Virus record (IMG/VR): IMGVR_UViG_3300020469_000046
Location: 1-63,900 of that record
Reading direction: 5' to 3' (one strand)
Origin: a virus
DNA: 63,900 nt
The notes below the pieces were generated by a model. That model saw only the letters and a program-made list of their open reading frames with translations, had not been told where the DNA came from and did no database searches. Positions 1 to 63,900 of this stretch are shown here, one piece after another; the first letter of the stretch is position 1, and each line of letters begins with the position of its first letter. The translations under genes and the position numbers were made by a program.

Positions 1-2
1 CA

Positions 3-131
3 TCTGGATTCAACATCTACTTGTTAGAACTTTTAGTTCTTTACTGGGGAGGTGCAGCATGTATCGTCCTCAATGGTCCTGGTAATTTCTCAATAGATCA
101 TCTCATAAAACGGAGACTCATAAATGATTAA
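3..131 (+). CDS. DoxX-like membrane protein, C-terminal fragment
   Basis: The window opens inside this reading frame; 42 residues remain before TAA. The visible part has a hydrophobic stretch (LLELLVLYWGGAACIVLNGP) followed by a GPG-N-FS-x-D turn and a short basic tail. A last membrane helix followed by a GPG-x-x-S-x-D motif is typical of the DoxX/quinol-oxidase-subunit family, which cyanophages are known to carry. The frame overlaps the next start by 8 bases, so the two are probably co-translated. The family call rests on about 25 residues and is moderate. Confidence 0.5.
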   Translation, partial: SGFNIYLLELLVLYWGGAACIVLNGPGNFSIDHLIKRRLIND

Positions 132-369
132 AGCACTATTCAGTTTTATATTTGCTGCGGTGATGTGGGTACAAGTCCCACAGTGGCAGGATGACTGGAG
201 TAAGTGCGCTGTTGATGTGCCTGACACAGCATGTCATTGGTACATCACAGCACCCGATAGCACCATGGGTGTTGGATTTAATTGGGAGAATGCTCCCTGG
301 TTCAGTGCTGAAGGTCTCCTAGACATTGGAGAACTTCATAACACAGTTCAATCACTACAGGAAGCATGA
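124..369 (+). CDS. small exported protein of unknown function
   Basis: An 81-residue protein. Residues 1-17 form a short hydrophobic segment after a Lys, consistent with a signal peptide or membrane anchor. The rest is acidic and rich in Trp, with two Cys (in SKCAVD and TACHWY) that could form a disulfide once exported. It overlaps the DoxX-like frame by 8 bases and the next gene by 4 (ATGA), so it lies in a tight operon. I do not recognise a family; export is inferred from the N-terminus alone. Confidence 0.6.
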   Translation: MIKALFSFIFAAVMWVQVPQWQDDWSKCAVDVPDTACHWYITAPDSTMGVGFNWENAPWFSAEGLLDIGELHNTVQSLQEA

Positions 370-581
370 ATAACTTTGAAGTCTTCCTTTATTTTGTATG
401 CTTCTCTGCTATTGGTGGTGCTGCGTTTGCAATGATGTGGAGTAACATTCAATCTATTAATATAGAGATGAATAAACCCAAACCTAAACTACGTCATCCT
501 GAAGCACCTGAACCTGGTGAAGAAGTGATGTATGTTGATCTTTCTAGAAAAAAACTAGAAGATCTTTACAACGACAATTAA
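366..581 (+). CDS. small single-pass membrane protein
   Basis: A 71-residue protein. Residues 5-28 form one membrane helix (VFLYFVCFSAIGGAAFAMMW), followed by a charged, proline-rich tail with PKPK and PEAPEPGEE that would face the cytoplasm or periplasm. The start overlaps the previous stop (ATGA), which supports this start and translational coupling. A hairpin terminator follows 12 bases after the stop, so this is the last gene of its operon. No function is recognised. Confidence 0.6.
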   Translation: MNNFEVFLYFVCFSAIGGAAFAMMWSNIQSINIEMNKPKPKLRHPEAPEPGEEVMYVDLSRKKLEDLYNDN

Positions 582-592
582 TATGTTATAAT
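565..592 (+). promoter_or_regulatory. possible sigma-70 promoter
   Basis: TTTACA (565-570), 16 bases, TATAAT (587-592). It overlaps the end of the upstream gene, and transcription would start inside the hairpin at 593-617, weakening that hairpin as a terminator for this transcript. TATAATAA also resembles the T4 late box. Moderate to low support. Confidence 0.35.
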
Positions 593-617
593 AAGAGGGT
601 TCACTACCCTCTTTTTT
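593..617 (+). terminator. intrinsic terminator
   Basis: The 8-base stem AAGAGGGT/ACCCTCTT with loop TCACT is followed by a run of T up to 617. It closes the operon of the first three genes. Confidence 0.8.
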
Positions 618-1091
618 ATGGGAATTTGTATGGGAGTTTCTACTATTTCAGGATTTTTTATGACTGCAATGGTAGGAACAATAACTCCCGATGAAGTAAA
701 AACTTATACGTCACTACATCTTGGAACTGAAAGTGATCTCCTCAGGTTCAAAGAACCCATGGGGTCATACGGAATACAATATGATTTAACCAATTTCATT
801 CAAGTATTTGCCGAGCACCAATCATCACCAATGCAATGTGATGATCATCCTGGATTGAACTATGCAGGATTTAAATTTACTGCCCCGTTGACTGATGATG
901 TTACTGCATACAGTGGAATCGCAGTAAAGAGTGGACAATTTGATAATAAAAATACTCTCAAAAATCCTATTATAATCAGTGGGATTGAAGTTGGTGGTAA
1001 TACAATCAAATTGTTTTCTGAATATATGCATAGTGCAGAGAGATTGAATAATGGTAGATTGTATGGCGGAGTCAAATATATTTTTAATTAA
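618..1091 (+). CDS. possible small outer-membrane beta-barrel protein
   Basis: Up to 157 residues. The N-terminus is hydrophobic (VSTISGFFMTAMVG) and could be a signal peptide. The rest alternates polar and hydrophobic residues in short strands with Gly turns and ends in YGGVKYIFN, an aromatic ending like those of outer-membrane barrels. ATG codons at 618, 630 and 660 are all possible. The one at 618 abuts the terminator T-run, while the one at 630 is preceded by GGGA, so 630 may be the true start. A PagL-like or porin-like fold is only a guess. Confidence 0.5.
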   Translation: MGICMGVSTISGFFMTAMVGTITPDEVKTYTSLHLGTESDLLRFKEPMGSYGIQYDLTNFIQVFAEHQSSPMQCDDHPGLNYAGFKFTAPLTDDVTAYSGIAVKSGQFDNKNTLKNPIIISGIEVGGNTIKLFSEYMHSAERLNNGRLYGGVKYIFN

Positions 1092-1098
1092 CCTATAC

Positions 1099-1106
1099 AA
1101 TAAATA
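1099..1106 (+). promoter_or_regulatory. late-promoter-like AATAAATA box
   Basis: AATAAATA lies 20 bases before the next start. It resembles the T4 late -10 box TATAAATA and recurs before many genes in this window. Confidence 0.4.
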
Positions 1107-1125
1107 AAACAAATCTTAAATTATT

Positions 1126-1347
1126 ATGTCTTGTAATCTTCGCGTCAAAATGTTAGATGCTCTAGTTGCTGATGCTCAAGGTAATATTGCCAAAGCAAAA
1201 GCAAACGTAGAAGTATACCTACACAATCCTGTAGGTATTGGTGAGCACCCTGATGTGCTTGCTGCTATTCAGGAACAACTAGATATCATTGCTCATGAAG
1301 AAGAACGTATCGAAGTTATCGGTAAGCACTTTAGTGATCACGAATAG
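1126..1347 (+). CDS. small helical hypothetical protein
   Basis: A 73-residue protein that is almost entirely alpha-helical in composition, rich in Ala, Glu and Lys, with a central break HNPVGIGEHPD. Two helices around a Pro/Gly turn suggest a helical hairpin. A late-type AATAAATA box lies 20 bases upstream. Its 3' end overlaps the Cys-rich micro-ORF at 1334. No family is recognised with certainty. Confidence 0.6.
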   Translation: MSCNLRVKMLDALVADAQGNIAKAKANVEVYLHNPVGIGEHPDVLAAIQEQLDIIAHEEERIEVIGKHFSDHE

Positions 1348-1417
1348 AGGATGCTGTGGTGCTGGATGTCCAGACTGTCCATTCAGACCACCTCCTAGAC
1401 CGTCCACCTCTGTTTGA
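1334..1417 (+). CDS. Cys-rich micro-protein (CC-G-x-G-CP-x-CP motif)
   Basis: A 27-residue frame starting with GTG inside the end of the previous gene. It contains CCGAGCPDCPF, four Cys in CCx3Cx2C spacing, then a proline-rich tail. The motif resembles the short CCGxGCxxCPY segment of DUF5522 and of the N-terminal region of oxidoreductase-like proteins (PF09791), which suggests a metal or redox role. A strong terminator overlaps the stop codon. The GTG start is uncertain and the small size limits confidence. Confidence 0.45.
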   Translation: MITNRGCCGAGCPDCPFRPPPRPSTSV

Positions 1418-1432
1418 CAGGGGTGTTTTTTT
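1405..1432 (+). terminator. intrinsic terminator
   Basis: Stem CACCTCTG/CAGGGGTG (8 pairs, one G-T), loop TTTGA, then seven T. The loop contains the stop codon of the Cys-rich micro-ORF. Confidence 0.8.
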
Positions 1433-1451
1433 ATTAATATCGATGACTCCC

Positions 1452-1481
1452 TTGACAATCAACTCATCCATCATCTATACT
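1452..1481 (+). promoter_or_regulatory. sigma-70-like promoter of the nuclease/Mom-like operon
   Basis: Consensus TTGACA (1452-1457), 18 bases, TATACT (1476-1481). It lies 32 bases before the start at 1513 and directly after a terminator, so the nuclease/Mom-like pair appears to form its own early unit. Confidence 0.7.
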
Positions 1482-1512
1482 GCGAACAGCAATTTTATCA
1501 ATCACCCAAACC

Positions 1513-2055
1513 ATGACTGCTCTTGATTATGTCATCTCTAGAATTAATGAGTATGACATGAGCAAATTTAAGTATAATACTTTTCTAACACTAGATGAAA
1601 ATCGTGGTGCCTTTTTGTGGAGTAGAATTGCACAGTTCATTGGAGATTATGTTGAGGCAGCAATTCCTGAGTGGGATCCAGACCCAGAAGCATTGCATCT
1701 TGGTGTTGGTAAAAGGGTTGATTGGGAAAATTCCAAAATAGTTGTAGAACAAAAGAGAAATCCTAAAGGTGATAATTCAGCATCTAGAAAATCAAATCTT
1801 ATCAAATTAAAAGAATCTGCTTTGGAAAAAAATAAAATTCCAATTTATGCATATTGGGAAGATCGGGAAAAGAACGACTATATTAAAGATGATGTTCTTC
1901 ATCTGCATGGCAAAGCAATTTTTAAACATCTTGGTATAGAAGATGACTGGACAGACTTTCTTTCTCATGTGGATGATGTTAAGATGACTATCAAACAAGG
2001 ACTTACTAAAAAATTTAATGAGCATTATGAATCCTTTAGCACAACTTCTTCATGA
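1513..2055 (+). CDS. putative restriction endonuclease (PD-(D/E)xK)
   Basis: A 180-residue protein. The segment GKRVD(70)W...VVE(79)QK(81) has the D-x8-E-x-K spacing of the PD-(D/E)xK nuclease core. It is followed by GDNSASRK, which resembles the N-x-x-S/A-x-(R/K)K stretch after the catalytic Lys in Eco47II-type enzymes. The length fits a small type II endonuclease. The gene has its own consensus promoter and overlaps a Mom-like DNA-modification gene by 38 bases, a neighbour that favours a restriction function. Alternatives are a recombination nuclease or an inactive relative. The nuclease fold is fairly well supported by motif; the subfamily is inference. Confidence 0.5.
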   Translation: MTALDYVISRINEYDMSKFKYNTFLTLDENRGAFLWSRIAQFIGDYVEAAIPEWDPDPEALHLGVGKRVDWENSKIVVEQKRNPKGDNSASRKSNLIKLKESALEKNKIPIYAYWEDREKNDYIKDDVLHLHGKAIFKHLGIEDDWTDFLSHVDDVKMTIKQGLTKKFNEHYESFSTTSS

Positions 2056-2674
2056 AGATATTGATTGTAGAGATGCAAATGTAAAGGATTTTGTAGTCAA
2101 ACCAACTACTATTCAGTACGTAAGAGAATTTGTGGAGACATGGCATTATTCATCTAATGTTAATGGTCTCCGTATTTCTAATGTGTTTGGGTTATTTCAT
2201 AATGAAAAACTCATTGGTGCCATGATTTATGGTCCACTTGGAATGGCAAATACTTGGAAAAAGTATGCTAGTTCTGAGAATGAAATTGTAGAGTTACGTC
2301 GTCTATGTTGTATAGACAACACTCCAAAATGTACGGAAAGTTATTTTATTGGTAAAACATTAAGATGGTTAAAAAAGAATACTGACTATAAAATTGTAAT
2401 TTCTTATGCTGATACTTTTCATAACCATGAAGGGACTATTTACAAAGCATCAAATTTTCAACATTGTGGACTAACTGCAAAGGGTAGAGTAATCCAGTAT
2501 GGTGATAGGACTTATCATGATAAATGTATTCGTACATATCATGTAGATAAGAATGGTAATAAAAAATTAAAACCCTTTGCTCAGAGGGTCAAAGATGCTT
2601 TAGAAAATGGAGATGCAGAATATGTAGAAACTCCAGGAAAACACATTTATGTGTATAAATTAAAGAAAAAATAA
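2018..2674 (+). CDS. Mom-like DNA adenine modification protein (GNAT fold)
   Basis: A 218-residue protein; internal ATG at 2027 is a possible alternative start. Key features are an N-terminal WHYS segment, VELRRLCC at about 90-97, and SYADTFHNHEGTIYKASNF at about 130-148. The last matches the SYAD-x-x-H-x-x-G-T-I-Y-x-A-x-N pattern of phage Mu Mom and its relatives, which modify adenine N6 and make DNA resistant to many restriction enzymes. Its start lies inside the putative nuclease gene, so the two are translationally coupled. A second member of the family lies at 32859. Family membership is well supported; the chemistry in this phage is inferred. Confidence 0.7.
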   Translation: MSIMNPLAQLLHEDIDCRDANVKDFVVKPTTIQYVREFVETWHYSSNVNGLRISNVFGLFHNEKLIGAMIYGPLGMANTWKKYASSENEIVELRRLCCIDNTPKCTESYFIGKTLRWLKKNTDYKIVISYADTFHNHEGTIYKASNFQHCGLTAKGRVIQYGDRTYHDKCIRTYHVDKNGNKKLKPFAQRVKDALENGDAEYVETPGKHIYVYKLKKK

Positions 2675-2675
2675 A

Positions 2676-2876
2676 ATGTTAACTATCATCAATCATGTAA
2701 CAGCTTTTTGGTCTGTTGTTGTGATAAATTGTATTCAACCAGTGAACTGGCAGTATTGTCTTCCAGTTCATGAATGGTTAATTCCAGATGTTTATCATGG
2801 TATTCAGATATACCTTGACAAAAACCATAACTCATTGTATAAATCAGAAAGAGACTACCTCGAACAAAATAAATGA
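2676..2876 (+). CDS. small hypothetical protein
   Basis: A 66-residue protein with a hydrophobic N-terminal stretch (residues 8-20, VTAFWSVVVINC) and a polar Trp/Tyr-rich remainder. It follows the Mom-like gene by 1 base and overlaps talC by 4 (ATGA), so it is probably co-transcribed with both. One membrane segment is possible. No family is recognised. Confidence 0.5.
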   Translation: MLTIINHVTAFWSVVVINCIQPVNWQYCLPVHEWLIPDVYHGIQIYLDKNHNSLYKSERDYLEQNK

Positions 2877-3532
2877 AAATTTTTCTAGATACCGCAGATA
2901 CAGAAGTAATTAGAGAACACTTTGAGACTGGATTAATTGATGGGATTACCACCAACCCCACATTAATCCGTAAGTCTGGAAGAGATCCTGAAGATGTGTA
3001 TCAGGAACTTGCTGACATTGGAATTAAAGATGTCAGTATGGAAGTTGTAGGTAATGCACAAACCATGTTGGAAGAAGGTCTCCGTTTATCTGAAAAGTTT
3101 GGTTCAATTGCTACAATTAAACTTCCATGTGATCGTGATGGTCTTCGTGTTTGCCATGAACTAAGTAAAGAAAAGATTCGCACTAATGTAACTCTTATCT
3201 TCTCTACTTCTCAAGCAATCCTTGCCGCAAAGGCAGGTGCAAGTTACGTTTCTCCATTTGTTGGACGCCTCAATGACAACTCTTTCAGTGGTGTTGAACT
3301 GGTTCGTGCAATCTCTGGCACATACAGTGTTCATGGAGTCCGTACAGAGGTCTTAGCGGCGTCTCTGAGAGATTGTCACCATGTCTCTAGGTGCATTCTA
3401 TATGGCGCTAATATCGTAACGATTCCTCCAGCAGTATTCTTAAAGATGTATGATCACGTTTTGACCCGTGAAGGACTTGCTATTTTTGAACGTGACTGGG
3501 CACTTGTCAATTCCCAATCTAATGATGTATGA
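2873..3532 (+). CDS. talC: transaldolase-like protein TalC
   Basis: A 219-residue protein of the short transaldolase/fructose-6-phosphate aldolase type. It begins MKIFLDTAD and has the loop GITTNPTLI at about 25-33, IKLPCDRDGL at about 83-92 (the position of the Schiff-base Lys), TNVTLIFS at about 104-111 and SPFVGRL at about 127-133. Phage TalC moves three-carbon units in the pentose phosphate pathway and is a classic cyanophage auxiliary gene, thought to favour NADPH and ribose supply over the Calvin cycle. Length and motifs are intact. Both neighbours overlap it by ATGA, indicating coupled translation. Confidence 0.93.
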   Translation: MKIFLDTADTEVIREHFETGLIDGITTNPTLIRKSGRDPEDVYQELADIGIKDVSMEVVGNAQTMLEEGLRLSEKFGSIATIKLPCDRDGLRVCHELSKEKIRTNVTLIFSTSQAILAAKAGASYVSPFVGRLNDNSFSGVELVRAISGTYSVHGVRTEVLAASLRDCHHVSRCILYGANIVTIPPAVFLKMYDHVLTREGLAIFERDWALVNSQSNDV

Positions 3533-3756
3533 TTAGAAAAGTTCGGGAATTTCTTCAAAGAGATAGTGATATCACGTATAAGATTGAACTTGATTATATC
3601 AAAATAACAATCGTTGAACTTATACATATTATGAAGTTAAATTTAAAAAATGCTATTGTATCCAACAGAAAAGGACTACTTATTTCATTTAGTGACAACT
3701 TCTCCACAAGAGGCAAAAAATCTCTGGAGAAAATCAATAAAAACGAAATGGGGTGA
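3529..3756 (+). CDS. possible small ORF between talC and HNH gene
   Basis: A 75-residue frame starting at an ATGA overlap with the talC stop. The first 40 residues have a plausible charged/hydrophobic pattern, but the last third runs inside the HNH gene in another frame, with a 107-base overlap. It may be real with an unusual overlap, or a chance frame. Nothing else codes between 3533 and 3649. Confidence 0.3.
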   Translation: MIRKVREFLQRDSDITYKIELDYIKITIVELIHIMKLNLKNAIVSNRKGLLISFSDNFSTRGKKSLEKINKNEMG

Positions 3757-4018
3757 ATGTGCTTACTGCGGATCAAAAGAAAATTTAACAATCGACCATA
3801 TAGTTCCCCGATCAAAAGGTGGAAATAACCATATAACTAATGTTCTATGTGCTTGTGAAAAATGTAATAAATCAAAAGCACATTATGAATGGGAAGATTG
3901 GTATTTTCAACAGGAATTTTTTGAATATACTCGTCATAAGAAAATTAACTCTTGGATGACTCAATTATCTGAGAGTGAGCTCAAACCCTATAAACCTCGA
4001 AAAAATTTAAAGTACTAA
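3650..4018 (+). CDS. HNH endonuclease
   Basis: A 122-residue protein. The HNH core spans about residues 39-75: CAYCG, then LTIDHIVPRSKGG with the catalytic His, then N-x-x-x-x-C-x-x-C, giving two CxxC zinc pairs. Such proteins in phages are often homing or packaging-type nucleases. It sits between talC and the glutaredoxins. A related HNH protein on the other strand at 60444 shares the DH-x-x-PRSKGG core, so the phage carries two. The biological target is unknown. Confidence 0.75.
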   Translation: MLLYPTEKDYLFHLVTTSPQEAKNLWRKSIKTKWGECAYCGSKENLTIDHIVPRSKGGNNHITNVLCACEKCNKSKAHYEWEDWYFQQEFFEYTRHKKINSWMTQLSESELKPYKPRKNLKY

Positions 4019-4020
4019 CC

Positions 4021-4332
4021 ATGAGTAACAGACCATCATTTAGAGTTTATCATAAACCAGATTGTGCAGAGACAACTCAGTTTCTAGATCTTTTGGGACA
4101 GTGGAATCTAGAATATGAAACTATTGTTATTGGTACAGATATTAGTGAAAGTCAACTTGAAGTCCTAGTTGGAGAAGATGCTGTTAAAGGCTGTCCAAGA
4201 GTTCTTATGTGCAATAATCATAATGAGGATAGATTACGCCTTGCTTCAGGTAAGGAATGGACGAATATGGGTAGTGTAGAAGACACTACTAGATTTCTAA
4301 AGTACGCTAACAATGTTGATAGTTTTAATTGA
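4021..4332 (+). CDS. degenerate glutaredoxin-like protein
   Basis: A 103-residue protein with a thioredoxin-fold pattern: beta strand FRVYHKPDC where the redox motif should be, a helix, a second strand YETIVIG, and the cis-Pro strand GCPRVLMC. The usual CxxC is reduced to one Cys (PDCAETT), so it probably cannot do dithiol exchange, though monothiol or binding roles remain possible. It directly precedes a canonical glutaredoxin, which suggests duplication and divergence. The fold assignment is moderate. Confidence 0.5.
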   Translation: MSNRPSFRVYHKPDCAETTQFLDLLGQWNLEYETIVIGTDISESQLEVLVGEDAVKGCPRVLMCNNHNEDRLRLASGKEWTNMGSVEDTTRFLKYANNVDSFN

Positions 4333-4341
4333 GGAACTTTT

Positions 4342-4581
4342 ATGTCTACATTTATTGTTTATTCTAGATCAGGATGCCCCTACTGCACAAAGATTGTTAA
4401 TGTCTTGCAGTTATCTGAAATGAAATATGTTGAATATAAACTGGGAAGAGATTTTGACCGAACTGAATTTTATTCTAAATTTGGAACGGGTTCTACTTTT
4501 CCCAGAGTAGTTAAAGATGATAAATTAATAGGCGGTTGTACTGAGACCGTAAAATATCTACGGGAAAATAAGTTAGTTTAA
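4342..4581 (+). CDS. glutaredoxin
   Basis: A 79-residue protein with the active site GCPYCTKIV at residues 12-20, the cis-Pro loop TFPRVV at about 52-57 and the GGCTET motif near 64, all hallmarks of classical glutaredoxins. It would reduce disulfides with glutathione, most likely supporting phage ribonucleotide reductase during infection. An AGGAAC ribosome site lies 9 bases before the ATG. The stop overlaps the next start by one base. Confidence 0.9.
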   Translation: MSTFIVYSRSGCPYCTKIVNVLQLSEMKYVEYKLGRDFDRTEFYSKFGTGSTFPRVVKDDKLIGGCTETVKYLRENKLV

Positions 4582-4943
4582 TGGAAGAAATCAATCTCCA
4601 CGAAATATATACTGATGTTGAAAAAGCAATAGATTATGCTTTTGAAAACAAATTTATATTGAAGTTCTATGATTATTTAAAAATCAAAAAAATTAAAAAA
4701 TATGAAGTGGAGAAATTTATTGATAGTTCTGTTGCACATGAATTAGAGTCTGTTGTAAATGAACTAGAGCAATATCTTGAGGGTGGAAATGATAATAATC
4801 ATAAACAACTTCGTGAAGGATATGGACATATCCCAAAACCTCAAGCAAGGAAAATTAAAAATTATTTGTACGCAATACTAGAGGACGCATGGAAATATAA
4901 CCATGATAAACGAAAAGGAAGACGAAAAAAAATCTCTAAATAA
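4581..4943 (+). CDS. hypothetical helical protein
   Basis: A 120-residue acidic N-terminal and strongly basic C-terminal protein (ends DKRKGRRKKISK), helical in composition. It contains GHIPKPQARKIKNYL near residue 87. The basic tail could bind nucleic acid. It shares one base with the glutaredoxin stop and overlaps the next small frame by 41 bases. No family is recognised. Confidence 0.55.
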   Translation: MEEINLHEIYTDVEKAIDYAFENKFILKFYDYLKIKKIKKYEVEKFIDSSVAHELESVVNELEQYLEGGNDNNHKQLREGYGHIPKPQARKIKNYLYAILEDAWKYNHDKRKGRRKKISK

Positions 4944-5118
4944 CAGTGAACTCAAACTGGATCGAGGGTTTGAGTTAATGTTAAGAAAACAAAATAGTAA
5001 AAGGAGAGAAAAACCTTTACCAAAGACATTTCAAATTACTTTTGGTAAAATGATATCTCTCCTGTCTAGAGAGGTACATCTGAATTTTGATTTTTATATT
5101 GATATAAAAAAGAAGTAA
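4903..5118 (+). CDS. small basic hypothetical protein
   Basis: A 71-residue, Lys-rich frame whose first 13 codons overlap the preceding gene. The remainder (4944-5118) is otherwise unclaimed, and strong coding density here supports a real gene. A later start at 4978 (ATG) would remove the overlap. No domain is recognised. Confidence 0.4.
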   Translation: MINEKEDEKKSLNNSELKLDRGFELMLRKQNSKRREKPLPKTFQITFGKMISLLSREVHLNFDFYIDIKKK

Positions 5119-5136
5119 CTCTCAAGGAGAAAGACG

Positions 5137-5364
5137 ATGGAAACACCAGTAATTTTAACGTTCAGTGTTTTATTTACGTTCATGTTTTTTGTATTAGGAG
5201 GTATTATTGGATGGATAGTAAAACAATCCCAGTACGAAAACTTGTATGGAATACCAAATCTTCATCCTGAAATGTTTGATGTAAATGGCAATTTAATTCC
5301 CGATGAAATTTTATCAGTGAGGTTTGAAAACGATTATGGCTACGAAGACGAAAACGACGACTAA
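5137..5364 (+). CDS. small membrane protein
   Basis: A 75-residue protein with one N-terminal membrane helix (about residues 5-28, with FMFFVLGGIIGWIV) and an acidic tail ending in DENDD. A good AAGGAGAA ribosome site lies before the ATG. It resembles the small inner-membrane proteins common in T4-like phages; the function is unknown. Its end overlaps the next gene. Confidence 0.6.
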   Translation: METPVILTFSVLFTFMFFVLGGIIGWIVKQSQYENLYGIPNLHPEMFDVNGNLIPDEILSVRFENDYGYEDENDD

Positions 5365-5899
5365 ATTACAAGCAAATCCATTTCAAAATGAGATTCTTGA
5401 GTTAGTATCTAAGCAAAGATCTAATGCTAAAAAAGTAGAAGTACTCAAAGAGTATCGAAATGATGCATTAGTTTCTTTGCTTATTTGGAACTTTGACGAA
5501 AGTGTTTATTCTGCACTTCCAGAAGGTTCAGTTCCTTATGCTGATAATGATGAGCAAACTTCTATAGGTGGAAATCTTACTGATCTTGTTGATAGTAAAG
5601 TTAAATCTAGAAATTTGAAGAATGGTGATTATGCTGGTACTGATGAAGTTATGAATAAACAGCATACTTCACTTAGAAATGAAGCTAATAGATTTTATAT
5701 CTTTATTAAAGGTGGGTCTACTATGCTTTCTCAAGTAAGAAAGGAAACTATATTCATTGAAATGCTTAAAGGTTTACTTCCAGAAGAAGCAGAATTGATG
5801 TGTTTAGTAAAAGATAAAAAACTCTCCGATAAATATAGAATAACTCATCAGAATGTTAAAGACGCATATCCCGACATTACTTGGGGGAATCGTTCATGA
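5336..5899 (+). CDS. DUF6433-like conserved phage protein
   Basis: About 187 residues from ATG at 5336 (a farther ATG at 5324 adds four). The layout matches a conserved T4-like cyanophage protein of unknown function: an N-terminal EILELVSKQRSNAKKVEVL-type helix, LIWNFDESV, then the C-terminal block ETIFIEMLKGLLPEEAELM and AYPDITWG. The family is known to me as DUF6433. It overlaps both neighbours, so it is part of the long early/middle operon ending in speD. The role is unknown. Confidence 0.65.
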   Translation: MATKTKTTTKLQANPFQNEILELVSKQRSNAKKVEVLKEYRNDALVSLLIWNFDESVYSALPEGSVPYADNDEQTSIGGNLTDLVDSKVKSRNLKNGDYAGTDEVMNKQHTSLRNEANRFYIFIKGGSTMLSQVRKETIFIEMLKGLLPEEAELMCLVKDKKLSDKYRITHQNVKDAYPDITWGNRS

Positions 5900-6231
5900 C
5901 AGAACAAACTAATACAGAAGGTTTGCCCATGCCATGGTCAGAAGAAGAAAAATTAAATTTTCCTCCACAATATGGATGCCAAATTTTACTGAGTGATACT
6001 ACAGATGCTAAGGTTAATGATCCAACATTTCCTACTGATGCATATCTAGTTTATTATGAGGAAAATGAAAAACCACATATGGATCTTTGTAGAACTCGTA
6101 AACTGGTAAGTTTATTTGATATGTATTATGATAAATTTGGTCCAAATTCTATAAAGAAAATTGAATTTGGATATGGTAGAAAGAGACCTAATCTTTGGGG
6201 ACTAAAACCAAAAGAAACTAAGAAAAAATGA
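5896..6231 (+). CDS. hypothetical protein
   Basis: A 111-residue acidic protein starting at ATG 5896, which overlaps the previous stop (ATGA); an upstream TTG at 5881 is less likely. It contains PWSEEEKLNFPPQYG and a Lys-rich C-terminus. It overlaps speD by 4 bases, so all three genes are coupled. No family is recognised. Confidence 0.6.
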   Translation: MTEQTNTEGLPMPWSEEEKLNFPPQYGCQILLSDTTDAKVNDPTFPTDAYLVYYEENEKPHMDLCRTRKLVSLFDMYYDKFGPNSIKKIEFGYGRKRPNLWGLKPKETKKK

Positions 6232-6566
6232 CATCCTTATTGGGGCAACATTTTCTTTTAAATATATACGGATGCTCATCATTGCAACTAAATGATGAGT
6301 TTTTTCTTTGCGATCTTATTGAAAATGCTGCTGAATCTTCTGGTGCAACAGTGATTAAAACTATATCATATCACTTTTTACCTCAAGGTGTAACAGCAGT
6401 TAGCTTACTTTCAGAGAGTCATATAAGCATACACACCTGGCCTGAAAGAGGTGAGGCAGCGATTGACATTTTTACATGTGGTGATTGTATTCCAAAGGTT
6501 GGTTGTGATATTATATTGGAGCAATTGAAACCTACGTATCATAATTTAAAAATAATAGACCGCTAA
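6228..6566 (+). CDS. speD: S-adenosylmethionine decarboxylase-like protein SpeD
   Basis: A 112-residue protein of the short prokaryotic SpeD class. The diagnostic segment SESHISIHTWPERGEAAIDI lies at about residues 63-82; Ser at the HIS position is where the chain self-cleaves to make the pyruvoyl cofactor. FTCG follows. The usual reaction removes the carboxyl of S-adenosylmethionine for spermidine synthesis; phage relatives may decarboxylate another amino acid. SpeD is a known cyanophage auxiliary gene. It ends its operon, before a terminator at 6602. Confidence 0.9.
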   Translation: MTSLLGQHFLLNIYGCSSLQLNDEFFLCDLIENAAESSGATVIKTISYHFLPQGVTAVSLLSESHISIHTWPERGEAAIDIFTCGDCIPKVGCDIILEQLKPTYHNLKIIDR

Positions 6567-6601
6567 ACCAAAAATCAGCTTTTGTTTTCAAAAAAGGGGC
6601 G

Positions 6602-6640
6602 AAAAAAACCCGGCAATTTTTTTGACCTGTAGGGTTTTTT
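6602..6640 (+). terminator. probable terminator after speD
   Basis: AAAAAACCC (6603-6611) pairs with GGGTTTTTT (6632-6640) around a 20-base loop that itself contains a T-run. The A/T part of the stem makes it bidirectional in appearance. Confidence 0.55.
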
Positions 6641-6669
6641 ATAACTTGTATGATACTATACCATACTGC

Positions 6670-6698
6670 TTGACTATATAATATATGTGGTCTATAAT
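6670..6698 (+). promoter_or_regulatory. strong sigma-70-like promoter
   Basis: TTGACT (6670-6675), 17 bases, consensus TATAAT (6693-6698), right after the speD terminator. It should drive the 53-residue ORF and the DUF4278-like gene. Confidence 0.8.
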
Positions 6699-6726
6699 AG
6701 ACCTGTCGTTCATCCCGCTCTAGAGT

Positions 6727-6751
6727 GGGACGCAAGTAAGTCGCGGAACGG
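6727..6751 (+). repeat. repeat copy A: GGGACGCA-N10-GGAACGG
   Basis: GGGACGCA (6727-6734) and GGAACGG (6745-6751) with a 10-base gap. The same two blocks with the same gap recur at 6909-6933. This copy lies in the 5' leader of the ORF at 6764; the other straddles that ORF's stop codon. Confidence 0.7.
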
Positions 6752-6763
6752 AGCGTTCATCCC

Positions 6764-6925
6764 ATGATTGATCTGTTGCTTTATTCATCTATATCATGTG
6801 CTGATGCTGATTCTATTATGATCAGAATCAAAGCAAGAAATGATCTACCTCAAGTAGTTCAAGTTGAATTGATTGAGACCGTAAAGGAATCAACTCCAGA
6901 TTGCTATTGGGACGCACACGACTGA
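6764..6925 (+). CDS. small conserved-looking protein (53 aa)
   Basis: 53 residues starting MIDLLLYSSISCADAD and ending CYWDAHD. It is preceded by a strong promoter and a leader of about 60 bases. The end codes WDA with the same DNA block found in the leader, so the gene may be one survivor of a tandem family. The composition (hydrophobic start, then a helical region with LPQVVQVELIETVKE) looks like a real protein. I believe similar short proteins recur in cyanophages, but I cannot name a family. Confidence 0.6.
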   Translation: MIDLLLYSSISCADADSIMIRIKARNDLPQVVQVELIETVKESTPDCYWDAHD

Positions 6926-6933
6926 AGGAACGG
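6909..6933 (+). repeat. repeat copy B: GGGACGCA-N10-GGAACGG
   Basis: Second copy of the block at 6727, overlapping the last codons (WDA) and the region after the stop of the 53-residue ORF. Confidence 0.7.
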
Positions 6934-6969
6934 GGATTAAAAACCCTCTATTACTTTAGGAGTAACAAC

Positions 6970-7137
6970 ATGAACACACTTAACTTAATTCGTAAGCAGA
7001 TCAACAAAGCATCTGCACTTCACAACGCTCAGATCTCTCACACCTCATATCGTGGTGTTGAGTATGATACACGTTGTGTAGAATCAAAAGAGACTCACGG
7101 TACATTCTGTTATCGTGGTAAAGTCTATAATAAGTGA
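6970..7137 (+). CDS. DUF4278-like small protein
   Basis: 55 residues starting at ATG 6970, preceded by a clear AGGAG site at 6958. It has SYRGVEYD at about residues 26-33 and FCYRGKVYNK at the end: two YRG-x-x-Y elements as in the DUF4278 family, seen in cyanobacteria and their phages. The function is unknown; host relatives have been linked to stress responses. A terminator follows 22 bases downstream. Confidence 0.65.
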   Translation: MNTLNLIRKQINKASALHNAQISHTSYRGVEYDTRCVESKETHGTFCYRGKVYNK

Positions 7138-7158
7138 TTACTTGTACATATGTTCGTT

Positions 7159-7185
7159 AGAGAGGTTGACTACCTCTCTTTTTTT
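7159..7185 (+). terminator. intrinsic terminator with promoter element in its loop
   Basis: Stem AGAGAGG (7159-7165)/CCTCTCT (7173-7179), loop TTGACTA, then T-run to 7185. The loop carries the -35 box of the next promoter. Confidence 0.8.
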
Positions 7186-7194
7186 GTGTATAAT
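7166..7194 (+). promoter_or_regulatory. sigma-70-like promoter overlapping terminator
   Basis: TTGACT (7166-7171) in the terminator loop, 17-base spacer made of the stem and T-run, then consensus TATAAT (7189-7194). It lies 22 bases before the start at 7216. Confidence 0.75.
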
Positions 7195-7215
7195 TGGAAC
7201 AGTCAACCTTGAGGT

Positions 7216-7398
7216 ATGGATAAGGAAAATTTAAACGATATTATTAAAGAAATAGAAATTCTTTTGGAAACTCTAAAGTCTGAAATCTATTCTGGTGTAA
7301 ATTCTGTTTCACGTCAGGAAAACTTTGATGATCCAGCGGAAAACTACATCGTTGATTATGATGAATTATTTGATAGCGAAAACGAATACTTTGATTAA
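7216..7398 (+). CDS. small acidic protein
   Basis: 60 residues. The N-terminal half is helical (KENLNDIIKEIEILLETLKS) and the C-terminal half very acidic (DYDELFDSENEYFD). It is first gene behind the terminator/promoter element and is followed by another small ORF and thyX. The acidic tail could mimic DNA or contact a polymerase, but nothing shows this. No family is recognised. Confidence 0.6.
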   Translation: MDKENLNDIIKEIEILLETLKSEIYSGVNSVSRQENFDDPAENYIVDYDELFDSENEYFD

Positions 7399-7403
7399 AA
7401 ACT

Positions 7404-7583
7404 ATGTACGAAGAATTAGACTCATTTGAAAGATCACTACAACATTTTGGTACAAGAGTAGAAGTAATAACTTGTATGGAAATGGGTGGTAAAATATCAT
7501 CTGAAGATGCTTATCAGTTAATTAAAGATGAAATTAAAGAACTAAAAAAAGTAAGAAAGGAGTGGAAGAAGACGAATGAATGA
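7404..7583 (+). CDS. small hypothetical protein (59 aa)
   Basis: 59 residues from ATG 7404 to TGA 7581-7583, helical, with a Lys-rich end (KKVRKEWKKTNE). It follows the previous gene by 5 bases and overlaps the thyX start by 8, as expected for an operon member. No family is recognised. Confidence 0.6.
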   Translation: MYEELDSFERSLQHFGTRVEVITCMEMGGKISSEDAYQLIKDEIKELKKVRKEWKKTNE

Positions 7584-8265
7584 TTGCAAACTGGTTTCAG
7601 TAACCCCTGGTGCAGAGAAGCACATGGCCTATTGTGCTCGCGTTAGTAATCCAAATAATCAAGAAAATGAAAAGTTTTCTGGACTTCTAAAGTATTGCGT
7701 AAAGCATCAACATTGGAGTATCTTTGAACAGGCATATATGACTGTTGAAATTAATACTACTCGCGGACTGGCAGCTCAAATACTTCGGCATAGAAGTTTC
7801 ACATATCAAGAATTTTCACAACGTTACGCTGATTCTTCTTTACTTGGTGATACTATTCCTCTACCTGAATTACGTCGTCAAGATACCAAGAACCGTCAGA
7901 ATTCTATTGATGATATTGATCCTTTTACAAGGCAAAGGTTTGAGATCCTGATTCAGGAACACTTCAAGCGTAGTATGGAATTATATCAGGAGATGCTTGA
8001 AGCAGATATAGCAAAGGAGTGTTCGCGTTTTGTGCTCCCCCTCGCTGTACCCACCAGACTCTACATGACGGGCTCTGTGAGGTCATGGATCCATTATATC
8101 GATTTGCGCTCTGCTAACGGCACACAGAAGGAGCATATGGATATTGCAAATGCAATTAAATGCATTTTCTGCTGTCAATTCCCTTCTGTTGCTGAAGCAC
8201 TCGAATGGGAAAGACATGAAGACTGTCCAGAATGTCAAGATCAACCATCAATCACACTTGAATAA
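7576..8265 (+). CDS. thyX: flavin-dependent thymidylate synthase ThyX
   Basis: A 229-residue protein. The ThyX signature RHR-x7-S is present as RHRSFTYQEFSQRY near residue 72, and RFVLPLAVPTRLY near 150 plus RSWIHYIDLR near 165 match the conserved substrate- and flavin-binding segments. It makes dTMP from dUMP using FAD, NADPH and methylene-tetrahydrofolate, feeding phage DNA synthesis. T4 uses an unrelated enzyme (Td). The C-terminus has a CPEC pair. The start overlaps the small upstream ORF. Confidence 0.95.
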   Translation: MNDCKLVSVTPGAEKHMAYCARVSNPNNQENEKFSGLLKYCVKHQHWSIFEQAYMTVEINTTRGLAAQILRHRSFTYQEFSQRYADSSLLGDTIPLPELRRQDTKNRQNSIDDIDPFTRQRFEILIQEHFKRSMELYQEMLEADIAKECSRFVLPLAVPTRLYMTGSVRSWIHYIDLRSANGTQKEHMDIANAIKCIFCCQFPSVAEALEWERHEDCPECQDQPSITLE

Positions 8266-8271
8266 TAAATA
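8264..8271 (+). promoter_or_regulatory. late-promoter-like AATAAATA box
   Basis: AATAAATA right after the thyX stop and 22 bases before the ATG at 8294. Confidence 0.45.
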
Positions 8272-8293
8272 AACCATACATCATTTAAATTTT

Positions 8294-8542
8294 ATGGCTA
8301 CATACCCCGTTGTTAATAAGACTACTGGTGAACAAAAAGAGGTGAAACTGAGTGTTCATGAATGGGATCAGTGGAAAGAAAGTAATCCTGAATGGGATAG
8401 AGATTGGTCAGACCCCTCTACTTGCCCCTCTGCTGCAGAGATTGGTGAGTGGAAGGATAAACTCATTAAATCTAGACCAGGATGGAATGATGTTTTAGAA
8501 AAAGCATCAAGAGCACCTAAATCTCAAGTAAAGAAAATTTAA
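8294..8542 (+). CDS. conserved cyanophage-type hypothetical protein
   Basis: An 82-residue, Trp-rich protein: MATYPVVNKTTGEQKEVKLS, then EWDQWKESNPEWDRDWSD, GEWKDKL and SRPGWNDVLEKASRAPKSQV. This arrangement, ending in a PGWN-x-VL-x-K motif and placed just before phoH, is one I associate with T4-like cyanophages. The function is unknown. It has its own late-type box and is 4 bases from phoH. Confidence 0.65.
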   Translation: MATYPVVNKTTGEQKEVKLSVHEWDQWKESNPEWDRDWSDPSTCPSAAEIGEWKDKLIKSRPGWNDVLEKASRAPKSQVKKI

Positions 8543-8546
8543 ACCT

Positions 8547-9305
8547 ATGGCAAGAAAAAGAAGAAGTAATTCTGAGCAACCAATCGGAGTCGGTCTCACT
8601 GCGAAGCAAATGAGAAGGAAAAAACCGGTTAATTCAGACCTTCTTATAGATATTGAACCTTTAACTGACAATCAGAAAAAGTTATTTGAATCTTACGCTG
8701 AAGGAAAACATCTTGTTGCTTATGGTTCATCTGGAACCGGTAAAACTTTTATTACTCTTTACAATGCATTAGCAGATGTTTTAGATGATAGAACTCCATA
8801 TGAAAAAATTTATCTTGTTCGTTCTTTAGTTTCAACAAGAGAAATTGGATTCCTTCCTGGTGATCATGAAGATAAGTCTTCACTGTATCAGATTCCATAT
8901 AAAAATATGGTAAAGTATATGTTCCAGATGCCATCTGATGCTGACTTTGAAATGCTTTATGGAAATTTAAAAACACAAGAAACTATTAGTTTTTGGAGTA
9001 CCTCATTCATTCGTGGAACAACATTAGATAACTGCATTATTATTGTTGATGAATTCCAAAATCTTAATTTTCATGAACTTGACTCTATTGTTACTAGAGT
9101 TGGTGAAAACTCAAAAATTATGTTCTGTGGAGATGCAACACAAACAGACTTAGTAAAACAAAATGAAAAAAATGGCATTGTTGATTTTATGAAAATCTTA
9201 AATGTCATGCCATCGTTTGATGTTATTGAATTTGGTATTAATGACATTGTAAGATCTGGTATTGTTAAAGAATATCTTATTGCTAAAATGGAGTTAAATT
9301 TGTAA
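8547..9305 (+). CDS. phoH: PhoH-like ATPase
   Basis: A 252-residue protein. Walker A is GSSGTGKT at about residues 59-66 and Walker B is IIIVDEFQNL near 163; FCGDATQTD near 190 is the sensor segment typical of PhoH. An N-terminal basic region precedes the ATPase core, which starts near LTDNQKKLFESY. PhoH is a P-loop ATPase related to helicase domains and very common in marine phages. Its role is unsettled; a link with phosphate stress is proposed, not proven. Confidence 0.93.
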   Translation: MARKRRSNSEQPIGVGLTAKQMRRKKPVNSDLLIDIEPLTDNQKKLFESYAEGKHLVAYGSSGTGKTFITLYNALADVLDDRTPYEKIYLVRSLVSTREIGFLPGDHEDKSSLYQIPYKNMVKYMFQMPSDADFEMLYGNLKTQETISFWSTSFIRGTTLDNCIIIVDEFQNLNFHELDSIVTRVGENSKIMFCGDATQTDLVKQNEKNGIVDFMKILNVMPSFDVIEFGINDIVRSGIVKEYLIAKMELNL

Positions 9306-9365
9306 ACATTTTCCTAATATAAGAAGTTCATTCATTATCCACACTAATTGATAGAAAAAATAGTT

Positions 9366-10043
9366 ATGAAATCGCATTTTGACCATAAAGAATTGGATCT
9401 AAAACCATTAAGTAGGAAAACACTTAATGGTGTAAGATACTATAATGTTCCTGGAAAAGAAGGTCCTTTAAAATTAGTTTCTATTACTTCTGTAATTAGT
9501 AATTATAAAAAAGAATTCTTCGCTGCTTGGAGAAAACGAGTTGGTGAAGAAAAAGCAGACAAGAAAACCAAACGTGCTACCAGTCGTGGAACTGATATGC
9601 ATACTCTTGTAGAGCACCATCTTAAAAATGAGAGTCTTCCTAAAGTTCAACCATTATCGGAATTTTTATTTCATTCAGCAAAGGCAGAACTAAGTCGTAT
9701 AAATAACATTTACGCCTTAGAGGGGGCACTGTACAGCGAGTATTTGGGAATTGCTGGAACAGTTGATTGTATCGCTGAACATGATGGCGAACTGTCTATA
9801 ATTGATTTTAAAACTTCTGAAAGACCAAAACCAAGGGATTGGATTGATGGATATTTTGTACAATGCTGCGGATATGCTTGCATGTTACATGAGATGACTG
9901 GTCTAACAGTTAAAAAGTTTGTGATTATTATGTCATGTGAGAATGGAGAAGTAGTAGTATACGAAGAAAGAAATAAAGAAAAGTATATTAGGATGTTGGT
10001 TCAATATATAAAGAAATTTTTAAATGATAAGTTGACAAAATAA
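9366..10043 (+). CDS. RecB-like PD-(D/E)xK exonuclease
   Basis: 225 residues from ATG 9366 (TTG at 9348 is less likely). The nuclease core is seen as GTDMHTLVEHHL (motif with His near 80), GTVDCIAEHDGELSIIDFKTS (D...D-x-K core, about 140-160) and a QCCGYACML segment (QxxxY motif), the layout of the RecB-family nuclease domain. Such phage proteins are often annotated as exonucleases for DNA recombination or host DNA breakdown. It lies just before the replication cluster gp33-gp59-gp32. Confidence 0.8.
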   Translation: MKSHFDHKELDLKPLSRKTLNGVRYYNVPGKEGPLKLVSITSVISNYKKEFFAAWRKRVGEEKADKKTKRATSRGTDMHTLVEHHLKNESLPKVQPLSEFLFHSAKAELSRINNIYALEGALYSEYLGIAGTVDCIAEHDGELSIIDFKTSERPKPRDWIDGYFVQCCGYACMLHEMTGLTVKKFVIIMSCENGEVVVYEERNKEKYIRMLVQYIKKFLNDKLTK

Positions 10044-10060
10044 AGATAATATATTAGTAT
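10032..10060 (+). promoter_or_regulatory. possible sigma-70 promoter before gp33
   Basis: TTGACA (10032-10037), 17 bases, TAGTAT (10055-10060). An AATAAAT-like late box follows at 10072. It overlaps the end of the nuclease gene. Confidence 0.45.
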
Positions 10061-10084
10061 TTTCATATCACAATAAATCCTACA

Positions 10085-10381
10085 ATGTTACTAGAACTAT
10101 TAATGCCTACAACCAAAAAGAAAGAAGATCTTAATGTAGAAGAACTTTTAAAAAAGAAGTTCTTTTGTTCATCAAAATTTACTCAAGAAATAGAAAAAAT
10201 TGTATTGGAGAATACTGATATTAGTTACATTGATGCAATACTTTCATTCTGTGAGGTTAATAATATTGAACTAGAAACAGTTCCAAAATTAATTACAAAA
10301 CCACTAAAAGAGAAATTAAAATATGAAGCAATGAATTTGAACTTTCTAAAGAAAACTTCTAAAGCCAAATTAGTTTTTTAA
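10085..10381 (+). CDS. 33: gp33-like late-transcription co-activator
   Basis: A 98-residue protein; a second ATG at 10106 may be the true start. It has an acidic/helical N-terminus and a core FTQEIEKIVLENTDISYIDA that resembles T4 gp33, followed by a C-terminal hydrophobic-basic end (LNFLKKTSKAKLVF). T4 gp33 joins RNA polymerase to the sliding clamp for late transcription. The gene order 33-59-32 is as in T4, and this position is much of the evidence. Length fits (T4 gp33 is 112 residues). Confidence 0.75.
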   Translation: MLLELLMPTTKKKEDLNVEELLKKKFFCSSKFTQEIEKIVLENTDISYIDAILSFCEVNNIELETVPKLITKPLKEKLKYEAMNLNFLKKTSKAKLVF

Positions 10382-10383
10382 TT

Positions 10384-10971
10384 GTGAATCCTATAGAATG
10401 CTATAAAACTTATCTTTCTGTAAAAAATCATTTCTCTAAAGAGAGTTATGATTTTTTTAAGTATAAAGGAAAGACTAGAGTTTCAGAGAAAACTTTTTAT
10501 GCTAAAAAAGAAAGATTTTGGTTTGAAAAATTATCAAGGAATAAAAATGATAATGAAGTTGTAAATTTCTTTGTGTCAAATTATTCAAGTGTTGATGATC
10601 CATCGTCTCTTTGGATTGGGGATATTATAAAAAATGGTGAAGTTAGATATTCAGAATGGATAGAGAAAAAAAGTAATTTATTAGATATATTCTTATCAGA
10701 GTGTGAACATGTAACTAAAGAAAATTTTGACGATTATTTTAGAGTAGTTGGTAGTAGACACCCACAAGTTCTTAAAGATCATTTAAAAGGAGATATATCT
10801 ATTGAAACCTTAATAATATTTGATAGTATATTGAATTATAAAAAAGATTTTGATTCAAAACTTATCGATCCAATATGGGAAATGGTTTCATTAAGAATGA
10901 AAAAATATTCGGTTTTCCTACAAATAAATACTATTAAATTTAGAAAGGCGTTGAAGGAAATAATTTTATGA
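10384..10971 (+). CDS. 59: gp59-like helicase loader
   Basis: 195 residues from a GTG start at 10384, 2 bases after gp33. The N-terminus NPIECYKTYLSVKNHFS..YDFFKYKGKT matches the start of T4 gp59 (217 residues), which loads the gp41 helicase onto gp32-coated fork DNA. The rest is helical and basic, as expected for a DNA-binding loader. It overlaps the next gene by 4 bases and lies between gp33 and gp32, as in T4. Confidence 0.85.
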   Translation: MNPIECYKTYLSVKNHFSKESYDFFKYKGKTRVSEKTFYAKKERFWFEKLSRNKNDNEVVNFFVSNYSSVDDPSSLWIGDIIKNGEVRYSEWIEKKSNLLDIFLSECEHVTKENFDDYFRVVGSRHPQVLKDHLKGDISIETLIIFDSILNYKKDFDSKLIDPIWEMVSLRMKKYSVFLQINTIKFRKALKEIIL

Positions 10972-11309
10972 CATTTTTTGATTCTGATCAAGTAAAAGAG
11001 GAACTAGATGTAATATTAGAACTCCAACAAAAAGTATATGGAAATATTCTTAACTTTGCATCTATGGATGATGATACAAAGATAGAACATATTGATCTCT
11101 TAGATTCTCTTTTAGAAAAACAAAAAATACTTTACACTAGATTAAGTTTGTCTGATGATCCAGAAGCAAAATCATTGAAAAGACAAATAGTAGATTCTGC
11201 TGTTATTATGGGTATGCCAAAAGACGTTGATATTAAAATAATCTTTAATAATATGAGTATTATGCTTACCATGATGCGAAAGCAGATCGAGGAAAAGAAA
11301 GGTTACTAG
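10968..11309 (+). CDS. DUF1825-like conserved protein
   Basis: A 113-residue all-helical protein starting MTFFDSDQVKEELDVILELQ, with LLDSLLEKQKILYTRLSLSDDPE in the middle. The FFDS start and LL-x-KQK-x-x-x-x-R-x-x-LSDDPEA block resemble the cyanobacterial DUF1825 family and are, in my recollection, a standing feature between gp59 and gp32 in cyanophages. T4 has no counterpart here. The role is unknown; position suggests replication or transcription. A frame open in -1 continues past its stop. Confidence 0.65.
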   Translation: MTFFDSDQVKEELDVILELQQKVYGNILNFASMDDDTKIEHIDLLDSLLEKQKILYTRLSLSDDPEAKSLKRQIVDSAVIMGMPKDVDIKIIFNNMSIMLTMMRKQIEEKKGY

Positions 11310-11312
11310 GGC

Positions 11313-11341
11313 TTGACATCCCTCCAAGTTTCAACTATGGT
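11313..11341 (+). promoter_or_regulatory. sigma-70-like promoter before gp32
   Basis: TTGACA (11313-11318), 17 bases, TATGGT (11336-11341), 36 bases before the gp32 start. The same TTGACA-N17-TATGGT arrangement occurs at 31901. Confidence 0.65.
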
Positions 11342-11376
11342 AAAGAAGTCCACAAGCCAAATACGATTTAATCTAA

Positions 11377-12348
11377 ATGTCAAATTTTTCTAATCTAAAA
11401 AAACAATCCGGTCTCGGTTCTTTGACTCAAAAACTAGTCAAAGAAGTCGAAAAGATGAACAACACCAACTCAAATTCAGATGAACGTTTCTGGAAACCTG
11501 AAATGGGTAAGGATGGAGTTGGATCAGCAATTATTCGTTTCCTCCCTGCACCAGATGGTGAGGAACTTCCATGGGTAAAGATTTATTCTCATGGATTCCA
11601 AGGTACTGGTGGTTGGTATATCGAAAACTCTCTAACTACACTTGGACAGAAAGATCCAGTTTCTGAGAGCAACCGTACTTTGTGGAACAGTGGTAATGAT
11701 AAGGATAAGGAAACTGCCCGTGCTCGTAAACGCAAACTTTCCTACTATAGCAATATCTACGTTGTAAAAGATCCTGCACACCCAGAGAATGAGGGTCGGG
11801 TATTCCTATTCAAGTATGGAAAAAAGATCTTCGACAAGATTCTGAATGCCATGCAACCTGAGTTTGAAGATGAAGAACCAATCAACCCCTTTGATTTTTG
11901 GGCAGGTGCAAACTTCCGTCTAAAGATCCGTAAGGTCGAAGGTTATTGGAACTACGATAAGTCTGAGTTTGATAGTGTAAAACCACTTTTAAATGATGAT
12001 GACGCTATGGAAGCAATTTGGAAGAAAGAGCATTCTCTAGAAGAAATGGTTGCACCAACTAATTTCAAAACTTATGAGCAACTAGAGGCACGTCTGAACG
12101 CTGTTCTTGGTCTCAACAAACCAAAAGCACGTCGTTATGATGAAGAAGAACTTGAAAATGAAAGTGAAGGTCGTGGATCGTTTACACCTAACTTCAAGTC
12201 TAAAGAAGAGAATGTAATGGAGGAATTGGAAAAGTCTTACCATCAAAGTAAGAGTGCTCCTACATCATCAGAATCAAAATCTTCAAGTGATGACGAAGAT
12301 GAAGTTGACACACTCTCTTATTTTCAAACACTTGCTGATAGCGAATAA
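11377..12348 (+). CDS. 32: gp32-like single-stranded DNA-binding protein
   Basis: A 323-residue protein. The N-terminal basic, cooperative-binding region is followed by WKPEMGKDGVGSAIIRFLP (about 41-60), the start of the OB-fold core. NPFDFWAGANFRLKIRKVEGYWNYDKS follows near residue 170. The C-terminus is Ser-rich and very acidic (SSDDEDEVDTLSYFQTLADSE), the protein-interaction tail. The cysteines of the T4 zinc site are not evident, as known for cyanophage versions. It coats single-stranded DNA in replication and repair. It converges tail to tail with gp53. Confidence 0.92.
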   Translation: MSNFSNLKKQSGLGSLTQKLVKEVEKMNNTNSNSDERFWKPEMGKDGVGSAIIRFLPAPDGEELPWVKIYSHGFQGTGGWYIENSLTTLGQKDPVSESNRTLWNSGNDKDKETARARKRKLSYYSNIYVVKDPAHPENEGRVFLFKYGKKIFDKILNAMQPEFEDEEPINPFDFWAGANFRLKIRKVEGYWNYDKSEFDSVKPLLNDDDAMEAIWKKEHSLEEMVAPTNFKTYEQLEARLNAVLGLNKPKARRYDEEELENESEGRGSFTPNFKSKEENVMEELEKSYHQSKSAPTSSESKSSSDDEDEVDTLSYFQTLADSE

Positions 12349-13032
12349 TTAATCTACGTAGTAGTTAGGATCATCTGCTCTTAATAAGGTTTTAGTCAAA
12401 AATTGACTAGAACCTTTTTTATATTTCATGACAGACTTCAAATCATCTAATATAGTTGGTACATAAGATGGTTTTAATAAAGAGATATTTCTTTTATTAT
12501 CTTCTCTTTCTTGTTCGTATTGGAAGTTTGTAACTGCCTCAGTTATATTAGTTACAGTAGTTTCATTTCCAGTTCCAAGATCCCTATATGTGACACTATA
12601 GTTTTGATCTACTACTATTCCTTTTGGTAGAACTAAATTTCCATTACTATCACTAACTCCAAGGGTTCTATAATTTCTAACAGCATAAAGATTATCATAA
12701 GTACCATATTTTTCTAGTAAAAATCTATCAAATCCTTTTTGGGAAAGAGGCCATTCATCTCTAAGATTCAAAATATTGTTTGAAATTAAAACTATCCAAT
12801 CAAGAGATTCATCACCATAAAATTTATATGCAATTTGATCTGGTCTTTCATCTCCTTTAACTTGATAATTGGTAAAATAAACTAAATTGGAGAATATATC
12901 CTCTCTAATTTTTACTCTTCTGAATAAATTTTTTACAGGAATATACGAATTGAAGACACCTTCATCATCTGGTTGTTGACTAATAAATTCAAAGTTAGGA
13001 AGTTGTCTGAAGTATTTAAGTGATTCTGCCAT
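12349..13032 (-). CDS. 53: gp53-like baseplate wedge protein
   Basis: A 227-residue protein with YFRQLPNFEFISQ at the start and the LysM-like segment DRPDQIAYKFYGDESLDWIVLISNN at about 60-85, as in T4 gp53. T4 gp53 completes the baseplate wedge and lets wedges join around the hub. It is first of three minus-strand structural genes by genome position but last to be transcribed, following gp48 by 3 bases. Its 3' end contains a hairpin that can terminate gp32 mRNA. Confidence 0.85.
   Translation of the reverse strand: MAESLKYFRQLPNFEFISQQPDDEGVFNSYIPVKNLFRRVKIREDIFSNLVYFTNYQVKGDERPDQIAYKFYGDESLDWIVLISNNILNLRDEWPLSQKGFDRFLLEKYGTYDNLYAVRNYRTLGVSDSNGNLVLPKGIVVDQNYSVTYRDLGTGNETTVTNITEAVTNFQYEQEREDNKRNISLLKPSYVPTILDDLKSVMKYKKGSSQFLTKTLLRADDPNYYVD
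12386..12420 (+). terminator. gp32 terminator encoded inside gp53
   Basis: A 14-pair stem (12386-12399 with 12403-12416, one T-G pair), 3-base loop, then T-run to 12420 on the plus strand. It lies entirely inside the gp53 coding end. Confidence 0.8.
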
Positions 13033-13035
13033 TTT

Positions 13036-14358
13036 TTAAAATCCCATGGTGTTTTCTTTACCATTATAATCCTCATAATAAAGAGGTTCTAATTCAGTAA
13101 ATTGTAATGTCATTTTATAAGCAATCATAGATCCATCTGCAGAATGAGTCATATATGTATTTTGTGGTGTGTAATCAACTGCACATTCTCTCAGGGCGCA
13201 TTTTTTCTTCACCATATTAATATATGGATGATCCTCCTTATTTTCATACAGATATCTAATACTGAAAACATTAGGTGCTTGTAAGAATAAATTCTTAGCT
13301 GATCTTCTGGGTGCCATACCTTCTTTAAAAAATCTAATAATATTTCTAATTTGTTGTGCTTCTTCATTACTCCTTGGCGTCATTTCAATGGTGTAAGCAA
13401 AGTCTCTTAAAGCAGGACCACCAAACAGTAATTCAAGATTCGGATTAACAATTGCACCATTAAATCTAGCTAATGCATTATTAAGTCCTGCTGCTTGACC
13501 AGCAAGAGCAGTTTTAATTTGACCTTGAGTACCTGGATCACTCAGTGCATTAATAGCCTTTTCTAAAGCGGCTTTAGAACCCGCACCAAAATTATCCATC
13601 ATCGCTAGAGACGCTTTTGCAGCTTCTAATTCAAATGCATTTGCACTATCATCTTGCCAGTTTACTCTATTTGAATCTCTAATTCCTGTAGGAATTGCTA
13701 AAATTACACTACCATTTCTAGGTTCAAAATTGTCTTCTCTGCTCCCTACAGTACCAAAGTCTTGTCCTGTTCTAGATAATTTTCCATATCTAAATTGTTT
13801 AAACTCAATTGTATCCTGATGCAATAGTGTAGTTTCATGCATTTTGATGGGATATGTATAGTCGTCATAATGATCAGGATCTCCTAGTATTTCAATATCA
13901 AAATCAGGAAGTTCGTTAATTACTTGAACAGGAGGGGGTTCAGTATCACCCTCTTCTCCTGTGTTAGATAAAGTACTTTTATATCCATCTGTCTCAGATA
14001 TCTCTGATTTATCTTCTTCAGAAGAAGTTGATAATATAATCTGAGATGAACCACTTTTTGCATTATCTATAACTTTTGTAAGCCCGTCATTTCCAATCTC
14101 TTCTACAATTTGGTTGTAAGATTCAGAAGCATTGCTATCGTCTTCTGGAGGATCCCACTTATTCAATTTTGGATCATAATTGATAAATTCTATATTAGTT
14201 TCTTTATCAATTATAGTTATCTTTCCTGTAGTGTTGTCTACCTTAATAGAGAAATTTTTATTCGCGCCACTATCATCATCTTTAAGGGGGACGGGTACAG
14301 TTGCATTATATACGTTTGAGTCTTGAGTATCTACTGACCATCCTTGCGGGATATTCAT
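13036..14358 (-). CDS. 48: gp48-like baseplate tail-tube cap
   Basis: A 440-residue protein. The C-terminal half carries the recognisable gp48-like region: GPALRDFAYTIEMTPRSNEEAQQIRNII near 300-330 and ALRECAVDYTPQ near 385, matching tube-like beta-structure proteins at the baseplate top. The N-terminal 150 residues are acidic and low-complexity, so longer than T4 gp48 (364 residues). In T4, gp48 and gp54 together form the platform for tube growth; the gp54-like gene is just across the divergent promoter region. Confidence 0.75.
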   Translation of the reverse strand: MNIPQGWSVDTQDSNVYNATVPVPLKDDDSGANKNFSIKVDNTTGKITIIDKETNIEFINYDPKLNKWDPPEDDSNASESYNQIVEEIGNDGLTKVIDNAKSGSSQIILSTSSEEDKSEISETDGYKSTLSNTGEEGDTEPPPVQVINELPDFDIEILGDPDHYDDYTYPIKMHETTLLHQDTIEFKQFRYGKLSRTGQDFGTVGSREDNFEPRNGSVILAIPTGIRDSNRVNWQDDSANAFELEAAKASLAMMDNFGAGSKAALEKAINALSDPGTQGQIKTALAGQAAGLNNALARFNGAIVNPNLELLFGGPALRDFAYTIEMTPRSNEEAQQIRNIIRFFKEGMAPRRSAKNLFLQAPNVFSIRYLYENKEDHPYINMVKKKCALRECAVDYTPQNTYMTHSADGSMIAYKMTLQFTELEPLYYEDYNGKENTMGF

Positions 14359-14382
14359 TGAATAGTTAACCTTGTATGTGTT

Positions 14383-14390
14383 TATTTATT
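14383..14390 (-). promoter_or_regulatory. late-promoter-like AATAAATA box (minus strand)
   Basis: AATAAATA on the minus strand, 24 bases before the gp48 start and overlapping the gp4 stop codon. Confidence 0.5.
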
Positions 14391-14838
14391 TGATACCTAA
14401 ATCATATTCGGTAATAATTTTAAATTCAAGTTTCCTATCTTCGCAAAATTCTTTTGCTGCTTTCCATTTAGCAACATTTTTTTCATAAGTTAAAACTTCA
14501 GAAATAAAAGTTTTTTTTCTTTTATTTTTAGTTTCTTTCGGTGGCAAAGTCTGTTTTTGTGGTTTTACCTCAATAACATAACTTTTAGTTCTCCCCTGCT
14601 TATCTTTGACCTTCATTATAAAGTCTGGAAAGTATCTTCTAACTTTTCTTGTTGTTGGATCAAAATAAGGTATAAAAAATTCTTCAGATCCCCATTCAAT
14701 AATATTGTCATTTCTATCACAATATCTCATGAAATTTACTTCCCATGAAGATCTATATATTATATTATTAGGATCACCCTTATATTTTTGGGGGTTTGTT
14801 GGGTGGAACTTTCCTTGATGGTATTTACCGTCTCGCAT
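14386..14838 (-). CDS. 4: gp4-like head completion nuclease-fold protein
   Basis: A 150-residue protein beginning MRDGKYHQGKFHPTNPQKY, with IIYRSSWEVNFMRYCD near 27-42, then YFPDFIMKVKDKQGRTKSYVIEVKPQ (about 69-94). PDF...(E)VK is a PD-(D/E)xK nuclease core (D71, E91-V-K93), as in T4 gp4 (also called 50), a head completion protein needed to finish DNA-filled heads before tail joining. Length matches T4 gp4. It is the first gene of the minus-strand block. Confidence 0.85.
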   Translation of the reverse strand: MRDGKYHQGKFHPTNPQKYKGDPNNIIYRSSWEVNFMRYCDRNDNIIEWGSEEFFIPYFDPTTRKVRRYFPDFIMKVKDKQGRTKSYVIEVKPQKQTLPPKETKNKRKKTFISEVLTYEKNVAKWKAAKEFCEDRKLEFKIITEYDLGIK

Positions 14839-14859
14839 ACATATTATATAAGGTTTTAA

Positions 14860-14867
14860 TATTTATA
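14860..14867 (-). promoter_or_regulatory. consensus T4-type late promoter box TATAAATA (minus strand)
   Basis: Exact TATAAATA on the minus strand, 21 bases before the gp4 start. The plus-strand gp54-like gene begins only 4 bases away, so the short intergenic region serves both directions. Confidence 0.65.
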
Positions 14868-14870
14868 TAA

Positions 14871-15650
14871 ATGGCTAGGCCAACACCACAAATTAAAAGT
14901 GTAGATCAGTTAAAGGCAAGTATTTTAAGTCCTGCAACAACATCTAATTATATTTGTAGATTTGCATTTCCATCTGGTGGCGGTAAAGAATTTACTGATC
15001 TCTATAAAGGTGCTAATCAAGAGTTATTGGAGATTTCTTGCTCAGAGGCATCACTACCTGGATCATCTTTAGCAACTCTTGATATCGATAACTCATTTCA
15101 TGGAGTATCGGAAAAAATGGCCTATAGAAAAATATATGATGATAGAGCGGATTTCACTTTTATTGTAGATAGAGATTACTTTGCTATTAAGTATTTTGAA
15201 AAATGGATTTCATTTATTGTAGGTGAAAGTGGTGATGTAAATGTACCTGCACTTAATCCTGCAATAGAACAAGATAATTATTCATATAGAGTAAAATACC
15301 CAGAAGCATATAGAACTGATCAATTATACATAACAAAATTTGAGAAAGATCATTTTGCTTCATCAAAGGTTCAGAAGACAGCAACATTGGTATACAAATT
15401 TATTGGTGCGTACCCAATTTCAATAGTTAGTATGCCTGTAAGTTATGATCAATCACAATTATTAAAATGTACGGTATCATTTACATATTTAAGATATGTA
15501 GTGAACCCCATAAAAGAACCTGTAGAAGACACTCTATCAGGGTCAGAAAATTCTACAGGAGGTCAAAGTCTACCAATCCAAAATCCATCTCTTGATGCTA
15601 CTCTTGGTGCAAACGACCTTTTATCTAGTATCGATCTAGGATTATCCTAA
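14871..15650 (+). CDS. gp54-like baseplate tail-tube initiator
   Basis: A 259-residue protein. SNYICRFAFPSG, LLEISCSEASLPGSSLATLDI, FHGVSEKMAYRKIYDDRADFTFIVD and YFEKWISFI form the tube-like beta fold shared by gp19 and gp54. KCTVSFTYLRYVV ends the domain, and the last 45 residues are Ser/Gly-rich. Its place next to gp48 favours gp54, which starts tail-tube polymerisation on the baseplate; a tail tube protein is the alternative. Confidence 0.65.
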   Translation: MARPTPQIKSVDQLKASILSPATTSNYICRFAFPSGGGKEFTDLYKGANQELLEISCSEASLPGSSLATLDIDNSFHGVSEKMAYRKIYDDRADFTFIVDRDYFAIKYFEKWISFIVGESGDVNVPALNPAIEQDNYSYRVKYPEAYRTDQLYITKFEKDHFASSKVQKTATLVYKFIGAYPISIVSMPVSYDQSQLLKCTVSFTYLRYVVNPIKEPVEDTLSGSENSTGGQSLPIQNPSLDATLGANDLLSSIDLGLS

Positions 15651-15656
15651 TAAATA
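15649..15656 (+). promoter_or_regulatory. late-promoter-like AATAAATA box
   Basis: AATAAATA at the stop of the gp54-like gene, 26 bases before the gp26-like start. Confidence 0.5.
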
Positions 15657-15682
15657 ATAATAACTGAATTGTATTACGTATT

Positions 15683-16402
15683 ATGCCTTTACCCAAGATT
15701 TCTACGCCAACTTATGAGTTGGAGTTGCCATCGACTGGAAAAACTGTAAAATTTAGACCATTTTTAGTAAGAGAAGAAAAAGTATTGGTAATTGCTCTTG
15801 AGAGTGAAGACACCAAACAAATTACAACAGCAATCAAAGATGTAATTAGAAATTGTATTCATACTAAAGGAATAGAAGTTGAAACTCTTCCTACTTTTGA
15901 TATCGAGTTTTTATTCTTAAACATTAGAGCGAAATCCCTTGGGGAAGAAATTGAAGTCAATGTTATTTGCCCAGATGATGAAACTACAACTGTACCTGTT
16001 AAAATCAATGTAGATGATATTAAGGTACAAAAAAATGATAAGCATACTAATAAAATTAAACTTGATGAAACTTTAATGATGGAGATGAAATATCCATCAT
16101 TGGATCAGTTCATTCAAAGTAATTTTGATTTTAGTGAAACAAATCAACTAGAGCAATCATTTCAGTTAATTTCTAGTTGTGTTGATAAGATTTATAGTGA
16201 AGAAGAGGCATGGGATTCTTCTGATGTAACTAAAGATGAAATTGTTGAATTTCTTGAGCAAATGAATTCTTCACAGTTTAAAGAAATTGAAACTTTCTTT
16301 GAAACTATGCCAAAACTTGCACATACAATTAAAGTAAAAAATCCAAATACCAAAGTTTCAAATAGCATCACTCTGGAGGGACTATCAAGTTTTTTCGCAT
16401 AG
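15683..16402 (+). CDS. 26: gp26-like baseplate hub / tail assembly protein
   Basis: A 239-residue protein. PTYELELPSTGKTVKFRPFLVREEKVLVIALES at the start and the CPDDETTTVPVKIN segment near 100 match the gp26 family of T4-like phages (T4 gp26 is 208 residues). It ends ...LEGLSSFFA. The last codons contain the canonical slip heptamer T TTT TTC, and the -1 frame continues for 60 codons, so a longer form is likely. Position just before tape-measure-like genes supports a tail assembly chaperone role, a reading based on context. Confidence 0.75.
   Translation: MPLPKISTPTYELELPSTGKTVKFRPFLVREEKVLVIALESEDTKQITTAIKDVIRNCIHTKGIEVETLPTFDIEFLFLNIRAKSLGEEIEVNVICPDDETTTVPVKINVDDIKVQKNDKHTNKIKLDETLMMEMKYPSLDQFIQSNFDFSETNQLEQSFQLISSCVDKIYSEEEAWDSSDVTKDEIVEFLEQMNSSQFKEIETFFETMPKLAHTIKVKNPNTKVSNSITLEGLSSFFA
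16390..16396 (+). other. probable -1 ribosomal frameshift site T TTT TTC
   Basis: The heptamer lies in frame (AGT TTT TTC GCA TAG) two codons before the gp26-like stop. Slipping -1 reads TTT TTT CGC ATA GGA ATG... straight into the ORF at 16405, giving a product of about 298 residues. This is the layout of the conserved G/GT-type tail chaperone frameshift upstream of tape measure genes. Confidence 0.6.
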
Positions 16403-16404
16403 GA

Positions 16405-16578
16405 ATGTCTCACATGAGTTTGGCTAGTTATTTTGAACTTAATTTTGCGTTAATACAATATCATAAATACTCATTAACAGAAATTGAAAGTATGATACCT
16501 TGGGAGAGAGACATTTACGTTGCTATGTTGCAGAACCACTTAGAAGAAGAAAAACTAAAGCAGCAACAAAATGCCTAA
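16405..16578 (+). CDS. small tail-chaperone-like ORF in -1 frame of gp26
   Basis: 57 residues from ATG 16405; as part of a -1 frameshift product it adds 60 residues to the gp26-like protein. The content (FELNFALIQYHKYSLTEIES, IPWERDIYVAMLQNHLEEE) resembles the second part of tail assembly chaperones, with a PW/PF-x-x-R-x-x-Y-x-x-x-L-x-x-x-L-x-E-E pattern. No strong ribosome site precedes the ATG, which favours expression by frameshift. It overlaps the next start by 8 bases. Confidence 0.6.
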   Translation: MSHMSLASYFELNFALIQYHKYSLTEIESMIPWERDIYVAMLQNHLEEEKLKQQQNA

Positions 16579-19090
16579 GAAAGAGATTATAAGTATAAGA
16601 ATTTTAGAACTCCTTAATCTTGAGAGTGAGTTTGAGATTTCTTATGAAGAATATTCTCGTCACTTAAAAGAGGCCCTTATTGCTGCTAGACTAACCAAGT
16701 CAAAATTTTCAACGGAAGAAGCAGAAATATTAACTAATGAATTTAAGAGAGTAAAAAATAAGAAGGGAAGATTTACAATAAATCCTAAAAAGGAAAAATC
16801 CAATCAAAATTCCAATCTAAAATCTAATGTTTCTTCAAATAAAAAGAAGAAAGCAATAGCATTTCTAACTGGATCTAAAGAAACGCCTATAAAAAAAGAT
16901 AATACAAAAAAAGATAATACAAAAAAAGATAATACAAAGACTACTTCATCATCAATATTAGAAAAAATATCATCAACAGTTGATAAAATCTATAAAAATA
17001 TTCAAAACCTCAATAAGATTTTAGATTCTTCATTTGAAAAAGATAGAATAAAAAGTATAAGATCAAGACGAAAAGGAAAAGAAGAACGTCTTGAAAAAAG
17101 TCCCCTTGATGGTATAGTAAACGCAACTAAAAATTTAATTAAACCATTCAAGTCTATCTGGGATAGAATTATTCAATTCTTGGTGTTTACTTTCTTGGGT
17201 AGACTTTTCACAATGTTTACTGATTGGGCAAGTAAACCAGAAAATGAAAAAAAAGTTGAATCCTTAAAACGTTTATTTACAGATTTTGCTCCTGCAATTA
17301 TTGGGTCTGCATTTTTATTCTTAACTCCATTTGGAAAATTCATAAGAACTGCAGTTGGAATAGCAACTAAATTATCTGCAAGATTACTCCTTAAAGGCAT
17401 ACCTGCTTTGCTTAGTATGATACGAAGGAATCCAAAAGCAGCCTTATTAATTGGAACTACTCTGGCTGCTGGAAAATTATATTTGGATTCAAGAGGTGCT
17501 GGTGAAAAGGCAATAGAAGAAAAGGAAAAAGAATTAGGTAGAGAATTAACTAAAGAAGAAGAAACACAAGCTGTTCAGGAAAAATTTCTATCAAATCCAA
17601 TATTGAATCCTATTTCTAATTTTATGATTCCAACATTAACTAATCAGGTAACTGATGATGATAAACCAGAAGGTGAAAAAAATATTGGTGATTCTGCATT
17701 AGATATTGGTGGAGGAATGTTTGATAGTATAAATCAGTTCCTTCCAGACTTTAGTGGTATATTTACTGGGGAGTTTAATAAAGGTGGTGTTTTCAGTGGT
17801 TTAGTAGATAAAAATACTGGAACAAGAGTACCTGGATTTGGTAAAGATACTCAGTTCTTACCTATGGCAGACGGTAAGAGTGGTGTTGTTGTTCAACCTG
17901 GAGAAATTGTTATGAATAAAGAGCAGCAAGAGAAACTTGCTGCTGAAACTGGAGTAGATCCAAGAATGTATGTTCCTGGACCTAAAACGGGTAAAATACA
18001 AAAATTTAATGCTGGTGGAATCATAGGATCCAACCCAAATTATAAAATCGCCTATGATAATATAAGCGATAATTTCCCATCAGCAGAACCACATCATATT
18101 GCTGGTGCTCTTGGTAATTTTGAAACTGAAGCACCTGGATTAAAACCAAATACATATCAACTTGAAAATGGTCCTGGTCGTGGTATTGCTCAATGGGAAA
18201 TTGATCATGGTGGAAATAACTATATGGGTAGATGGCCAAAAGCAGAAGAAATGTATGGAGAGGGTGTAATTAATAGTTTAAGAGACCAATTGAATTTTAT
18301 GAAATGGGAAATGGAAACGGGACACCCTCTTCCAGATGGAAGACCAAATCTTCCTTATGGATATGCAACTAAAGATACTTGGTTGGGATCTCCAAATTTG
18401 AGAAGCGCAACTTTAAACTTTATGAAGGCATATGAAGCTCCTAGTGAACCTCACGCTGACAGAAGACTTGCCAATGCAAAGAAATTTTTAGATCTATCTA
18501 AAAATTTTGGTTCAAAAAAACAAATGGTATCATCTCCTTCATCACAATCATCTTCTTCATCGCAAAATAAAGATATTTTTGAACCATTTAAAAAAGCGTA
18601 TGGAAACTATGAGTCTTTTAGAGATAGTGAAAGTGGACAAAAGTTACAGTCTGCTCTTAGAAATCTCCTAGGACTTAAAGGTGGAGGAAAAGTTACAGAA
18701 AGTACTGGTGTTGATATCCCTGGAGCAACTGATGATAGACAATTAGTATCATTTAGAGTTCAACCCGGAGAATATTTGAGAGTATTTACAAAAGATTTTG
18801 TAGATAAAGGTGGAATGTCCTTTGTAAATCAACTTCAATCTGAATTAGATTATGATTCAAATGCTAGAAAGAGTGGAATACAACCATTAAGTATGAATAG
18901 ATATATTCCAGAATCTCCCTCTACATCTAATGGTGGTATTCAAATTATTAATTTACCCACAGAAGTTATATCAAATTCACATTCTTCTTCACCAAGCAAA
19001 AGTAGTTCTGTTCCAGATATCGATCCAATATCTTCAGACTCTGTAGATACTAGATTGTCAATAGCAAAGATCTACGGGATGATGGAGTAA
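16571..19090 (+). CDS. tape-measure-like protein with tail lysozyme domain
   Basis: An 839-residue protein. The N-terminus is basic and low-complexity (three KKDNT repeats near 108-122). FLVFTFLGRLFTMF near 200 and hydrophobic segments near 235-315 follow. From about 395, Gly-rich GGVFSG... and VVQPGEIVMNKEQQ segments are like those of tape measure proteins. A phage tail lysozyme-like domain spans about 490-635 (HHIAGALGNFETEAPGL, GRGIAQWE with catalytic-type Glu), then another VQPGEYLRVF motif near 735. It follows the gp26/chaperone pair, as tape measures do. It probably spans the tail tube and helps pass the cell wall. Confidence 0.65.
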   Translation: MPKKEIISIRILELLNLESEFEISYEEYSRHLKEALIAARLTKSKFSTEEAEILTNEFKRVKNKKGRFTINPKKEKSNQNSNLKSNVSSNKKKKAIAFLTGSKETPIKKDNTKKDNTKKDNTKTTSSSILEKISSTVDKIYKNIQNLNKILDSSFEKDRIKSIRSRRKGKEERLEKSPLDGIVNATKNLIKPFKSIWDRIIQFLVFTFLGRLFTMFTDWASKPENEKKVESLKRLFTDFAPAIIGSAFLFLTPFGKFIRTAVGIATKLSARLLLKGIPALLSMIRRNPKAALLIGTTLAAGKLYLDSRGAGEKAIEEKEKELGRELTKEEETQAVQEKFLSNPILNPISNFMIPTLTNQVTDDDKPEGEKNIGDSALDIGGGMFDSINQFLPDFSGIFTGEFNKGGVFSGLVDKNTGTRVPGFGKDTQFLPMADGKSGVVVQPGEIVMNKEQQEKLAAETGVDPRMYVPGPKTGKIQKFNAGGIIGSNPNYKIAYDNISDNFPSAEPHHIAGALGNFETEAPGLKPNTYQLENGPGRGIAQWEIDHGGNNYMGRWPKAEEMYGEGVINSLRDQLNFMKWEMETGHPLPDGRPNLPYGYATKDTWLGSPNLRSATLNFMKAYEAPSEPHADRRLANAKKFLDLSKNFGSKKQMVSSPSSQSSSSSQNKDIFEPFKKAYGNYESFRDSESGQKLQSALRNLLGLKGGGKVTESTGVDIPGATDDRQLVSFRVQPGEYLRVFTKDFVDKGGMSFVNQLQSELDYDSNARKSGIQPLSMNRYIPESPSTSNGGIQIINLPTEVISNSHSSSPSKSSSVPDIDPISSDSVDTRLSIAKIYGMME
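16892..16936 (+). repeat. three perfect 15-base tandem repeats (KKDNT)
   Basis: AAAAAAGATAATACA is repeated three times in frame, encoding KKDNT x3 in the linker of the lysozyme-bearing tail protein. Copy number could vary by slippage. Confidence 0.9.
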
Positions 19091-19094
19091 ACTA

Positions 19095-21983
19095 ATGGCA
19101 TTAAATACTCAAAAACTTCTTCCAGGGTCTAATTCAAAAACTAAATCTGCCCTAGCGATTATTCCAAAAACTAAATCACCTTTAGTGGGTATTCAAAAAA
19201 GTACGGGAAAATCCACTTTTGCAAATAAAGGCAATCCACTGATCAATATTTTAAATAAAACTATATTAATTAATAAAACTCTTGTAAAAATTAATAAGCA
19301 ATTAATTAAAAATAAAAAAACACAAAAAAGAAAAACAATTGCATCAAATCGTAAAAATGAAGAAACTAGACTTGAAAAATCTGAACAAAGTAAGGCAAAA
19401 ACTGAAAAATCTGATTCTACTAACAAATTATCATTTTTAGATAGAATTAAAAAATTTTTAACGTTTACTTTCCTCGGATGGTTGTTTGATAAGACTGCAA
19501 AATATTTACCTAGACTATTAAAAATTATTTCGCTTTTGGCACCAATAGGGGAGTTTATAGCAAAAGTAATTGGAACTATTGGTAATGCTATGATTACCTT
19601 TATTGATAAGGGATATGAATTGTGGGATAAGTTTAAAGAATGGAAGAAAGATAATATTGATGGAACTAATTTTCAAAAATTATTTGATCCAGTAATCAAC
19701 AATTTAGAAACCTTTGCAAATCTTGCATTAGTTGCGGGTTTACTTGCTACTGCTGGAGGAGGTGGTGGAAATAGAAATAATGATCGTTTTAGAAGAGGTG
19801 GTGGAAATAATCGTGGAAGAAATTTCAGACCCAGAGGTGGAAATAAAAGAAGTTTCAATAACAGAGGTAGAGGATTTTTTAGAAATCCATTTAGAAGAAA
19901 ACCTTCAATTACTGGAACTCGTAAAGATAGACTTTTCAGGAATCCATTTAGGAGAAGACCAGGAACTACAGGAGGAAGAGTAGATAGATTAAAACAAGGT
20001 TTTCAGAAAGTTAATCCACTTAGGAATAGAGCACCTGTTACAGTAAGTAGTGGTACAAGAATACAACTTCTAAAAGATAAAATAAAAGATTTACAAGGTA
20101 ATATAAAAAAACTTAATACTACTCTATCAAATCAAGCAAAAAGAATAGCACAATTAACTAAATCTGGACTTGATGCTATTAAGGTAAAAGCGCCAGCAAA
20201 AATAAACCAGGTAGTATCAAAAGGAAAACAAGTTGTAGATGTTACTTTTGATGCTATAAAAAATGCTATATCAAAAGGTAAATTTAAAGTAGACCAACTT
20301 ATTGAGTTAGCAAAACCTCTACTAGGTAGAATAGTAAGTGGTGGGAAATCAAGTTTAACTTCGATTAAATCACTATTAAGACCTTTATTGAAACCAATAC
20401 AAACTCCAATTAGATCGATACCATTTATTGGTGCTCTGATTGATTTTGGTATTAATACTTTTATATTTGGAGATTCACCAGGTGAAGCAGCATTTAAAGC
20501 AGCATTTGCGGGCATACTCGGTGCAATTGGTGGTGCTGCTGGTAGTATTGCTCCCGGTCCAGGTACATTTATTGGTGCGACTCTAGGGGGTATGCTTGGA
20601 GATCGAATAGGAGGATGGATTTACAATAGAACTATTGGAAGCGGTTCAGGTGAAGAACCAAAAGTAGGTGAACTTGAATTAAATCAATTTAATAAAGGTG
20701 GTACTATAAGAGAACATAGAGGTAGACGTGAGAAGGAACAAGAAGTAGAAGTCTTTAATAGACCATTGATGCCTCCACTTATGGGATCTTTAAGATCTCA
20801 ACAATTATTCCCAATAGCATCTGAACGTGGATATCAAAATCCTCAAGGTTTCCTTAGAGATTCTATTAAAGCAATGAGAGAAATTCCATATTATGGACAT
20901 TTATTTAACTTATTTGGCGAATCTATATTGGGAAAAAGAATGTCTACGAGAGATATAGACAATATTGGTCTTGATATTTCATCTTTAATAAGTAAAATAT
21001 TTAAAGAGCAAACAGAAAAGGGTGAACCTTGGTATTCTATTATTAGTAATCTGCCAAAATTAATCTACGATCTTACTCATAATATAATATCGTCTAATTC
21101 TAATAAAGTGGTAAATAGATTACTTTATGAAAGTAGGTTAAAAATAATTTATGATAATGAATTAGTTGAAAAAATAAAAACCTTAGAAGGAAGACTAAAA
21201 GAAAAAGAAGAAGAATTAAAAAGAACAAACGCATCTACAGGTAGTGGATCTACAAGTAGTTCTACAGGTAGTGGTTCTGCAAGTAGTCCCACAATACCAT
21301 TGGTTCCACTTGGATCTGGGGGAGGATCACTTAAGAATATGACTGATCAAGATTTTAGTGATCTGGCATATATTGTTAGTCATGAAGCATTAAGAAATAC
21401 TGATGATGAATATGCTGTTGCTGCTGCAGTCTTGAACCGAGTTACTGACCCAAGATTCCCAAATACGATCATGGGAGTCGGTACTGCACCTGGCCAGTTT
21501 GAAGCGGTATTTACAGGAAGAGCATATAGAGATCCAAAACTTGCCGAAAAACTTAAAGCAAATCAAAGTAAAATTATTGATGCTCTGAAGAAATTAGATG
21601 GAAGAACAGACTTCAAAGCATATAGTAGTATGGGACAATATATGGGTGATAGTGATATCATGTTTGCTCCAAGTGGAAATTTTTATCATTATTCAGAACA
21701 GGTAAGAAAATCCGATCCTATTCCTAAAAATATTCCTCAAAACTGGAAAACCTTACTAGGAAAAGGAATGAAGGGTGGAGGAGATCTTGTCAAGATTAAT
21801 GAACCAAGATCATTTAAATCATTGAAAGAAAGAACTTCATATGAAAATTCTATGATCATCTTAGTCAAGCGTGAAAGAGAGATTGTGCATGTACCAATAA
21901 ATAAAGGTGCGGCATCAAGGATTATTGTAAAAGGTAATAATAATTCGCTATCACCAGAAAAATTTAAATCCTTCATGAAGTAA
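19095..21983 (+). CDS. second tape-measure-like protein with SleB-type hydrolase domain
   Basis: A 962-residue protein. FLTFTFLGWLFDK near 115-127 parallels FLVFTFLGRLF in the previous protein, so the two are probably paralogs. A long Arg/Gly-rich stretch (about 225-300) is followed by coiled coil near 320-345 and a glycine-zipper membrane segment near 470-510 (FAGILGAIGGAAG...GATLGGMLGDRIGG). Another coiled coil sits near 695-715. The C-terminal domain (about 750-880), with IVSHEALRNTDDEYAVAAAVLNRV and PGQFEAVFTGRAY, matches SleB/CwlJ cell-wall hydrolases, with the Glu of SHEA as catalytic candidate. It probably opens peptidoglycan during DNA entry. Confidence 0.65.
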   Translation: MALNTQKLLPGSNSKTKSALAIIPKTKSPLVGIQKSTGKSTFANKGNPLINILNKTILINKTLVKINKQLIKNKKTQKRKTIASNRKNEETRLEKSEQSKAKTEKSDSTNKLSFLDRIKKFLTFTFLGWLFDKTAKYLPRLLKIISLLAPIGEFIAKVIGTIGNAMITFIDKGYELWDKFKEWKKDNIDGTNFQKLFDPVINNLETFANLALVAGLLATAGGGGGNRNNDRFRRGGGNNRGRNFRPRGGNKRSFNNRGRGFFRNPFRRKPSITGTRKDRLFRNPFRRRPGTTGGRVDRLKQGFQKVNPLRNRAPVTVSSGTRIQLLKDKIKDLQGNIKKLNTTLSNQAKRIAQLTKSGLDAIKVKAPAKINQVVSKGKQVVDVTFDAIKNAISKGKFKVDQLIELAKPLLGRIVSGGKSSLTSIKSLLRPLLKPIQTPIRSIPFIGALIDFGINTFIFGDSPGEAAFKAAFAGILGAIGGAAGSIAPGPGTFIGATLGGMLGDRIGGWIYNRTIGSGSGEEPKVGELELNQFNKGGTIREHRGRREKEQEVEVFNRPLMPPLMGSLRSQQLFPIASERGYQNPQGFLRDSIKAMREIPYYGHLFNLFGESILGKRMSTRDIDNIGLDISSLISKIFKEQTEKGEPWYSIISNLPKLIYDLTHNIISSNSNKVVNRLLYESRLKIIYDNELVEKIKTLEGRLKEKEEELKRTNASTGSGSTSSSTGSGSASSPTIPLVPLGSGGGSLKNMTDQDFSDLAYIVSHEALRNTDDEYAVAAAVLNRVTDPRFPNTIMGVGTAPGQFEAVFTGRAYRDPKLAEKLKANQSKIIDALKKLDGRTDFKAYSSMGQYMGDSDIMFAPSGNFYHYSEQVRKSDPIPKNIPQNWKTLLGKGMKGGGDLVKINEPRSFKSLKERTSYENSMIILVKREREIVHVPINKGAASRIIVKGNNNSLSPEKFKSFMK

Positions 21984-23333
21984 ATGTCATTACCAAGTAC
22001 AGCAGCACAATATGGTAATATAACCAAGTTTTCAGTATTTTCAAACTATACTGGAAAGGAGATTGATATTAGGGGTGGTCTTGCATCATTTAAATATTTT
22101 GAAAGTATTATGGATAATACGGTCAGAGTTCAGGCAAATATTGTGGATGGTGGTGTTGAAATAGGTAGTGAAGATTCTGCCGCTAAAATTGAATATCCAC
22201 AATCACTTACAGTTGGTGAGAAGTGCCTTATTTCTATTGAGGATGGATATGGTCAAGAAATAAACTTATTAGATGAATATCATCTAAGAGTAAAAAATAC
22301 TAGTAATAGTATGTCAAGTGTTTTATCATCTTTTTATACTTTAAACCTTTGGTCTGAAGAATCTATCAAAAATTATCAGGTTTCTAGAAGAGTTGTTGGT
22401 AAATTTGAAGGAAAGGTTAGTGATACAGTTTTACAAATATTAAGACTTGATTTAGAGACAGAAAAGCAGGTTTTTATTGATAGCACTATAAATGAACTTG
22501 TTGTTTATGGTGAAAGAAAAAAACCCCTAGCAAAAGTACACGAATTAGCTGCTAGATCTGTTCCTGATATTCCAGATGCTACTGGTCTTCGGGCTGGATA
22601 TGTCTTTTATCAGAATAGTTTAGGATATTATTTTAGATCTATAGATAAACTCTTTACTCAAAAACCAGTAAGAAGATTTATACATAATAATACTACAGGA
22701 TTACCAGAAGGTTATCATGCTAAGATATTAACTTATAATTTTAGTAGTTTTGTTGATCTTGAGTCTAAACTTATAGATGGATCTATGTTTGAATCAGAAG
22801 TAATATCATTTAATACTTTTAATTCTGAATATAAAGGTGAGGAACAAAATCTATTTGATGCTAGAAAACAGACTGAAGATGAAGAATTTACTGGAGGAGA
22901 AGATCAAATAAAGATAGCAGATGATCTTGAACTTGGTTCAACAAGAACAGATTTTAGAACAAGAGATGTTGGAATTTCAAATCCAGGAAATACTTTTGAA
23001 AAGCAATTAGAAGAATCAAAGAGAGATAATTACGATGTAGACACTATTTTACGACAATCTAGAACAAGATATGGTAGTTTATTTACAGTCTCAATGTCTA
23101 TAACAATACCAGGAGATTTTGCTCTACATTGTGGAGAATTAATTCATGTAGCGATAGCAGAACAGTCAACATCAAAAACTATGCAAGAAAGTCAGCGTAA
23201 TAGTGGCATATATATGATAGTAGATTTATGTCACTACATTGATTCTAATCCTGCTGCAACTGGTACTAATGGAAACTGTTATACTAGGTTGAATTTAGTT
23301 AGAGATACATTTGGAAAAAAACCCACTACTTAG
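21984..23333 (+). CDS. gp27-like baseplate hub protein
   Basis: A 449-residue protein following directly on the previous stop. It has beta-rich domains typical of hub proteins: FESIMDNTVRVQANIVDGG near 38-55, VGEKCLISIEDGYGQ near 77, a middle region FYQNSLGYYFRSIDKLF near 210, and GSLFTVSMSITIPGDFALHCGELIHV near 370-395, the gp27/gpD-like pattern of a second tube-like domain. It lies between tape measure and gp5-like spike, where gp27 is expected. The family call is by pattern and place. Confidence 0.55.
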   Translation: MSLPSTAAQYGNITKFSVFSNYTGKEIDIRGGLASFKYFESIMDNTVRVQANIVDGGVEIGSEDSAAKIEYPQSLTVGEKCLISIEDGYGQEINLLDEYHLRVKNTSNSMSSVLSSFYTLNLWSEESIKNYQVSRRVVGKFEGKVSDTVLQILRLDLETEKQVFIDSTINELVVYGERKKPLAKVHELAARSVPDIPDATGLRAGYVFYQNSLGYYFRSIDKLFTQKPVRRFIHNNTTGLPEGYHAKILTYNFSSFVDLESKLIDGSMFESEVISFNTFNSEYKGEEQNLFDARKQTEDEEFTGGEDQIKIADDLELGSTRTDFRTRDVGISNPGNTFEKQLEESKRDNYDVDTILRQSRTRYGSLFTVSMSITIPGDFALHCGELIHVAIAEQSTSKTMQESQRNSGIYMIVDLCHYIDSNPAATGTNGNCYTRLNLVRDTFGKKPTT

Positions 23334-23343
23334 GAAAATTTAA

Positions 23344-23571
23344 ATGGAAAGTATTGAAAAGCATATTGAAAAGGATAAGGAGATCCTAGAGGATCCTACA
23401 ACTAATCCACAGATGCGTCGTCACATTGAAGGAGAACTACATGAGTTGGAAGAATATGTAGAACACCACAAGAAAGAAATCGAAAAAGGTGATCATCACG
23501 ATCCTACTTACTTGGAACTTTACTGTGACCAAAACCCTTCTGAACCAGAGTGCCTGGTATATGACGACTAA
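23344..23571 (+). CDS. small charged hypothetical protein
   Basis: A 75-residue protein, nearly all Glu, Lys and His with helical pattern (HIEKDKEILEDPTTNPQMRRHIEGE), ending in a Cys-containing tail (YCDQNPSEPEC). It sits between the hub and spike genes, 2 bases from the next start. A structural or assembly helper is possible from position only; His/Cys content would allow metal binding. Confidence 0.55.
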   Translation: MESIEKHIEKDKEILEDPTTNPQMRRHIEGELHELEEYVEHHKKEIEKGDHHDPTYLELYCDQNPSEPECLVYDD

Positions 23572-23573
23572 TT

Positions 23574-26500
23574 ATGACGGATAGCAATTCTTTAATTTGG
23601 CATGGACAGATAGTAGATGACCTCGTTTGGAAGGATAACGAAAACTCCAAAAAATGGGGAAATAGTGACGATGTTCAAGGATGGCACAAAAGATATAAAG
23701 TCAGAATTTTTTCTGAACATCCAAAATCAAAAGAAGAATTACCCGATAATTCACTTCCTTTGGTTGATGTAGTTTATCCAGTTACTGGAGGAAGTGGTCA
23801 TGCTGCGTCTTTCCAAACATCAAATTTAAGGAAGGGATCCTACGTTATTGGGGTATACGTAGAAGACCATCAACCAATAATCATTGGTACATATGGAAAT
23901 AGTGATCAAACACCACTATTATTTTCTAATCCACCAGAAGGATATATACCATTCTCTGGATTATATGATGAGAACGTTCCTTGGTATTCAATTCCCGGAG
24001 AAGGTCAAAACGGACAGGGAAATGTTTATGGAAGTCCTAATGAAGCTACAGGATTCTTAGGAACTAACTGGGAAAGTGTTAGTGATCTCAATATTAGAAA
24101 ACGAATACACAAGGAATCTCCGTTAAAATCAACACACAAATGTGCTCAAGGTAGTGGTGCAATTGGTGGTATGCAATTAGCGATCCTTGATATGATTACT
24201 GAAATTGAAGATATTAAAAAAAGAACTACAAGTTGGTATCATGGTGTTCAAGATTGGACAGATAATGATATAAAAAAGGCAATAGAAAAGGCATCCAAAG
24301 ATATTTCAAGAGAACTAAAAGATATAATTGAAGACATTCGTCAATTTATAACCGCAAAAGTAAATGATATCACCAAAGCATTACAAAGTTTAGTTCCACC
24401 TAATGAAAGACAAAAAAGTCAATCTGCAGTAGAAACAGTCTTAGATCTAATAAATTGTTTATTTGATAAAGTTGTCAATGCACTTATTAGTATGGTTGTC
24501 GATATGTTATTATCGATAGTTGATCGTTTTATAAATGCTCCTCTAGCTGCTATAGAAACACTTGGTCAAACATTAATAGGAAATGTATTTGGATATATTC
24601 TAGGAAGTATTGATAAAATTATGGCACCATTGGAAGCAATATTTGGTGCTACCGGACTTATATCCTCAGTATCAGGATCAGTATTAAGTTTTCTTGGAGA
24701 AATATTAGGATTCCTATCATGCCAAAATGATTCAAATTGTCCAGAGGTAACTAAATGGAGTATGGGTGGAGGAAATGGAACAAGAACAGAAAATTTCTCA
24801 TCAGATATTAATTCAATTTTAAATAAGGTACAAGAGATTGGTAATCAAGTTGCAGCACTTGGAGATCCTGATACATTTTCATTTGATCTTGATTTTTCAG
24901 GAGCGGTTGCTGATAGTATAGCTCAACATAATGTTGGTCCTATACTCTGTGGTCCTCCAACAGTTGAATTCTTTGGTGGTGGAGGAGGAAGTGGTGCTCA
25001 AGGAAATGCTATTGTAAGTACAACTGGAGAGATTCTTGGAATTGATATGGTTTCCTTTGGAAGTGGATATACAAAAGCACCCATTGCAAAAATTGTAGAT
25101 TCTTGTGGAAGAGGTCAAGGTGCAATACTTCTTCCAATTATAGGATCAAATCAAGGTGGTGGATTTGTAAACAAAGAACCAGTTTCAATTAGTAAAGATC
25201 CCAATTTTGAAGATAATCCATCGATCACACTTAGTGGTGGAGATAAAGAAATTATTACTGTAACTAATACTACTTTTATAAACACAGCATCAACTATAAA
25301 AGCACATTGGGAATTAACTGCACCAAGACAAGTGAACCTAGTAGTCACTGGAGAAGGAAATGCTAAAATTAGAATAGATATGAAAGTTGATGATGATCCT
25401 GACGATTATGGGTCATCATATAGAGACGCATTTATTCAAGGAACTGGTATTGATTTTAATTTTGGGGATGGACAAGAAGATGATTTTGATGAAGATAACT
25501 TTACACCTGGAACTTATAAATTCAAAATAACTGAACTTATAATGGATCTAATCTTAGAAAAAAGTGATAAAAAAATTAAACTAAGAGATACCGATGGACA
25601 GGATACTAACGCATCATTTGAAATTACTCAAATAACACAAGGTTCTTATCTTAAAGAAACTAAAGTACCTGAAACTGAAGTAGTTACAACTCCGTTAGAA
25701 GTACGTGACAATTTAACTCCTTTTGAACCAACTAAAATTCTTGAAGACTATGATTATCCTAGAGATGATCGAGGTTTGACAAGTGGAAATCCCTGTGCTG
25801 CAACTACAAACCTCAGTGTTGTGTCTTCATATGAATTATATGAAAACTATGAATTGATAACTACAAGAGAATCTGGTTTTTATCCAAAAGTTAATGGTGA
25901 GTGGGCATATCATAATTATGGAGGTAATGCTAATCTTTGGTCTGGAGAAAATGATTTTATTGAAAAACTAGTTAATTTAGAAGGTGGTAGTGGTTATGGA
26001 TTGCAAGTTTTAGTAAGATTGGAAGCACTTCTTGGCAGAGGTGGAAACCCAAATAATACTCAGTATAAAATTATATCGATAAGAAATCATGGTATTGGAT
26101 ATCAAGTTGGTGATATATTAAGATTTCCAAATATTGATGATAGACCCACTAAAAATATGGGTGATGTATTTAAAATTACTGGTTTAAAATCTATTGAATC
26201 TTTCAATGGTAGTGAATCAGTAGAAACTGAATCTGTTGAAGTGTTAGCTGGCGGAGGTATGCTAAGTTTCAGTATCTATTCTAATTATGAGATAGTTGAA
26301 CCAACAGGTTTCTATGACCGAGAGTTGGGTGAACCAGCTTATCATGTTTGGGGTGGTAGAGCAGAAGCATGGGGAGAACTTGATGATACTATTGTATTAG
26401 AAGTTAAACCTGTAGGTGGTAGTGGAAAGGATATGGTTCTTACGATGAGATTTAGTGCTTATCCTGGATTAGCAGGAAATCCAAATAATACCATGTATGC

Positions 26501-27824
26501 AATCATAGAAATTACTAATCCAGGAACTGGATATAAAGTAGGAGAAACATTGTCAGTTCCAGATGTTAGTTTTTCAACTACTCCAGGATTTGATTTAAGT
26601 GAAGAGGCTATTTTTATTGGAGATACAAAAAAATTTAGTGAAATGGGTCAAATAATTAGAGTTGATAGTGTGACTGATCCATTATTTGAAGATCGTATTA
26701 TAGAGCAAGAAATTATTCCTACAGATCCATCAACTGTAAATGAAAATAATACTGGAATTGGAATAACCTTTGGTGGAGGAAGTGACGTTGTATGTCCTCC
26801 AAACTTAATCATAGATACTTTTAATGATACCTGTAACAAAGAAATTAAAGATGAGCGTTCACTAGGTGTTACTCAAGTTATTGTTATTCAACCAGGAGTT
26901 GGTTATACTAATTTTCCTGATGGTTCTTTAGGAGGATCGGGAAGAGTCTGGGCAAATCCAGAAGATACAGTTGTACAAAGGATTGATGGACGATGGGATA
27001 TTCCATATCCACCAGATGTTCAACTCCCAGAAAATTTAACTTTATGTGATAAAATATATCCCCCAGGTGATCCACCACCTCCAGGTGATCCAGGTGATCC
27101 TGGAGAACCAGGTGATCCAATTATTCCTGATTCTCCTGGAGGTCCAGGCGATCCTGGTCCAGGAGATCCACCTGGACCATTTCCAGGAGATCCAGGTGGA
27201 GATGATCCTCCGCCAGGTGAACCAGGTGACCCTGGAGAACCAGTTGGTCCCATAATTCCACCTCCACCACCTCCAGTAGAGGAAGAGATTAATATAATAG
27301 GAATTCCAAATTATCCTACAATTGGAATTTCAACATATGATACAATTTTATATCTTTGTGATGTTTATATTGAAAATGGTGGAGTAAATTATTCACAGGG
27401 AGATACTATAGAAATAATTCCTGACTTTGGTGCTTCTGCAGAACCAATTATTTCAGATACAGGTGTTTTACTAGGAGTAACTATTTTAGATGGAGGGGAG
27501 GGATTTACTACAAGACCTATCTTGACATTAAAAAGTACTACAGGTTATAATGCAGTTATGGTTCCAGTATTCTGTATAGACAGAATTGGTGATGCACCAG
27601 AACCAGAACTACCTCCACCTATAGACATAGTATCAGTAATTGATTGTGTCGGAAAACCATTAACAGGACTTGGAAGAGAACCAAAAGTTGAATCTCCTCT
27701 AGTAGAAGACTCTCCTCCACAGACAAATAACGTGGAACAAAGTAACAGACAAGGTGGTATTCCAAAAGAAGTAATAGAAGTAATTGATTGTGTAGGAAAA
27801 CATCCATTAAAGGACAATACGTAA
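23574..27824 (+). CDS. gp5-like baseplate spike protein without lysozyme, with GDP/GEP repeat linker
   Basis: A 1416-residue protein. Residues 1-130 form a gp5/VgrG-like OB domain (WHGQIVDDLVW, WHKRYKVRIFSEHP, LVDVVYPVTGGSGHAASFQ, GSYVIGVYVEDHQPIIIGTYG). The T4 lysozyme insertion is absent. A helical/hydrophobic region follows (about 200-390). Then come repeated GSGY-type beta modules, including an internal duplication (YENYELI...GNPNNTQY and YSNYEIV...GNPNNTMY, near 755-990). A collagen-like linker rich in GDP/GEP lies near 1160-1235, and DCVGKPL/DCVGKHPL end repeats close the protein. It should tip the hub and pierce the envelope together with the next protein. Confidence 0.65.
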   Translation: MTDSNSLIWHGQIVDDLVWKDNENSKKWGNSDDVQGWHKRYKVRIFSEHPKSKEELPDNSLPLVDVVYPVTGGSGHAASFQTSNLRKGSYVIGVYVEDHQPIIIGTYGNSDQTPLLFSNPPEGYIPFSGLYDENVPWYSIPGEGQNGQGNVYGSPNEATGFLGTNWESVSDLNIRKRIHKESPLKSTHKCAQGSGAIGGMQLAILDMITEIEDIKKRTTSWYHGVQDWTDNDIKKAIEKASKDISRELKDIIEDIRQFITAKVNDITKALQSLVPPNERQKSQSAVETVLDLINCLFDKVVNALISMVVDMLLSIVDRFINAPLAAIETLGQTLIGNVFGYILGSIDKIMAPLEAIFGATGLISSVSGSVLSFLGEILGFLSCQNDSNCPEVTKWSMGGGNGTRTENFSSDINSILNKVQEIGNQVAALGDPDTFSFDLDFSGAVADSIAQHNVGPILCGPPTVEFFGGGGGSGAQGNAIVSTTGEILGIDMVSFGSGYTKAPIAKIVDSCGRGQGAILLPIIGSNQGGGFVNKEPVSISKDPNFEDNPSITLSGGDKEIITVTNTTFINTASTIKAHWELTAPRQVNLVVTGEGNAKIRIDMKVDDDPDDYGSSYRDAFIQGTGIDFNFGDGQEDDFDEDNFTPGTYKFKITELIMDLILEKSDKKIKLRDTDGQDTNASFEITQITQGSYLKETKVPETEVVTTPLEVRDNLTPFEPTKILEDYDYPRDDRGLTSGNPCAATTNLSVVSSYELYENYELITTRESGFYPKVNGEWAYHNYGGNANLWSGENDFIEKLVNLEGGSGYGLQVLVRLEALLGRGGNPNNTQYKIISIRNHGIGYQVGDILRFPNIDDRPTKNMGDVFKITGLKSIESFNGSESVETESVEVLAGGGMLSFSIYSNYEIVEPTGFYDRELGEPAYHVWGGRAEAWGELDDTIVLEVKPVGGSGKDMVLTMRFSAYPGLAGNPNNTMYAIIEITNPGTGYKVGETLSVPDVSFSTTPGFDLSEEAIFIGDTKKFSEMGQIIRVDSVTDPLFEDRIIEQEIIPTDPSTVNENNTGIGITFGGGSDVVCPPNLIIDTFNDTCNKEIKDERSLGVTQVIVIQPGVGYTNFPDGSLGGSGRVWANPEDTVVQRIDGRWDIPYPPDVQLPENLTLCDKIYPPGDPPPPGDPGDPGEPGDPIIPDSPGGPGDPGPGDPPGPFPGDPGGDDPPPGEPGDPGEPVGPIIPPPPPPVEEEINIIGIPNYPTIGISTYDTILYLCDVYIENGGVNYSQGDTIEIIPDFGASAEPIISDTGVLLGVTILDGGEGFTTRPILTLKSTTGYNAVMVPVFCIDRIGDAPEPELPPPIDIVSVIDCVGKPLTGLGREPKVESPLVEDSPPQTNNVEQSNRQGGIPKEVIEVIDCVGKHPLKDNT

Positions 27825-27825
27825 C

Positions 27826-28407
27826 ATGCAAAATTTTCACACTATAAGATATGGAAATAAGGATGGTGAATTAAAGTTTGGTCACGTTCATAGCGATCAA
27901 CAGATGTCATCATTTTTAATAAGAAGTGGTCATGATGATCGTCATTTTATGACTATGGATTGTACTGGAAGTAAACCTGAAGGTAGAAAAGGTGGAACTT
28001 TAAACTCTTGTCCAGGATCTTTTCAAATAAAATGTGGTGATGATGTTGATGATAATATTCCTGCCCTTTTTATTGAAGCAGTAAATGGAGATATTGTTTT
28101 AAAAGCTAGTCGCGGAAGAATCCGCATGGAAGCAGAAAATATTGACATGATTGCTTCTGGTTCTGGAGGTGGAATTGGAAATATACACATGACTGCTAAT
28201 GAAAATGTTGACATAAAATGTAAAAATTTTGATTTTACTGCACGTTCTTTAGGAAAAGTTATATCTAATGGGGCATTAAAAATTACAGGAGACACAGTAT
28301 TAAATATATACGGAAGTATAATTGATGCAGCATCAGCGGCATCAAAAATTAAAAAATCCAAGGCTGGTCCATGGACAACAGAAACTGAGAACAATTCTTT
28401 AATTTAA
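27826..28407 (+). CDS. needle-like baseplate spike beta-helix protein
   Basis: A 193-residue protein. After a short N-terminal domain (FHTIRYGNKDGELKFGHVHS) it has repeated short strands (NGDIVLKASRGRIRMEAENIDMIA, GNIHMTANENVDIKCKNFDF, GALKITGDTVLNIYG) like the gp5 C-terminal triple-stranded beta-helix and VgrG tips. It starts 1 base after the gp5-like stop. The probable division of labour is OB domain in gp5-like and needle here; this is inference from order and repeats. Confidence 0.6.
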   Translation: MQNFHTIRYGNKDGELKFGHVHSDQQMSSFLIRSGHDDRHFMTMDCTGSKPEGRKGGTLNSCPGSFQIKCGDDVDDNIPALFIEAVNGDIVLKASRGRIRMEAENIDMIASGSGGGIGNIHMTANENVDIKCKNFDFTARSLGKVISNGALKITGDTVLNIYGSIIDAASAASKIKKSKAGPWTTETENNSLI

Positions 28408-28413
28408 AAGGTT

Positions 28414-29211
28414 ATGACACTTAAAACTGATGACTTTTATGTAGGAAAACGTTTGTTTGTTGGTGAAGGATTTCCGATTGGATTAGGAATTGGTCCTGCT
28501 GAAGCAAGAGGTTCTGCATATTTTGAAGGACCTACAATTACTGGGGAACCATTAATGTTTCCGGTTCCTCAGGCAACTACAATGATTGGTCCAAACAGAA
28601 ATAGTGAGATAATTCCTCCTATAATTTTTGGAGCAATTTCTGGTTTTAATTTTTCACCATACTCATTATCGGTTGTGGGTGATGCATGTATTTTTGATAA
28701 TTTGACCGCTAATGGCATGATTAATGTAGGAACTCACGTTCTTGCACAAGGAGAAGTAATTTCAAGAACATTAGGAGGACAACACATCCTCTCAATGAAA
28801 AAGAATTTTGATATTCCTCATCCAAAAAAAGAAAATTGGAGACTGAGACATACTTGCCCAGAAGGACCTTCTAATGATGTATATCATAGAGGTAAAATAA
28901 ATAATAAAAATCACATAGATCTCCCTGATTATTGGGAGACTTTTGTTGATATAGACTCCATTACAGTAAATATAACTCCCATTGGAAGTTGTCAAACTAT
29001 TTTTGTAGAAAAGATAGAAGATAATAAAGTTTACTTAAATTCAAATTCTGAAGAACCAATTAGTTGTTACTATCATATCTTTGCAGAAAGAAGTGATGGT
29101 GAAAAACTAATCCCAGAATATGAAGGAGAAACTCCAAATGACTACCCAGGTAACAACGATGAGTATTCCGTTGTTGGTTGGGATTATGACAATAGTAGAG
29201 GTATAAAATGA
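28414..29211 (+). CDS. virion structural protein, paralog 1
   Basis: A 265-residue protein. The C-terminal half contains FDIPHPKKENWRLRHTCPEGP, DLPDYWETFVD, VNITPIGSCQTIFVEKI, YYHIFAERSDGEKLIPEYEGE and a DYPG-N-x-x-Y ending. The next gene has the same series of blocks, so they are tandem paralogs. The PHP-K-x-x-WRLRH-x-C-x-EGP domain is one I associate with cyanophage virion proteins, probably fibre-linked. The first half (FEGPTITGEPL...) differs. No enzymatic role is evident. Confidence 0.6.
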   Translation: MTLKTDDFYVGKRLFVGEGFPIGLGIGPAEARGSAYFEGPTITGEPLMFPVPQATTMIGPNRNSEIIPPIIFGAISGFNFSPYSLSVVGDACIFDNLTANGMINVGTHVLAQGEVISRTLGGQHILSMKKNFDIPHPKKENWRLRHTCPEGPSNDVYHRGKINNKNHIDLPDYWETFVDIDSITVNITPIGSCQTIFVEKIEDNKVYLNSNSEEPISCYYHIFAERSDGEKLIPEYEGETPNDYPGNNDEYSVVGWDYDNSRGIK

Positions 29212-29996
29212 CACAAGAATTTCCGGGTTATAATGAAGAAGAACTTCTAAAAATTCCTGTAGATCCAGTAACTGGAGAAAGAATAGATGTTGGTAAAACT
29301 CTTGAACCAAGAGAAATTGGAAGTAAAAATTGTGATGCTAAAGTAATTGGAGGACAACCACACTATAGATATGATTATGTGCCAAAACCACAAAATGATG
29401 ATAACGATATAGATGAGGAACTTAAGAAAATACTGAAGGATGAATGTACACCTTTTTATTACTATAATGTAAAATTTGGCAATGTCTCAACTGAACAAGA
29501 AGTGATATCAAATAATGGTATGCATCAACTGTCTAATAAAAAAAACTTACCATTTGATATGCCTCATCCTAATAAAAAAGGATGGAGACTAAGGCATGTT
29601 TGTATTGAAGGACCAGAGATTGCAGTATATTGTAGAGGAAAAGTTCCAGAAGATGGAATAATTAACCTACCAAGTTATTGGGAAGGATTAATTAATCCAG
29701 AGGATATGACAATTAATATTACACCAATGGGGCATTGGCAAGAGTTATTTGTCAAGGAAGTTAGATGGGGTAAACAAGTAGTTGTTAGAAACAATGCTGG
29801 TGGTTCCATCAATGCAAATTATCATATTGTTGCTCGTAGATTAGATGATGATCTTATCGTAGAATATGAAGGAGAAAATTATACAGATTATCCTGGAGGA
29901 AACGAAGGATATTCATTTAACTATGAACATAACTATGTTGAAGGTTTAATTAAGGACACTGTAGAAAAAACCATTAGAAGTATAAAGGAGAAGTGA
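29208..29996 (+). CDS. virion structural protein, paralog 2
   Basis: A 262-residue protein that overlaps paralog 1 by 4 bases. Shared blocks: FDMPHPNKKGWRLRHVCIEGPE near 120-140, NLPSYWEGLINPEDMTINITPMG, YHIVARRLDDDLIVEYEGENYTDYPGGN. The N-terminal region is different (PGYNEEELLKIPVDPVTGE). It may form hetero-oligomers with paralog 1. Function inferred from context only. Confidence 0.6.
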   Translation: MTQEFPGYNEEELLKIPVDPVTGERIDVGKTLEPREIGSKNCDAKVIGGQPHYRYDYVPKPQNDDNDIDEELKKILKDECTPFYYYNVKFGNVSTEQEVISNNGMHQLSNKKNLPFDMPHPNKKGWRLRHVCIEGPEIAVYCRGKVPEDGIINLPSYWEGLINPEDMTINITPMGHWQELFVKEVRWGKQVVVRNNAGGSINANYHIVARRLDDDLIVEYEGENYTDYPGGNEGYSFNYEHNYVEGLIKDTVEKTIRSIKEK

Positions 29997-29997
29997 T

Positions 29998-30873
29998 ATG
30001 GGAGTTAATTTTCCATTTGCAGGACTACCTGAACAATTTACACATACTGGAATAGCAACTGTCTTCCAGGGAGATATCAATCGAAATCAAGCATTAACTG
30101 TTGAAAATGGTGCTAATATCATTGGAGTTCTAACTGCAACATCCTTTAAAGGTTCTGGTGCTTCTCTTACTACACTTAATGCATCCAGACTTTCTTCTGG
30201 AACTATACCAGGTGCTAGATTTCCTGCAACACTACCTACTGCTAGTGGTGCTAACTTAACCAACTTAGATGCATCGGATCTTGCTTCTGGAACTATTCCT
30301 GATGCTAGATTTCCAGCAGTACTTCCAGCAATCAGTGGTGCTAACTTAACTGACCTTCCAGGCGGCAGCGGTGGACAAGGAAATGGTGCTCAAGGAACAC
30401 AAGGTATTCAAGGAGCACGAGGGCCTACTGGAGGTCTTCAAGGAGCACAAGGACAAAGTATCCAGGGTATTCAAGGTATCCAGGGTATTCAAGGTATCAC
30501 GGGTATTCAAGGTATCCAGGGTCTCCAAGGTATCTTAGGTGTTCAAGGATCTAGTGGAGGTAGTGGTCTTCCTCAGAATAATAAAGAGGGTGATTCATCT
30601 CCATACACATTAGTTGCATCAGATTCTGGAAAACACATTGTAATTGATACTGATGGGATAAATCTTAATAATAATATTTTTACTACTGGTGAAACTGTTA
30701 CTATCTTTAACGACTCCGCAACTACACAGATGTTAAATGTTGCTAATGGTGTTACTGTAATAAGAGCTTCTCTTGGTGATACTGGTAATAGAGGATTGAA
30801 TCAATATTCTCTTGTAACTTTACTTTGTATCGGTTCTAATAAGTATGTAATTACTGGTGCAGGATTGACATAA
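29998..30873 (+). CDS. collagen-like fibre protein
   Basis: A 291-residue protein with a strong AGGAGA site before the ATG. Residues 40-120 contain two near repeats (ASRLSSGTIPGARFPATLP / ASDLASGTIPDARFPAVLP), a common fibre motif. Residues about 122-185 are Gly-x-Gln collagen-like repeats (GIQGIQG type), followed by a compact C-terminal domain with SDSGKHIVIDTDGINLN. It likely forms a short trimeric fibre. Its last base overlaps the alpha/beta hydrolase start. Confidence 0.75.
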   Translation: MGVNFPFAGLPEQFTHTGIATVFQGDINRNQALTVENGANIIGVLTATSFKGSGASLTTLNASRLSSGTIPGARFPATLPTASGANLTNLDASDLASGTIPDARFPAVLPAISGANLTDLPGGSGGQGNGAQGTQGIQGARGPTGGLQGAQGQSIQGIQGIQGIQGITGIQGIQGLQGILGVQGSSGGSGLPQNNKEGDSSPYTLVASDSGKHIVIDTDGINLNNNIFTTGETVTIFNDSATTQMLNVANGVTVIRASLGDTGNRGLNQYSLVTLLCIGSNKYVITGAGLT

Positions 30874-31889
30874 TGTCTATTTCTATTATTGCAGCGAATA
30901 CAAATAGTCAGGTTGCTATCGGATATAGTTTTGTTTCTCATTTAAATAGATTTGATCAACTTCTCCCACAAATATCATTAAATCTTCATCACTTTAGTGA
31001 AGGTTCTGCTGCTTCCAGACCTGTTGTATTTGTTATTCATGGAGGAGGTTGGTATCAAGGAGATAAAACTCGGTTTGATTCACATAAACCAAGATTTTTT
31101 AATTCCTTGGGTATGATATATGTAAGTATTAATTATAGATTAGCAAGACCACCTCTAACTAATAATTCTCCTTACAACAATAGTTATGATCCAAATAGAG
31201 TTAGATTTCCTATCCCTGTTCAGGATTGTGCATATGCTTTAAAGTGGGTTAGTGATAATATTTCAGATTATGGAGGAGATCCAAATAATATAACTTTACT
31301 TGGACACAGTTCAGGAGGACACCTTGCTTTGTTATTAGCAACAAATACTACTTATATTAATACAGCTGGAGTAAATATTAATTCAATTAAATCTTGTATA
31401 TCATTAGATACAGCATTTTATAATATTAAAGATATCGTAGATAATAAAAGTACTGCAGATTCAACAGAAGGAGGTAACTCCGCACTACTTTGCGAAAATG
31501 CTTTTGGAATTGAATATAAAGCGTCCAGAGTTATAAATGACTTCTCTAGTGTTGCAGAAGAAACTGCTGCATACAATGCGGGATCTCCAGATGAACATAT
31601 ATCATCTGGAATAGTACCTAGTTTTTTAATCTGCATTCAAGGTAGTGCTTCTAGAATCCAGAAAGCCCGCAACTTTGTAAGTTCTTTAGGTGCAGTTGGT
31701 ATAGGAACATCAATAGGCATATACTTAAGTACATATGATCACGAAGAGATGCAAAGTCATATAGGTAATCCTTTAACTATTCCAGTGGGCAATTCATTAC
31801 CTACTGCTGCAGAAATAGAACAAGGAGCTGCAGACGTAGACATAAGTACATTAATTTCTAGGTATCTAACTCAAATAGGTATTATATAA
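30873..31889 (+). CDS. alpha/beta hydrolase (esterase-like) in tail fibre region
   Basis: A 338-residue protein. VFVIHGGGWYQGDKTRFD near 50-67 gives the HGGGW oxyanion motif and ITLLGHSSGGHLALLLAT near 143-160 the nucleophile elbow GHSSG. DHEE near 290 is the likely catalytic His. This is the BD-FAE/hormone-sensitive-lipase-like class, which splits small esters. No signal peptide is clear; the first 40 residues may attach it to a fibre. It is translationally coupled to a collagen-like fibre gene, which suggests a virion-borne deacetylase of host surface sugars. A cytoplasmic role is the alternative. Confidence 0.75.
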   Translation: MSISIIAANTNSQVAIGYSFVSHLNRFDQLLPQISLNLHHFSEGSAASRPVVFVIHGGGWYQGDKTRFDSHKPRFFNSLGMIYVSINYRLARPPLTNNSPYNNSYDPNRVRFPIPVQDCAYALKWVSDNISDYGGDPNNITLLGHSSGGHLALLLATNTTYINTAGVNINSIKSCISLDTAFYNIKDIVDNKSTADSTEGGNSALLCENAFGIEYKASRVINDFSSVAEETAAYNAGSPDEHISSGIVPSFLICIQGSASRIQKARNFVSSLGAVGIGTSIGIYLSTYDHEEMQSHIGNPLTIPVGNSLPTAAEIEQGAADVDISTLISRYLTQIGII

Positions 31890-31900
31890 GCATATGCCAG

Positions 31901-31929
31901 TTGACAGGCGTTTGTTCGTGTGTTATGGT
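31901..31929 (+). promoter_or_regulatory. sigma-70-like promoter of an early island
   Basis: TTGACA (31901-31906), 17 bases, TATGGT (31924-31929), starting 12 bases after the hydrolase stop. It is the same arrangement as before gp32 and lies inside an otherwise late-type region. Confidence 0.65.
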
Positions 31930-31953
31930 GTAGAGGTACTTCAACTTATCTAG

Positions 31954-32130
31954 ATGACAAACGAATATTTGACACGTTGTGTTGTGAATCCGATCAACCG
32001 ATCTGTCAACATCTATTCAAACGAAGGAAATCACAAAACTATCAATTGCGAAACAATAGATGAGTTTATTAACATTCTTGGTGTGATTCGCAACTTAGTT
32101 TCTGAAGACGAACTTGTATTTACAGACTAA
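31954..32130 (+). CDS. small hypothetical protein (58 aa)
   Basis: 58 residues (MTNEYLTRCVVNPINRSVNI..., ending EDELVFTD), beta then helix in pattern. It starts 25 bases after the -10 box and overlaps the next start by one base (TAATG). First gene of the small island. No family is recognised. Confidence 0.6.
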   Translation: MTNEYLTRCVVNPINRSVNIYSNEGNHKTINCETIDEFINILGVIRNLVSEDELVFTD

Positions 32131-32348
32131 TGTCATTCATCAAACACAATCTTTCCGAACTTGTAGAAAAAAGAGTGAAAACTAATCCAGAAAATGTTCA
32201 AGAAGCAAATCAAGGTTTGTTTCATGCAAAGATGACTCTACCTGCTGCAGCAAAACATTGTGGAATGACTGAAAAAGAAATGAAACTAACTTTTTGGGAG
32301 TTTCTAAAATATCATCCTATAGAATACGATCCAAATAATAAGGAATGA
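32130..32348 (+). CDS. small hypothetical protein with HTH-like segment
   Basis: 72 residues. MTLPAAAKHCGMTEKEMKLTFW near 36-57 looks like a helix-turn-helix (AAxxCGMTEKEM), so DNA binding is possible. It is coupled to the previous ORF. No family name is offered. Confidence 0.5.
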   Translation: MSFIKHNLSELVEKRVKTNPENVQEANQGLFHAKMTLPAAAKHCGMTEKEMKLTFWEFLKYHPIEYDPNNKE

Positions 32349-32388
32349 TATAACTAGTCTATATAATAAAATTGCATTCTTATGAGTT

Positions 32389-32664
32389 ATGGAATATCAA
32401 TACGAAATTTCATGCCGATATTGTTGGTATAACAACAGATCACAACTAGTAAGAATGTATTTTATAGAAGGTACTCCATTCACATTTGATGATGTTCCTG
32501 ACGCATTTTATGATGATCAAGAAATTTTAGATTTAGCGGACTGTATGGATTCTTATGAAATAGAAGATATTTACAGATCATCAGACTATCTAATTGCAGA
32601 ACAGTGTCATCCCATTTTATTTGAATTAAGATTAAGAAATCCAGAACTATTACCTATTGACTGA
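32389..32664 (+). CDS. small acidic hypothetical protein
   Basis: 91 residues with CRYCWYNNRSQLVRMYFIEGTP near the start and many Asp/Glu after it. A TATAAT-like box at 32362-32367 lies upstream but lacks a clear -35. It shares its last base with the next start. No family is recognised. Confidence 0.55.
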   Translation: MEYQYEISCRYCWYNNRSQLVRMYFIEGTPFTFDDVPDAFYDDQEILDLADCMDSYEIEDIYRSSDYLIAEQCHPILFELRLRNPELLPID

Positions 32665-32852
32665 TGAAAATTAACCTTTGGTATTCTAAAAGTATGCAAA
32701 ATTGGAGATGGACATTATCTGAAGAATTTAGAAATGGTGTAACTAAAATAGAACAACATTCTGGACAAAGGCCAATCTTAAGAGATGCTATGAATGATGT
32801 TGCTAACACCGTAGAACATATATTAGAAAACCATGACAAAGATAAGCATTAA
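32664..32852 (+). CDS. small hypothetical protein
   Basis: 62 residues (MKINLWYSKSMQNWRWTLSEE..., ending NHDKDKH). It follows in a TGATG overlap with the previous gene and lies 6 bases before the Mom-like gene. No family is recognised. Confidence 0.5.
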   Translation: MKINLWYSKSMQNWRWTLSEEFRNGVTKIEQHSGQRPILRDAMNDVANTVEHILENHDKDKH

Positions 32853-32858
32853 TGCTCA

Positions 32859-33458
32859 ATGAAGAGTGATTTTTATATAGATAAAGTCTATAAGGAAGAT
32901 GTGAAGGGTCTTCTTTATACTCATCATTACTTAAAAGATGAATCAAAAGACTTTAAATCTGGATATAACTATGGACTTTTCAGGCATACTGATTGGGAAT
33001 GCCCTCTTAGAATTGGCGGGTGTATTGGTGTTTGTATTTTTACTGGTCTCCCAGTTCCAGAAATTGCCGTAGGTGCATTTGGATTAGAAAGAGATCAACA
33101 AGAAGGTTTATTTGAACTTTCTCGTCTCTGTATTGATCCTAAAACACAGGAAGAAGAATATAATATTACATCATGGTTTGTAAGTAAGTGTATCAAGCAA
33201 TTCAGAAAAGACGTTAACGTTCGAGCTATCCTTAGTTATGCTGATAGTTCTCGTCATAGTGGAACTATATACCGTGCTTGTAATTTTAATTATTACGGGT
33301 TAACAGAACCAAAGAAAGATTTCTATTACTTAGATGGAACAAAGCATTCTAGAGGGTCTGTAAAAGGATTAGAAGGTGAGTGGAGAGAAAGATCTCGTAA
33401 ACATCGGTATTTAATGGTATTCGATAAAAGGTTAAATATTTTATGGAAACAAAGTTAA
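32859..33458 (+). CDS. second Mom-like DNA modification protein (GNAT fold)
   Basis: A 199-residue protein. HHYLKD near 22-27, FELSRLCIDP near 88-97, and ILSYADSSRHSGTIYRACNF near 120-140 with YYGLTEPKKDFYYLDGTKHSRG after it match the Mom family (SYAD-x-x-H-x-G-T-I-Y-R-A-x-N). It shares this core with the protein at 2018 but is otherwise divergent. It ends a sigma-70-driven island of small genes; no nuclease is visible here. It may modify another base or act on a different target. Confidence 0.65.
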   Translation: MKSDFYIDKVYKEDVKGLLYTHHYLKDESKDFKSGYNYGLFRHTDWECPLRIGGCIGVCIFTGLPVPEIAVGAFGLERDQQEGLFELSRLCIDPKTQEEEYNITSWFVSKCIKQFRKDVNVRAILSYADSSRHSGTIYRACNFNYYGLTEPKKDFYYLDGTKHSRGSVKGLEGEWRERSRKHRYLMVFDKRLNILWKQS

Positions 33459-33468
33459 TTATTTTGTT

Positions 33469-33476
33469 AATAAATA
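33469..33476 (+). promoter_or_regulatory. late-promoter-like AATAAATA box
   Basis: AATAAATA 30 bases before the large fibre gene at 33507; a TATAAT follows at 33480. Confidence 0.5.
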
Positions 33477-33506
33477 AGATATAATAGAAATTATAGTAGT
33501 AATAAA

Positions 33507-36500
33507 ATGGGTCTCAGTCGTCTGGACAATTTTCTTAAGAATGTAAAAGGTGAAATAATTTACGTAGATTCTAACAATATTGATGCTACTGATGCGGTAG
33601 AGAATCAAGGAAATTCCCTTGCAAGACCGTTCAAAACTCTACAAAGAGCATTAATAGAAGCGGCTAGATTTTCTTATCAAGGTGGACTTGATAACGATAG
33701 ATTTAATAAAACAACTATTTTACTGTATCCAGGTGATCATTACATTGATAATAGACCTGGATGGATTCCAACGACTGAAGGTAACTTCCTATTAAGAGGT
33801 GGAGTTTCTTCCACCGACTTTAATCAATTTTCTGCAACAAGTAATTTTGATATTACAAATCCTAACAATGATTTATATAAACTCAATAGTGTTCATGGTG
33901 GAGTAATTGTACCAAGAGGTACTTCAATTGTTGGAATGGATCTTAGAAAGACTAAGATTCGTCCAAGATATGTACCCAATCCACTCAATGATAATATTGG
34001 AAGATCTGCACTATTAAGAGTTACTGGTGCTTGTTATTTCTGGCAACTCTCGATTTTAGATTCTAATACTAGTGATTTCTGCTATAAAGATTATACAACA
34101 AATAAATTTACTGGAAATTTCTCTCACCACAAACTAACATGTTTTGAATATGCTGATGGTGTGAACCCTGTTGTCATCAATGATGAATTTGTTTCATATT
34201 CAACAGATCGTACTGATCTGGATATGTATTATGAAAAAGTTGGTTTACTATTTGGTGTATCCAGCGGAAGAAATGTTTCTCCCGATTATCCAGATGCCAA
34301 TCTGGATATCCAACCCAGAGTAGAAGAATATAGAATTGTTGGTACTAGAAGTGGTGAAGTTGGTATTGCAAGTATTAGATCTGGAAATGGCACAATACCA
34401 TCTAGTTTAGTTACTGTAATTTTATCAGAACCTCTTGATGAAATTGATGTAGATAGTATTATCAGAATTGAAGGTATAAATTCTCCTGGTTATGATGGAG
34501 AGCATAGTGTTACCCGTGTCATTAATTCTTCAGAAATACAATACAAATTAGATTCTACTCCATTAGATGCAAATCCATCTACATCAGGTGCTACAACAAA
34601 CATTATTATTGACACTGTAGATTCAGCATCTCCATATATCTTTAACTGTTCTCTCAGATCTGTTTTTGGTTTGAATGGACTACATGCAGATGGATCCAAG
34701 GCAACTGGATTTAAATCCATGGTTACGGCTCAATTCACTGGAATTGGTCTGCAAAAAGATAATAATGCTTTCGTAAAGTATAATACAGTTAATGGTATCT
34801 ATCAAGATACTAATACTTTCGGAAATGAAAACATTCACACAGACTCTAGAGCAAGATTTAGACCTGACTGGGAAAACTTCCACATTAAATGTAGTAATGA
34901 TGGATACATTCAGTGTGTTTCTATCTTTGCTATTGGATTTGCAAAGCACTTTGTTGCAGAGTCTGGTGGTGATCAATCAATTAATAACTCTAACTCCAAC
35001 TTTGGTTCTCATGCATTTGTAGCATCAGGATTCAGAAGTGCAGCATTCCCTAAAGATGATGTTGGATATATTACTCATATAATTCCTCCCAAACAGGTAG
35101 ATACAAATGTCACTAGTTTAGAGTTCTATCCCATTGATATTAATGCTACTACAACAAGTGTAGCTAAAGTTCATTTTTATAATCAAAGTGATCCTAATAT
35201 TATACCTGAAGATACTTATCAAGGATATAGAATTGGTGCAAAAGATTTTGATCAAATAAAAGTAATTCAAGGAAATAGTACTTACTCGGCAACAATTGTT
35301 ATGCCGAATACTGAAACTACTACTAGAAGAACTTCAAAGAAAATAAGCACAGTAAGTAGAACTATTGCTGGCATTAGTAGTATTTCAAATAATATTGTAA
35401 CTTTCACCGAACCTCATGAATTTCTTGACGGTGAATCAATTAGAATTATCAGTGATAATGGAAATCTACCTGTAGGATTAGTAGAAGATGAGATATACTA
35501 TGCAATTACAACTGCCGATGATTTTACAGATTCTACGGTACAAATTAAAATTGCGAAGACTGTAAATGATGCCTTAAACAATAATGAAATCTTAATTAAT
35601 TCTGCTGGCGGAGTTCTTAGAGTTGAAAGTAGAGTATCTGACAAAAAACCAGGAGAACTTGGACATCCAATTCAATATGATTTTACAAAGTTACTATGGT
35701 ATATAACTGTATCTAATAATTCAACTCAGAATACGATAACTAGTGGATTAACTGGAAATGGAGCTACATCAAGATCTTATTTTGAAAGACTTACCGATAC
35801 TAGACCTGATGACGATAGAATTTATCGTTTGAGGTATGTAATTCCTTCGGATTCACCATCTTTAGGAAGACCTCCTCTTGAGGGATACGTCCTACAAGAA
35901 TCTAATTCTACTATTGGTAAAAATAATAGTGAAATTGTAAAACAATTTAGTATAACTGATTCTGCATTAAGTAACTCCACTGAATTAAGAAACTTTAGAA
36001 TCATTAATTCTGCTACTTGGGGAGCATCTGTAGGTGGAGGTGGAACAGCAACTGGTATTGCGACCTTTACTTCAGAATTACCTCACGATTTAATCTCGGG
36101 AACAGAAGTTGAAATTGTAAGTATTGCAAGTACAAATAATACTACAGCAACTACAAATCGTGGATTCAATGGTAGATTTGAAGTTACTGGTATATCAACT
36201 GTAGTAAATCAATTCAGTGTAGAAATTCCAAATGATCCTGGAGAATTTACTGGAACTGCATCTTTAAGAGTTACAAGTATTCCAAGATTTAAAAAAGTTT
36301 TTACAAAGGATAGTTTCATAATCTACAGAAGTGAAGAAGTTCAAGAGTATATCCAAGGACAACAAGATGGTGTTTACAATTTAATCGTATTAAACGCATC
36401 AAATTCTCCAGAAGTAGAACCATATGCATCACAAAAATTCTCACAACCAGTTAAAAATCTTTATCCACAATTAGATAGAGATAATTTAAAATCTGATCCT

Positions 36501-39500
36501 GGTGCATCTTCTTCATATGCACTTTCAAATGTACTAGGAAAAGTAGTACTAAATGACCCTGAGAAGAGTGAAACAAAAGAAACATTAAATAAATTCCTCT
36601 ACAACTTTGGTTCTGGAAATAAGATTGTTTCAATTACTCCATTAGGAGGATCTAGTGTAAGACTTAAAACTGAAAAAAATCATAATTTTAGTAAAGTTAC
36701 CAGTATAGATATCACAAATACTGGAGGTGGATATGGAACTGGTGCTGTTGGTTCATTCTTTGGAGCAGAATTAACTGGAGGATCTGGTTCTGGAGCAAAT
36801 GCTCTTGTATCGGTAAATGCATCTGGACAATTAACTGGAGTAAGAGTAATTCATGGTGGAAGTGGATATAATACTGGAGATACTTTAGGTCTTGCTGGAA
36901 TTAGTACATTTGCATCTGTTACAGAAGCATCATTTAACGTTTTCGCAACTAGTGATTGTATAGATGATATAGTTGAAATTACTGGTGTTAATCATAGAAA
37001 GTATAATGCTTTTGGTAGAATTATTTCAATAGTTTCTCCCAATGAAATTGATGTAACTCTAGACAACTATGGATATCATGCAAATCTACCAGAACCAGAT
37101 GATTTAGATTTATCTAATGCAACATATCATCCAATTGGAACAAAATGTTTCAATATTGCTAGTGTATCAGCTAATTCTAACAATAGAACTTTAACTATAA
37201 CTAAGTCTTCTACAGAGTCAACTGTTAAATTAAATGTTGGTGATACTATTAAGGTTTCAAATAATTCTGCAAATGGTATATTTGATACTAATACCACAAT
37301 AAATCGTGAGAGATCCTTTATAATTGATAGTATTAGTGGAAATAATATTACAGTTAAATATGGAGATTTTTCTATAGGTCAATTAAATCTTTCAAGTTCT
37401 GGAGATTTTATATTCCATAATGGATATTCTTCAAGAACTGGATCTTCAGATGTTATTAATACAAGAACTGTACCTATCTACAAAGATGCTATTGGAATAC
37501 TTCAGTCACAAATTTCAACAAAAACAACAACTGTATTCTCAATTGCTGGTCTAACTAATCTTGGTTTAAATATTGGAGACTATTTACAAGTTAATAATGA
37601 AATAGTTAGAATTAAAGAAACTGTTTCGACAACAGTAGGAATTCTAAATATCAGTGTTTTCCGTGGAGTATTAGGATCACAAGCAGAAACTCATAATGTA
37701 AATGATCCAATCAAACAAATTAAAGTAATTCCAGTTGAACTCAGAAGAAACTCTTTAATTAGAGCATCTGCTCATACTTTTGAATACCTTGGTTTTGGTC
37801 CTGGTAATTATTCCACCGCATTCCCAGAGAAGCAAGATAGAAAATTAAGTGCGGATGAAGAAAAACTTTCTCATTCATTGAGATATAATGGTGGTGTCAG
37901 TGTATTCTCTTCTATGAATGCTGATGGAAACTTCTTTATTGGTAATAAAAAAATTAACTCTGCAAGTGGTAAAGAAGAAGTATTTGATGTACCAGTTCCA
38001 TCAAATGTAGGAGAAACTGATTATAAGAGAACTGACTATAATATTACAAGTTCTGATAAAGTTTCTGTTTCAAAATCTATTAAAGTTTCTGGAGGAAAAG
38101 ATAGTAAAGACATTTCTGAGTTTTATGGACCTGTATTCTTTGGTGATAAAATTACCTCAACATCAACCAAAGGTCTTGAGTCCGTATCTATCTTCCTACA
38201 AGGTGATGAAACTATATCAAGAAAGTTTACAATATCAGATACTCAACCTACAATTGCAGGTAATCCTGGTGATATTGTATTTAATTCAAAACCTGCTGAT
38301 GCAAAACTTGTTGGATGGATTTATGCTACTGGAAATCAGTGGTTAGAATTTGGTGACTCTCCAGGAATTGAAATTACAACAGATAATTCTTCTGGTACAG
38401 ATCATTACTTAACTTTCCTTGAAACTTTATCTCCCCCAGATGAAATTGAGAGTTTAAAAAATTCCTCAAAACTTAAATTTAAACCTGCAACAGGAGAATT
38501 AACTGCAACAAAATATCAAGGTGATGGTGGAGAACTTGATAACATTCATCCAGCAGCATTAATCCCAAGAGATCCTGTAAAATCTAATAATTCTTTTGAT
38601 AATTATCTATATGAAACTAGGAAACAATTTACTTTAACTGATAGTAAAACAATTACTGGATCTGCAGTATTTGGAGATACTGTTTTCACAAGTCTTGACG
38701 TTATAGATATTCCGTCTGGAATGAATCTTTCAGTATCACCTGGAACAAATTTTGTAGTTGGAGAAATTAGCGGTGTATTTAAAACAGATGATACTCAAGT
38801 TGATACACAACTTGAAACATATACGGGAACATTAGTAGATTGGAAAGTTGGTATTGAAGGTCCTGCATCTGCTCCAGATTATGATAATGATGTATTTAAA
38901 ATTATGTCTCAAGGGGGTGGTATAAGAACTACCGTTCTATCTGCAGGACCAGACGGAGTTGTTGGTGTTAATGCAGTTGAAACAATGTTCAATGCATCAC
39001 CATCTTCAATTGATAAATTACAGTCACTACAAGTAAGAGGAAGAGCAAATCAAACAGGTACACATATTTCAATTCTACCAAGAATAGGAAGTTCAGGTGC
39101 TTCAGAATTAAGACTATGGAATGGAGGTCCTGTAACTGAATGGTTAATTGGACAAAGATCTGGTACTAGTCATGAGTTAAGTTTCTCAACATTGATTTCA
39201 AATACTGTAACACCAAGAGTTACTATAGAAACTGATGGAACTATAAATGCAAATAGTTTTAACCTAACATCCGATATTAGGTTAAAAGAAAATATCAAGG
39301 TTATAAAAGATCCTTTATCATTAGTAAAGCAAATAAACGGAGTTACTTTTAATTGGAAGGATAATGCCAAACCTTCAGTTGGTTTAATTGCACAAGAAGT
39401 TGAAGAAATTTTACCACAACTTGTTAATACCAATGATCGAGGTAAATCAGTTAATTATAGTGGTATTATTGGATTACTTGTTGAGTGTATTAAGCAACAA

Positions 39501-39548
39501 CAAGTTGAAATTGATCTGCTGAGGATTTCCATATCAGATCCCGAATAA
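33507..39548 (+). CDS. large fibre/virion protein with beta-helix start and S74 chaperone end
   Basis: A 2013-residue protein. IIYVDSNNIDATDAVENQG and RPFKTLQRALIEAARF near 18-57 are the start of a pectate-lyase-like beta-helix, and INNSNSNFGSHAFVASG lies near 500. GSGY-type modules occur near 1070-1130 (GGGYGTGAVGSFF, GGSGYNTGDTLGLAG). The end (about 1921-2010) is an S74 intramolecular chaperone: [37 protein letters not shown]. The Ser of the SDIR segment would be the self-cleavage position. It is probably a trimeric tail fibre or tailspike-like protein. It resembles the protein at 53817 in its first part. Confidence 0.75.
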   Translation: MGLSRLDNFLKNVKGEIIYVDSNNIDATDAVENQGNSLARPFKTLQRALIEAARFSYQGGLDNDRFNKTTILLYPGDHYIDNRPGWIPTTEGNFLLRGGVSSTDFNQFSATSNFDITNPNNDLYKLNSVHGGVIVPRGTSIVGMDLRKTKIRPRYVPNPLNDNIGRSALLRVTGACYFWQLSILDSNTSDFCYKDYTTNKFTGNFSHHKLTCFEYADGVNPVVINDEFVSYSTDRTDLDMYYEKVGLLFGVSSGRNVSPDYPDANLDIQPRVEEYRIVGTRSGEVGIASIRSGNGTIPSSLVTVILSEPLDEIDVDSIIRIEGINSPGYDGEHSVTRVINSSEIQYKLDSTPLDANPSTSGATTNIIIDTVDSASPYIFNCSLRSVFGLNGLHADGSKATGFKSMVTAQFTGIGLQKDNNAFVKYNTVNGIYQDTNTFGNENIHTDSRARFRPDWENFHIKCSNDGYIQCVSIFAIGFAKHFVAESGGDQSINNSNSNFGSHAFVASGFRSAAFPKDDVGYITHIIPPKQVDTNVTSLEFYPIDINATTTSVAKVHFYNQSDPNIIPEDTYQGYRIGAKDFDQIKVIQGNSTYSATIVMPNTETTTRRTSKKISTVSRTIAGISSISNNIVTFTEPHEFLDGESIRIISDNGNLPVGLVEDEIYYAITTADDFTDSTVQIKIAKTVNDALNNNEILINSAGGVLRVESRVSDKKPGELGHPIQYDFTKLLWYITVSNNSTQNTITSGLTGNGATSRSYFERLTDTRPDDDRIYRLRYVIPSDSPSLGRPPLEGYVLQESNSTIGKNNSEIVKQFSITDSALSNSTELRNFRIINSATWGASVGGGGTATGIATFTSELPHDLISGTEVEIVSIASTNNTTATTNRGFNGRFEVTGISTVVNQFSVEIPNDPGEFTGTASLRVTSIPRFKKVFTKDSFIIYRSEEVQEYIQGQQDGVYNLIVLNASNSPEVEPYASQKFSQPVKNLYPQLDRDNLKSDPGASSSYALSNVLGKVVLNDPEKSETKETLNKFLYNFGSGNKIVSITPLGGSSVRLKTEKNHNFSKVTSIDITNTGGGYGTGAVGSFFGAELTGGSGSGANALVSVNASGQLTGVRVIHGGSGYNTGDTLGLAGISTFASVTEASFNVFATSDCIDDIVEITGVNHRKYNAFGRIISIVSPNEIDVTLDNYGYHANLPEPDDLDLSNATYHPIGTKCFNIASVSANSNNRTLTITKSSTESTVKLNVGDTIKVSNNSANGIFDTNTTINRERSFIIDSISGNNITVKYGDFSIGQLNLSSSGDFIFHNGYSSRTGSSDVINTRTVPIYKDAIGILQSQISTKTTTVFSIAGLTNLGLNIGDYLQVNNEIVRIKETVSTTVGILNISVFRGVLGSQAETHNVNDPIKQIKVIPVELRRNSLIRASAHTFEYLGFGPGNYSTAFPEKQDRKLSADEEKLSHSLRYNGGVSVFSSMNADGNFFIGNKKINSASGKEEVFDVPVPSNVGETDYKRTDYNITSSDKVSVSKSIKVSGGKDSKDISEFYGPVFFGDKITSTSTKGLESVSIFLQGDETISRKFTISDTQPTIAGNPGDIVFNSKPADAKLVGWIYATGNQWLEFGDSPGIEITTDNSSGTDHYLTFLETLSPPDEIESLKNSSKLKFKPATGELTATKYQGDGGELDNIHPAALIPRDPVKSNNSFDNYLYETRKQFTLTDSKTITGSAVFGDTVFTSLDVIDIPSGMNLSVSPGTNFVVGEISGVFKTDDTQVDTQLETYTGTLVDWKVGIEGPASAPDYDNDVFKIMSQGGGIRTTVLSAGPDGVVGVNAVETMFNASPSSIDKLQSLQVRGRANQTGTHISILPRIGSSGASELRLWNGGPVTEWLIGQRSGTSHELSFSTLISNTVTPRVTIETDGTINANSFNLTSDIRLKENIKVIKDPLSLVKQINGVTFNWKDNAKPSVGLIAQEVEEILPQLVNTNDRGKSVNYSGIIGLLVECIKQQQVEIDLLRISISDPE

Positions 39549-39551
39549 ATA
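39544..39551 (+). promoter_or_regulatory. late-promoter-like AATAAATA box
   Basis: AATAAATA overlapping the previous stop codon, 33 bases before the start at 39585. Confidence 0.45.
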
Positions 39552-39584
39552 GAAATTAAGGAACTTGACTAAAGTTAGAATCTA

Positions 39585-40853
39585 ATGTCTTTACTTAAAG
39601 TAGATACTATAAGAAATAGAAGTAATAGTGGTGCTCCCGAATTTGATTTGGGACTCAATGTAATTACTGGGATATCTTCTCTAGGGAGTGTGAAAGTTCA
39701 TGCAGGAATTATAACATCAGTATCTAATACAGGAATTGTTACTTTTTATGGAGATGGAAGCGGTCTCAGTCAAGTTCCAAATTCATCTCTAATTAATTCA
39801 ACAATTTCTGGTAGAGCTCTTGGAACGAATTTAAGAAATTTAACTCCAGGAACTTATATTACAGGAAGTACTTATAATGGTGGTACTGCAAGAACATTTG
39901 CTGTAGATGCAACTTCTTCAAATACTGCAAGTAAAGTAGTTGCTAGAGATGGTAGTGGAGACTTTTCATCTCGTTATATCACGGCAACTAAATTTGTAAA
40001 AAGTAGTGGAACTTCTTCACAGTTTTTAAAGGCTGATGGAAGTATTGATTCTAATGCCTATTTAACGAATGCTAATGTTGGAAATGGAAGACTAACTCTT
40101 TCTGCTGGAACTGGTGTTAGTTTGAGTGCTACTCCAAGGTTTGATGCCAATCAAACCGCAAATAAAACTATTACGGTATCTACAAACGGAACTTCTTCTA
40201 ACACTGGCAGTACGCTTGTCTTGAGAGGTTCTGGTGGTGAAGTATCTGTTGGAGCAATTACTGCTAGTAGTGCTGAATTGACGGGTAATATAACTGCATC
40301 TGGATTCTTAGTTACAGGACAATCTGGATTTTTAAAAGCAAATGGAACTGTAGATACTACAACATATCTTTCTAATGGAAATATTAGTGATTCTCAAATA
40401 ACCTTTACAGCTTCTGGAAGTGGATTTTCGATTGGAGCAACCCAATCAGTTACATTAAATCAATCTGGTGCTGCAACTATTGCATTTTCATTAAATTCTG
40501 CTACTGGAAATACTGGAAGTACATTAGTATTCAGAGATTCAAATGGAGATTTTTCTGCTAGAGATATAAGTGCTAGAACTTTTGATACAACTTCAGATGC
40601 AAATTTAAAAACTAATGTTCTAAAAGTTGATAATGCATTAGATGTACTTGAAAAAATCAATGGAGTTTCTTTCAAATGGAAGAACAACGGTGAAAATTCA
40701 ATGGGTGTAATTGCACAAGATGTTGAAAAAGTCCTTCCAGAATTAATTAATAATTCTGGCGAATATAAGTCCGTAAACTATAATGGACTAATCGCAGTAT
40801 TAATTGAGTCTATTAAAGAATTAAAAGAAGAGATAGAAGAACTAAAAAAATAA
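39585..40853 (+). CDS. fibre protein with S74 chaperone domain
   Basis: A 422-residue protein. SLLKVDTIRNRSNSGAPEF at the start recurs as IRVDTIKNRAGTGSPAF in the protein at 52455, so these share an attachment or N-terminal domain. Repeated beta modules follow (SGFLKANGTVDTTTYLSNG). The end (from about 336) is S74-type: SDANLKTNVLKVDNALDVLEKING, MGVIAQDVEKVLPELI, KSVNYNGLIAVLIE, then a coiled coil. It is likely a short trimeric fibre. Confidence 0.75.
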   Translation: MSLLKVDTIRNRSNSGAPEFDLGLNVITGISSLGSVKVHAGIITSVSNTGIVTFYGDGSGLSQVPNSSLINSTISGRALGTNLRNLTPGTYITGSTYNGGTARTFAVDATSSNTASKVVARDGSGDFSSRYITATKFVKSSGTSSQFLKADGSIDSNAYLTNANVGNGRLTLSAGTGVSLSATPRFDANQTANKTITVSTNGTSSNTGSTLVLRGSGGEVSVGAITASSAELTGNITASGFLVTGQSGFLKANGTVDTTTYLSNGNISDSQITFTASGSGFSIGATQSVTLNQSGAATIAFSLNSATGNTGSTLVFRDSNGDFSARDISARTFDTTSDANLKTNVLKVDNALDVLEKINGVSFKWKNNGENSMGVIAQDVEKVLPELINNSGEYKSVNYNGLIAVLIESIKELKEEIEELKK

Positions 40854-40860
40854 CTAAATA
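40854..40860 (+). promoter_or_regulatory. late-promoter-like CTAAATA box
   Basis: CTAAATA overlapping the stop region; a further GTAAATAAA lies at 40864. The next start is at 40903. Confidence 0.35.
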
Positions 40861-40877
40861 TTAGTAAATAAAAAGGG

Positions 40878-40964
40878 GGGATAGTGAACTCCAGGAGATC
40901 AAATGTCAATAGATAAGAATTTCGTAATTAAGAATGGATTAGAAGTTGACGCTGGAACACTATT
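40878..40964 (+). repeat. 87-base perfect repeat, copy 1 (leader plus first codons)
   Basis: Identical to 46751-46837. It covers the ribosome-binding leader (CCAGGAGATCAA) and the first 21 codons of the collagen-like fibre gene. Confidence 0.85.
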
Positions 40965-43900
40965 TGTAAACCCACAAAGTAATTCGGTTGGAGTAGGAAC
41001 TACCAATCCAAACTATAACTTAGAAGTTTCTGGTATAATTGGACTTAGTAGTGCTATTAGTATCGGTGGTACTACTGGAATCACAGGACAAGCTTTATTT
41101 TCAACTGGTGATGGCGCTGAATGGAGAGCATTACCAAATTTAAGGGAGAGTGTATTAGAAATTGCTACTGAGGGACAAACTATATTCCCTGCGTCAGCTA
41201 TATTTGAACACAATCCACTATTATTAGATGTATTTTTGAATGGTGTAAAATTAAGAGAAATCTCAGAATATACTTCCGTTAATAGTGACACAAGAGTTCA
41301 AATCTTAGTACCTACATTTCTTGGCGATGTTGTAGAATTAATTACTTATAGCGCCACAAGTTTTGCATCAGGATCTCAAGGAGTTCAGGGTTTCGGAGGA
41401 ATAAACGGGGCACAGGGTGCTGATGGTATTCAAGGATCTGATGGTGCATTTGCTGCTCAAGGTATTCAAGGTACTCAAGGTATTCAAGGATCTCCAGGTA
41501 CTCAAGGATTTGAAGGAATTCCAGGACCTTTAGGTATTCAAGGTGTTCAGGGAAATTTAGGAGTCCAAGGAGAACGTGGTGTTCAAGGAAGTACTGGCCC
41601 TCAAGGATCCCAAGGTGTACAGGGACTTATTGGTCCAATCGGAATTCAAGGAGATATAGGATTCCCAGGTGTCCAAGGTTCTATGGGTTACACTGGACTT
41701 CAAGGTAATCCAGGTTCTCAAGGTATTCAAGGATCACAGGGTGATCAAGTAACTGCAAAAACATATACATTTACAGCTGCTGGTGGTGAATACTATATTG
41801 ATGGTATTGTAAAAGATACCCTTCATTTAATTAGAGGTCAAAAGTATATCTTTGATGGATCTGCTGCTACAACTCATCCAATAAGACTATCCACAGATTC
41901 TGGAAATAGTGTTCCTTATTCAAGTGGTTATACTGTCGGATCTAATAACACTCATACTTTTGTAGTTCCTTATGATGCACCAGATACACTTTATTATTAT
42001 TGCACCAATCACTCAAATATGGGTGCTTCTATATCTATTAAAGATCTAACAGGAAACGATCTTCAAGGTATTCAAGGAATCTCTGGATCTGCAGTAGCAC
42101 AAGGTATACAGGGTAGTACTGGTCAAGGTGCTCAAGGTACTCAAGGTATCCAAGGTATTCAAGGAACAGGAATTCAAGGTACTCAAGGAATACCAGGATC
42201 ATATGCTGGGCAAGGTATTCAGGGTACACAAGGCCTTCAAGGTAGTTTTGGTAATCAAGGAACTGCTGGAAACTTTGCAGCTCAAGGTATTCAAGGTATC
42301 CAAGGTCTTCAAGGTATTCTTGGTCCTCAAGGTGGTGTGGGTATTCAAGGTGTTCAGGGAATTATTGGTAATCAGGGTATTCAAGGACGCCTAGGTACCC
42401 AAGGTCCATTTGGAACACAAGGACCATTAGGATTCCAAGGAAACCAAGGTGTACAAGGTACGCAAGGATTAGTTGGTGCTGTAGGTTCTCAAGGAACTGC
42501 TGGTGAATTTGCAGCGCAGGGTATTCAAGGTGCTCAAGGAACTTCAGGTGTTCAAGGTGAAGCATCAAATGCTGAAGGTTACTGGGAAAAAAATACCTAC
42601 AACTCTGGAATTTCAACAACATCAGATGTTGGTATTGGAACAACTTCTGTTTACGGACCAAATGCAGTTGATCGTGGAAATACTGCAATACTTGCAGTTG
42701 GTTCAATTAGAACTCGTAATGTCAACTCAATTAATTTAAATCTATCTGGAATTGCTACTGTAGGAAGTGGTTTAAATGTAGTAGGAGTAACTACATTATC
42801 TTCTGGAAGAATTCAAATTGATGGAGCAAAAAATATAAGAATTGGTAATTCTGCAGCAGGTAGTGGTAGTAATAGAAACATTGCAATTGGCGATCAGGTT
42901 TTAGGTTCTCTTGCTAGTGGTAATGGTAGAAATATTGGTATTGGTGAATTTGCACTTAACGATATTACTAGTGGTGCATATAATGTTGGACTAGGTGTAA
43001 GAGCAGGACAAAAGATAGACTCTGGTTCTTATAATGTTGTTATAGGTGGATATGATGGAGATGAAACAAGTTTAGATATTACAGAATCATCAAATAATGT
43101 AGTAATTTCTGATGGTGAAGGTAATATTCGTCAATATATTGATTCTGATGGAAAAGTTTGCATCAATACAACTGTACCTCGCACTGAACTAACAGTTTCT
43201 GGTATTGTTTCCGCAACAAGTTTCTATGGACAACTAAATGCTTCTCAACTTACAGGATCACTACCTCCGATTGATGGTAGTAATTTGATAGGAGTTGTTG
43301 CTACAAATTCTGGTATTATAGTTGCAAACAATGGTTCCACACTTGGTGTTGGTGCAACACTTAATTTTGCAGATGACTTAGATATTGAACTTAGTGCTGG
43401 TGTTGCTACAGTATCTCTAAACGATAATCAGAACTTTACTGAACTCAACGTATCTGGTGTTTCTACATTTAATGGTGTAAGTTTGATGTCGGATATATTA
43501 TCCTCTAATATAAACAATACTGGGATTATTACTACATCTCAAATTAGATTTGGATCAATTGGAGCGATAACCGATCTAAATTATGATATACGTCAAGCAA
43601 ATACCTTGACGTTTGGTGGCGGGGAAATGGCAATGTATACCCGATCTGATGGTAGTCGGAATTATAGTCAGATACTTATAGATAATTATCCACTTTACAT
43701 TGGAACACAGGGTGATCAGGGTGGTAATTTTTATTACACCTCTCTATTAAGTGTAAATCCTGGTAACGATTCTGGTAGTTCTGGAACTAGTGATGCTTTC
43801 ATTTCTTTAGGTCATGGACAACATATAAGTAATGGTAGCGGTGGTAATGTAACAACCAGATTAAAAACTACTGGAACGGGTGTTACTGTATTTGGTAATT

Positions 43901-44571
43901 TAGATTTACTTTCTGGCAATGTAAGTGTTTCTGGAGTTATTACAGCGACATCATTCACTGGTTCAGGTGCAAACTTAACTAATCTTCCAGCAGGACAATT
44001 AACTGGTGCTCTACCATCACTTGATGGTTCTGCATTGACTGGTGTGATTGCATCAGGAACTGGCATTGAATTTAAAAATAATGATTCAACAGTTGGTACA
44101 GCAGGAACGGTAAACTTCGGAGACGGATTAGATGTACAATATAATTCAAACACAGGAATTACAACAGTTGTAGCATCTGGAGGATCTCTTCAGTCAAGAA
44201 CTACAGTATCTGGTTCTACAACGTCAATTGCAGATAACGCAACTGCATACATTTCAATCAATGGATTTAAATCTTATGCTCTAATGCACGTTGGATTATC
44301 CACAGAAGGTTGGATAAGACTATATACTGATAGTACATCCAGATCAAATGATTCTACCAGAAGTCTTGGAGATGATCCACTTTCTGGTAGTGGAGTAATT
44401 GCTGAAGTAGCAACTTCAGGAATTTCAACTCAACAAAATATTTCCCCATTTGTACTTGGTGGAAATATGAATGATCCAGTTGACACAACGATTTATGTTG
44501 CTATTACTAATCTTTCAGGATCGACACAATCTATTACTGCATACCTAAAAATTCTTCAACTGGAGGCATAA
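40903..44571 (+). CDS. collagen-like tail fibre with cupredoxin-like domain
   Basis: A 1222-residue protein. The N-terminus (1-150) is nearly the same as in the protein at 46776. Gly-x-Gln repeats occupy about 155-285 and 385-550. Between them (about 285-385) is a cupredoxin-like domain: H325 in TTHPIRL and C367-x2-H370-x2-M373 in YYYCTNHSNMG, the type 1 copper ligands in order. From about 650, YadA-head-like repeats follow (NIAIGDQVLG, NIGIGEFALN, NVGLGVRAGQ), then SFTGSGANLTNLP modules and a compact C-terminus. It is likely a long trimeric fibre; copper binding is a prediction. Confidence 0.75.
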   Translation: MSIDKNFVIKNGLEVDAGTLFVNPQSNSVGVGTTNPNYNLEVSGIIGLSSAISIGGTTGITGQALFSTGDGAEWRALPNLRESVLEIATEGQTIFPASAIFEHNPLLLDVFLNGVKLREISEYTSVNSDTRVQILVPTFLGDVVELITYSATSFASGSQGVQGFGGINGAQGADGIQGSDGAFAAQGIQGTQGIQGSPGTQGFEGIPGPLGIQGVQGNLGVQGERGVQGSTGPQGSQGVQGLIGPIGIQGDIGFPGVQGSMGYTGLQGNPGSQGIQGSQGDQVTAKTYTFTAAGGEYYIDGIVKDTLHLIRGQKYIFDGSAATTHPIRLSTDSGNSVPYSSGYTVGSNNTHTFVVPYDAPDTLYYYCTNHSNMGASISIKDLTGNDLQGIQGISGSAVAQGIQGSTGQGAQGTQGIQGIQGTGIQGTQGIPGSYAGQGIQGTQGLQGSFGNQGTAGNFAAQGIQGIQGLQGILGPQGGVGIQGVQGIIGNQGIQGRLGTQGPFGTQGPLGFQGNQGVQGTQGLVGAVGSQGTAGEFAAQGIQGAQGTSGVQGEASNAEGYWEKNTYNSGISTTSDVGIGTTSVYGPNAVDRGNTAILAVGSIRTRNVNSINLNLSGIATVGSGLNVVGVTTLSSGRIQIDGAKNIRIGNSAAGSGSNRNIAIGDQVLGSLASGNGRNIGIGEFALNDITSGAYNVGLGVRAGQKIDSGSYNVVIGGYDGDETSLDITESSNNVVISDGEGNIRQYIDSDGKVCINTTVPRTELTVSGIVSATSFYGQLNASQLTGSLPPIDGSNLIGVVATNSGIIVANNGSTLGVGATLNFADDLDIELSAGVATVSLNDNQNFTELNVSGVSTFNGVSLMSDILSSNINNTGIITTSQIRFGSIGAITDLNYDIRQANTLTFGGGEMAMYTRSDGSRNYSQILIDNYPLYIGTQGDQGGNFYYTSLLSVNPGNDSGSSGTSDAFISLGHGQHISNGSGGNVTTRLKTTGTGVTVFGNLDLLSGNVSVSGVITATSFTGSGANLTNLPAGQLTGALPSLDGSALTGVIASGTGIEFKNNDSTVGTAGTVNFGDGLDVQYNSNTGITTVVASGGSLQSRTTVSGSTTSIADNATAYISINGFKSYALMHVGLSTEGWIRLYTDSTSRSNDSTRSLGDDPLSGSGVIAEVATSGISTQQNISPFVLGGNMNDPVDTTIYVAITNLSGSTQSITAYLKILQLEA

Positions 44572-44578
44572 GTAAAAA

Positions 44579-46495
44579 ATGGCAATTTCAAAAAATATAG
44601 TTTCACTCAACCCTGGATTTGGAAGTACTGATGTAATTTATCAATTAGAACAGCAATTTACATATTTAAATTTACATGGAACTGGACGTTCTGGATTAAT
44701 TGTTGGTGTTTCTAGTTATACCGATCCAGGAAGAACCTCTTCTGTGAGAAATGAGAGATTTAGCGATATAAGACAAAAATCAACAACTGGAATTGGAACT
44801 GGAGCAAGTTTTTATGTATATAGACAAGGTAATGGAGATGTAAATGAACTTCGCCCCAATAGACCAGGATATGGATATACTGCAGGAGATACAATAACAC
44901 TATCAGCAGAAGATTTAGGTGGATCTGCAAATGGTGCTAATGATGTAATAATCAAACCAGCAATTTATGCTCATAAAACTTCAGATGCACAAACATTTGA
45001 TGTAGAACTGACAGGTCTCTATGAAATATCTGGAACTGATAGAAATGGAACTATTTCAGATAAAACAATTACTGTTAAAGAAGGTGATAGTATAAGGTTT
45101 ACTGATAATTTAGGAAGCCAGTATTATGGATTCGGTGTATATTGGGATAGAGGACCTTATAATTCCACATTCCAGGCTGCAGATGGTAATGGGCGTTACT
45201 ATGGTAGTGAGTATAATAGGGTTTTTAATACATATTACGCCTCCTCAAATGGTGGGGGTGGTGAAATTATTACATGGACACCCGAATGTGGACAAAGAGG
45301 AATTTTTAGAGTCTTAGATAATAGTAACTATTCATCTGTTCCAATTACAATTATTGTAGAACCAGATGATAGTAACTGGGCTTATCCTACTGTTGGAAGT
45401 GCAACAACATTTCACGGAAGATTCTCTGATCCAAATGCAATTTATGCATGGGGAGTATTAAAACATGACATTGAACCTGACAAAAAATTTGGATCAACTT
45501 ACAGAGCATTTCAAGTTGTTTCAGATAACAATATGGTAATTAATGTTGGAAGTGACTTTTATCCAAACATAGGAATATCTACTATTTCTAGAGGCACTGA
45601 TTCCTTTACAAGTGCATATAGACGTAATAGATTTTGTGGAGCGTATATGTCTGATATGCCATATAACCTGACCAGCATTCCTGGTATGCTTAATGACAAT
45701 TCATATGAAAATGATTATTCAAATCCCACCAAAATCTATACGAATTATTGTCAAATTAAAGCATCAGAATTTAAATATACTGAGTCAAATGCATATCGAT
45801 TAGACTTAACTTCATATAAATCAGGATTAAATCCAAAATTTGTTGTTTATTCTTATAGACAACCAACACGTTCTTCAACTAATTTAGGTGGAAACACTTA
45901 TGCAACTTTTATACTTCATGATCATATTGGTACAATTTGGGATCATGATAATTGCTTTACTTCTGGAGTGACCAAAATTAATTTTGGAGGAGGTAGTCCA
46001 GATAATCCATATATTTCATTTACAACTCATATTGCTGGAGATCATTATGATAGATATAATGCCCAAGCCTCACAAAGAGCAGGTGAATATGGATATTTAA
46101 ATTCTGATTTTGGTAATTATTCAGATTATTATGACCAGGCTACTACAATTTATCATCCAAATTCATATAAAACGGGAAGTGATGTTTCTACCAGTGATTC
46201 TAGAATTTATTATCGTGGTTTAGAGGATAGGAGAGATCGTGATGGTATAACTGCTGATATGGACTTTAATGCAGTTATTAAAGGAATTCCAATTTGTACT
46301 CAGTTAGTCCCATTCCCTTTCTATATACCAGATGATTTTGTACTAATTCAATTTGATTATGCAACACCAAATTCAAATATTCAACAAGGTGATACTGTTA
46401 CAGTTAGTGGAAGTGAAATTTATGAAGTTATTGTTGGTTCTTATAATCAAACTGATAGAACCAGAGGTATTCTATTCTGTGCGAGGACAACCTGA
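44579..46495 (+). CDS. large virion structural protein
   Basis: A 638-residue protein. A GSGY-type module is seen near 95-130 (NRPGYGYTAGDTITLSAEDLGG). A beta-domain near 135-260 (DVELTGLYEISGTDRNGTISDKTITVKEGDSIRF ... ITWTPECGQRGIF) parallels the cupredoxin-like domain of the protein at 46776 but lacks the His/Cys-x2-His/Met ligands. The remaining 370 residues are rich in Tyr and Asp (DNDSYENDYSNPTK, FILHDHIGTIWDHDN) and unrecognised. It is probably fibre-associated or a receptor-binding protein. Confidence 0.55.
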   Translation: MAISKNIVSLNPGFGSTDVIYQLEQQFTYLNLHGTGRSGLIVGVSSYTDPGRTSSVRNERFSDIRQKSTTGIGTGASFYVYRQGNGDVNELRPNRPGYGYTAGDTITLSAEDLGGSANGANDVIIKPAIYAHKTSDAQTFDVELTGLYEISGTDRNGTISDKTITVKEGDSIRFTDNLGSQYYGFGVYWDRGPYNSTFQAADGNGRYYGSEYNRVFNTYYASSNGGGGEIITWTPECGQRGIFRVLDNSNYSSVPITIIVEPDDSNWAYPTVGSATTFHGRFSDPNAIYAWGVLKHDIEPDKKFGSTYRAFQVVSDNNMVINVGSDFYPNIGISTISRGTDSFTSAYRRNRFCGAYMSDMPYNLTSIPGMLNDNSYENDYSNPTKIYTNYCQIKASEFKYTESNAYRLDLTSYKSGLNPKFVVYSYRQPTRSSTNLGGNTYATFILHDHIGTIWDHDNCFTSGVTKINFGGGSPDNPYISFTTHIAGDHYDRYNAQASQRAGEYGYLNSDFGNYSDYYDQATTIYHPNSYKTGSDVSTSDSRIYYRGLEDRRDRDGITADMDFNAVIKGIPICTQLVPFPFYIPDDFVLIQFDYATPNSNIQQGDTVTVSGSEIYEVIVGSYNQTDRTRGILFCARTT

Positions 46496-46725
46496 TGGCA
46501 GATTATTCATTTCCTAATTTAGATACAACAATTAGTTTATCAGATTCAACAAAAGATTTTAAAATTCAAACAACAAATACTTTTGTTGTTGAATCTAGTA
46601 ATGGAACAATTTCTGTTGGCAACTTGTCTTTAGAATTGGATACAACTCAATATTCATCACCTCCAAGATTGAGAGCAGCACCTCCAAGAAGAGGTAGATT
46701 TGGTCAACTCTACCCAAGATTTTAA
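46495..46725 (+). CDS. small virion-associated protein
   Basis: 76 residues. Beta-rich with NTFVVESSNGTISVGN and an Arg/Pro-rich end (PPRLRAAPPRRGRFGQLYPRF). It overlaps the previous stop by one base (TGATGG). It may be an accessory to the neighbouring fibres; no family is known to me. Confidence 0.55.
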   Translation: MADYSFPNLDTTISLSDSTKDFKIQTTNTFVVESSNGTISVGNLSLELDTTQYSSPPRLRAAPPRRGRFGQLYPRF

Positions 46726-46732
46726 ATAAATA
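46725..46732 (+). promoter_or_regulatory. late-promoter-like AATAAATA box
   Basis: AATAAATA overlapping the previous stop, 43 bases before the fibre gene at 46776. Confidence 0.5.
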
Positions 46733-46750
46733 ATACTACTAAAATAAGGA

Positions 46751-46837
46751 GGGATAGTGAACTCCAGGAGATCAAATGTCAATAGATAAGAATTTCGTAA
46801 TTAAGAATGGATTAGAAGTTGACGCTGGAACACTATT
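46751..46837 (+). repeat. 87-base perfect repeat, copy 2 (leader plus first codons)
   Basis: Identical to 40878-40964, again covering the ribosome-binding leader and first codons of a collagen-like fibre gene. Protein similarity continues to about residue 185. Confidence 0.85.
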
Positions 46838-49800
46838 CGTAGATCCTAATACAAGTTTGGTTGGAGTAGGAACTACAAGTCCTAATTACAACTTAGAAGT
46901 TTCTGGTATAATTGGACTTAGTAGTGCTATCAGTATTGGTGGTACTACGGGAATTACAGGGCAAGCATTATTTTCAACTGGTGATGGTGCCGAATGGAGA
47001 GCTCTCCCTAACTTAAGAGACAGTATTTTAGAAATCGCTAGTGAAGGACAAACTATATTCCCTGCGTCAACTATATTTGAACATAATCCTTTACTTTTGG
47101 ATGTATTTTTAAATGGAGTAAAGTTAAGACAAATATCTGAATATGCTTCCGTTAATAGTGAAACAAGAGTTCAAATCCTAGTACCTACATTTCTTGGCGA
47201 TGTTGTAGAATTGATTACCTATAGTGGTACAAGTTTTGCATCTGGTACGCAAGGAATTCAGGGTTTGGGAGGAATAGACGGAGCACAGGGTAGTCAAGGT
47301 GTTCAAGGAAATGATGGTGCATTTGCTGCACAAGGTATTCAAGGCGTTCAAGGTGTTCAAGGATTACCAGGTTCTCAAGGATTTGAAGGAAATCCAGGAC
47401 CTTTAGGTATTCAAGGTATTCAAGGAAATCCTGGAATACAAGGAGACCGTGGTGTTCAGGGAAGTACTGGCCCTCAAGGGAATTTTGGACCTCAAGGAAT
47501 TCAAGGATCTTTAGGTATACAGGGTAATTTTGGATATCAAGGTATTCAAGGTATTCAAGGTGTCATTGGTATTCAAGGAGACTTAGGTGTTCAAGGACCT
47601 GCTGGAGCTGGGGCACAAGGTATTCAAGGAATAGGAAACACTGGTATTCAAGGTGTTCAAGGAAATGACGGTCCTCAAGGTACACAAGGTATTCAAGGAA
47701 TAGGAAACACTGGTGCCCAAGGTGTTCAAGGTGTTCAAGGAACTGATGGTGCCTTTGCTGGTCAAGGTATTCAGGGTACACAAGGTCTTCAAGGTAATTT
47801 TGGTGTTCAAGGATCATCAGGATTATTTGCTGGACAAGGTATCCAAGGCATTCAAGGTCTTCAAGGTATTCTTGGTCCTCAGGGTGATGAAGGTATTCAA
47901 GGTGTTCAGGGGATTCTTGGAGGAAATGGATTACAAGGTATCCAAGGAAACAACGGATCTCAAGGTATTCAGGGTAATTTAGGACTCAAAGGAAATCAAG
48001 GTATTCAAGGTACTCAAGGAATAGTTGGTCCTCAAGGTGCTAATGCATCAGGAGGAAATTATACATTATCTGAAACAGGAGCAATTTCAAGATCTTTTGA
48101 TTCAAAATTAGATGACTTTGTAAGTATTCTTGACTTTGGTGTTGAAGAAGGATCTTCTAAAAGTGAATCTATTAGAACAGCAAACACAAGTCGTTTTATA
48201 TCAGCATTACAGACAGAAAGATCGGTTTATATACCAAAAGGAACTTATGAATTTAATAGTGAAGTATTAGTTCAAAATAAAAATGTAACTATCATTGGTG
48301 ATAGTGAAAGAAATACTATTTTAAAATGGACATCTTCAACTGGATCTAATGGAATAGACTGGACAACCAATACTGCAGAAAGAACATTAATAGTTAGAAA
48401 TGTTAAATTTATTGCTGCTGCAAATAAATCAGGAAGTCCAATCTATGCAAAGGATACTTCAACAAGTGGAGGAACTGTTAAACCAAATGTAGTACTAGAG
48501 AATGTTTCTGCAGAATATGAAGGATCTTTAAGTAGATGGGGTAAAGGATATCATTTTGAAGATTGTAGATGTGGTTACATGAATAGAGTTACATTTGGAG
48601 GAAATCCAACTTTAGATTGTGACTATGGTTTCATATTTACAGGAACTGAGATGGGATGTATTGATAATTATCTCGCTCAATGCCAAGTATCTAATGTTCA
48701 TGGTTCACCTGGTGCTGCTTACTTAGTTAGAGGTACTACTGAAGGAGTGCATATTAGTAATTGCATGGCCATCAATTGCGATGAAGGCGTACGTTCTGAT
48801 CAACATGTAAATGCTAGTGGAGTTCTTCAAGGAGAACCATTTGTAACAGTTCAAGATTCCCACTTTAATGTACATAAAAATGGAATTTACTTAGAGCGTG
48901 TATTACAAAGTTTTATTACTGGCAATTTAATCTACGCATCTAATGTAACAGTTTTTGGCGAGACTCTAGTTAATTGGTGTGGAATTAAATTTGCTGGAAG
49001 TACAGCTAGTATTAAATCTTATAATATTTTAATTACAAATAATATTTTCCACGGTGGTTTTCCAGGTAGAGAATCAGTAACTGATCAAGGTATTTTTCTA
49101 AGATATGCGGAGCATGTTCAAATTGATAATAATCAATTTAAATCATGTGATTCTCCTGCAGTAAAGATTAATGCAAATGCATCAGAATCACAAGTTTTAA
49201 ATAATAGATTCCAGGATTGCACTGAACCAACAATTACCAATTCTGGAGTTAACGTAACTGTTGGAAGTGGTATTGGTGATGTCATAGGAATTAACACTTC
49301 TGGTACTTCAACATTCAAAGATGTAAGAGTAACTGGAATTTTAACTGCAAATCAGATTAACACTGTAGGTGGTGGAACTCCAACAATTACAAGTCCAAAT
49401 AACGTAAATATCAACGCAAATAATGTTGCAATAAGTACCAATGTATCTGTTGGTGGAACTATTAGTGTATATGGTGCAGTAAAATTAGCAACAATTAATC
49501 CTACTCTTGTAGGTACTTCAGGTACAACTGGTGATATTAAAGTTATTCAAGGTGCTCCATTTTATCATGATGGACTTAATTGGAGAGAATTTTATCTTAA
49601 AGAAGGTATACCCGTAACTCAATCTGCAGATACTGAATGGAGTAGTGTTATCTTTAGAAATGATTTTAATACTAGTCTTACAGATCAAAAATTATCAGCA
49701 GCACCAGATTCTATAAATGATGCTGATTTAGTTGCATCTCCACGTAAATATGGTTCTAAAGCATTAAGACTTCAAGATGCTAATTTACGTTATCCACATA

Positions 49801-52400
49801 GATCGGAATATGTTTTTGATGGTGCATGGACTATAGAAGGTTGGTTTTTCTTTGATTCTTTACCTGTTGGAACAGGTAATAATATGGATATATTAATATC
49901 AAAAACAAACTCCGGTGGAAATAATCTTACTGATCAATGGTATTTGGGCGCTTCATTATCAACTAGTGGTCTATATTTTTACTGGTTGAATCGAAATAAT
50001 AGTACTCATAGTAGTGGTGATGGAACTATATTGGATGCTGTTACAGCATCAAGTTATACACAAACATGGTTCCACATTGCTTTGGTTAGAAATCCAGATA
50101 ATGGATCAATACATTTCTTTATAAATGGAACTGAATCTTCTTATACCAGTTCTGATCAAATAATTGATAATGATATTATAGACAATCCTAATAATGATTT
50201 ATTCCTAGGAAGAGACCCATATTATGGTAGAGCATTTGATGGAATGATAGATGACCTTAGGATATCTACTAATGTAAGATATTCATCTAATTTTACTCCA
50301 CCAACTGAAGCATTACCAATAACTGGAACACTTTCTGGTCCTTTTGAACCAAATTACTATAAATCTATTAGAAATATTAGTGATTTAGTTGATGTATCTG
50401 GATCTCCATCTACTGGTCAAGTACTTAAATATAATGGAACAACTTGGGCACCTGCATCAGACTTGACTGCTGATGGTGGATCTGGTATTAGTCTCACAGA
50501 TTTATCTGTAACATCAAATCCAGCAGGAACAAATGCATTATCATACAATAATTCATCAGGAACTTTTGCATTTACCCCAACATCTTTAGTTGGATATGCT
50601 ACTGAAACATTTGTAAATACTGCTATCTCAAATGTTAATACTTATATTGACAGTACAATCGTAGGATTCCTCACTTCTGGAGGATCTGCTTCAGGTTTAA
50701 CTAACCTAACAGGTGCTTCAGCGGGAACATATGGAAACAATGGAAACTCTGCACAAATTGTTGTTGATGGAAATGGAAGAATTACGGGTATCTCTGAAGT
50801 AGCAATTATAGGAAGTTCTACATTTGATATAACAACAACTGCACCTGGTTCGTCGTTCTACAACCTTAGTGGAACTGATAGGAACGGTGCTGTTAGTGGT
50901 AACAATGCAGGAGTAGATGTATATGTTGGAGATACAATCAACTTCAATTTAAGCAATGTATCAGGTAGTCATCCATTCTATATTAGAGTATCAAGTGGTG
51001 GTAGTAATGTAAGCACACCAGGTGCTACTGGTCAAGGTTCTACAGGTAATAGCGTAGTATCATGGACTCCTAATACAGCAGGAACATATTATTATCAGTG
51101 TGGTAATCATAGTGGTATGATTGGAACTATCACAGTATCAAATGCACCTGGTAATAGTATAAATGTATCTGGTATTTCTACATTTAATGATAATGTTTCA
51201 TTCGGTTCAACAATACTAGTCAGTGGTGCAGTAAATCTAACAACCAATAATGCCACTGTAGCAGGTACTTTTGGTGAAACTGGTGATATTAAAATGATTG
51301 GTAGTTCTCCATTCTTCTATGATGGAACTGCTTGGAGAGAATTTTCACTTACTTCTGGAACCGCAATTACTACACCAGGAGATACTGAATGGGATAATGT
51401 TATCTATAGAAATGATTTTGACACTAGTCTTACAGATCAAAGATTAGTGGGAGCAGCAGCAACTTCTATAAATGATGCTACTTTAGTTACATCTCCAGTT
51501 AAGGTTGGTACTAAAGCATTAAGAATTCAAGACGGTGGTTATGTTCAGTATAGACATAGAAGTGAATATGAATTTAGTGGTGAGTGGACTATAGAAGGTT
51601 GGTTTTTCTTTGATTCTTTACCTGTTGGAACAGGTAATAATATGGATATATTAATATCAAAAACAAACTCCGGTGGAAATAATCTTACTGATCAATGGTA
51701 TTTGGGCGCTTCATTATCAACTAGTGGTCTATATTTTTACTGGTTGAATCGAAATAATAGTACTCATAGTAGTGGTGATGGAACTATATTGGATGCTGTT
51801 ACAGCATCAAGTTATACACAAACATGGTTCCACATTGCTTTGGTTAGAAATCCAGATAATGGATCAATACATTTCTTTATAAATGGAACTGAATCTTCTT
51901 ATACCAGTTCTGATCAAATAATTGATAATGATATTATAGACAATCCTAATAATGATTTATTCCTAGGAAGAGAACCATATTATGGCAGAACATTTGACGG
52001 ATCAATAGATGACTTAAGAATAACTAAAAAAGCATTATACACATCTAATTTTACTCCTTCAACAACAGCACTTCCTATTTCTGGAACTGTTACAACCGAA
52101 ACTTTTGTACCTAATAATAAGTATGGAGAAATTGTTCTTGGTTCCTCTCCTTCTTGGTTAGGAACATCTGGTGTTACTGTTTCACAACAATCTTCTGGAA
52201 ACTACCGTCTGACATTCACTACATCATATACAAATAGTAATGATTATTCTGTTACATCACAAGGAATGGATCAAGGATTCGCATCCTATATTAGTGTTGT
52301 AAGGTCTGCTACTCATATAGATTTTGCGATTAATAGGCAGAGTAATGATTCTGCTGTAGACACTGGATCTATTTCAGTTCGAGTAATTAATCATGATTAA
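46776..52400 (+). CDS. mosaic tail fibre: collagen-like, beta-helix, LamG-like x2, cupredoxin-like
   Basis: An 1874-residue protein. Order of parts: shared N-terminus (1-150); Gly-x-Gln repeats (about 160-425); SKLDDFVSILDFG then a pectate-lyase-type right-handed beta-helix (about 430-840, with SVYIPKGTYEF and ITNNIFHGG); LamG/concanavalin-like domain 1 (about 1010-1185, AWTIEGWFFFDSLP); cupredoxin-like domain (about 1350-1455, H1399 in SHPFYI, C1442-x2-H1445-x2-M1448 in YQCGNHSGMIG); LamG-like domain 2 (about 1590-1770). The two LamG copies share 389 identical bases. The mix points to glycan binding and perhaps cleavage by the beta-helix, as in tailspikes. Confidence 0.75.
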   Translation: MSIDKNFVIKNGLEVDAGTLFVDPNTSLVGVGTTSPNYNLEVSGIIGLSSAISIGGTTGITGQALFSTGDGAEWRALPNLRDSILEIASEGQTIFPASTIFEHNPLLLDVFLNGVKLRQISEYASVNSETRVQILVPTFLGDVVELITYSGTSFASGTQGIQGLGGIDGAQGSQGVQGNDGAFAAQGIQGVQGVQGLPGSQGFEGNPGPLGIQGIQGNPGIQGDRGVQGSTGPQGNFGPQGIQGSLGIQGNFGYQGIQGIQGVIGIQGDLGVQGPAGAGAQGIQGIGNTGIQGVQGNDGPQGTQGIQGIGNTGAQGVQGVQGTDGAFAGQGIQGTQGLQGNFGVQGSSGLFAGQGIQGIQGLQGILGPQGDEGIQGVQGILGGNGLQGIQGNNGSQGIQGNLGLKGNQGIQGTQGIVGPQGANASGGNYTLSETGAISRSFDSKLDDFVSILDFGVEEGSSKSESIRTANTSRFISALQTERSVYIPKGTYEFNSEVLVQNKNVTIIGDSERNTILKWTSSTGSNGIDWTTNTAERTLIVRNVKFIAAANKSGSPIYAKDTSTSGGTVKPNVVLENVSAEYEGSLSRWGKGYHFEDCRCGYMNRVTFGGNPTLDCDYGFIFTGTEMGCIDNYLAQCQVSNVHGSPGAAYLVRGTTEGVHISNCMAINCDEGVRSDQHVNASGVLQGEPFVTVQDSHFNVHKNGIYLERVLQSFITGNLIYASNVTVFGETLVNWCGIKFAGSTASIKSYNILITNNIFHGGFPGRESVTDQGIFLRYAEHVQIDNNQFKSCDSPAVKINANASESQVLNNRFQDCTEPTITNSGVNVTVGSGIGDVIGINTSGTSTFKDVRVTGILTANQINTVGGGTPTITSPNNVNINANNVAISTNVSVGGTISVYGAVKLATINPTLVGTSGTTGDIKVIQGAPFYHDGLNWREFYLKEGIPVTQSADTEWSSVIFRNDFNTSLTDQKLSAAPDSINDADLVASPRKYGSKALRLQDANLRYPHRSEYVFDGAWTIEGWFFFDSLPVGTGNNMDILISKTNSGGNNLTDQWYLGASLSTSGLYFYWLNRNNSTHSSGDGTILDAVTASSYTQTWFHIALVRNPDNGSIHFFINGTESSYTSSDQIIDNDIIDNPNNDLFLGRDPYYGRAFDGMIDDLRISTNVRYSSNFTPPTEALPITGTLSGPFEPNYYKSIRNISDLVDVSGSPSTGQVLKYNGTTWAPASDLTADGGSGISLTDLSVTSNPAGTNALSYNNSSGTFAFTPTSLVGYATETFVNTAISNVNTYIDSTIVGFLTSGGSASGLTNLTGASAGTYGNNGNSAQIVVDGNGRITGISEVAIIGSSTFDITTTAPGSSFYNLSGTDRNGAVSGNNAGVDVYVGDTINFNLSNVSGSHPFYIRVSSGGSNVSTPGATGQGSTGNSVVSWTPNTAGTYYYQCGNHSGMIGTITVSNAPGNSINVSGISTFNDNVSFGSTILVSGAVNLTTNNATVAGTFGETGDIKMIGSSPFFYDGTAWREFSLTSGTAITTPGDTEWDNVIYRNDFDTSLTDQRLVGAAATSINDATLVTSPVKVGTKALRIQDGGYVQYRHRSEYEFSGEWTIEGWFFFDSLPVGTGNNMDILISKTNSGGNNLTDQWYLGASLSTSGLYFYWLNRNNSTHSSGDGTILDAVTASSYTQTWFHIALVRNPDNGSIHFFINGTESSYTSSDQIIDNDIIDNPNNDLFLGREPYYGRTFDGSIDDLRITKKALYTSNFTPSTTALPISGTVTTETFVPNNKYGEIVLGSSPSWLGTSGVTVSQQSSGNYRLTFTTSYTNSNDYSVTSQGMDQGFASYISVVRSATHIDFAINRQSNDSAVDTGSISVRVINHD
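49827..50215 (+). repeat. 389-base perfect direct repeat, copy 1
   Basis: Identical, by direct reading, to 51585-51973, in the same frame of the same gene. It encodes most of LamG-like domain 1. Confidence 0.85.
51585..51973 (+). repeat. 389-base perfect direct repeat, copy 2
   Basis: Second copy, 1758 bases after the first, encoding most of LamG-like domain 2. The bases on both sides have diverged although the encoded protein is still similar. Confidence 0.85.
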
Positions 52401-52423
52401 AAACTGGATAGATCTTTAACTAA

Positions 52424-52431
52424 ATAAATAT
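52424..52431 (+). promoter_or_regulatory. late-promoter-like AATAAATA box
   Basis: CTAAATAAATA, 23 bases before the start at 52455. Confidence 0.5.
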
Positions 52432-52454
52432 AGAAAAGAGTAAGCAAATCAACA

Positions 52455-53777
52455 ATGTCTGAAATTAGAGTTGATACTATAAAAAATAGGGCTGGAACAG
52501 GTTCTCCTGCCTTTACTGGTAATATTACCGCCGATGGTTTCATCATTTCAGGCGGAGGATCTGGATTTGTAAAGGCAGATGGAACAGTAGATTCTAATAC
52601 TTATCTTTCCAGTATAAATGTTGGTGATGGCGACATTACATTTGCCGCTAGTGGAAATGGATTAAGTCTTAGTGCAGATCCAAAATTTAATCTAAATCAA
52701 TCTAGTAATAAAACTATCACATTTACATTATCAAGTTCTACTGGAGCATCTGCCAATAGTATTTGTAGAAGAGATGCTAATGGAGATATTACTTTTAGAA
52801 ATCTAAATGCAACTGATGTTCTTGCATCGGACGATGTAATTGCCACAGGTGCAATCGCTAGTAAAGGTGGATCATATTTTTATAATACTAGTATGGTGAA
52901 TAATCCATTGACATTGACTGATTATTATCAAAGTCGAGGATTAGGAACTGATGTTTCAGCAACTTTTGCAACTGGAATAAACGTTGCTATTGCATCCCCC
53001 AATGTAAACGCTGCTACAGTTGAATTTTATAAGACCAGAAGAACTGGATCTTTAACTGTAAGTAGAGTGACAGCTGAGGCAGGAGATGCCATGATGGGAC
53101 TTGTCTCTAGTGCTGATGATGGAACTTCCGATGTCTTTGTTGGTGCCATGTACTGCAGTGTAACCAGAACAGAATCACTAGCAAATTCCACTAACAAGGC
53201 TGGTTTCTTCCAGTTTGTCTATAACGCAGATGATTCTTTTGGAAGTAATGCACCAAGAAGAGAATGGGTTACGATTGGCGAGGCAACCAGCAATGTAGAC
53301 GCTGTTGGACCAACTACAGTTAGAATTCCCTTTGTTACACAAACTTCAGGAGGAAATACTGCTAGATTTGATGCTCAGAACCGATTGATAAAGGCTAACT
53401 CAAGTAGAGAATTCAAAACAGGTATTGAAGATCTTGATCGTAATTATGCTTATAATATGTTAAATAACCTAAAACCTGTTTGGTTTAGGTCTAAATGTGA
53501 AGCAGATAATCCAAATTGGTCTTGGTATGGAATGATTGCTGAAGATGTTTCTGAAGTAGATCCCAGAATGGCTGTCTGGGAATATGCAGAAGATCAGTAT
53601 GAACTTATTACTGAAAAAGATGCTATAAAGAAAACATTAAAACCTGGAGCACAATTATCTCCACAAAGTGTTCAATATGATAAACTTGCAGTTATTCTTT
53701 GGAAAGTTGTTCAAGATCAACAAACTGCAATAACAGACCTAGAAACAAAGGTTAGAGCACTTGAATCTGCCGCTTGA
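52455..53777 (+). CDS. fibre protein with S74-like chaperone domain
   Basis: A 440-residue protein. The start (IRVDTIKNRAGTGSPAF) is shared with the fibre at 39585, as is SGFVKADGTVDSNTYLSS. The middle is beta-rich. The end (from about 315) is S74-like in a variant form: SSREFKTGIEDLD, WYGMIAEDVSEVDPRM, SVQYDKLAVILWKVV, then a coiled coil. Similar S74 ends trimerise the fibre and are often cut off. Host-binding role inferred. Confidence 0.7.
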   Translation: MSEIRVDTIKNRAGTGSPAFTGNITADGFIISGGGSGFVKADGTVDSNTYLSSINVGDGDITFAASGNGLSLSADPKFNLNQSSNKTITFTLSSSTGASANSICRRDANGDITFRNLNATDVLASDDVIATGAIASKGGSYFYNTSMVNNPLTLTDYYQSRGLGTDVSATFATGINVAIASPNVNAATVEFYKTRRTGSLTVSRVTAEAGDAMMGLVSSADDGTSDVFVGAMYCSVTRTESLANSTNKAGFFQFVYNADDSFGSNAPRREWVTIGEATSNVDAVGPTTVRIPFVTQTSGGNTARFDAQNRLIKANSSREFKTGIEDLDRNYAYNMLNNLKPVWFRSKCEADNPNWSWYGMIAEDVSEVDPRMAVWEYAEDQYELITEKDAIKKTLKPGAQLSPQSVQYDKLAVILWKVVQDQQTAITDLETKVRALESAA

Positions 53778-53816
53778 TTATTTTAAATTATTACTTAACT
53801 TTATATTTTAATTAAA

Positions 53817-56576
53817 ATGTCAGCAAATAGAGAACTTTCACAATTTGGAACCTTTGTAGATGTAGATGATACATTAGAAACTATAGGTTTATCTACTGAC
53901 GTTAGAATTTTTGGTAAGTTAACTGCAACTGAACTCGACGGATTAACAAATCCTGTAGGAAAAACTATTTTTGTTGCAAAAGGTGGTAGTGACGATAATA
54001 CTGGATTAACTGAAGCAGATGCAAAACTAACAATAAAATCTGCAGTGTCTATGGCAATGCCAGGAGACACTGTTGTTGTCTTTCCAGGACAATATATTGA
54101 AGATAACCCTATTTTTCTAAAGAAAACAGTAACTGTAAGAGGAAAAGAATTAAGAAACTGTCTCATAACTCCCAAAAGAAAAAATCGTGATATTTTTCAT
54201 GTATCAAATGGTGTTCACATAACCGATTTTTCCTTCGTTGGTCCTGCAATGACTGATGGAGCAGCAATAGTTGCATTCCAACCACTAGCTGGAGTTTCTT
54301 CTGATAGATATTTTGATGCTGCAAGACTTATCAGAGATAATTTAAATTTTATTGCAGCAGAATCGGTAGGATATATAACGAGTACCGCTTATAGAAGTCC
54401 TGCATTTGTAGTTGCGGACGCACAAGGAAATCCAACAGATCCTCAATCATGTAGAGATGATGTCAGAGATGTATTAAAAGCAGTTTGTTTTGACCTCACA
54501 AGAGGAGGAAACTCAAAATGTATTAATGCTGGTAAACTATATTATACTAATGCTGGAGCTTTACAACATGTTGTTGGTGTAAAAACAGAAACTATTGATA
54601 CGTTAAATTATGCAATTGGAATTGCACAATCTTGTATTAATAATGTTATCTGGGAAGGTGACCATCAAGATACTTACTTCCAAGTTAGAGATTTAAGTAT
54701 CCAAGGAGATCCGATAACATCTTCAAATGTAAGTCCAGACTCATGTGCTACTATTAAAAGTTCAATTGCAAATTGTGTTGGAATTGTAACTAGTATTATC
54801 CAAGAAGGATTAAACATTCTTAGTCCTGCAGGTATTCAAACATCATATCCTGGAAATGCTGGATATGGAATAACAAACTTTAAATATGTAAATACTTCAT
54901 CTTATAATGCAGAAACTGGAGATTTAGATCTTTCAATTCCAAATTTCACAGTAAAAAGAGGTGATTTAATTGAGATTAGAGATTTAAAATATGAATGTAC
55001 TTCTGGTGGAATTACATCTACTACTGAATTCCCATCAGGAAAAAATGGGAGTGAATTTATTGTTGATAAAATTAATAATGATGGATCCTTTAGAATCAAT
55101 GTAGGTATTTCCACTATTGAACATAACTATGTTGGAGGTGGATTTGCTGTTGATAGATGGTATGATATTCAAAATGTTCTTTATGATGGAATAACAGGAA
55201 TTACAACAATTGTTGCATCTTCAGATCTAAGAGTAAAAACTGGAGATTTTGTAGAACTAAGAGATATTGAATTCCAATGCAGTAGTGGTGCAGCAACTAC
55301 TACATTCTATCCAAGTGGAAAGGAAGGAGTAGACTTTGTAATTTCTAGTGTTACAGGCGCTGGAACTACACAAACATCATTCACTGTGAATGTAGGAGTT
55401 TCTACTATTCCCCATAATTATGTTGCTGGTGGATTAATTAGATCACCATATTCTGCTGGAGTTGGTCCTATTCTACAAGGTCCATATACAAGAAACTGTA
55501 CCAACTTCATTCCCGATAGTATCGGAATGAAAGTGAATGGATTTGCTGCAGAACCAGGAGATCAAGAAGATACTGGTGTTACTGGATCCATGTCAGTTGA
55601 CTCTTATACTCAGTTTAATCAGGGTGGTATTGGAGTTTCAATTACAAATGGTGCTTACTCTCAGTTAGTTTCTATTTTCACAATTTGTAATGAGATTGCT
55701 ATTTACACAGAATCTGGTGGTCAATGTGACCTAACAAACTCTAACTCTTCATTCGGTAATTTTGGATTAGTTTCAAGTGGAGTTGGAGATGCTACTAGTA
55801 GATCTGTCTATAGATTTACTGGAATTTCAAGTGCAGTAGCAACAACTGAGGATGATGTACTTGTAGTTGGTGATCTTGGAATAAGACCATATACTGGTCA
55901 ATCAATGTTTATCAATGAATTATTCTATGATGTAAAATCTATCAGAATCACAGATGAAGGTTCAGGTTATACAACTCCACCAATAATTACAATCACCGAA
56001 CCAAGTGGTCCACAAGCAATTAGAGCAGAAGCATTTGCAACATTAAAACCTGATGGTAGTCTTGCAGAAATATCTCTAATTGGTAATGGTAGAAACTATA
56101 GATTATCAGATAATGCAACTATAACTTTAACTGGTGGTGGTGGATCTTCTGCTGCTGCAGAGGTTGAAATGAGACCTCTTTACTATAAAATAAATACCGC
56201 AACTAATCCAACGGCAGGAATTTCAAGTGTAACAATTTCTGGAACATTTAATAATGATATTTCAATTGGTTCTACTTGTTATTTTACCAGACAAAGTTTA
56301 CAAATTGTATCTTCACATTCTTTTGAGTTTATTGGTTCTGGAAACGATATTTTAAAGGCAAAACCAGGTCTTGGTGGAGTCACGATCACTGCAAATGAAA
56401 TTATAAAAGAGAATGGTGGTCAAGTTGTTTACACAAGTACGGATCAAGATGGTAACTTTGCAATTGGTGATGATGTTTTAATCAACCAGGCAACTGGTAC
56501 AATTGAGGGTAGAGCATTTGAACAAAGTCTACTAAATACAGTAACACCTCTAATTATCGCACTGGGCGGACTCTAA
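53817..56576 (+). CDS. large virion protein with beta-helix-like start
   Basis: A 919-residue protein. TIFVAKGGSDDNTGLTEADAKLTIKSAV near 47-75 followed by MPGDTVVVFPGQYIEDNPI is the entry of a pectate-lyase-like beta-helix and echoes the protein at 33507, as do CDLTNSNSSFGNFGLVSSG near 640 and GSGYTTPPIITITEP near 715. A Cys-bearing helical insertion (SCRDDVRDVLKAVCFDL) sits near 215. There is no S74 domain. It is probably part of a fibre or baseplate-attached spike. Confidence 0.65.
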   Translation: MSANRELSQFGTFVDVDDTLETIGLSTDVRIFGKLTATELDGLTNPVGKTIFVAKGGSDDNTGLTEADAKLTIKSAVSMAMPGDTVVVFPGQYIEDNPIFLKKTVTVRGKELRNCLITPKRKNRDIFHVSNGVHITDFSFVGPAMTDGAAIVAFQPLAGVSSDRYFDAARLIRDNLNFIAAESVGYITSTAYRSPAFVVADAQGNPTDPQSCRDDVRDVLKAVCFDLTRGGNSKCINAGKLYYTNAGALQHVVGVKTETIDTLNYAIGIAQSCINNVIWEGDHQDTYFQVRDLSIQGDPITSSNVSPDSCATIKSSIANCVGIVTSIIQEGLNILSPAGIQTSYPGNAGYGITNFKYVNTSSYNAETGDLDLSIPNFTVKRGDLIEIRDLKYECTSGGITSTTEFPSGKNGSEFIVDKINNDGSFRINVGISTIEHNYVGGGFAVDRWYDIQNVLYDGITGITTIVASSDLRVKTGDFVELRDIEFQCSSGAATTTFYPSGKEGVDFVISSVTGAGTTQTSFTVNVGVSTIPHNYVAGGLIRSPYSAGVGPILQGPYTRNCTNFIPDSIGMKVNGFAAEPGDQEDTGVTGSMSVDSYTQFNQGGIGVSITNGAYSQLVSIFTICNEIAIYTESGGQCDLTNSNSSFGNFGLVSSGVGDATSRSVYRFTGISSAVATTEDDVLVVGDLGIRPYTGQSMFINELFYDVKSIRITDEGSGYTTPPIITITEPSGPQAIRAEAFATLKPDGSLAEISLIGNGRNYRLSDNATITLTGGGGSSAAAEVEMRPLYYKINTATNPTAGISSVTISGTFNNDISIGSTCYFTRQSLQIVSSHSFEFIGSGNDILKAKPGLGGVTITANEIIKENGGQVVYTSTDQDGNFAIGDDVLINQATGTIEGRAFEQSLLNTVTPLIIALGGL

Positions 56577-56577
56577 A

Positions 56578-56919
56578 ATGGCAGCAATTGCACTTAATAC
56601 TTACAAAACAGTAAGAGCACCTGTTGGTATCAACACTGTTGGAATTTACACCGCACCTCAAGGAGTAGCAACTATTATTCTTTATGCACAAATTGCAAAT
56701 ACCAGTGCTGGAATTGTAACGGTATCTGCTTATCATAGTAGAGCGACTGATGGTCATGAAGATGTTGAAATTATATTAGAAGCAAAAATTCCACCCAATG
56801 ATGCATTAAATATTTTAGATGGTAGACTAGTTCTCGAAACTGGAGATATTCTAAAATTTGAGGGAACCCAAGATAATAGTATGAAAGCAATTGTGAGTAT
56901 CCTAGAATCTGCAAAATAA
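56578..56919 (+). CDS. small virion-associated protein
   Basis: A 113-residue beta-rich protein (TVGIYTAPQGVATIILYAQIAN near 21-42, then GRLVLETGDILKFEGTQDNSMKAIVSILE at the end). The pattern is like the small sandwich proteins that cap or join phage fibres. It lies 1 base after one fibre gene and 4 before another. No family is named. Confidence 0.55.
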   Translation: MAAIALNTYKTVRAPVGINTVGIYTAPQGVATIILYAQIANTSAGIVTVSAYHSRATDGHEDVEIILEAKIPPNDALNILDGRLVLETGDILKFEGTQDNSMKAIVSILESAK

Positions 56920-56923
56920 TTAA

Positions 56924-59689
56924 ATGGCACGACTAGTTAGCGGTAGAGTTGGTGTAGCATCAACTGGGCAATTAGATCCCAATAGATCCCAATATTTAAC
57001 ATTATCTCAGGCAGAACCAAATCTGGGGAATCCTCCTATTGATGCAGGTTATCTTTTAACTTCAGATACTCGCGGTACTAGATCTTGGACTCTAGGATTA
57101 CAAGGACCTCAAGGTATCCAGGGTGTTCAAGGACGCCAAGGTATTCAAGGTCTTCAAGGAATACAAGGTTCTCAAGGATTGCAGGGTATTCAAGGCATCC
57201 AAGGTATTCAAGGAATTCAAGGTATTCAAGGAATTCAAGGAATACAGGGTACTACTGGCGCTCAAGGTGCTGAAGGAGCGCAAGGTATTCAGGGCACTGA
57301 TGGTGTTCAAGGAACTGATGGTCTTCAAGGTACTGATGGAACATCTGTTACTATTGTTGGTATTGCAACAGATGTTCAAGATGAATATCCAGATCCAACA
57401 ACTGGACCAAATGGTCCAAATGATCCAGATGGTTATCTAAATTATAATTTCCCAAGTTCATCTGCTGGAGATGGCGTATTAAACAATGTAGATGGGCACT
57501 TATGGGTTTCTGATGGTGCTGCAACTGCTGACTGGGTTGATGTTGGTGAAATTAGAGGTCCTCAGGGTCTCCAAGGTATTCAAGGAACTTTTGGTCCACA
57601 AGGAATTCAAGGTATTCAAGGAGTTCAAGGAATTCAGGGTGCTGTTGGACCTCAAGGTATTCAAGGAAACCAAGGTGTTCAAGGAACTGATGGTATACAG
57701 GGTCTTCAAGGAACACAAGGTATTAATGGTGCCCAAGGAATTCAAGGTGTTATTGGTATCCAAGGCACAGAAGCAGCTTTAAATGGACATTCTTTTGCAT
57801 ATCTATATCTCAATGATATAAGTGATACAGATCCTGGACAAGGAGTTGTAAAATTTAATGCTTTAAATATGAACGATGTTACAGGAATGTTCATCGATGA
57901 TATAACTCAAGATTCCACTGATATTCAAGACTGGTTAAGAAATGAAGTTGGAAAATCAACTAATCCAGGTAATCCTTCAGATTTAACCATATTCAAAAAA
58001 GGTGACCCTTCTGTATTCTTTAGTTTTGCAGTCACTCAAACTCCAGTAGAAAGAATTGGATATTTTGCAGTTAATTTAACCCCATCGTTTGTAGGAATAA
58101 CATCTACACTTACAAGTGGAGACGATCTTATATTATCATTCACAATTATAGGTGATCAAGGTGAACAAGGGATTCAGGGTATTCAAGGTCTTCAAGGTGC
58201 CATTGGACCTCAAGGAATTCAAGGTATTCAGGGTACACAAGGTCTTCAAGGTATACAAGGTATTCAAGGATTACAGGGCATTAGTGGAACTTTAGGTTCT
58301 CAGGGTATTCAGGGTATCCAAGGAATGCAGGGCACTACTGGTGCTCAAGGAACTAATGGTGTACAAGGTATTCAAGGAACACAAGGACGCCAAGGACTCA
58401 CGGGTATTCAAGGTTCAAACGGTTTCCAAGGTATTCAAGGAACCCAAGGTATCCAAGGTATTCAAGGTATTGCCGGAGAAGATGGTGGAGATGGTGTACA
58501 AGGAATCCAAGGATTACAGGGTATTCAAGGAATACAGGGAATTACTGGAACCATTGGTGGTCAAGGTATTCAAGGAACCCAAGGTCTTCAAGGACTTCAA
58601 GGTATCCAAGGAAACCAAGGTCTCCAAGGTACAGGTGGAGGTACTGGTATCCAGGGTATCCAAGGACGCCAAGGAATTACTGGTGCCCAAGGTATCCAAG
58701 GAATTCAAGGAATTAGTGGAGGTTCTGGTATCCAGGGTATCCAAGGTATTCAAGGACGCCAAGGACTCCAAGGAATTCAAGGAACTAGTGGTGCCCAAGG
58801 TGTTCAAGGACGCCAAGGTATCCAAGGCCGCCAGGGTCTTAGAGGACAACAAGGCATCCAAGGACGCCAGGGTATTCAAGGATTAAGAGGAATCCAAGGA
58901 TTACAGGGTATCCAAGGTCGTCAAGGTCTTCAAGGAGCAACAGGATCACAGGGTACTACCGGCGCAGGGGGAGGTATTGGTGGTCAAGGTATCCAGGGTA
59001 TCCAAGGACGCCAAGGAACCAAAGGAAATACTGGTAATCAAGGAACTACTGGAAATAATGGTACTCAAGGAACCAAAGGAAATACTGGTAATCAAGGAAC
59101 TACTGGATCACCTGGAGGTGGTGGTAGTCAAGGAATACAAGGACGCCAAGGAACCAAAGGAAATACTGGTAATCAAGGAACTACTGGTACTGGTATTCAA
59201 GGACCTGCTGGAGGTACTGGTGGATTCAGTGGTACATTCACTGTTAATCAATGGTTTAATTCTTCTGATGGTAAAAATAGACTTTACTTCGCAAATAACT
59301 CACATACTTACATTAAATCAGCTGATAACATCTACTTCAGAACAGAAAATTCCGATACGAATGTAATTACAATATCTAACGATGACCTAACGGTTAATGG
59401 TGACATCAACACTAGTTCTGACGTTAGATTAAAGAAAAATATAACTGCGCTTGAAAATAGTCTCGAAAAGATTATATCTATGAGAGGAACTGAATATGAT
59501 AGAGTTGATATCAATAATAGACATGAAATTGGTTTAATTGCACAAGAAGTTGAATCTATTGTTCCTGAACTTGTATCTACTGATGAAGAAGGAATGAAAT
59601 CAGTTTCTTATAGTAGAATAGTTGCAATTCTAATCGAAGCAGTTAAAGAACTAACTGCTAGAATCAAAAAATTAGAATCAGATTCATAG
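56924..59689 (+). CDS. long collagen-like tail fibre with S74 chaperone
   Basis: A 921-residue protein. Gly-x-Gln repeats (GIQGIQG, GLQGTQG, GRQGIQG types) occupy about 60-140, 210-285 and 410-765. A domain between them near 285-405 ([22 protein letters not shown]...) breaks the fibre. The end (about 831-921) is S74-type: [46 protein letters not shown], then a coiled coil. The triplets contain little proline; stability must come from other side chains. Probable long trimeric fibre. The repeats leave long false frames open on both strands. Confidence 0.8.
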
Positions 59690-59709
59690 TTAGCAGCGAT
59701 AAAATTTAT

Positions 59710-60273
59710 TTACCTATACCATCCGACCATTGTAATGCGTCTTCCGCTTTTCATTGGTCGGACTCTATGGTAAGTATCTGAAGGAAAAACAATAAAATCT
59801 CCATAATCAAACTTTATTGTATACACCTCATTATTACTTTTCTTACGAATATCAAACTCTGCTCCACCGTAATTAGTTTTCTTACTCAAGCAGTAAACAA
59901 TTGACAATCTTCTATCAGAACAATCTCCTTGAAAGTTGTCAATATGCCAACCATAATGATGACCCTCCCCAGAGTATAACGTATACTGTATATCAGCATC
60001 CCACTCATTATCAAGTGGCATTTTCCATATCATCTCATTCACATTCCAAAGAATTTTTTTCAATCCAATTTCAATAAAATTAGACTTTTGAACATTTATC
60101 CAAGACACTGAACATTTTCTATCATAATGTCTTGGTAGGTCTTCATGACCAACCGTTGCTTCCTCTAAGTCTAATTTTTGTATTGGACAGGCATTTAATA
60201 TCTCTTCTGTTGCTTCAGGAGATCCTAAATTACCGATAAAAAAATCTTCAGTTTGAATTCTTTTAGGTCTCAT
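59710..60273 (-). CDS. 2OG-Fe(II) oxygenase (prolyl-hydroxylase-like)
   Basis: A 187-residue protein. The iron site is HYGWHID (H-x-D) near 112-118 and YHRV with the second His near 168, followed by the 2-oxoglutarate-binding Arg in GRRITMVGW near 178. LSIVYCLS, GGAEFDI and GDFIVFPSDTYH are typical double-stranded beta-helix segments. Such enzymes hydroxylate proline, other residues or DNA bases; they are common in cyanophages with unknown targets. It is transcribed toward the collagen-like fibre gene from a promoter that also covers tRNA-Asn. Confidence 0.85.
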   Translation of the reverse strand: MRPKRIQTEDFFIGNLGSPEATEEILNACPIQKLDLEEATVGHEDLPRHYDRKCSVSWINVQKSNFIEIGLKKILWNVNEMIWKMPLDNEWDADIQYTLYSGEGHHYGWHIDNFQGDCSDRRLSIVYCLSKKTNYGGAEFDIRKKSNNEVYTIKFDYGDFIVFPSDTYHRVRPMKSGRRITMVGWYR

Positions 60274-60293
60274 ATTTTACAAACACTTTCGAC

Positions 60294-60364
60294 TCCCCTT
60301 CCTGGGATCGAACCAGGGACATATCGGTTAACAGCCGATCGTTCTACCGCTGAACTAAAGAGGA
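60294..60364 (-). tRNA. tRNA-Asn (GTT)
   Basis: The minus strand folds into a full cloverleaf of 71 bases: acceptor TCCTCTT/AAGGGGA (one T-G), D-arm GTTC...GAAC, anticodon stem ATCGG/CCGAT with loop CTGTTAA (anticodon GTT), T-arm CCTGG/CCAGG with loop TTCGATC. CCA is not encoded. It reads AAC and AAT, the latter abundant in this AT-rich phage. Confidence 0.93.
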
Positions 60365-60418
60365 ATATAGGTCTTACACTGCGAATCAGTCTCCCAATCC
60401 CTTGTTGCCTATGAATAA

Positions 60419-60447
60419 AGCATAACACTGTTCAATTATTTCGTCAA
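60419..60447 (-). promoter_or_regulatory. sigma-70-like promoter of tRNA-Asn/oxygenase (minus strand)
   Basis: On the minus strand TTGACG (60447-60442), 17 bases, TATGCT (60424-60419). It overlaps the end of the HNH gene. Confidence 0.55.
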
Positions 60448-60959
60448 GCCCCAGACTCAAAATAAAACTGTTTCCACTCCTTAATCGTTGTCTTTTCAAT
60501 ATCCAAAAGAACTCGATTAAACGGTGGTTTTGGTTTTTTTCTAAGTTTCATGTTAGTCTCATGCAATAATTTATCACCTTTTTTAACATTACAAGTTGCA
60601 CATGCAGCAACTACGTTATCCCAAGTATCTTTTCCACCTTTAGATCTGGGAATTACATGATCAATGGTTAATTTCTTTTTATTTCCACAATACTGGCATT
60701 CATAATCATCACGTTTGTAAATCAGTTGTCTTGATGGATTTTTTTCATTTTGATTAGAGAATGGTATCCTTACGTAATTAACTAATTTTATTACTCTATT
60801 AGAAATTTTTTTTGCTTTCTCTTTAAAAATTAAAACTATTGCTCTTTTCCAATTTGTAAAGTGTAGAGGTTCATAAGTACTATTTAAAACCAGTATAGTT
60901 GAGTAGGTCTGAGTATACTCCATACTATCCATTAGGTTGAAATTATTTAGCAGGACCAT
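60444..60959 (-). CDS. HNH endonuclease
   Basis: A 171-residue protein. The N-terminal region STILVLNSTYEPLHFTNWKRAIVLIFKEKAKK (about 20-52) and the HNH core CQYCGNKKKLTIDHVIPRSKGG...NVVAACATCN (about 93-130) are those of the common cyanobacterial/phage HNH family, with two CxxC zinc pairs. Alternative starts lie at the second and third Met. The target is unknown; homing or recombination roles are typical. It is divergent from uvsW. Confidence 0.85.
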   Translation of the reverse strand: MVLLNNFNLMDSMEYTQTYSTILVLNSTYEPLHFTNWKRAIVLIFKEKAKKISNRVIKLVNYVRIPFSNQNEKNPSRQLIYKRDDYECQYCGNKKKLTIDHVIPRSKGGKDTWDNVVAACATCNVKKGDKLLHETNMKLRKKPKPPFNRVLLDIEKTTIKEWKQFYFESGA

Positions 60960-60981
60960 TGATACTTAGTAGTTATCAACC

Positions 60982-61009
60982 TTGACAAGGCAAATTTTAT
61001 CTGTATTAT
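60982..61009 (+). promoter_or_regulatory. sigma-70-like promoter P1 before uvsW
   Basis: TTGACA (60982-60987), 16 bases, TATTAT (61004-61009), in the divergent region between HNH and uvsW. Confidence 0.6.
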
Positions 61010-61053
61010 GATTTTATGTCAACTCTAGACAATTTTGAAACTGTCCACTATAG

Positions 61054-61083
61054 TTGCCAGACCCAAGGTTTATCCACTATAAT
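61054..61083 (+). promoter_or_regulatory. possible sigma-70 promoter P2 before uvsW
   Basis: TTGCCA (61054-61059), 18 bases, consensus TATAAT (61078-61083). It would give an almost leaderless transcript from the ATG at 61096 or 61105. Confidence 0.45.
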
Positions 61084-61095
61084 ATTTTTATTGAT

Positions 61096-62349
61096 ATGAA
61101 AGCCATGCAACTTCGCTCTCATCAAGTCGAAGCAACTCAGCAGATGCATCAGAATGATCGTGGCATTGTAGTTGCTCCGACTGGTGCTGGTAAGTCTTTC
61201 ATGCAAGTCAAGTATGCTATGGACTTGTTTGAAGGATCACCTGGAAAAACTGTAGTTGTCGTTGCTCCTCGTATTCTTCTGGCATCTCAACTTTGTGAAG
61301 ACTTCCTGAAGTTTGTAGACAGGAAGAATACTCATGTGATGCACGTTCATACTGGAGAAACTAATCATTTCTCTTCCACTAAACCAGAGAAGATTCATCT
61401 TTTCACAAATGTTGCTCGTACTGCTGGTGAAAATGTAATCATCTTTTCTACTTATCACTCCCTGCATCGTATTTTGCAGGCAGATATTGAAATCAATTGT
61501 GTTTTGTTTGATGAGGCACATAATGCTACTAAGAGAAACTTTTATCGTTCTGTAGAACCTGTTGTTGAGATCGCAGAGAAAGCATTTTTCTTTACTGCAA
61601 CACCAAAATATTCAAATGTTTATAACAAACCAGGAATGAACTGGGTAGAGACGTTTGGTAAGATCATTTACAATGTTTCAGCGCCAAATCTTATTAGGAA
61701 TGGATCTATTCTCCCTCCTAAAGTTAAGGTCATGAAAATCAATGCTGTTCGTGATAGACAAGACAATCCAGCAGAACGTGACTGCATGACTCTTCTTGAC
61801 TCTATTGTTAATGAAGATCATATGGAGAAGGTTCTGGTGTGTTCTCCTAACACTAAAGTTTTGATTCGGATGCTTGCTGAAACTGACTTCATGGAAGAGG
61901 TTCAGTCTCATGGTTATGATGTGTTTTGGATCACTGCAAAGTATGGTGCATTCTTCAATAATCAGAAAATTGGTAGAGAAAAGTTCTTTGACATGATCTC
62001 TGAGTATGGAAAGGATGATACCAAAAAGTTTATCGTCCTCCACTACAGTATCTTGTCTGAAGGAATCTCTGTTCCAGGACTGACCAGTTGTATCATGATG
62101 CGTCAAATGAATGTCATTGAGATGACACAATCTGTTGGTCGGGTTCTTCGGTTACACTATGATGACATCAAAAGCATCGAGTCTGGACAAATCACCCCTG
62201 GTGATGTAGAATCTTATCGAAAATCATTTGGTCTTGTCCACTTGCCTGTATACAATAATGTAGGTATTGCAACTGTTCGACGTTTAGAGTCCATTGTCCA
62301 CACAATTTTTGAGGAAGGACAACCTGCTATTTCTGTAATCAACAAGTAA
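61096..62349 (+). CDS. uvsW: UvsW-like DNA/RNA helicase
   Basis: 417 residues from ATG 61096 (a second ATG at 61105; the frame extends up to a TTG at 61054). Superfamily 2 motifs in order: QLRSHQ (Q-like), VVAPTGAGKS (Walker A, about 27-36), VLFDEAH (Walker B), FTATPKY (motif III), YSILSEGISVPGL (motif V) and MTQSVGRVLR (motif VI). T4 UvsW unwinds branched DNA and R-loops and switches origin use late in infection. T4 UvsW is about 500 residues; the shorter N-terminus is usual in cyanophages. Confidence 0.9.
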   Translation: MKAMQLRSHQVEATQQMHQNDRGIVVAPTGAGKSFMQVKYAMDLFEGSPGKTVVVVAPRILLASQLCEDFLKFVDRKNTHVMHVHTGETNHFSSTKPEKIHLFTNVARTAGENVIIFSTYHSLHRILQADIEINCVLFDEAHNATKRNFYRSVEPVVEIAEKAFFFTATPKYSNVYNKPGMNWVETFGKIIYNVSAPNLIRNGSILPPKVKVMKINAVRDRQDNPAERDCMTLLDSIVNEDHMEKVLVCSPNTKVLIRMLAETDFMEEVQSHGYDVFWITAKYGAFFNNQKIGREKFFDMISEYGKDDTKKFIVLHYSILSEGISVPGLTSCIMMRQMNVIEMTQSVGRVLRLHYDDIKSIESGQITPGDVESYRKSFGLVHLPVYNNVGIATVRRLESIVHTIFEEGQPAISVINK

Positions 62350-62354
62350 TTCTC

Positions 62355-62924
62355 ATGAGCGATCTGAATTTTAACGAACTTCAAAAAAGAATCCTTCAAG
62401 TAAAACTTGAAGAAGAACAAACAGTTTCCTTTACTCGGGACTTTATTGAATGTCTACTGACAAGACATGATCTAAAGGACATGTTGGAACATGAGTATGA
62501 TGATGTTCCACAAGAAATCATGAAGTATATTCGGAAAGGAGAAGTTCCTCCTAAAGAAGTATTAGAAGTTCTTGATGCTGATGATCAAGACTTCTTACTA
62601 AAGGATTTTATCTTCATGTGCGGAATGGGTGCGATTTCTTATTATTCTGATCATAACCCAACTTATCAAGACATGGATCCTAAACCATTTGATAACATTA
62701 TTAAGATGTGTGACCTGTCTCCTGGACATAATACAGCATCGTATATTGTTGCTGCATTAGCATTACTTTTATCAGATATTCCTGCACAGGATATGACAGA
62801 AGCATTGACTAATGGTTTTGATTCTAGCGAAGAACAGGTTGAAAAAAATGTTCTTTTGTTTAATGAATTATGCGTTTCTATCTTGAAACGATACATGGAA
62901 GACAAAGCCTACTATTTTAATTGA
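62355..62924 (+). CDS. hypothetical acidic protein next to uvsW
   Basis: A 189-residue protein, helical and acidic, with LKDFIFMCGMGAISYYSDHN near 74-95 and IVAALALLLSDIPAQDMTEAL near 134-154. It starts 5 bases after uvsW, so co-transcription is likely. No family is recognised. Its place in the uvsW-purC operon suggests DNA metabolism, but nothing in the residues proves it. Confidence 0.65.
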   Translation: MSDLNFNELQKRILQVKLEEEQTVSFTRDFIECLLTRHDLKDMLEHEYDDVPQEIMKYIRKGEVPPKEVLEVLDADDQDFLLKDFIFMCGMGAISYYSDHNPTYQDMDPKPFDNIIKMCDLSPGHNTASYIVAALALLLSDIPAQDMTEALTNGFDSSEEQVEKNVLLFNELCVSILKRYMEDKAYYFN

Positions 62925-62926
62925 TT

Positions 62927-63124
62927 ATGCAACGTAAAAAATTCATCTGTGTCTCACCAAAATCCAACATTGCAAGGCAAAGGTTTATTAATGAAATGGA
63001 TAGTTTTCATTCATGTTTAGTTGAAAATGAAACTTGTAATGAATATTATCTTTCCTCATTAAATAAAGAGTACTATTTTATTCTTCCTAAAAAAGAAGAC
63101 AAACACTGGAAAATTCATAGGTAA
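62927..63124 (+). CDS. small basic hypothetical protein
   Basis: 65 residues from ATG 62927, two bases after the previous stop (a TTG at 62921 would add two). It begins MQRKKFICVSPKSNIARQRF and has DSFHSCLVENETCNEYYL in the middle. No family is recognised. Confidence 0.6.
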   Translation: MQRKKFICVSPKSNIARQRFINEMDSFHSCLVENETCNEYYLSSLNKEYYFILPKKEDKHWKIHR

Positions 63125-63128
63125 ATGC

Positions 63129-63281
63129 ATGAAGATGTGGGAGACAAAATGTGATAGTTGTGGTAAGATGACCCCAGCGAATAAAACACCTCAGTTAGGA
63201 CATCAAGCACCTGATGGTAGTTGGACAAATTCGTTATGTAAACCTTGCTGGTTGAAAAAACAAAATCTATTATGGAAGTAA
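63129..63281 (+). CDS. small zinc-ribbon-like protein
   Basis: 50 residues (MKMWETKCDSCGKMTPANKT...). Two Cys pairs, CDSC and CKPC, are separated by about 30 residues, as in a small zinc ribbon, with His in GHQAP between. It lies 4 bases after the previous stop and overlaps the purC start by 10 bases. The function is unknown; nucleic-acid or protein binding is typical of such folds. Confidence 0.6.
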   Translation: MKMWETKCDSCGKMTPANKTPQLGHQAPDGSWTNSLCKPCWLKKQNLLWK

Positions 63282-63900
63282 TTACAGAAGGAAAAGTAAA
63301 AACGGTATACGCAGGTGATGATGCTGAACGTGTCATCATTGAGTATCACGACAAAGTAACTGCTGGCAACGGTGAGATGGTTGATCATCCACTAGGTAAA
63401 GGTTCTCTTTGTTGTAGTATCTCATCTATAATCTTTGAGAAACTTTCCAAAGAACATATCCCAACCCATTATATTAATATGGTGGGTGCTAATAAGATGA
63501 TCTGTAAGAAAGTAGATATTGTACCATTAGAAGTTATCTGTAGGAATCGTGCTGCTGGGTCTATTGTTCGTGAGACAACTCTTAAAGAAGGAGCACCACT
63601 ACCACATCCCATTGTAGAATTCTTTCTGAAGGATGATAGCAAGCATGATCCTCTGCTCACACCTGATCGTGTGAAATTAATGGGGTATGATCCAGAACCT
63701 TTCATTGAGATGACACTACGGATTAATGATTATCTCCGACAGATGTTCTACATCTTGGGTATTGACCTTGTAGATTTTAAGGTTGAGTATGGTTATGATG
63801 CTCATGGAGATTTGTACCTTGCAGATGAGATTAGTCCTGATAGTATGAGACTATGGAAGATTGGTAGTGATGAGAGATTTGATAAGGATTTGTTCAGAAA
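63272..63900 (+). CDS. purC: SAICAR synthetase PurC, 3' end outside window
   Basis: 209 codons are visible before the window ends; the frame is still open. EGKVKTVYAGDD at the start is the nucleotide-binding strand pair, then GKGSLCCSISSIIFEKL, the signature LEVICRNRAAGSIV near 89-102, DPLLTPD and YLADEISPDSMRLW near 187-200, all standard for PurC. The enzyme joins aspartate to CAIR in purine synthesis and is one of several purine genes carried by cyanophages. The rest of the protein (about 30 residues) lies downstream. Confidence 0.93.
   Translation, partial: MEVITEGKVKTVYAGDDAERVIIEYHDKVTAGNGEMVDHPLGKGSLCCSISSIIFEKLSKEHIPTHYINMVGANKMICKKVDIVPLEVICRNRAAGSIVRETTLKEGAPLPHPIVEFFLKDDSKHDPLLTPDRVKLMGYDPEPFIEMTLRINDYLRQMFYILGIDLVDFKVEYGYDAHGDLYLADEISPDSMRLWKIGSDERFDKDLFR

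Follow-up and report, generated by a model that had tools for sequence, protein, structure and literature searches.

A predicted restriction endonuclease-like protein overlapping Mom in T4-like cyanophages, and the exchange of the nuclease beside a conserved Mom gene

Phage T4 has hydroxymethylcytosine DNA and encodes endonucleases II and IV, such that its own DNA is modified and the unmodified DNA of the host is cut. In phage Mu, mom is expressed under late control, acts by itself against restriction, and is not known to be paired with a nuclease, a difference from the locus described here. The arrangement nearest to this locus is that of the jumbo phages, where Mom domains are typically fused to nucleases of restriction endonuclease (REase) fold. 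In the mechanism predicted for them, Mom protects the phage DNA and the nuclease attacks host or superinfecting DNA (Viruses 2021, 13:63, PMC7824862). Because these fusions are reported there, the concept of a link between Mom and a nuclease is already known, and the statement in an earlier, sequence-only reading of our locus that no nuclease is linked to the known Mom proteins was wrong. Two PHROG endonuclease profiles of the homing/HNH kind (phrog_3339 and phrog_559) also speak against it, since their C-terminal part matches Mom, suggesting the existence of HNH-Mom fusions.

The locus lies in a 63.9-kb virus record, analysed over its whole length (hereafter, the window). Its transaldolase matches mainly those of Synechococcus and Prochlorococcus phages and it encodes a T4-type baseplate hub/lysozyme, which makes a distant T4-like cyanophage the sensible reading of the gene content. 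Two genes on the plus strand, previously delimited from the letters alone and recovered here with the same limits, share 38 bp in two frames (2018 to 2055). The first (1513 to 2055, 180 aa, family nuc1) encodes a predicted PD-(D/E)xK restriction endonuclease-like protein, with the codons of its putative catalytic motif D70-x8-E79-x-K81 at 1720 to 1755. The second (2018 to 2674, 218 aa) encodes a predicted Mom-family, GNAT-like DNA adenine modification protein. Upstream, on the same strand, are a terminator-like hairpin (CACCTCTGTTTGACAGGGGTG, followed by T7; 1405 to 1425) with TTGACA across its loop, and a sigma-70-type promoter (TTGACA-18-TATACT, 1452 to 1481). We consider it likely that the two genes are a phage-borne restriction-modification-like unit.

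Compared by description with the jumbo-phage systems, the locus has Mom tied in the same way to a putative REase-fold nuclease and an identical proposed logic, but there the two are fused, whereas here they are overlapping genes on T4-like cyanophage contigs and the type of nuclease has been exchanged. With Mom of the Com/Mom system of phage Mu, the cyanophage protein shares the PF25680 family and the SYAD...GTIY motif. It resembles type II restriction-modification systems such as Eco47II (PF09553) and EcoO109I (PF14511) in having a nuclease gene beside a DNA-modifying gene and in distant profile similarity; however, the modifier of those systems is a methyltransferase, whereas the cyanophage unit has a GNAT-type Mom and its nuclease changes without the modifier. 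The likeness to T4 is in modifying self and cutting other, but the base, the chemistry, and the enzymes are different, and T4 swaps the base at the nucleotide level, whereas the cyanophage unit would modify it on the DNA. What is new here is thus the two-gene cyanophage form and the exchange of the nuclease only, the Mom-nuclease link itself being known from the jumbo-phage paper. We found neither of the two in the open-access papers searched, and the paper on Synechococcus phage DSL-LC03 does not discuss the pair.

The assignment of the second gene, already proposed from its motif, held in the profile searches: it matches PF25680 with an E-value of 1.3e-35 (123.4 bits for a cut-off of 27.1, covering positions 2 to 188 of 202 in the profile) and phrog_1384 with an E-value of 1.5e-59. 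By these matches its membership in the Mom family is beyond doubt. A second, divergent Mom gene is found in the structural-gene region of the window (32859 to 33458; PF25680 E-value 2.5e-21), so that two Mom enzymes are encoded in one phage. This gene has no paired nuclease, matches phrog_3339 and phrog_559, and has its nearest phage relative in Roseobacter phage CRP-212 (52% identity). Other partners were seen beside Mom elsewhere. In five loci (L055, L057, L058, L059, and L080) Mom genes are in tandem, with an overlap of about 26 bp, and a divergent Mom fills the slot of the nuclease. In three others (L063, L067, and L069) a gene for a radical-SAM-like protein lies directly 5' of Mom. In Geobacillus phage PK3.6 (L003, 2514 to 3023) the Mom gene shares 59 bp with a gene for an HNH endonuclease, perhaps an independent pairing of a nuclease with Mom, and in Microbacterium phage Bush (H129) a gene with a ParB-like nuclease domain overlaps or abuts that of a Mom-like acetyltransferase.

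The first gene is harder to assign. The window protein has the D70-x8-E79-x-K81 motif and the NSASRK stretch (residues 88 to 93) that had been pointed out, and the loss of the three motif residues among homologues, which would have spoken against a nuclease, was not seen: all are invariant in the 15 distinct nuc1 homologues aligned, as is E48 in the helix preceding the motif. Pairwise dN/dS values of 0.04 to 0.20, computed outside the overlap and saturated for the deeper pairs, indicate that nuc1 is kept under purifying selection. On its own, the window nuclease has no match in Pfam, PHROG, NCBIfam, or PADLOC, and tblastn retrieved nothing from 50,697 phage records or from plasmids. Profile searches of PDB sequences with the nuclease gave chance matches or none. 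The Pfam cut-off of PF09553 (Eco47II) was not reached, with no match for the window protein and one of the 15 homologues at an E-value of 0.27, and PF14511 (EcoO109I) did not match nuc1.

Structure prediction, proposed earlier as a check of the nuclease, gave a partial answer. An AlphaFold model made from the nuc1 alignment alone reached a pLDDT of 75, and its Foldseek comparison with PDB and BFVD was uninformative, with no matches of note. The model from the combined alignment of nuc1 and the related family nuc2 (see below) reached a pLDDT of 82 and a pTM of 0.72. It contains a helix (27 to 50), three strands (54 to 56, 63 to 65, and 76 to 81), a second helix (89 to 105), and a further strand (109 to 114), with E79-x-K81 in the strand 76 to 81. 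This order of elements fits the alpha-beta-beta-beta-alpha-beta core of PD-(D/E)xK proteins, so that such a core is plausible in the model. Foldseek found nothing in the PDB at E-values of 0.001 or below for the combined model. The top match, which is not significant, is DdmD (E-value 0.17, probability 0.69), which carries a PD-(D/E)xK nuclease domain, with McrBC and the Bax1 endonuclease ranked low; we regard this ranking as supportive only. Since the fold searches are not significant, the identity of the nuc1 protein as a nuclease is a strong inference only, drawn from its motif, its model, and the merged profile described below.

The second family, nuc2, is distantly related to nuc1 and EcoO109I-like. 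It occupies the slot of nuc1 upstream of Mom at 25 other loci, and one of its genes, in Synechococcus phage DSL-LC03, bears the annotation type II restriction endonuclease. Four of 12 members match PF14511 weakly (best E-value 2e-5), and the one for which a score was displayed reached 16.3 bits, below the 22.5-bit Pfam cut-off. Aligned as profiles, nuc1 and nuc2 gave an hhalign probability of 92% and a score of 47.6, which none of 40 shuffles reached (mean 13.5). The profile merging both families scored 25.6 against the Eco47II family (shuffled 13.3, sd 2.1) and 26.9 against the EcoO109I family (shuffled 14.6, sd 2.9), again with none of 40 shuffles as high in either case; the single-family profiles did not exceed all shuffles against Eco47II. 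The label "Eco47II-like" given to the window protein in the sequence-only reading is therefore not borne out by that protein, which has no Pfam match, and stands only through the merged profile. Because nuc1 and nuc2 align and their merged profile exceeds the shuffles, we place both in the PD-(D/E)xK superfamily, near the type II restriction enzymes and outside any named Pfam family. This similarity to ordinary type II enzymes argues against a modification-dependent, type IV-like nuclease that would cut the modified DNA of competing phages. Such phages exist, which is no direct support, and the enzyme would have to spare the Mom-modified genome of its own carrier, Mom being always adjacent; we regard this explanation as very improbable.

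The residues of the motif bear on another explanation, in which Mom alone acts, as an anti-restriction function, and is guided by the product of the upstream gene, a DNA-binding or targeting protein with a PD-(D/E)xK fold but without useful cutting. It would agree with the fact that most Mom genes examined in other phages stand alone, and with the motif of nuc2, an invariant D followed by Q-x-K (with the spacing D-x8-Q-x-K in most members), where Q replaces E. However, HinP1I is an example of an active restriction enzyme with a QxK variant, and a partner that does not cut would not require all the catalytic residues, yet nuc1 keeps D, E, and K without exception. We therefore give this explanation little credence.

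The survey of homologous loci called for earlier showed that the two genes stay together. Mom is directly downstream in all 27 nuc1 loci of IMG/VR, and the 15 distinct nuc1 sequences all end in the same 38-bp overlap with it. At one of them (L043) Mom probably starts slightly later, because the codon aligned with its start is ATA. Mom also follows nuc2 in 23 of 25 loci, the remaining two ending at a contig border. Since every nuc1 homologue lies directly upstream of Mom with an equal overlap, the arrangement is far beyond chance. At Mom loci without nuc1, the upstream ORF is often nuc2, which overlaps Mom by 38 to 44 bp. The reverse does not hold: many Mom genes have neither nuclease. Mom is thus alone in many phages, whereas nuc1 is never seen apart from it; such an asymmetry is to be expected if the nuclease is a toxic cutter and Mom its protector, and the adjacency of the nuclease to a modification gene without which it is not found is that of a restriction-modification system. 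The only match in the genome_contigs set (L108) is contig NZZM01000018.1 of a Formosa MAG, which has T4-like phage genes along with the nuc1-Mom pair. We rejected a bacterial origin because these genes identify the contig as phage DNA, probably mis-binned.

A free-standing PD-(D/E)xK homing endonuclease could in principle have settled beside Mom and spread by itself, with no functional tie to its neighbour. Phages carry many such enzymes, and an HNH gene is present in the window (3650 to 4018). One would then expect independence from any one neighbour gene, yet the neighbour is always Mom: nuc1 occurs with it in 27 of 27 loci, the 38-bp overlap into Mom is kept, and Mom stays with the nuclease in each of the several gene neighbourhoods where the unit is found. 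The profile link to type II restriction enzymes also points elsewhere. The gain and replacement of the nuclease at an orthologous locus, described below, would suit a homing endonuclease, but the slot is then taken by a different family with a nearly equal overlap. On balance, we find homing an unlikely explanation and retain that of a restriction-modification-like unit.

We inferred the phylogeny of Mom from 31 sequences, leaving out the overlap region. About six changes of nuclease type are needed on this tree, at least two of which are forced by strong branches, and a single origin, with each type in one clade, is rejected (p-AU 1.3e-7). Mom pairs that are 91% to 92% identical carry different nucleases, and nuc1 and nuc2 are only about 16% to 21% identical. 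In three comparisons (L014/L102, L026/L101, and L009/L102) the DNA is homologous on the 5' side of the nuclease and once more from where Mom begins, whereas the body of the nuclease is non-homologous. Further, three nuc2-Mom loci (L031, L035, and L036) have neighbouring genes, glutaredoxin among them, in common with the nuc1-Mom pair of the window. Given the near-identical Mom proteins, the orthologous flanks, and the non-homologous nuclease bodies, sequence comparison indicates that the nuclease was replaced while Mom and the flanks stayed. Such a replacement is hard to explain if the nuclease had no partner function.

Type II systems do not usually exchange the nuclease alone, since their nuclease and methyltransferase normally must recognise one shared site. 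One possibility, which we put forward tentatively and rate somewhat below even, is a decoupled restriction-modification unit, in which Mom marks adenines in a short, relaxed context and protects against many nucleases at once; the cutter could be exchanged alone, with the modifier unchanged, because of this broad protection. The main alternative to decoupling is a cleavage site common to the two nuclease families.

The near-consensus promoter and the flanking terminator noted earlier are both present. In isolation, the promoter, which scores 11 of 12, is not beyond chance, since 6 kb contains 29 sites of at least 9/12 for 25.4 expected. Among homologues, however, a match of at least 10/12 is kept within 90 bp 5' of the nuclease in all 16 distinct nuc1 loci, versus 2.2% of shuffled sequences, and for this reason we take the promoter to be real as a conserved feature. 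A consensus promoter is found in just five of 18 nuc2 loci, so an early promoter would not be general to the unit. About half of the nuc1 loci have a -35-like TTGAC in or across the loop of the terminator hairpin; such hairpins were seen in the window (1405 to 1425) and in L005, L010, L012, L014, L023, L025, and L046. In several homologues the T-run of the hairpin forms the spacer of the promoter, making a combined terminator-promoter.

The interpretation offered in the sequence-only reading, a restriction-modification-like unit, is favoured by the adjacency, the invariant D, E, and K, the purifying selection, and the replacement in the slot by another family. We infer the nuclease activity, the momylation of phage DNA, the protection, the early timing, and the target, as follows. 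The first gene would encode the restriction-type endonuclease and the second a Mom that modifies N6 of adenine in DNA. Both would be made together from the sigma-70 promoter by the host RNA polymerase, and probably early because of this type of promoter. The virion DNA would enter protected, since it would carry the Mom modification from the preceding cycle. The nuclease would then cut unmodified DNA, either the cyanobacterial chromosome, as a source of nucleotides and as a means of shut-off, or that of an incoming rival phage, and Mom would keep the replicated phage DNA protected.

If this is true, both families would represent new enzymes. A direct assay of how Mom inhibits them would be feasible, and they would provide a readout for the Mom modification, which is poorly understood beyond phage Mu. 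T4-like cyanophages would gain a counterpart of the strategy by which T4 modifies self and cuts other. The exchange of the nuclease further suggests that, behind a general DNA shield, a phage is free to change its cutter, which is hard for standard restriction-modification pairs.
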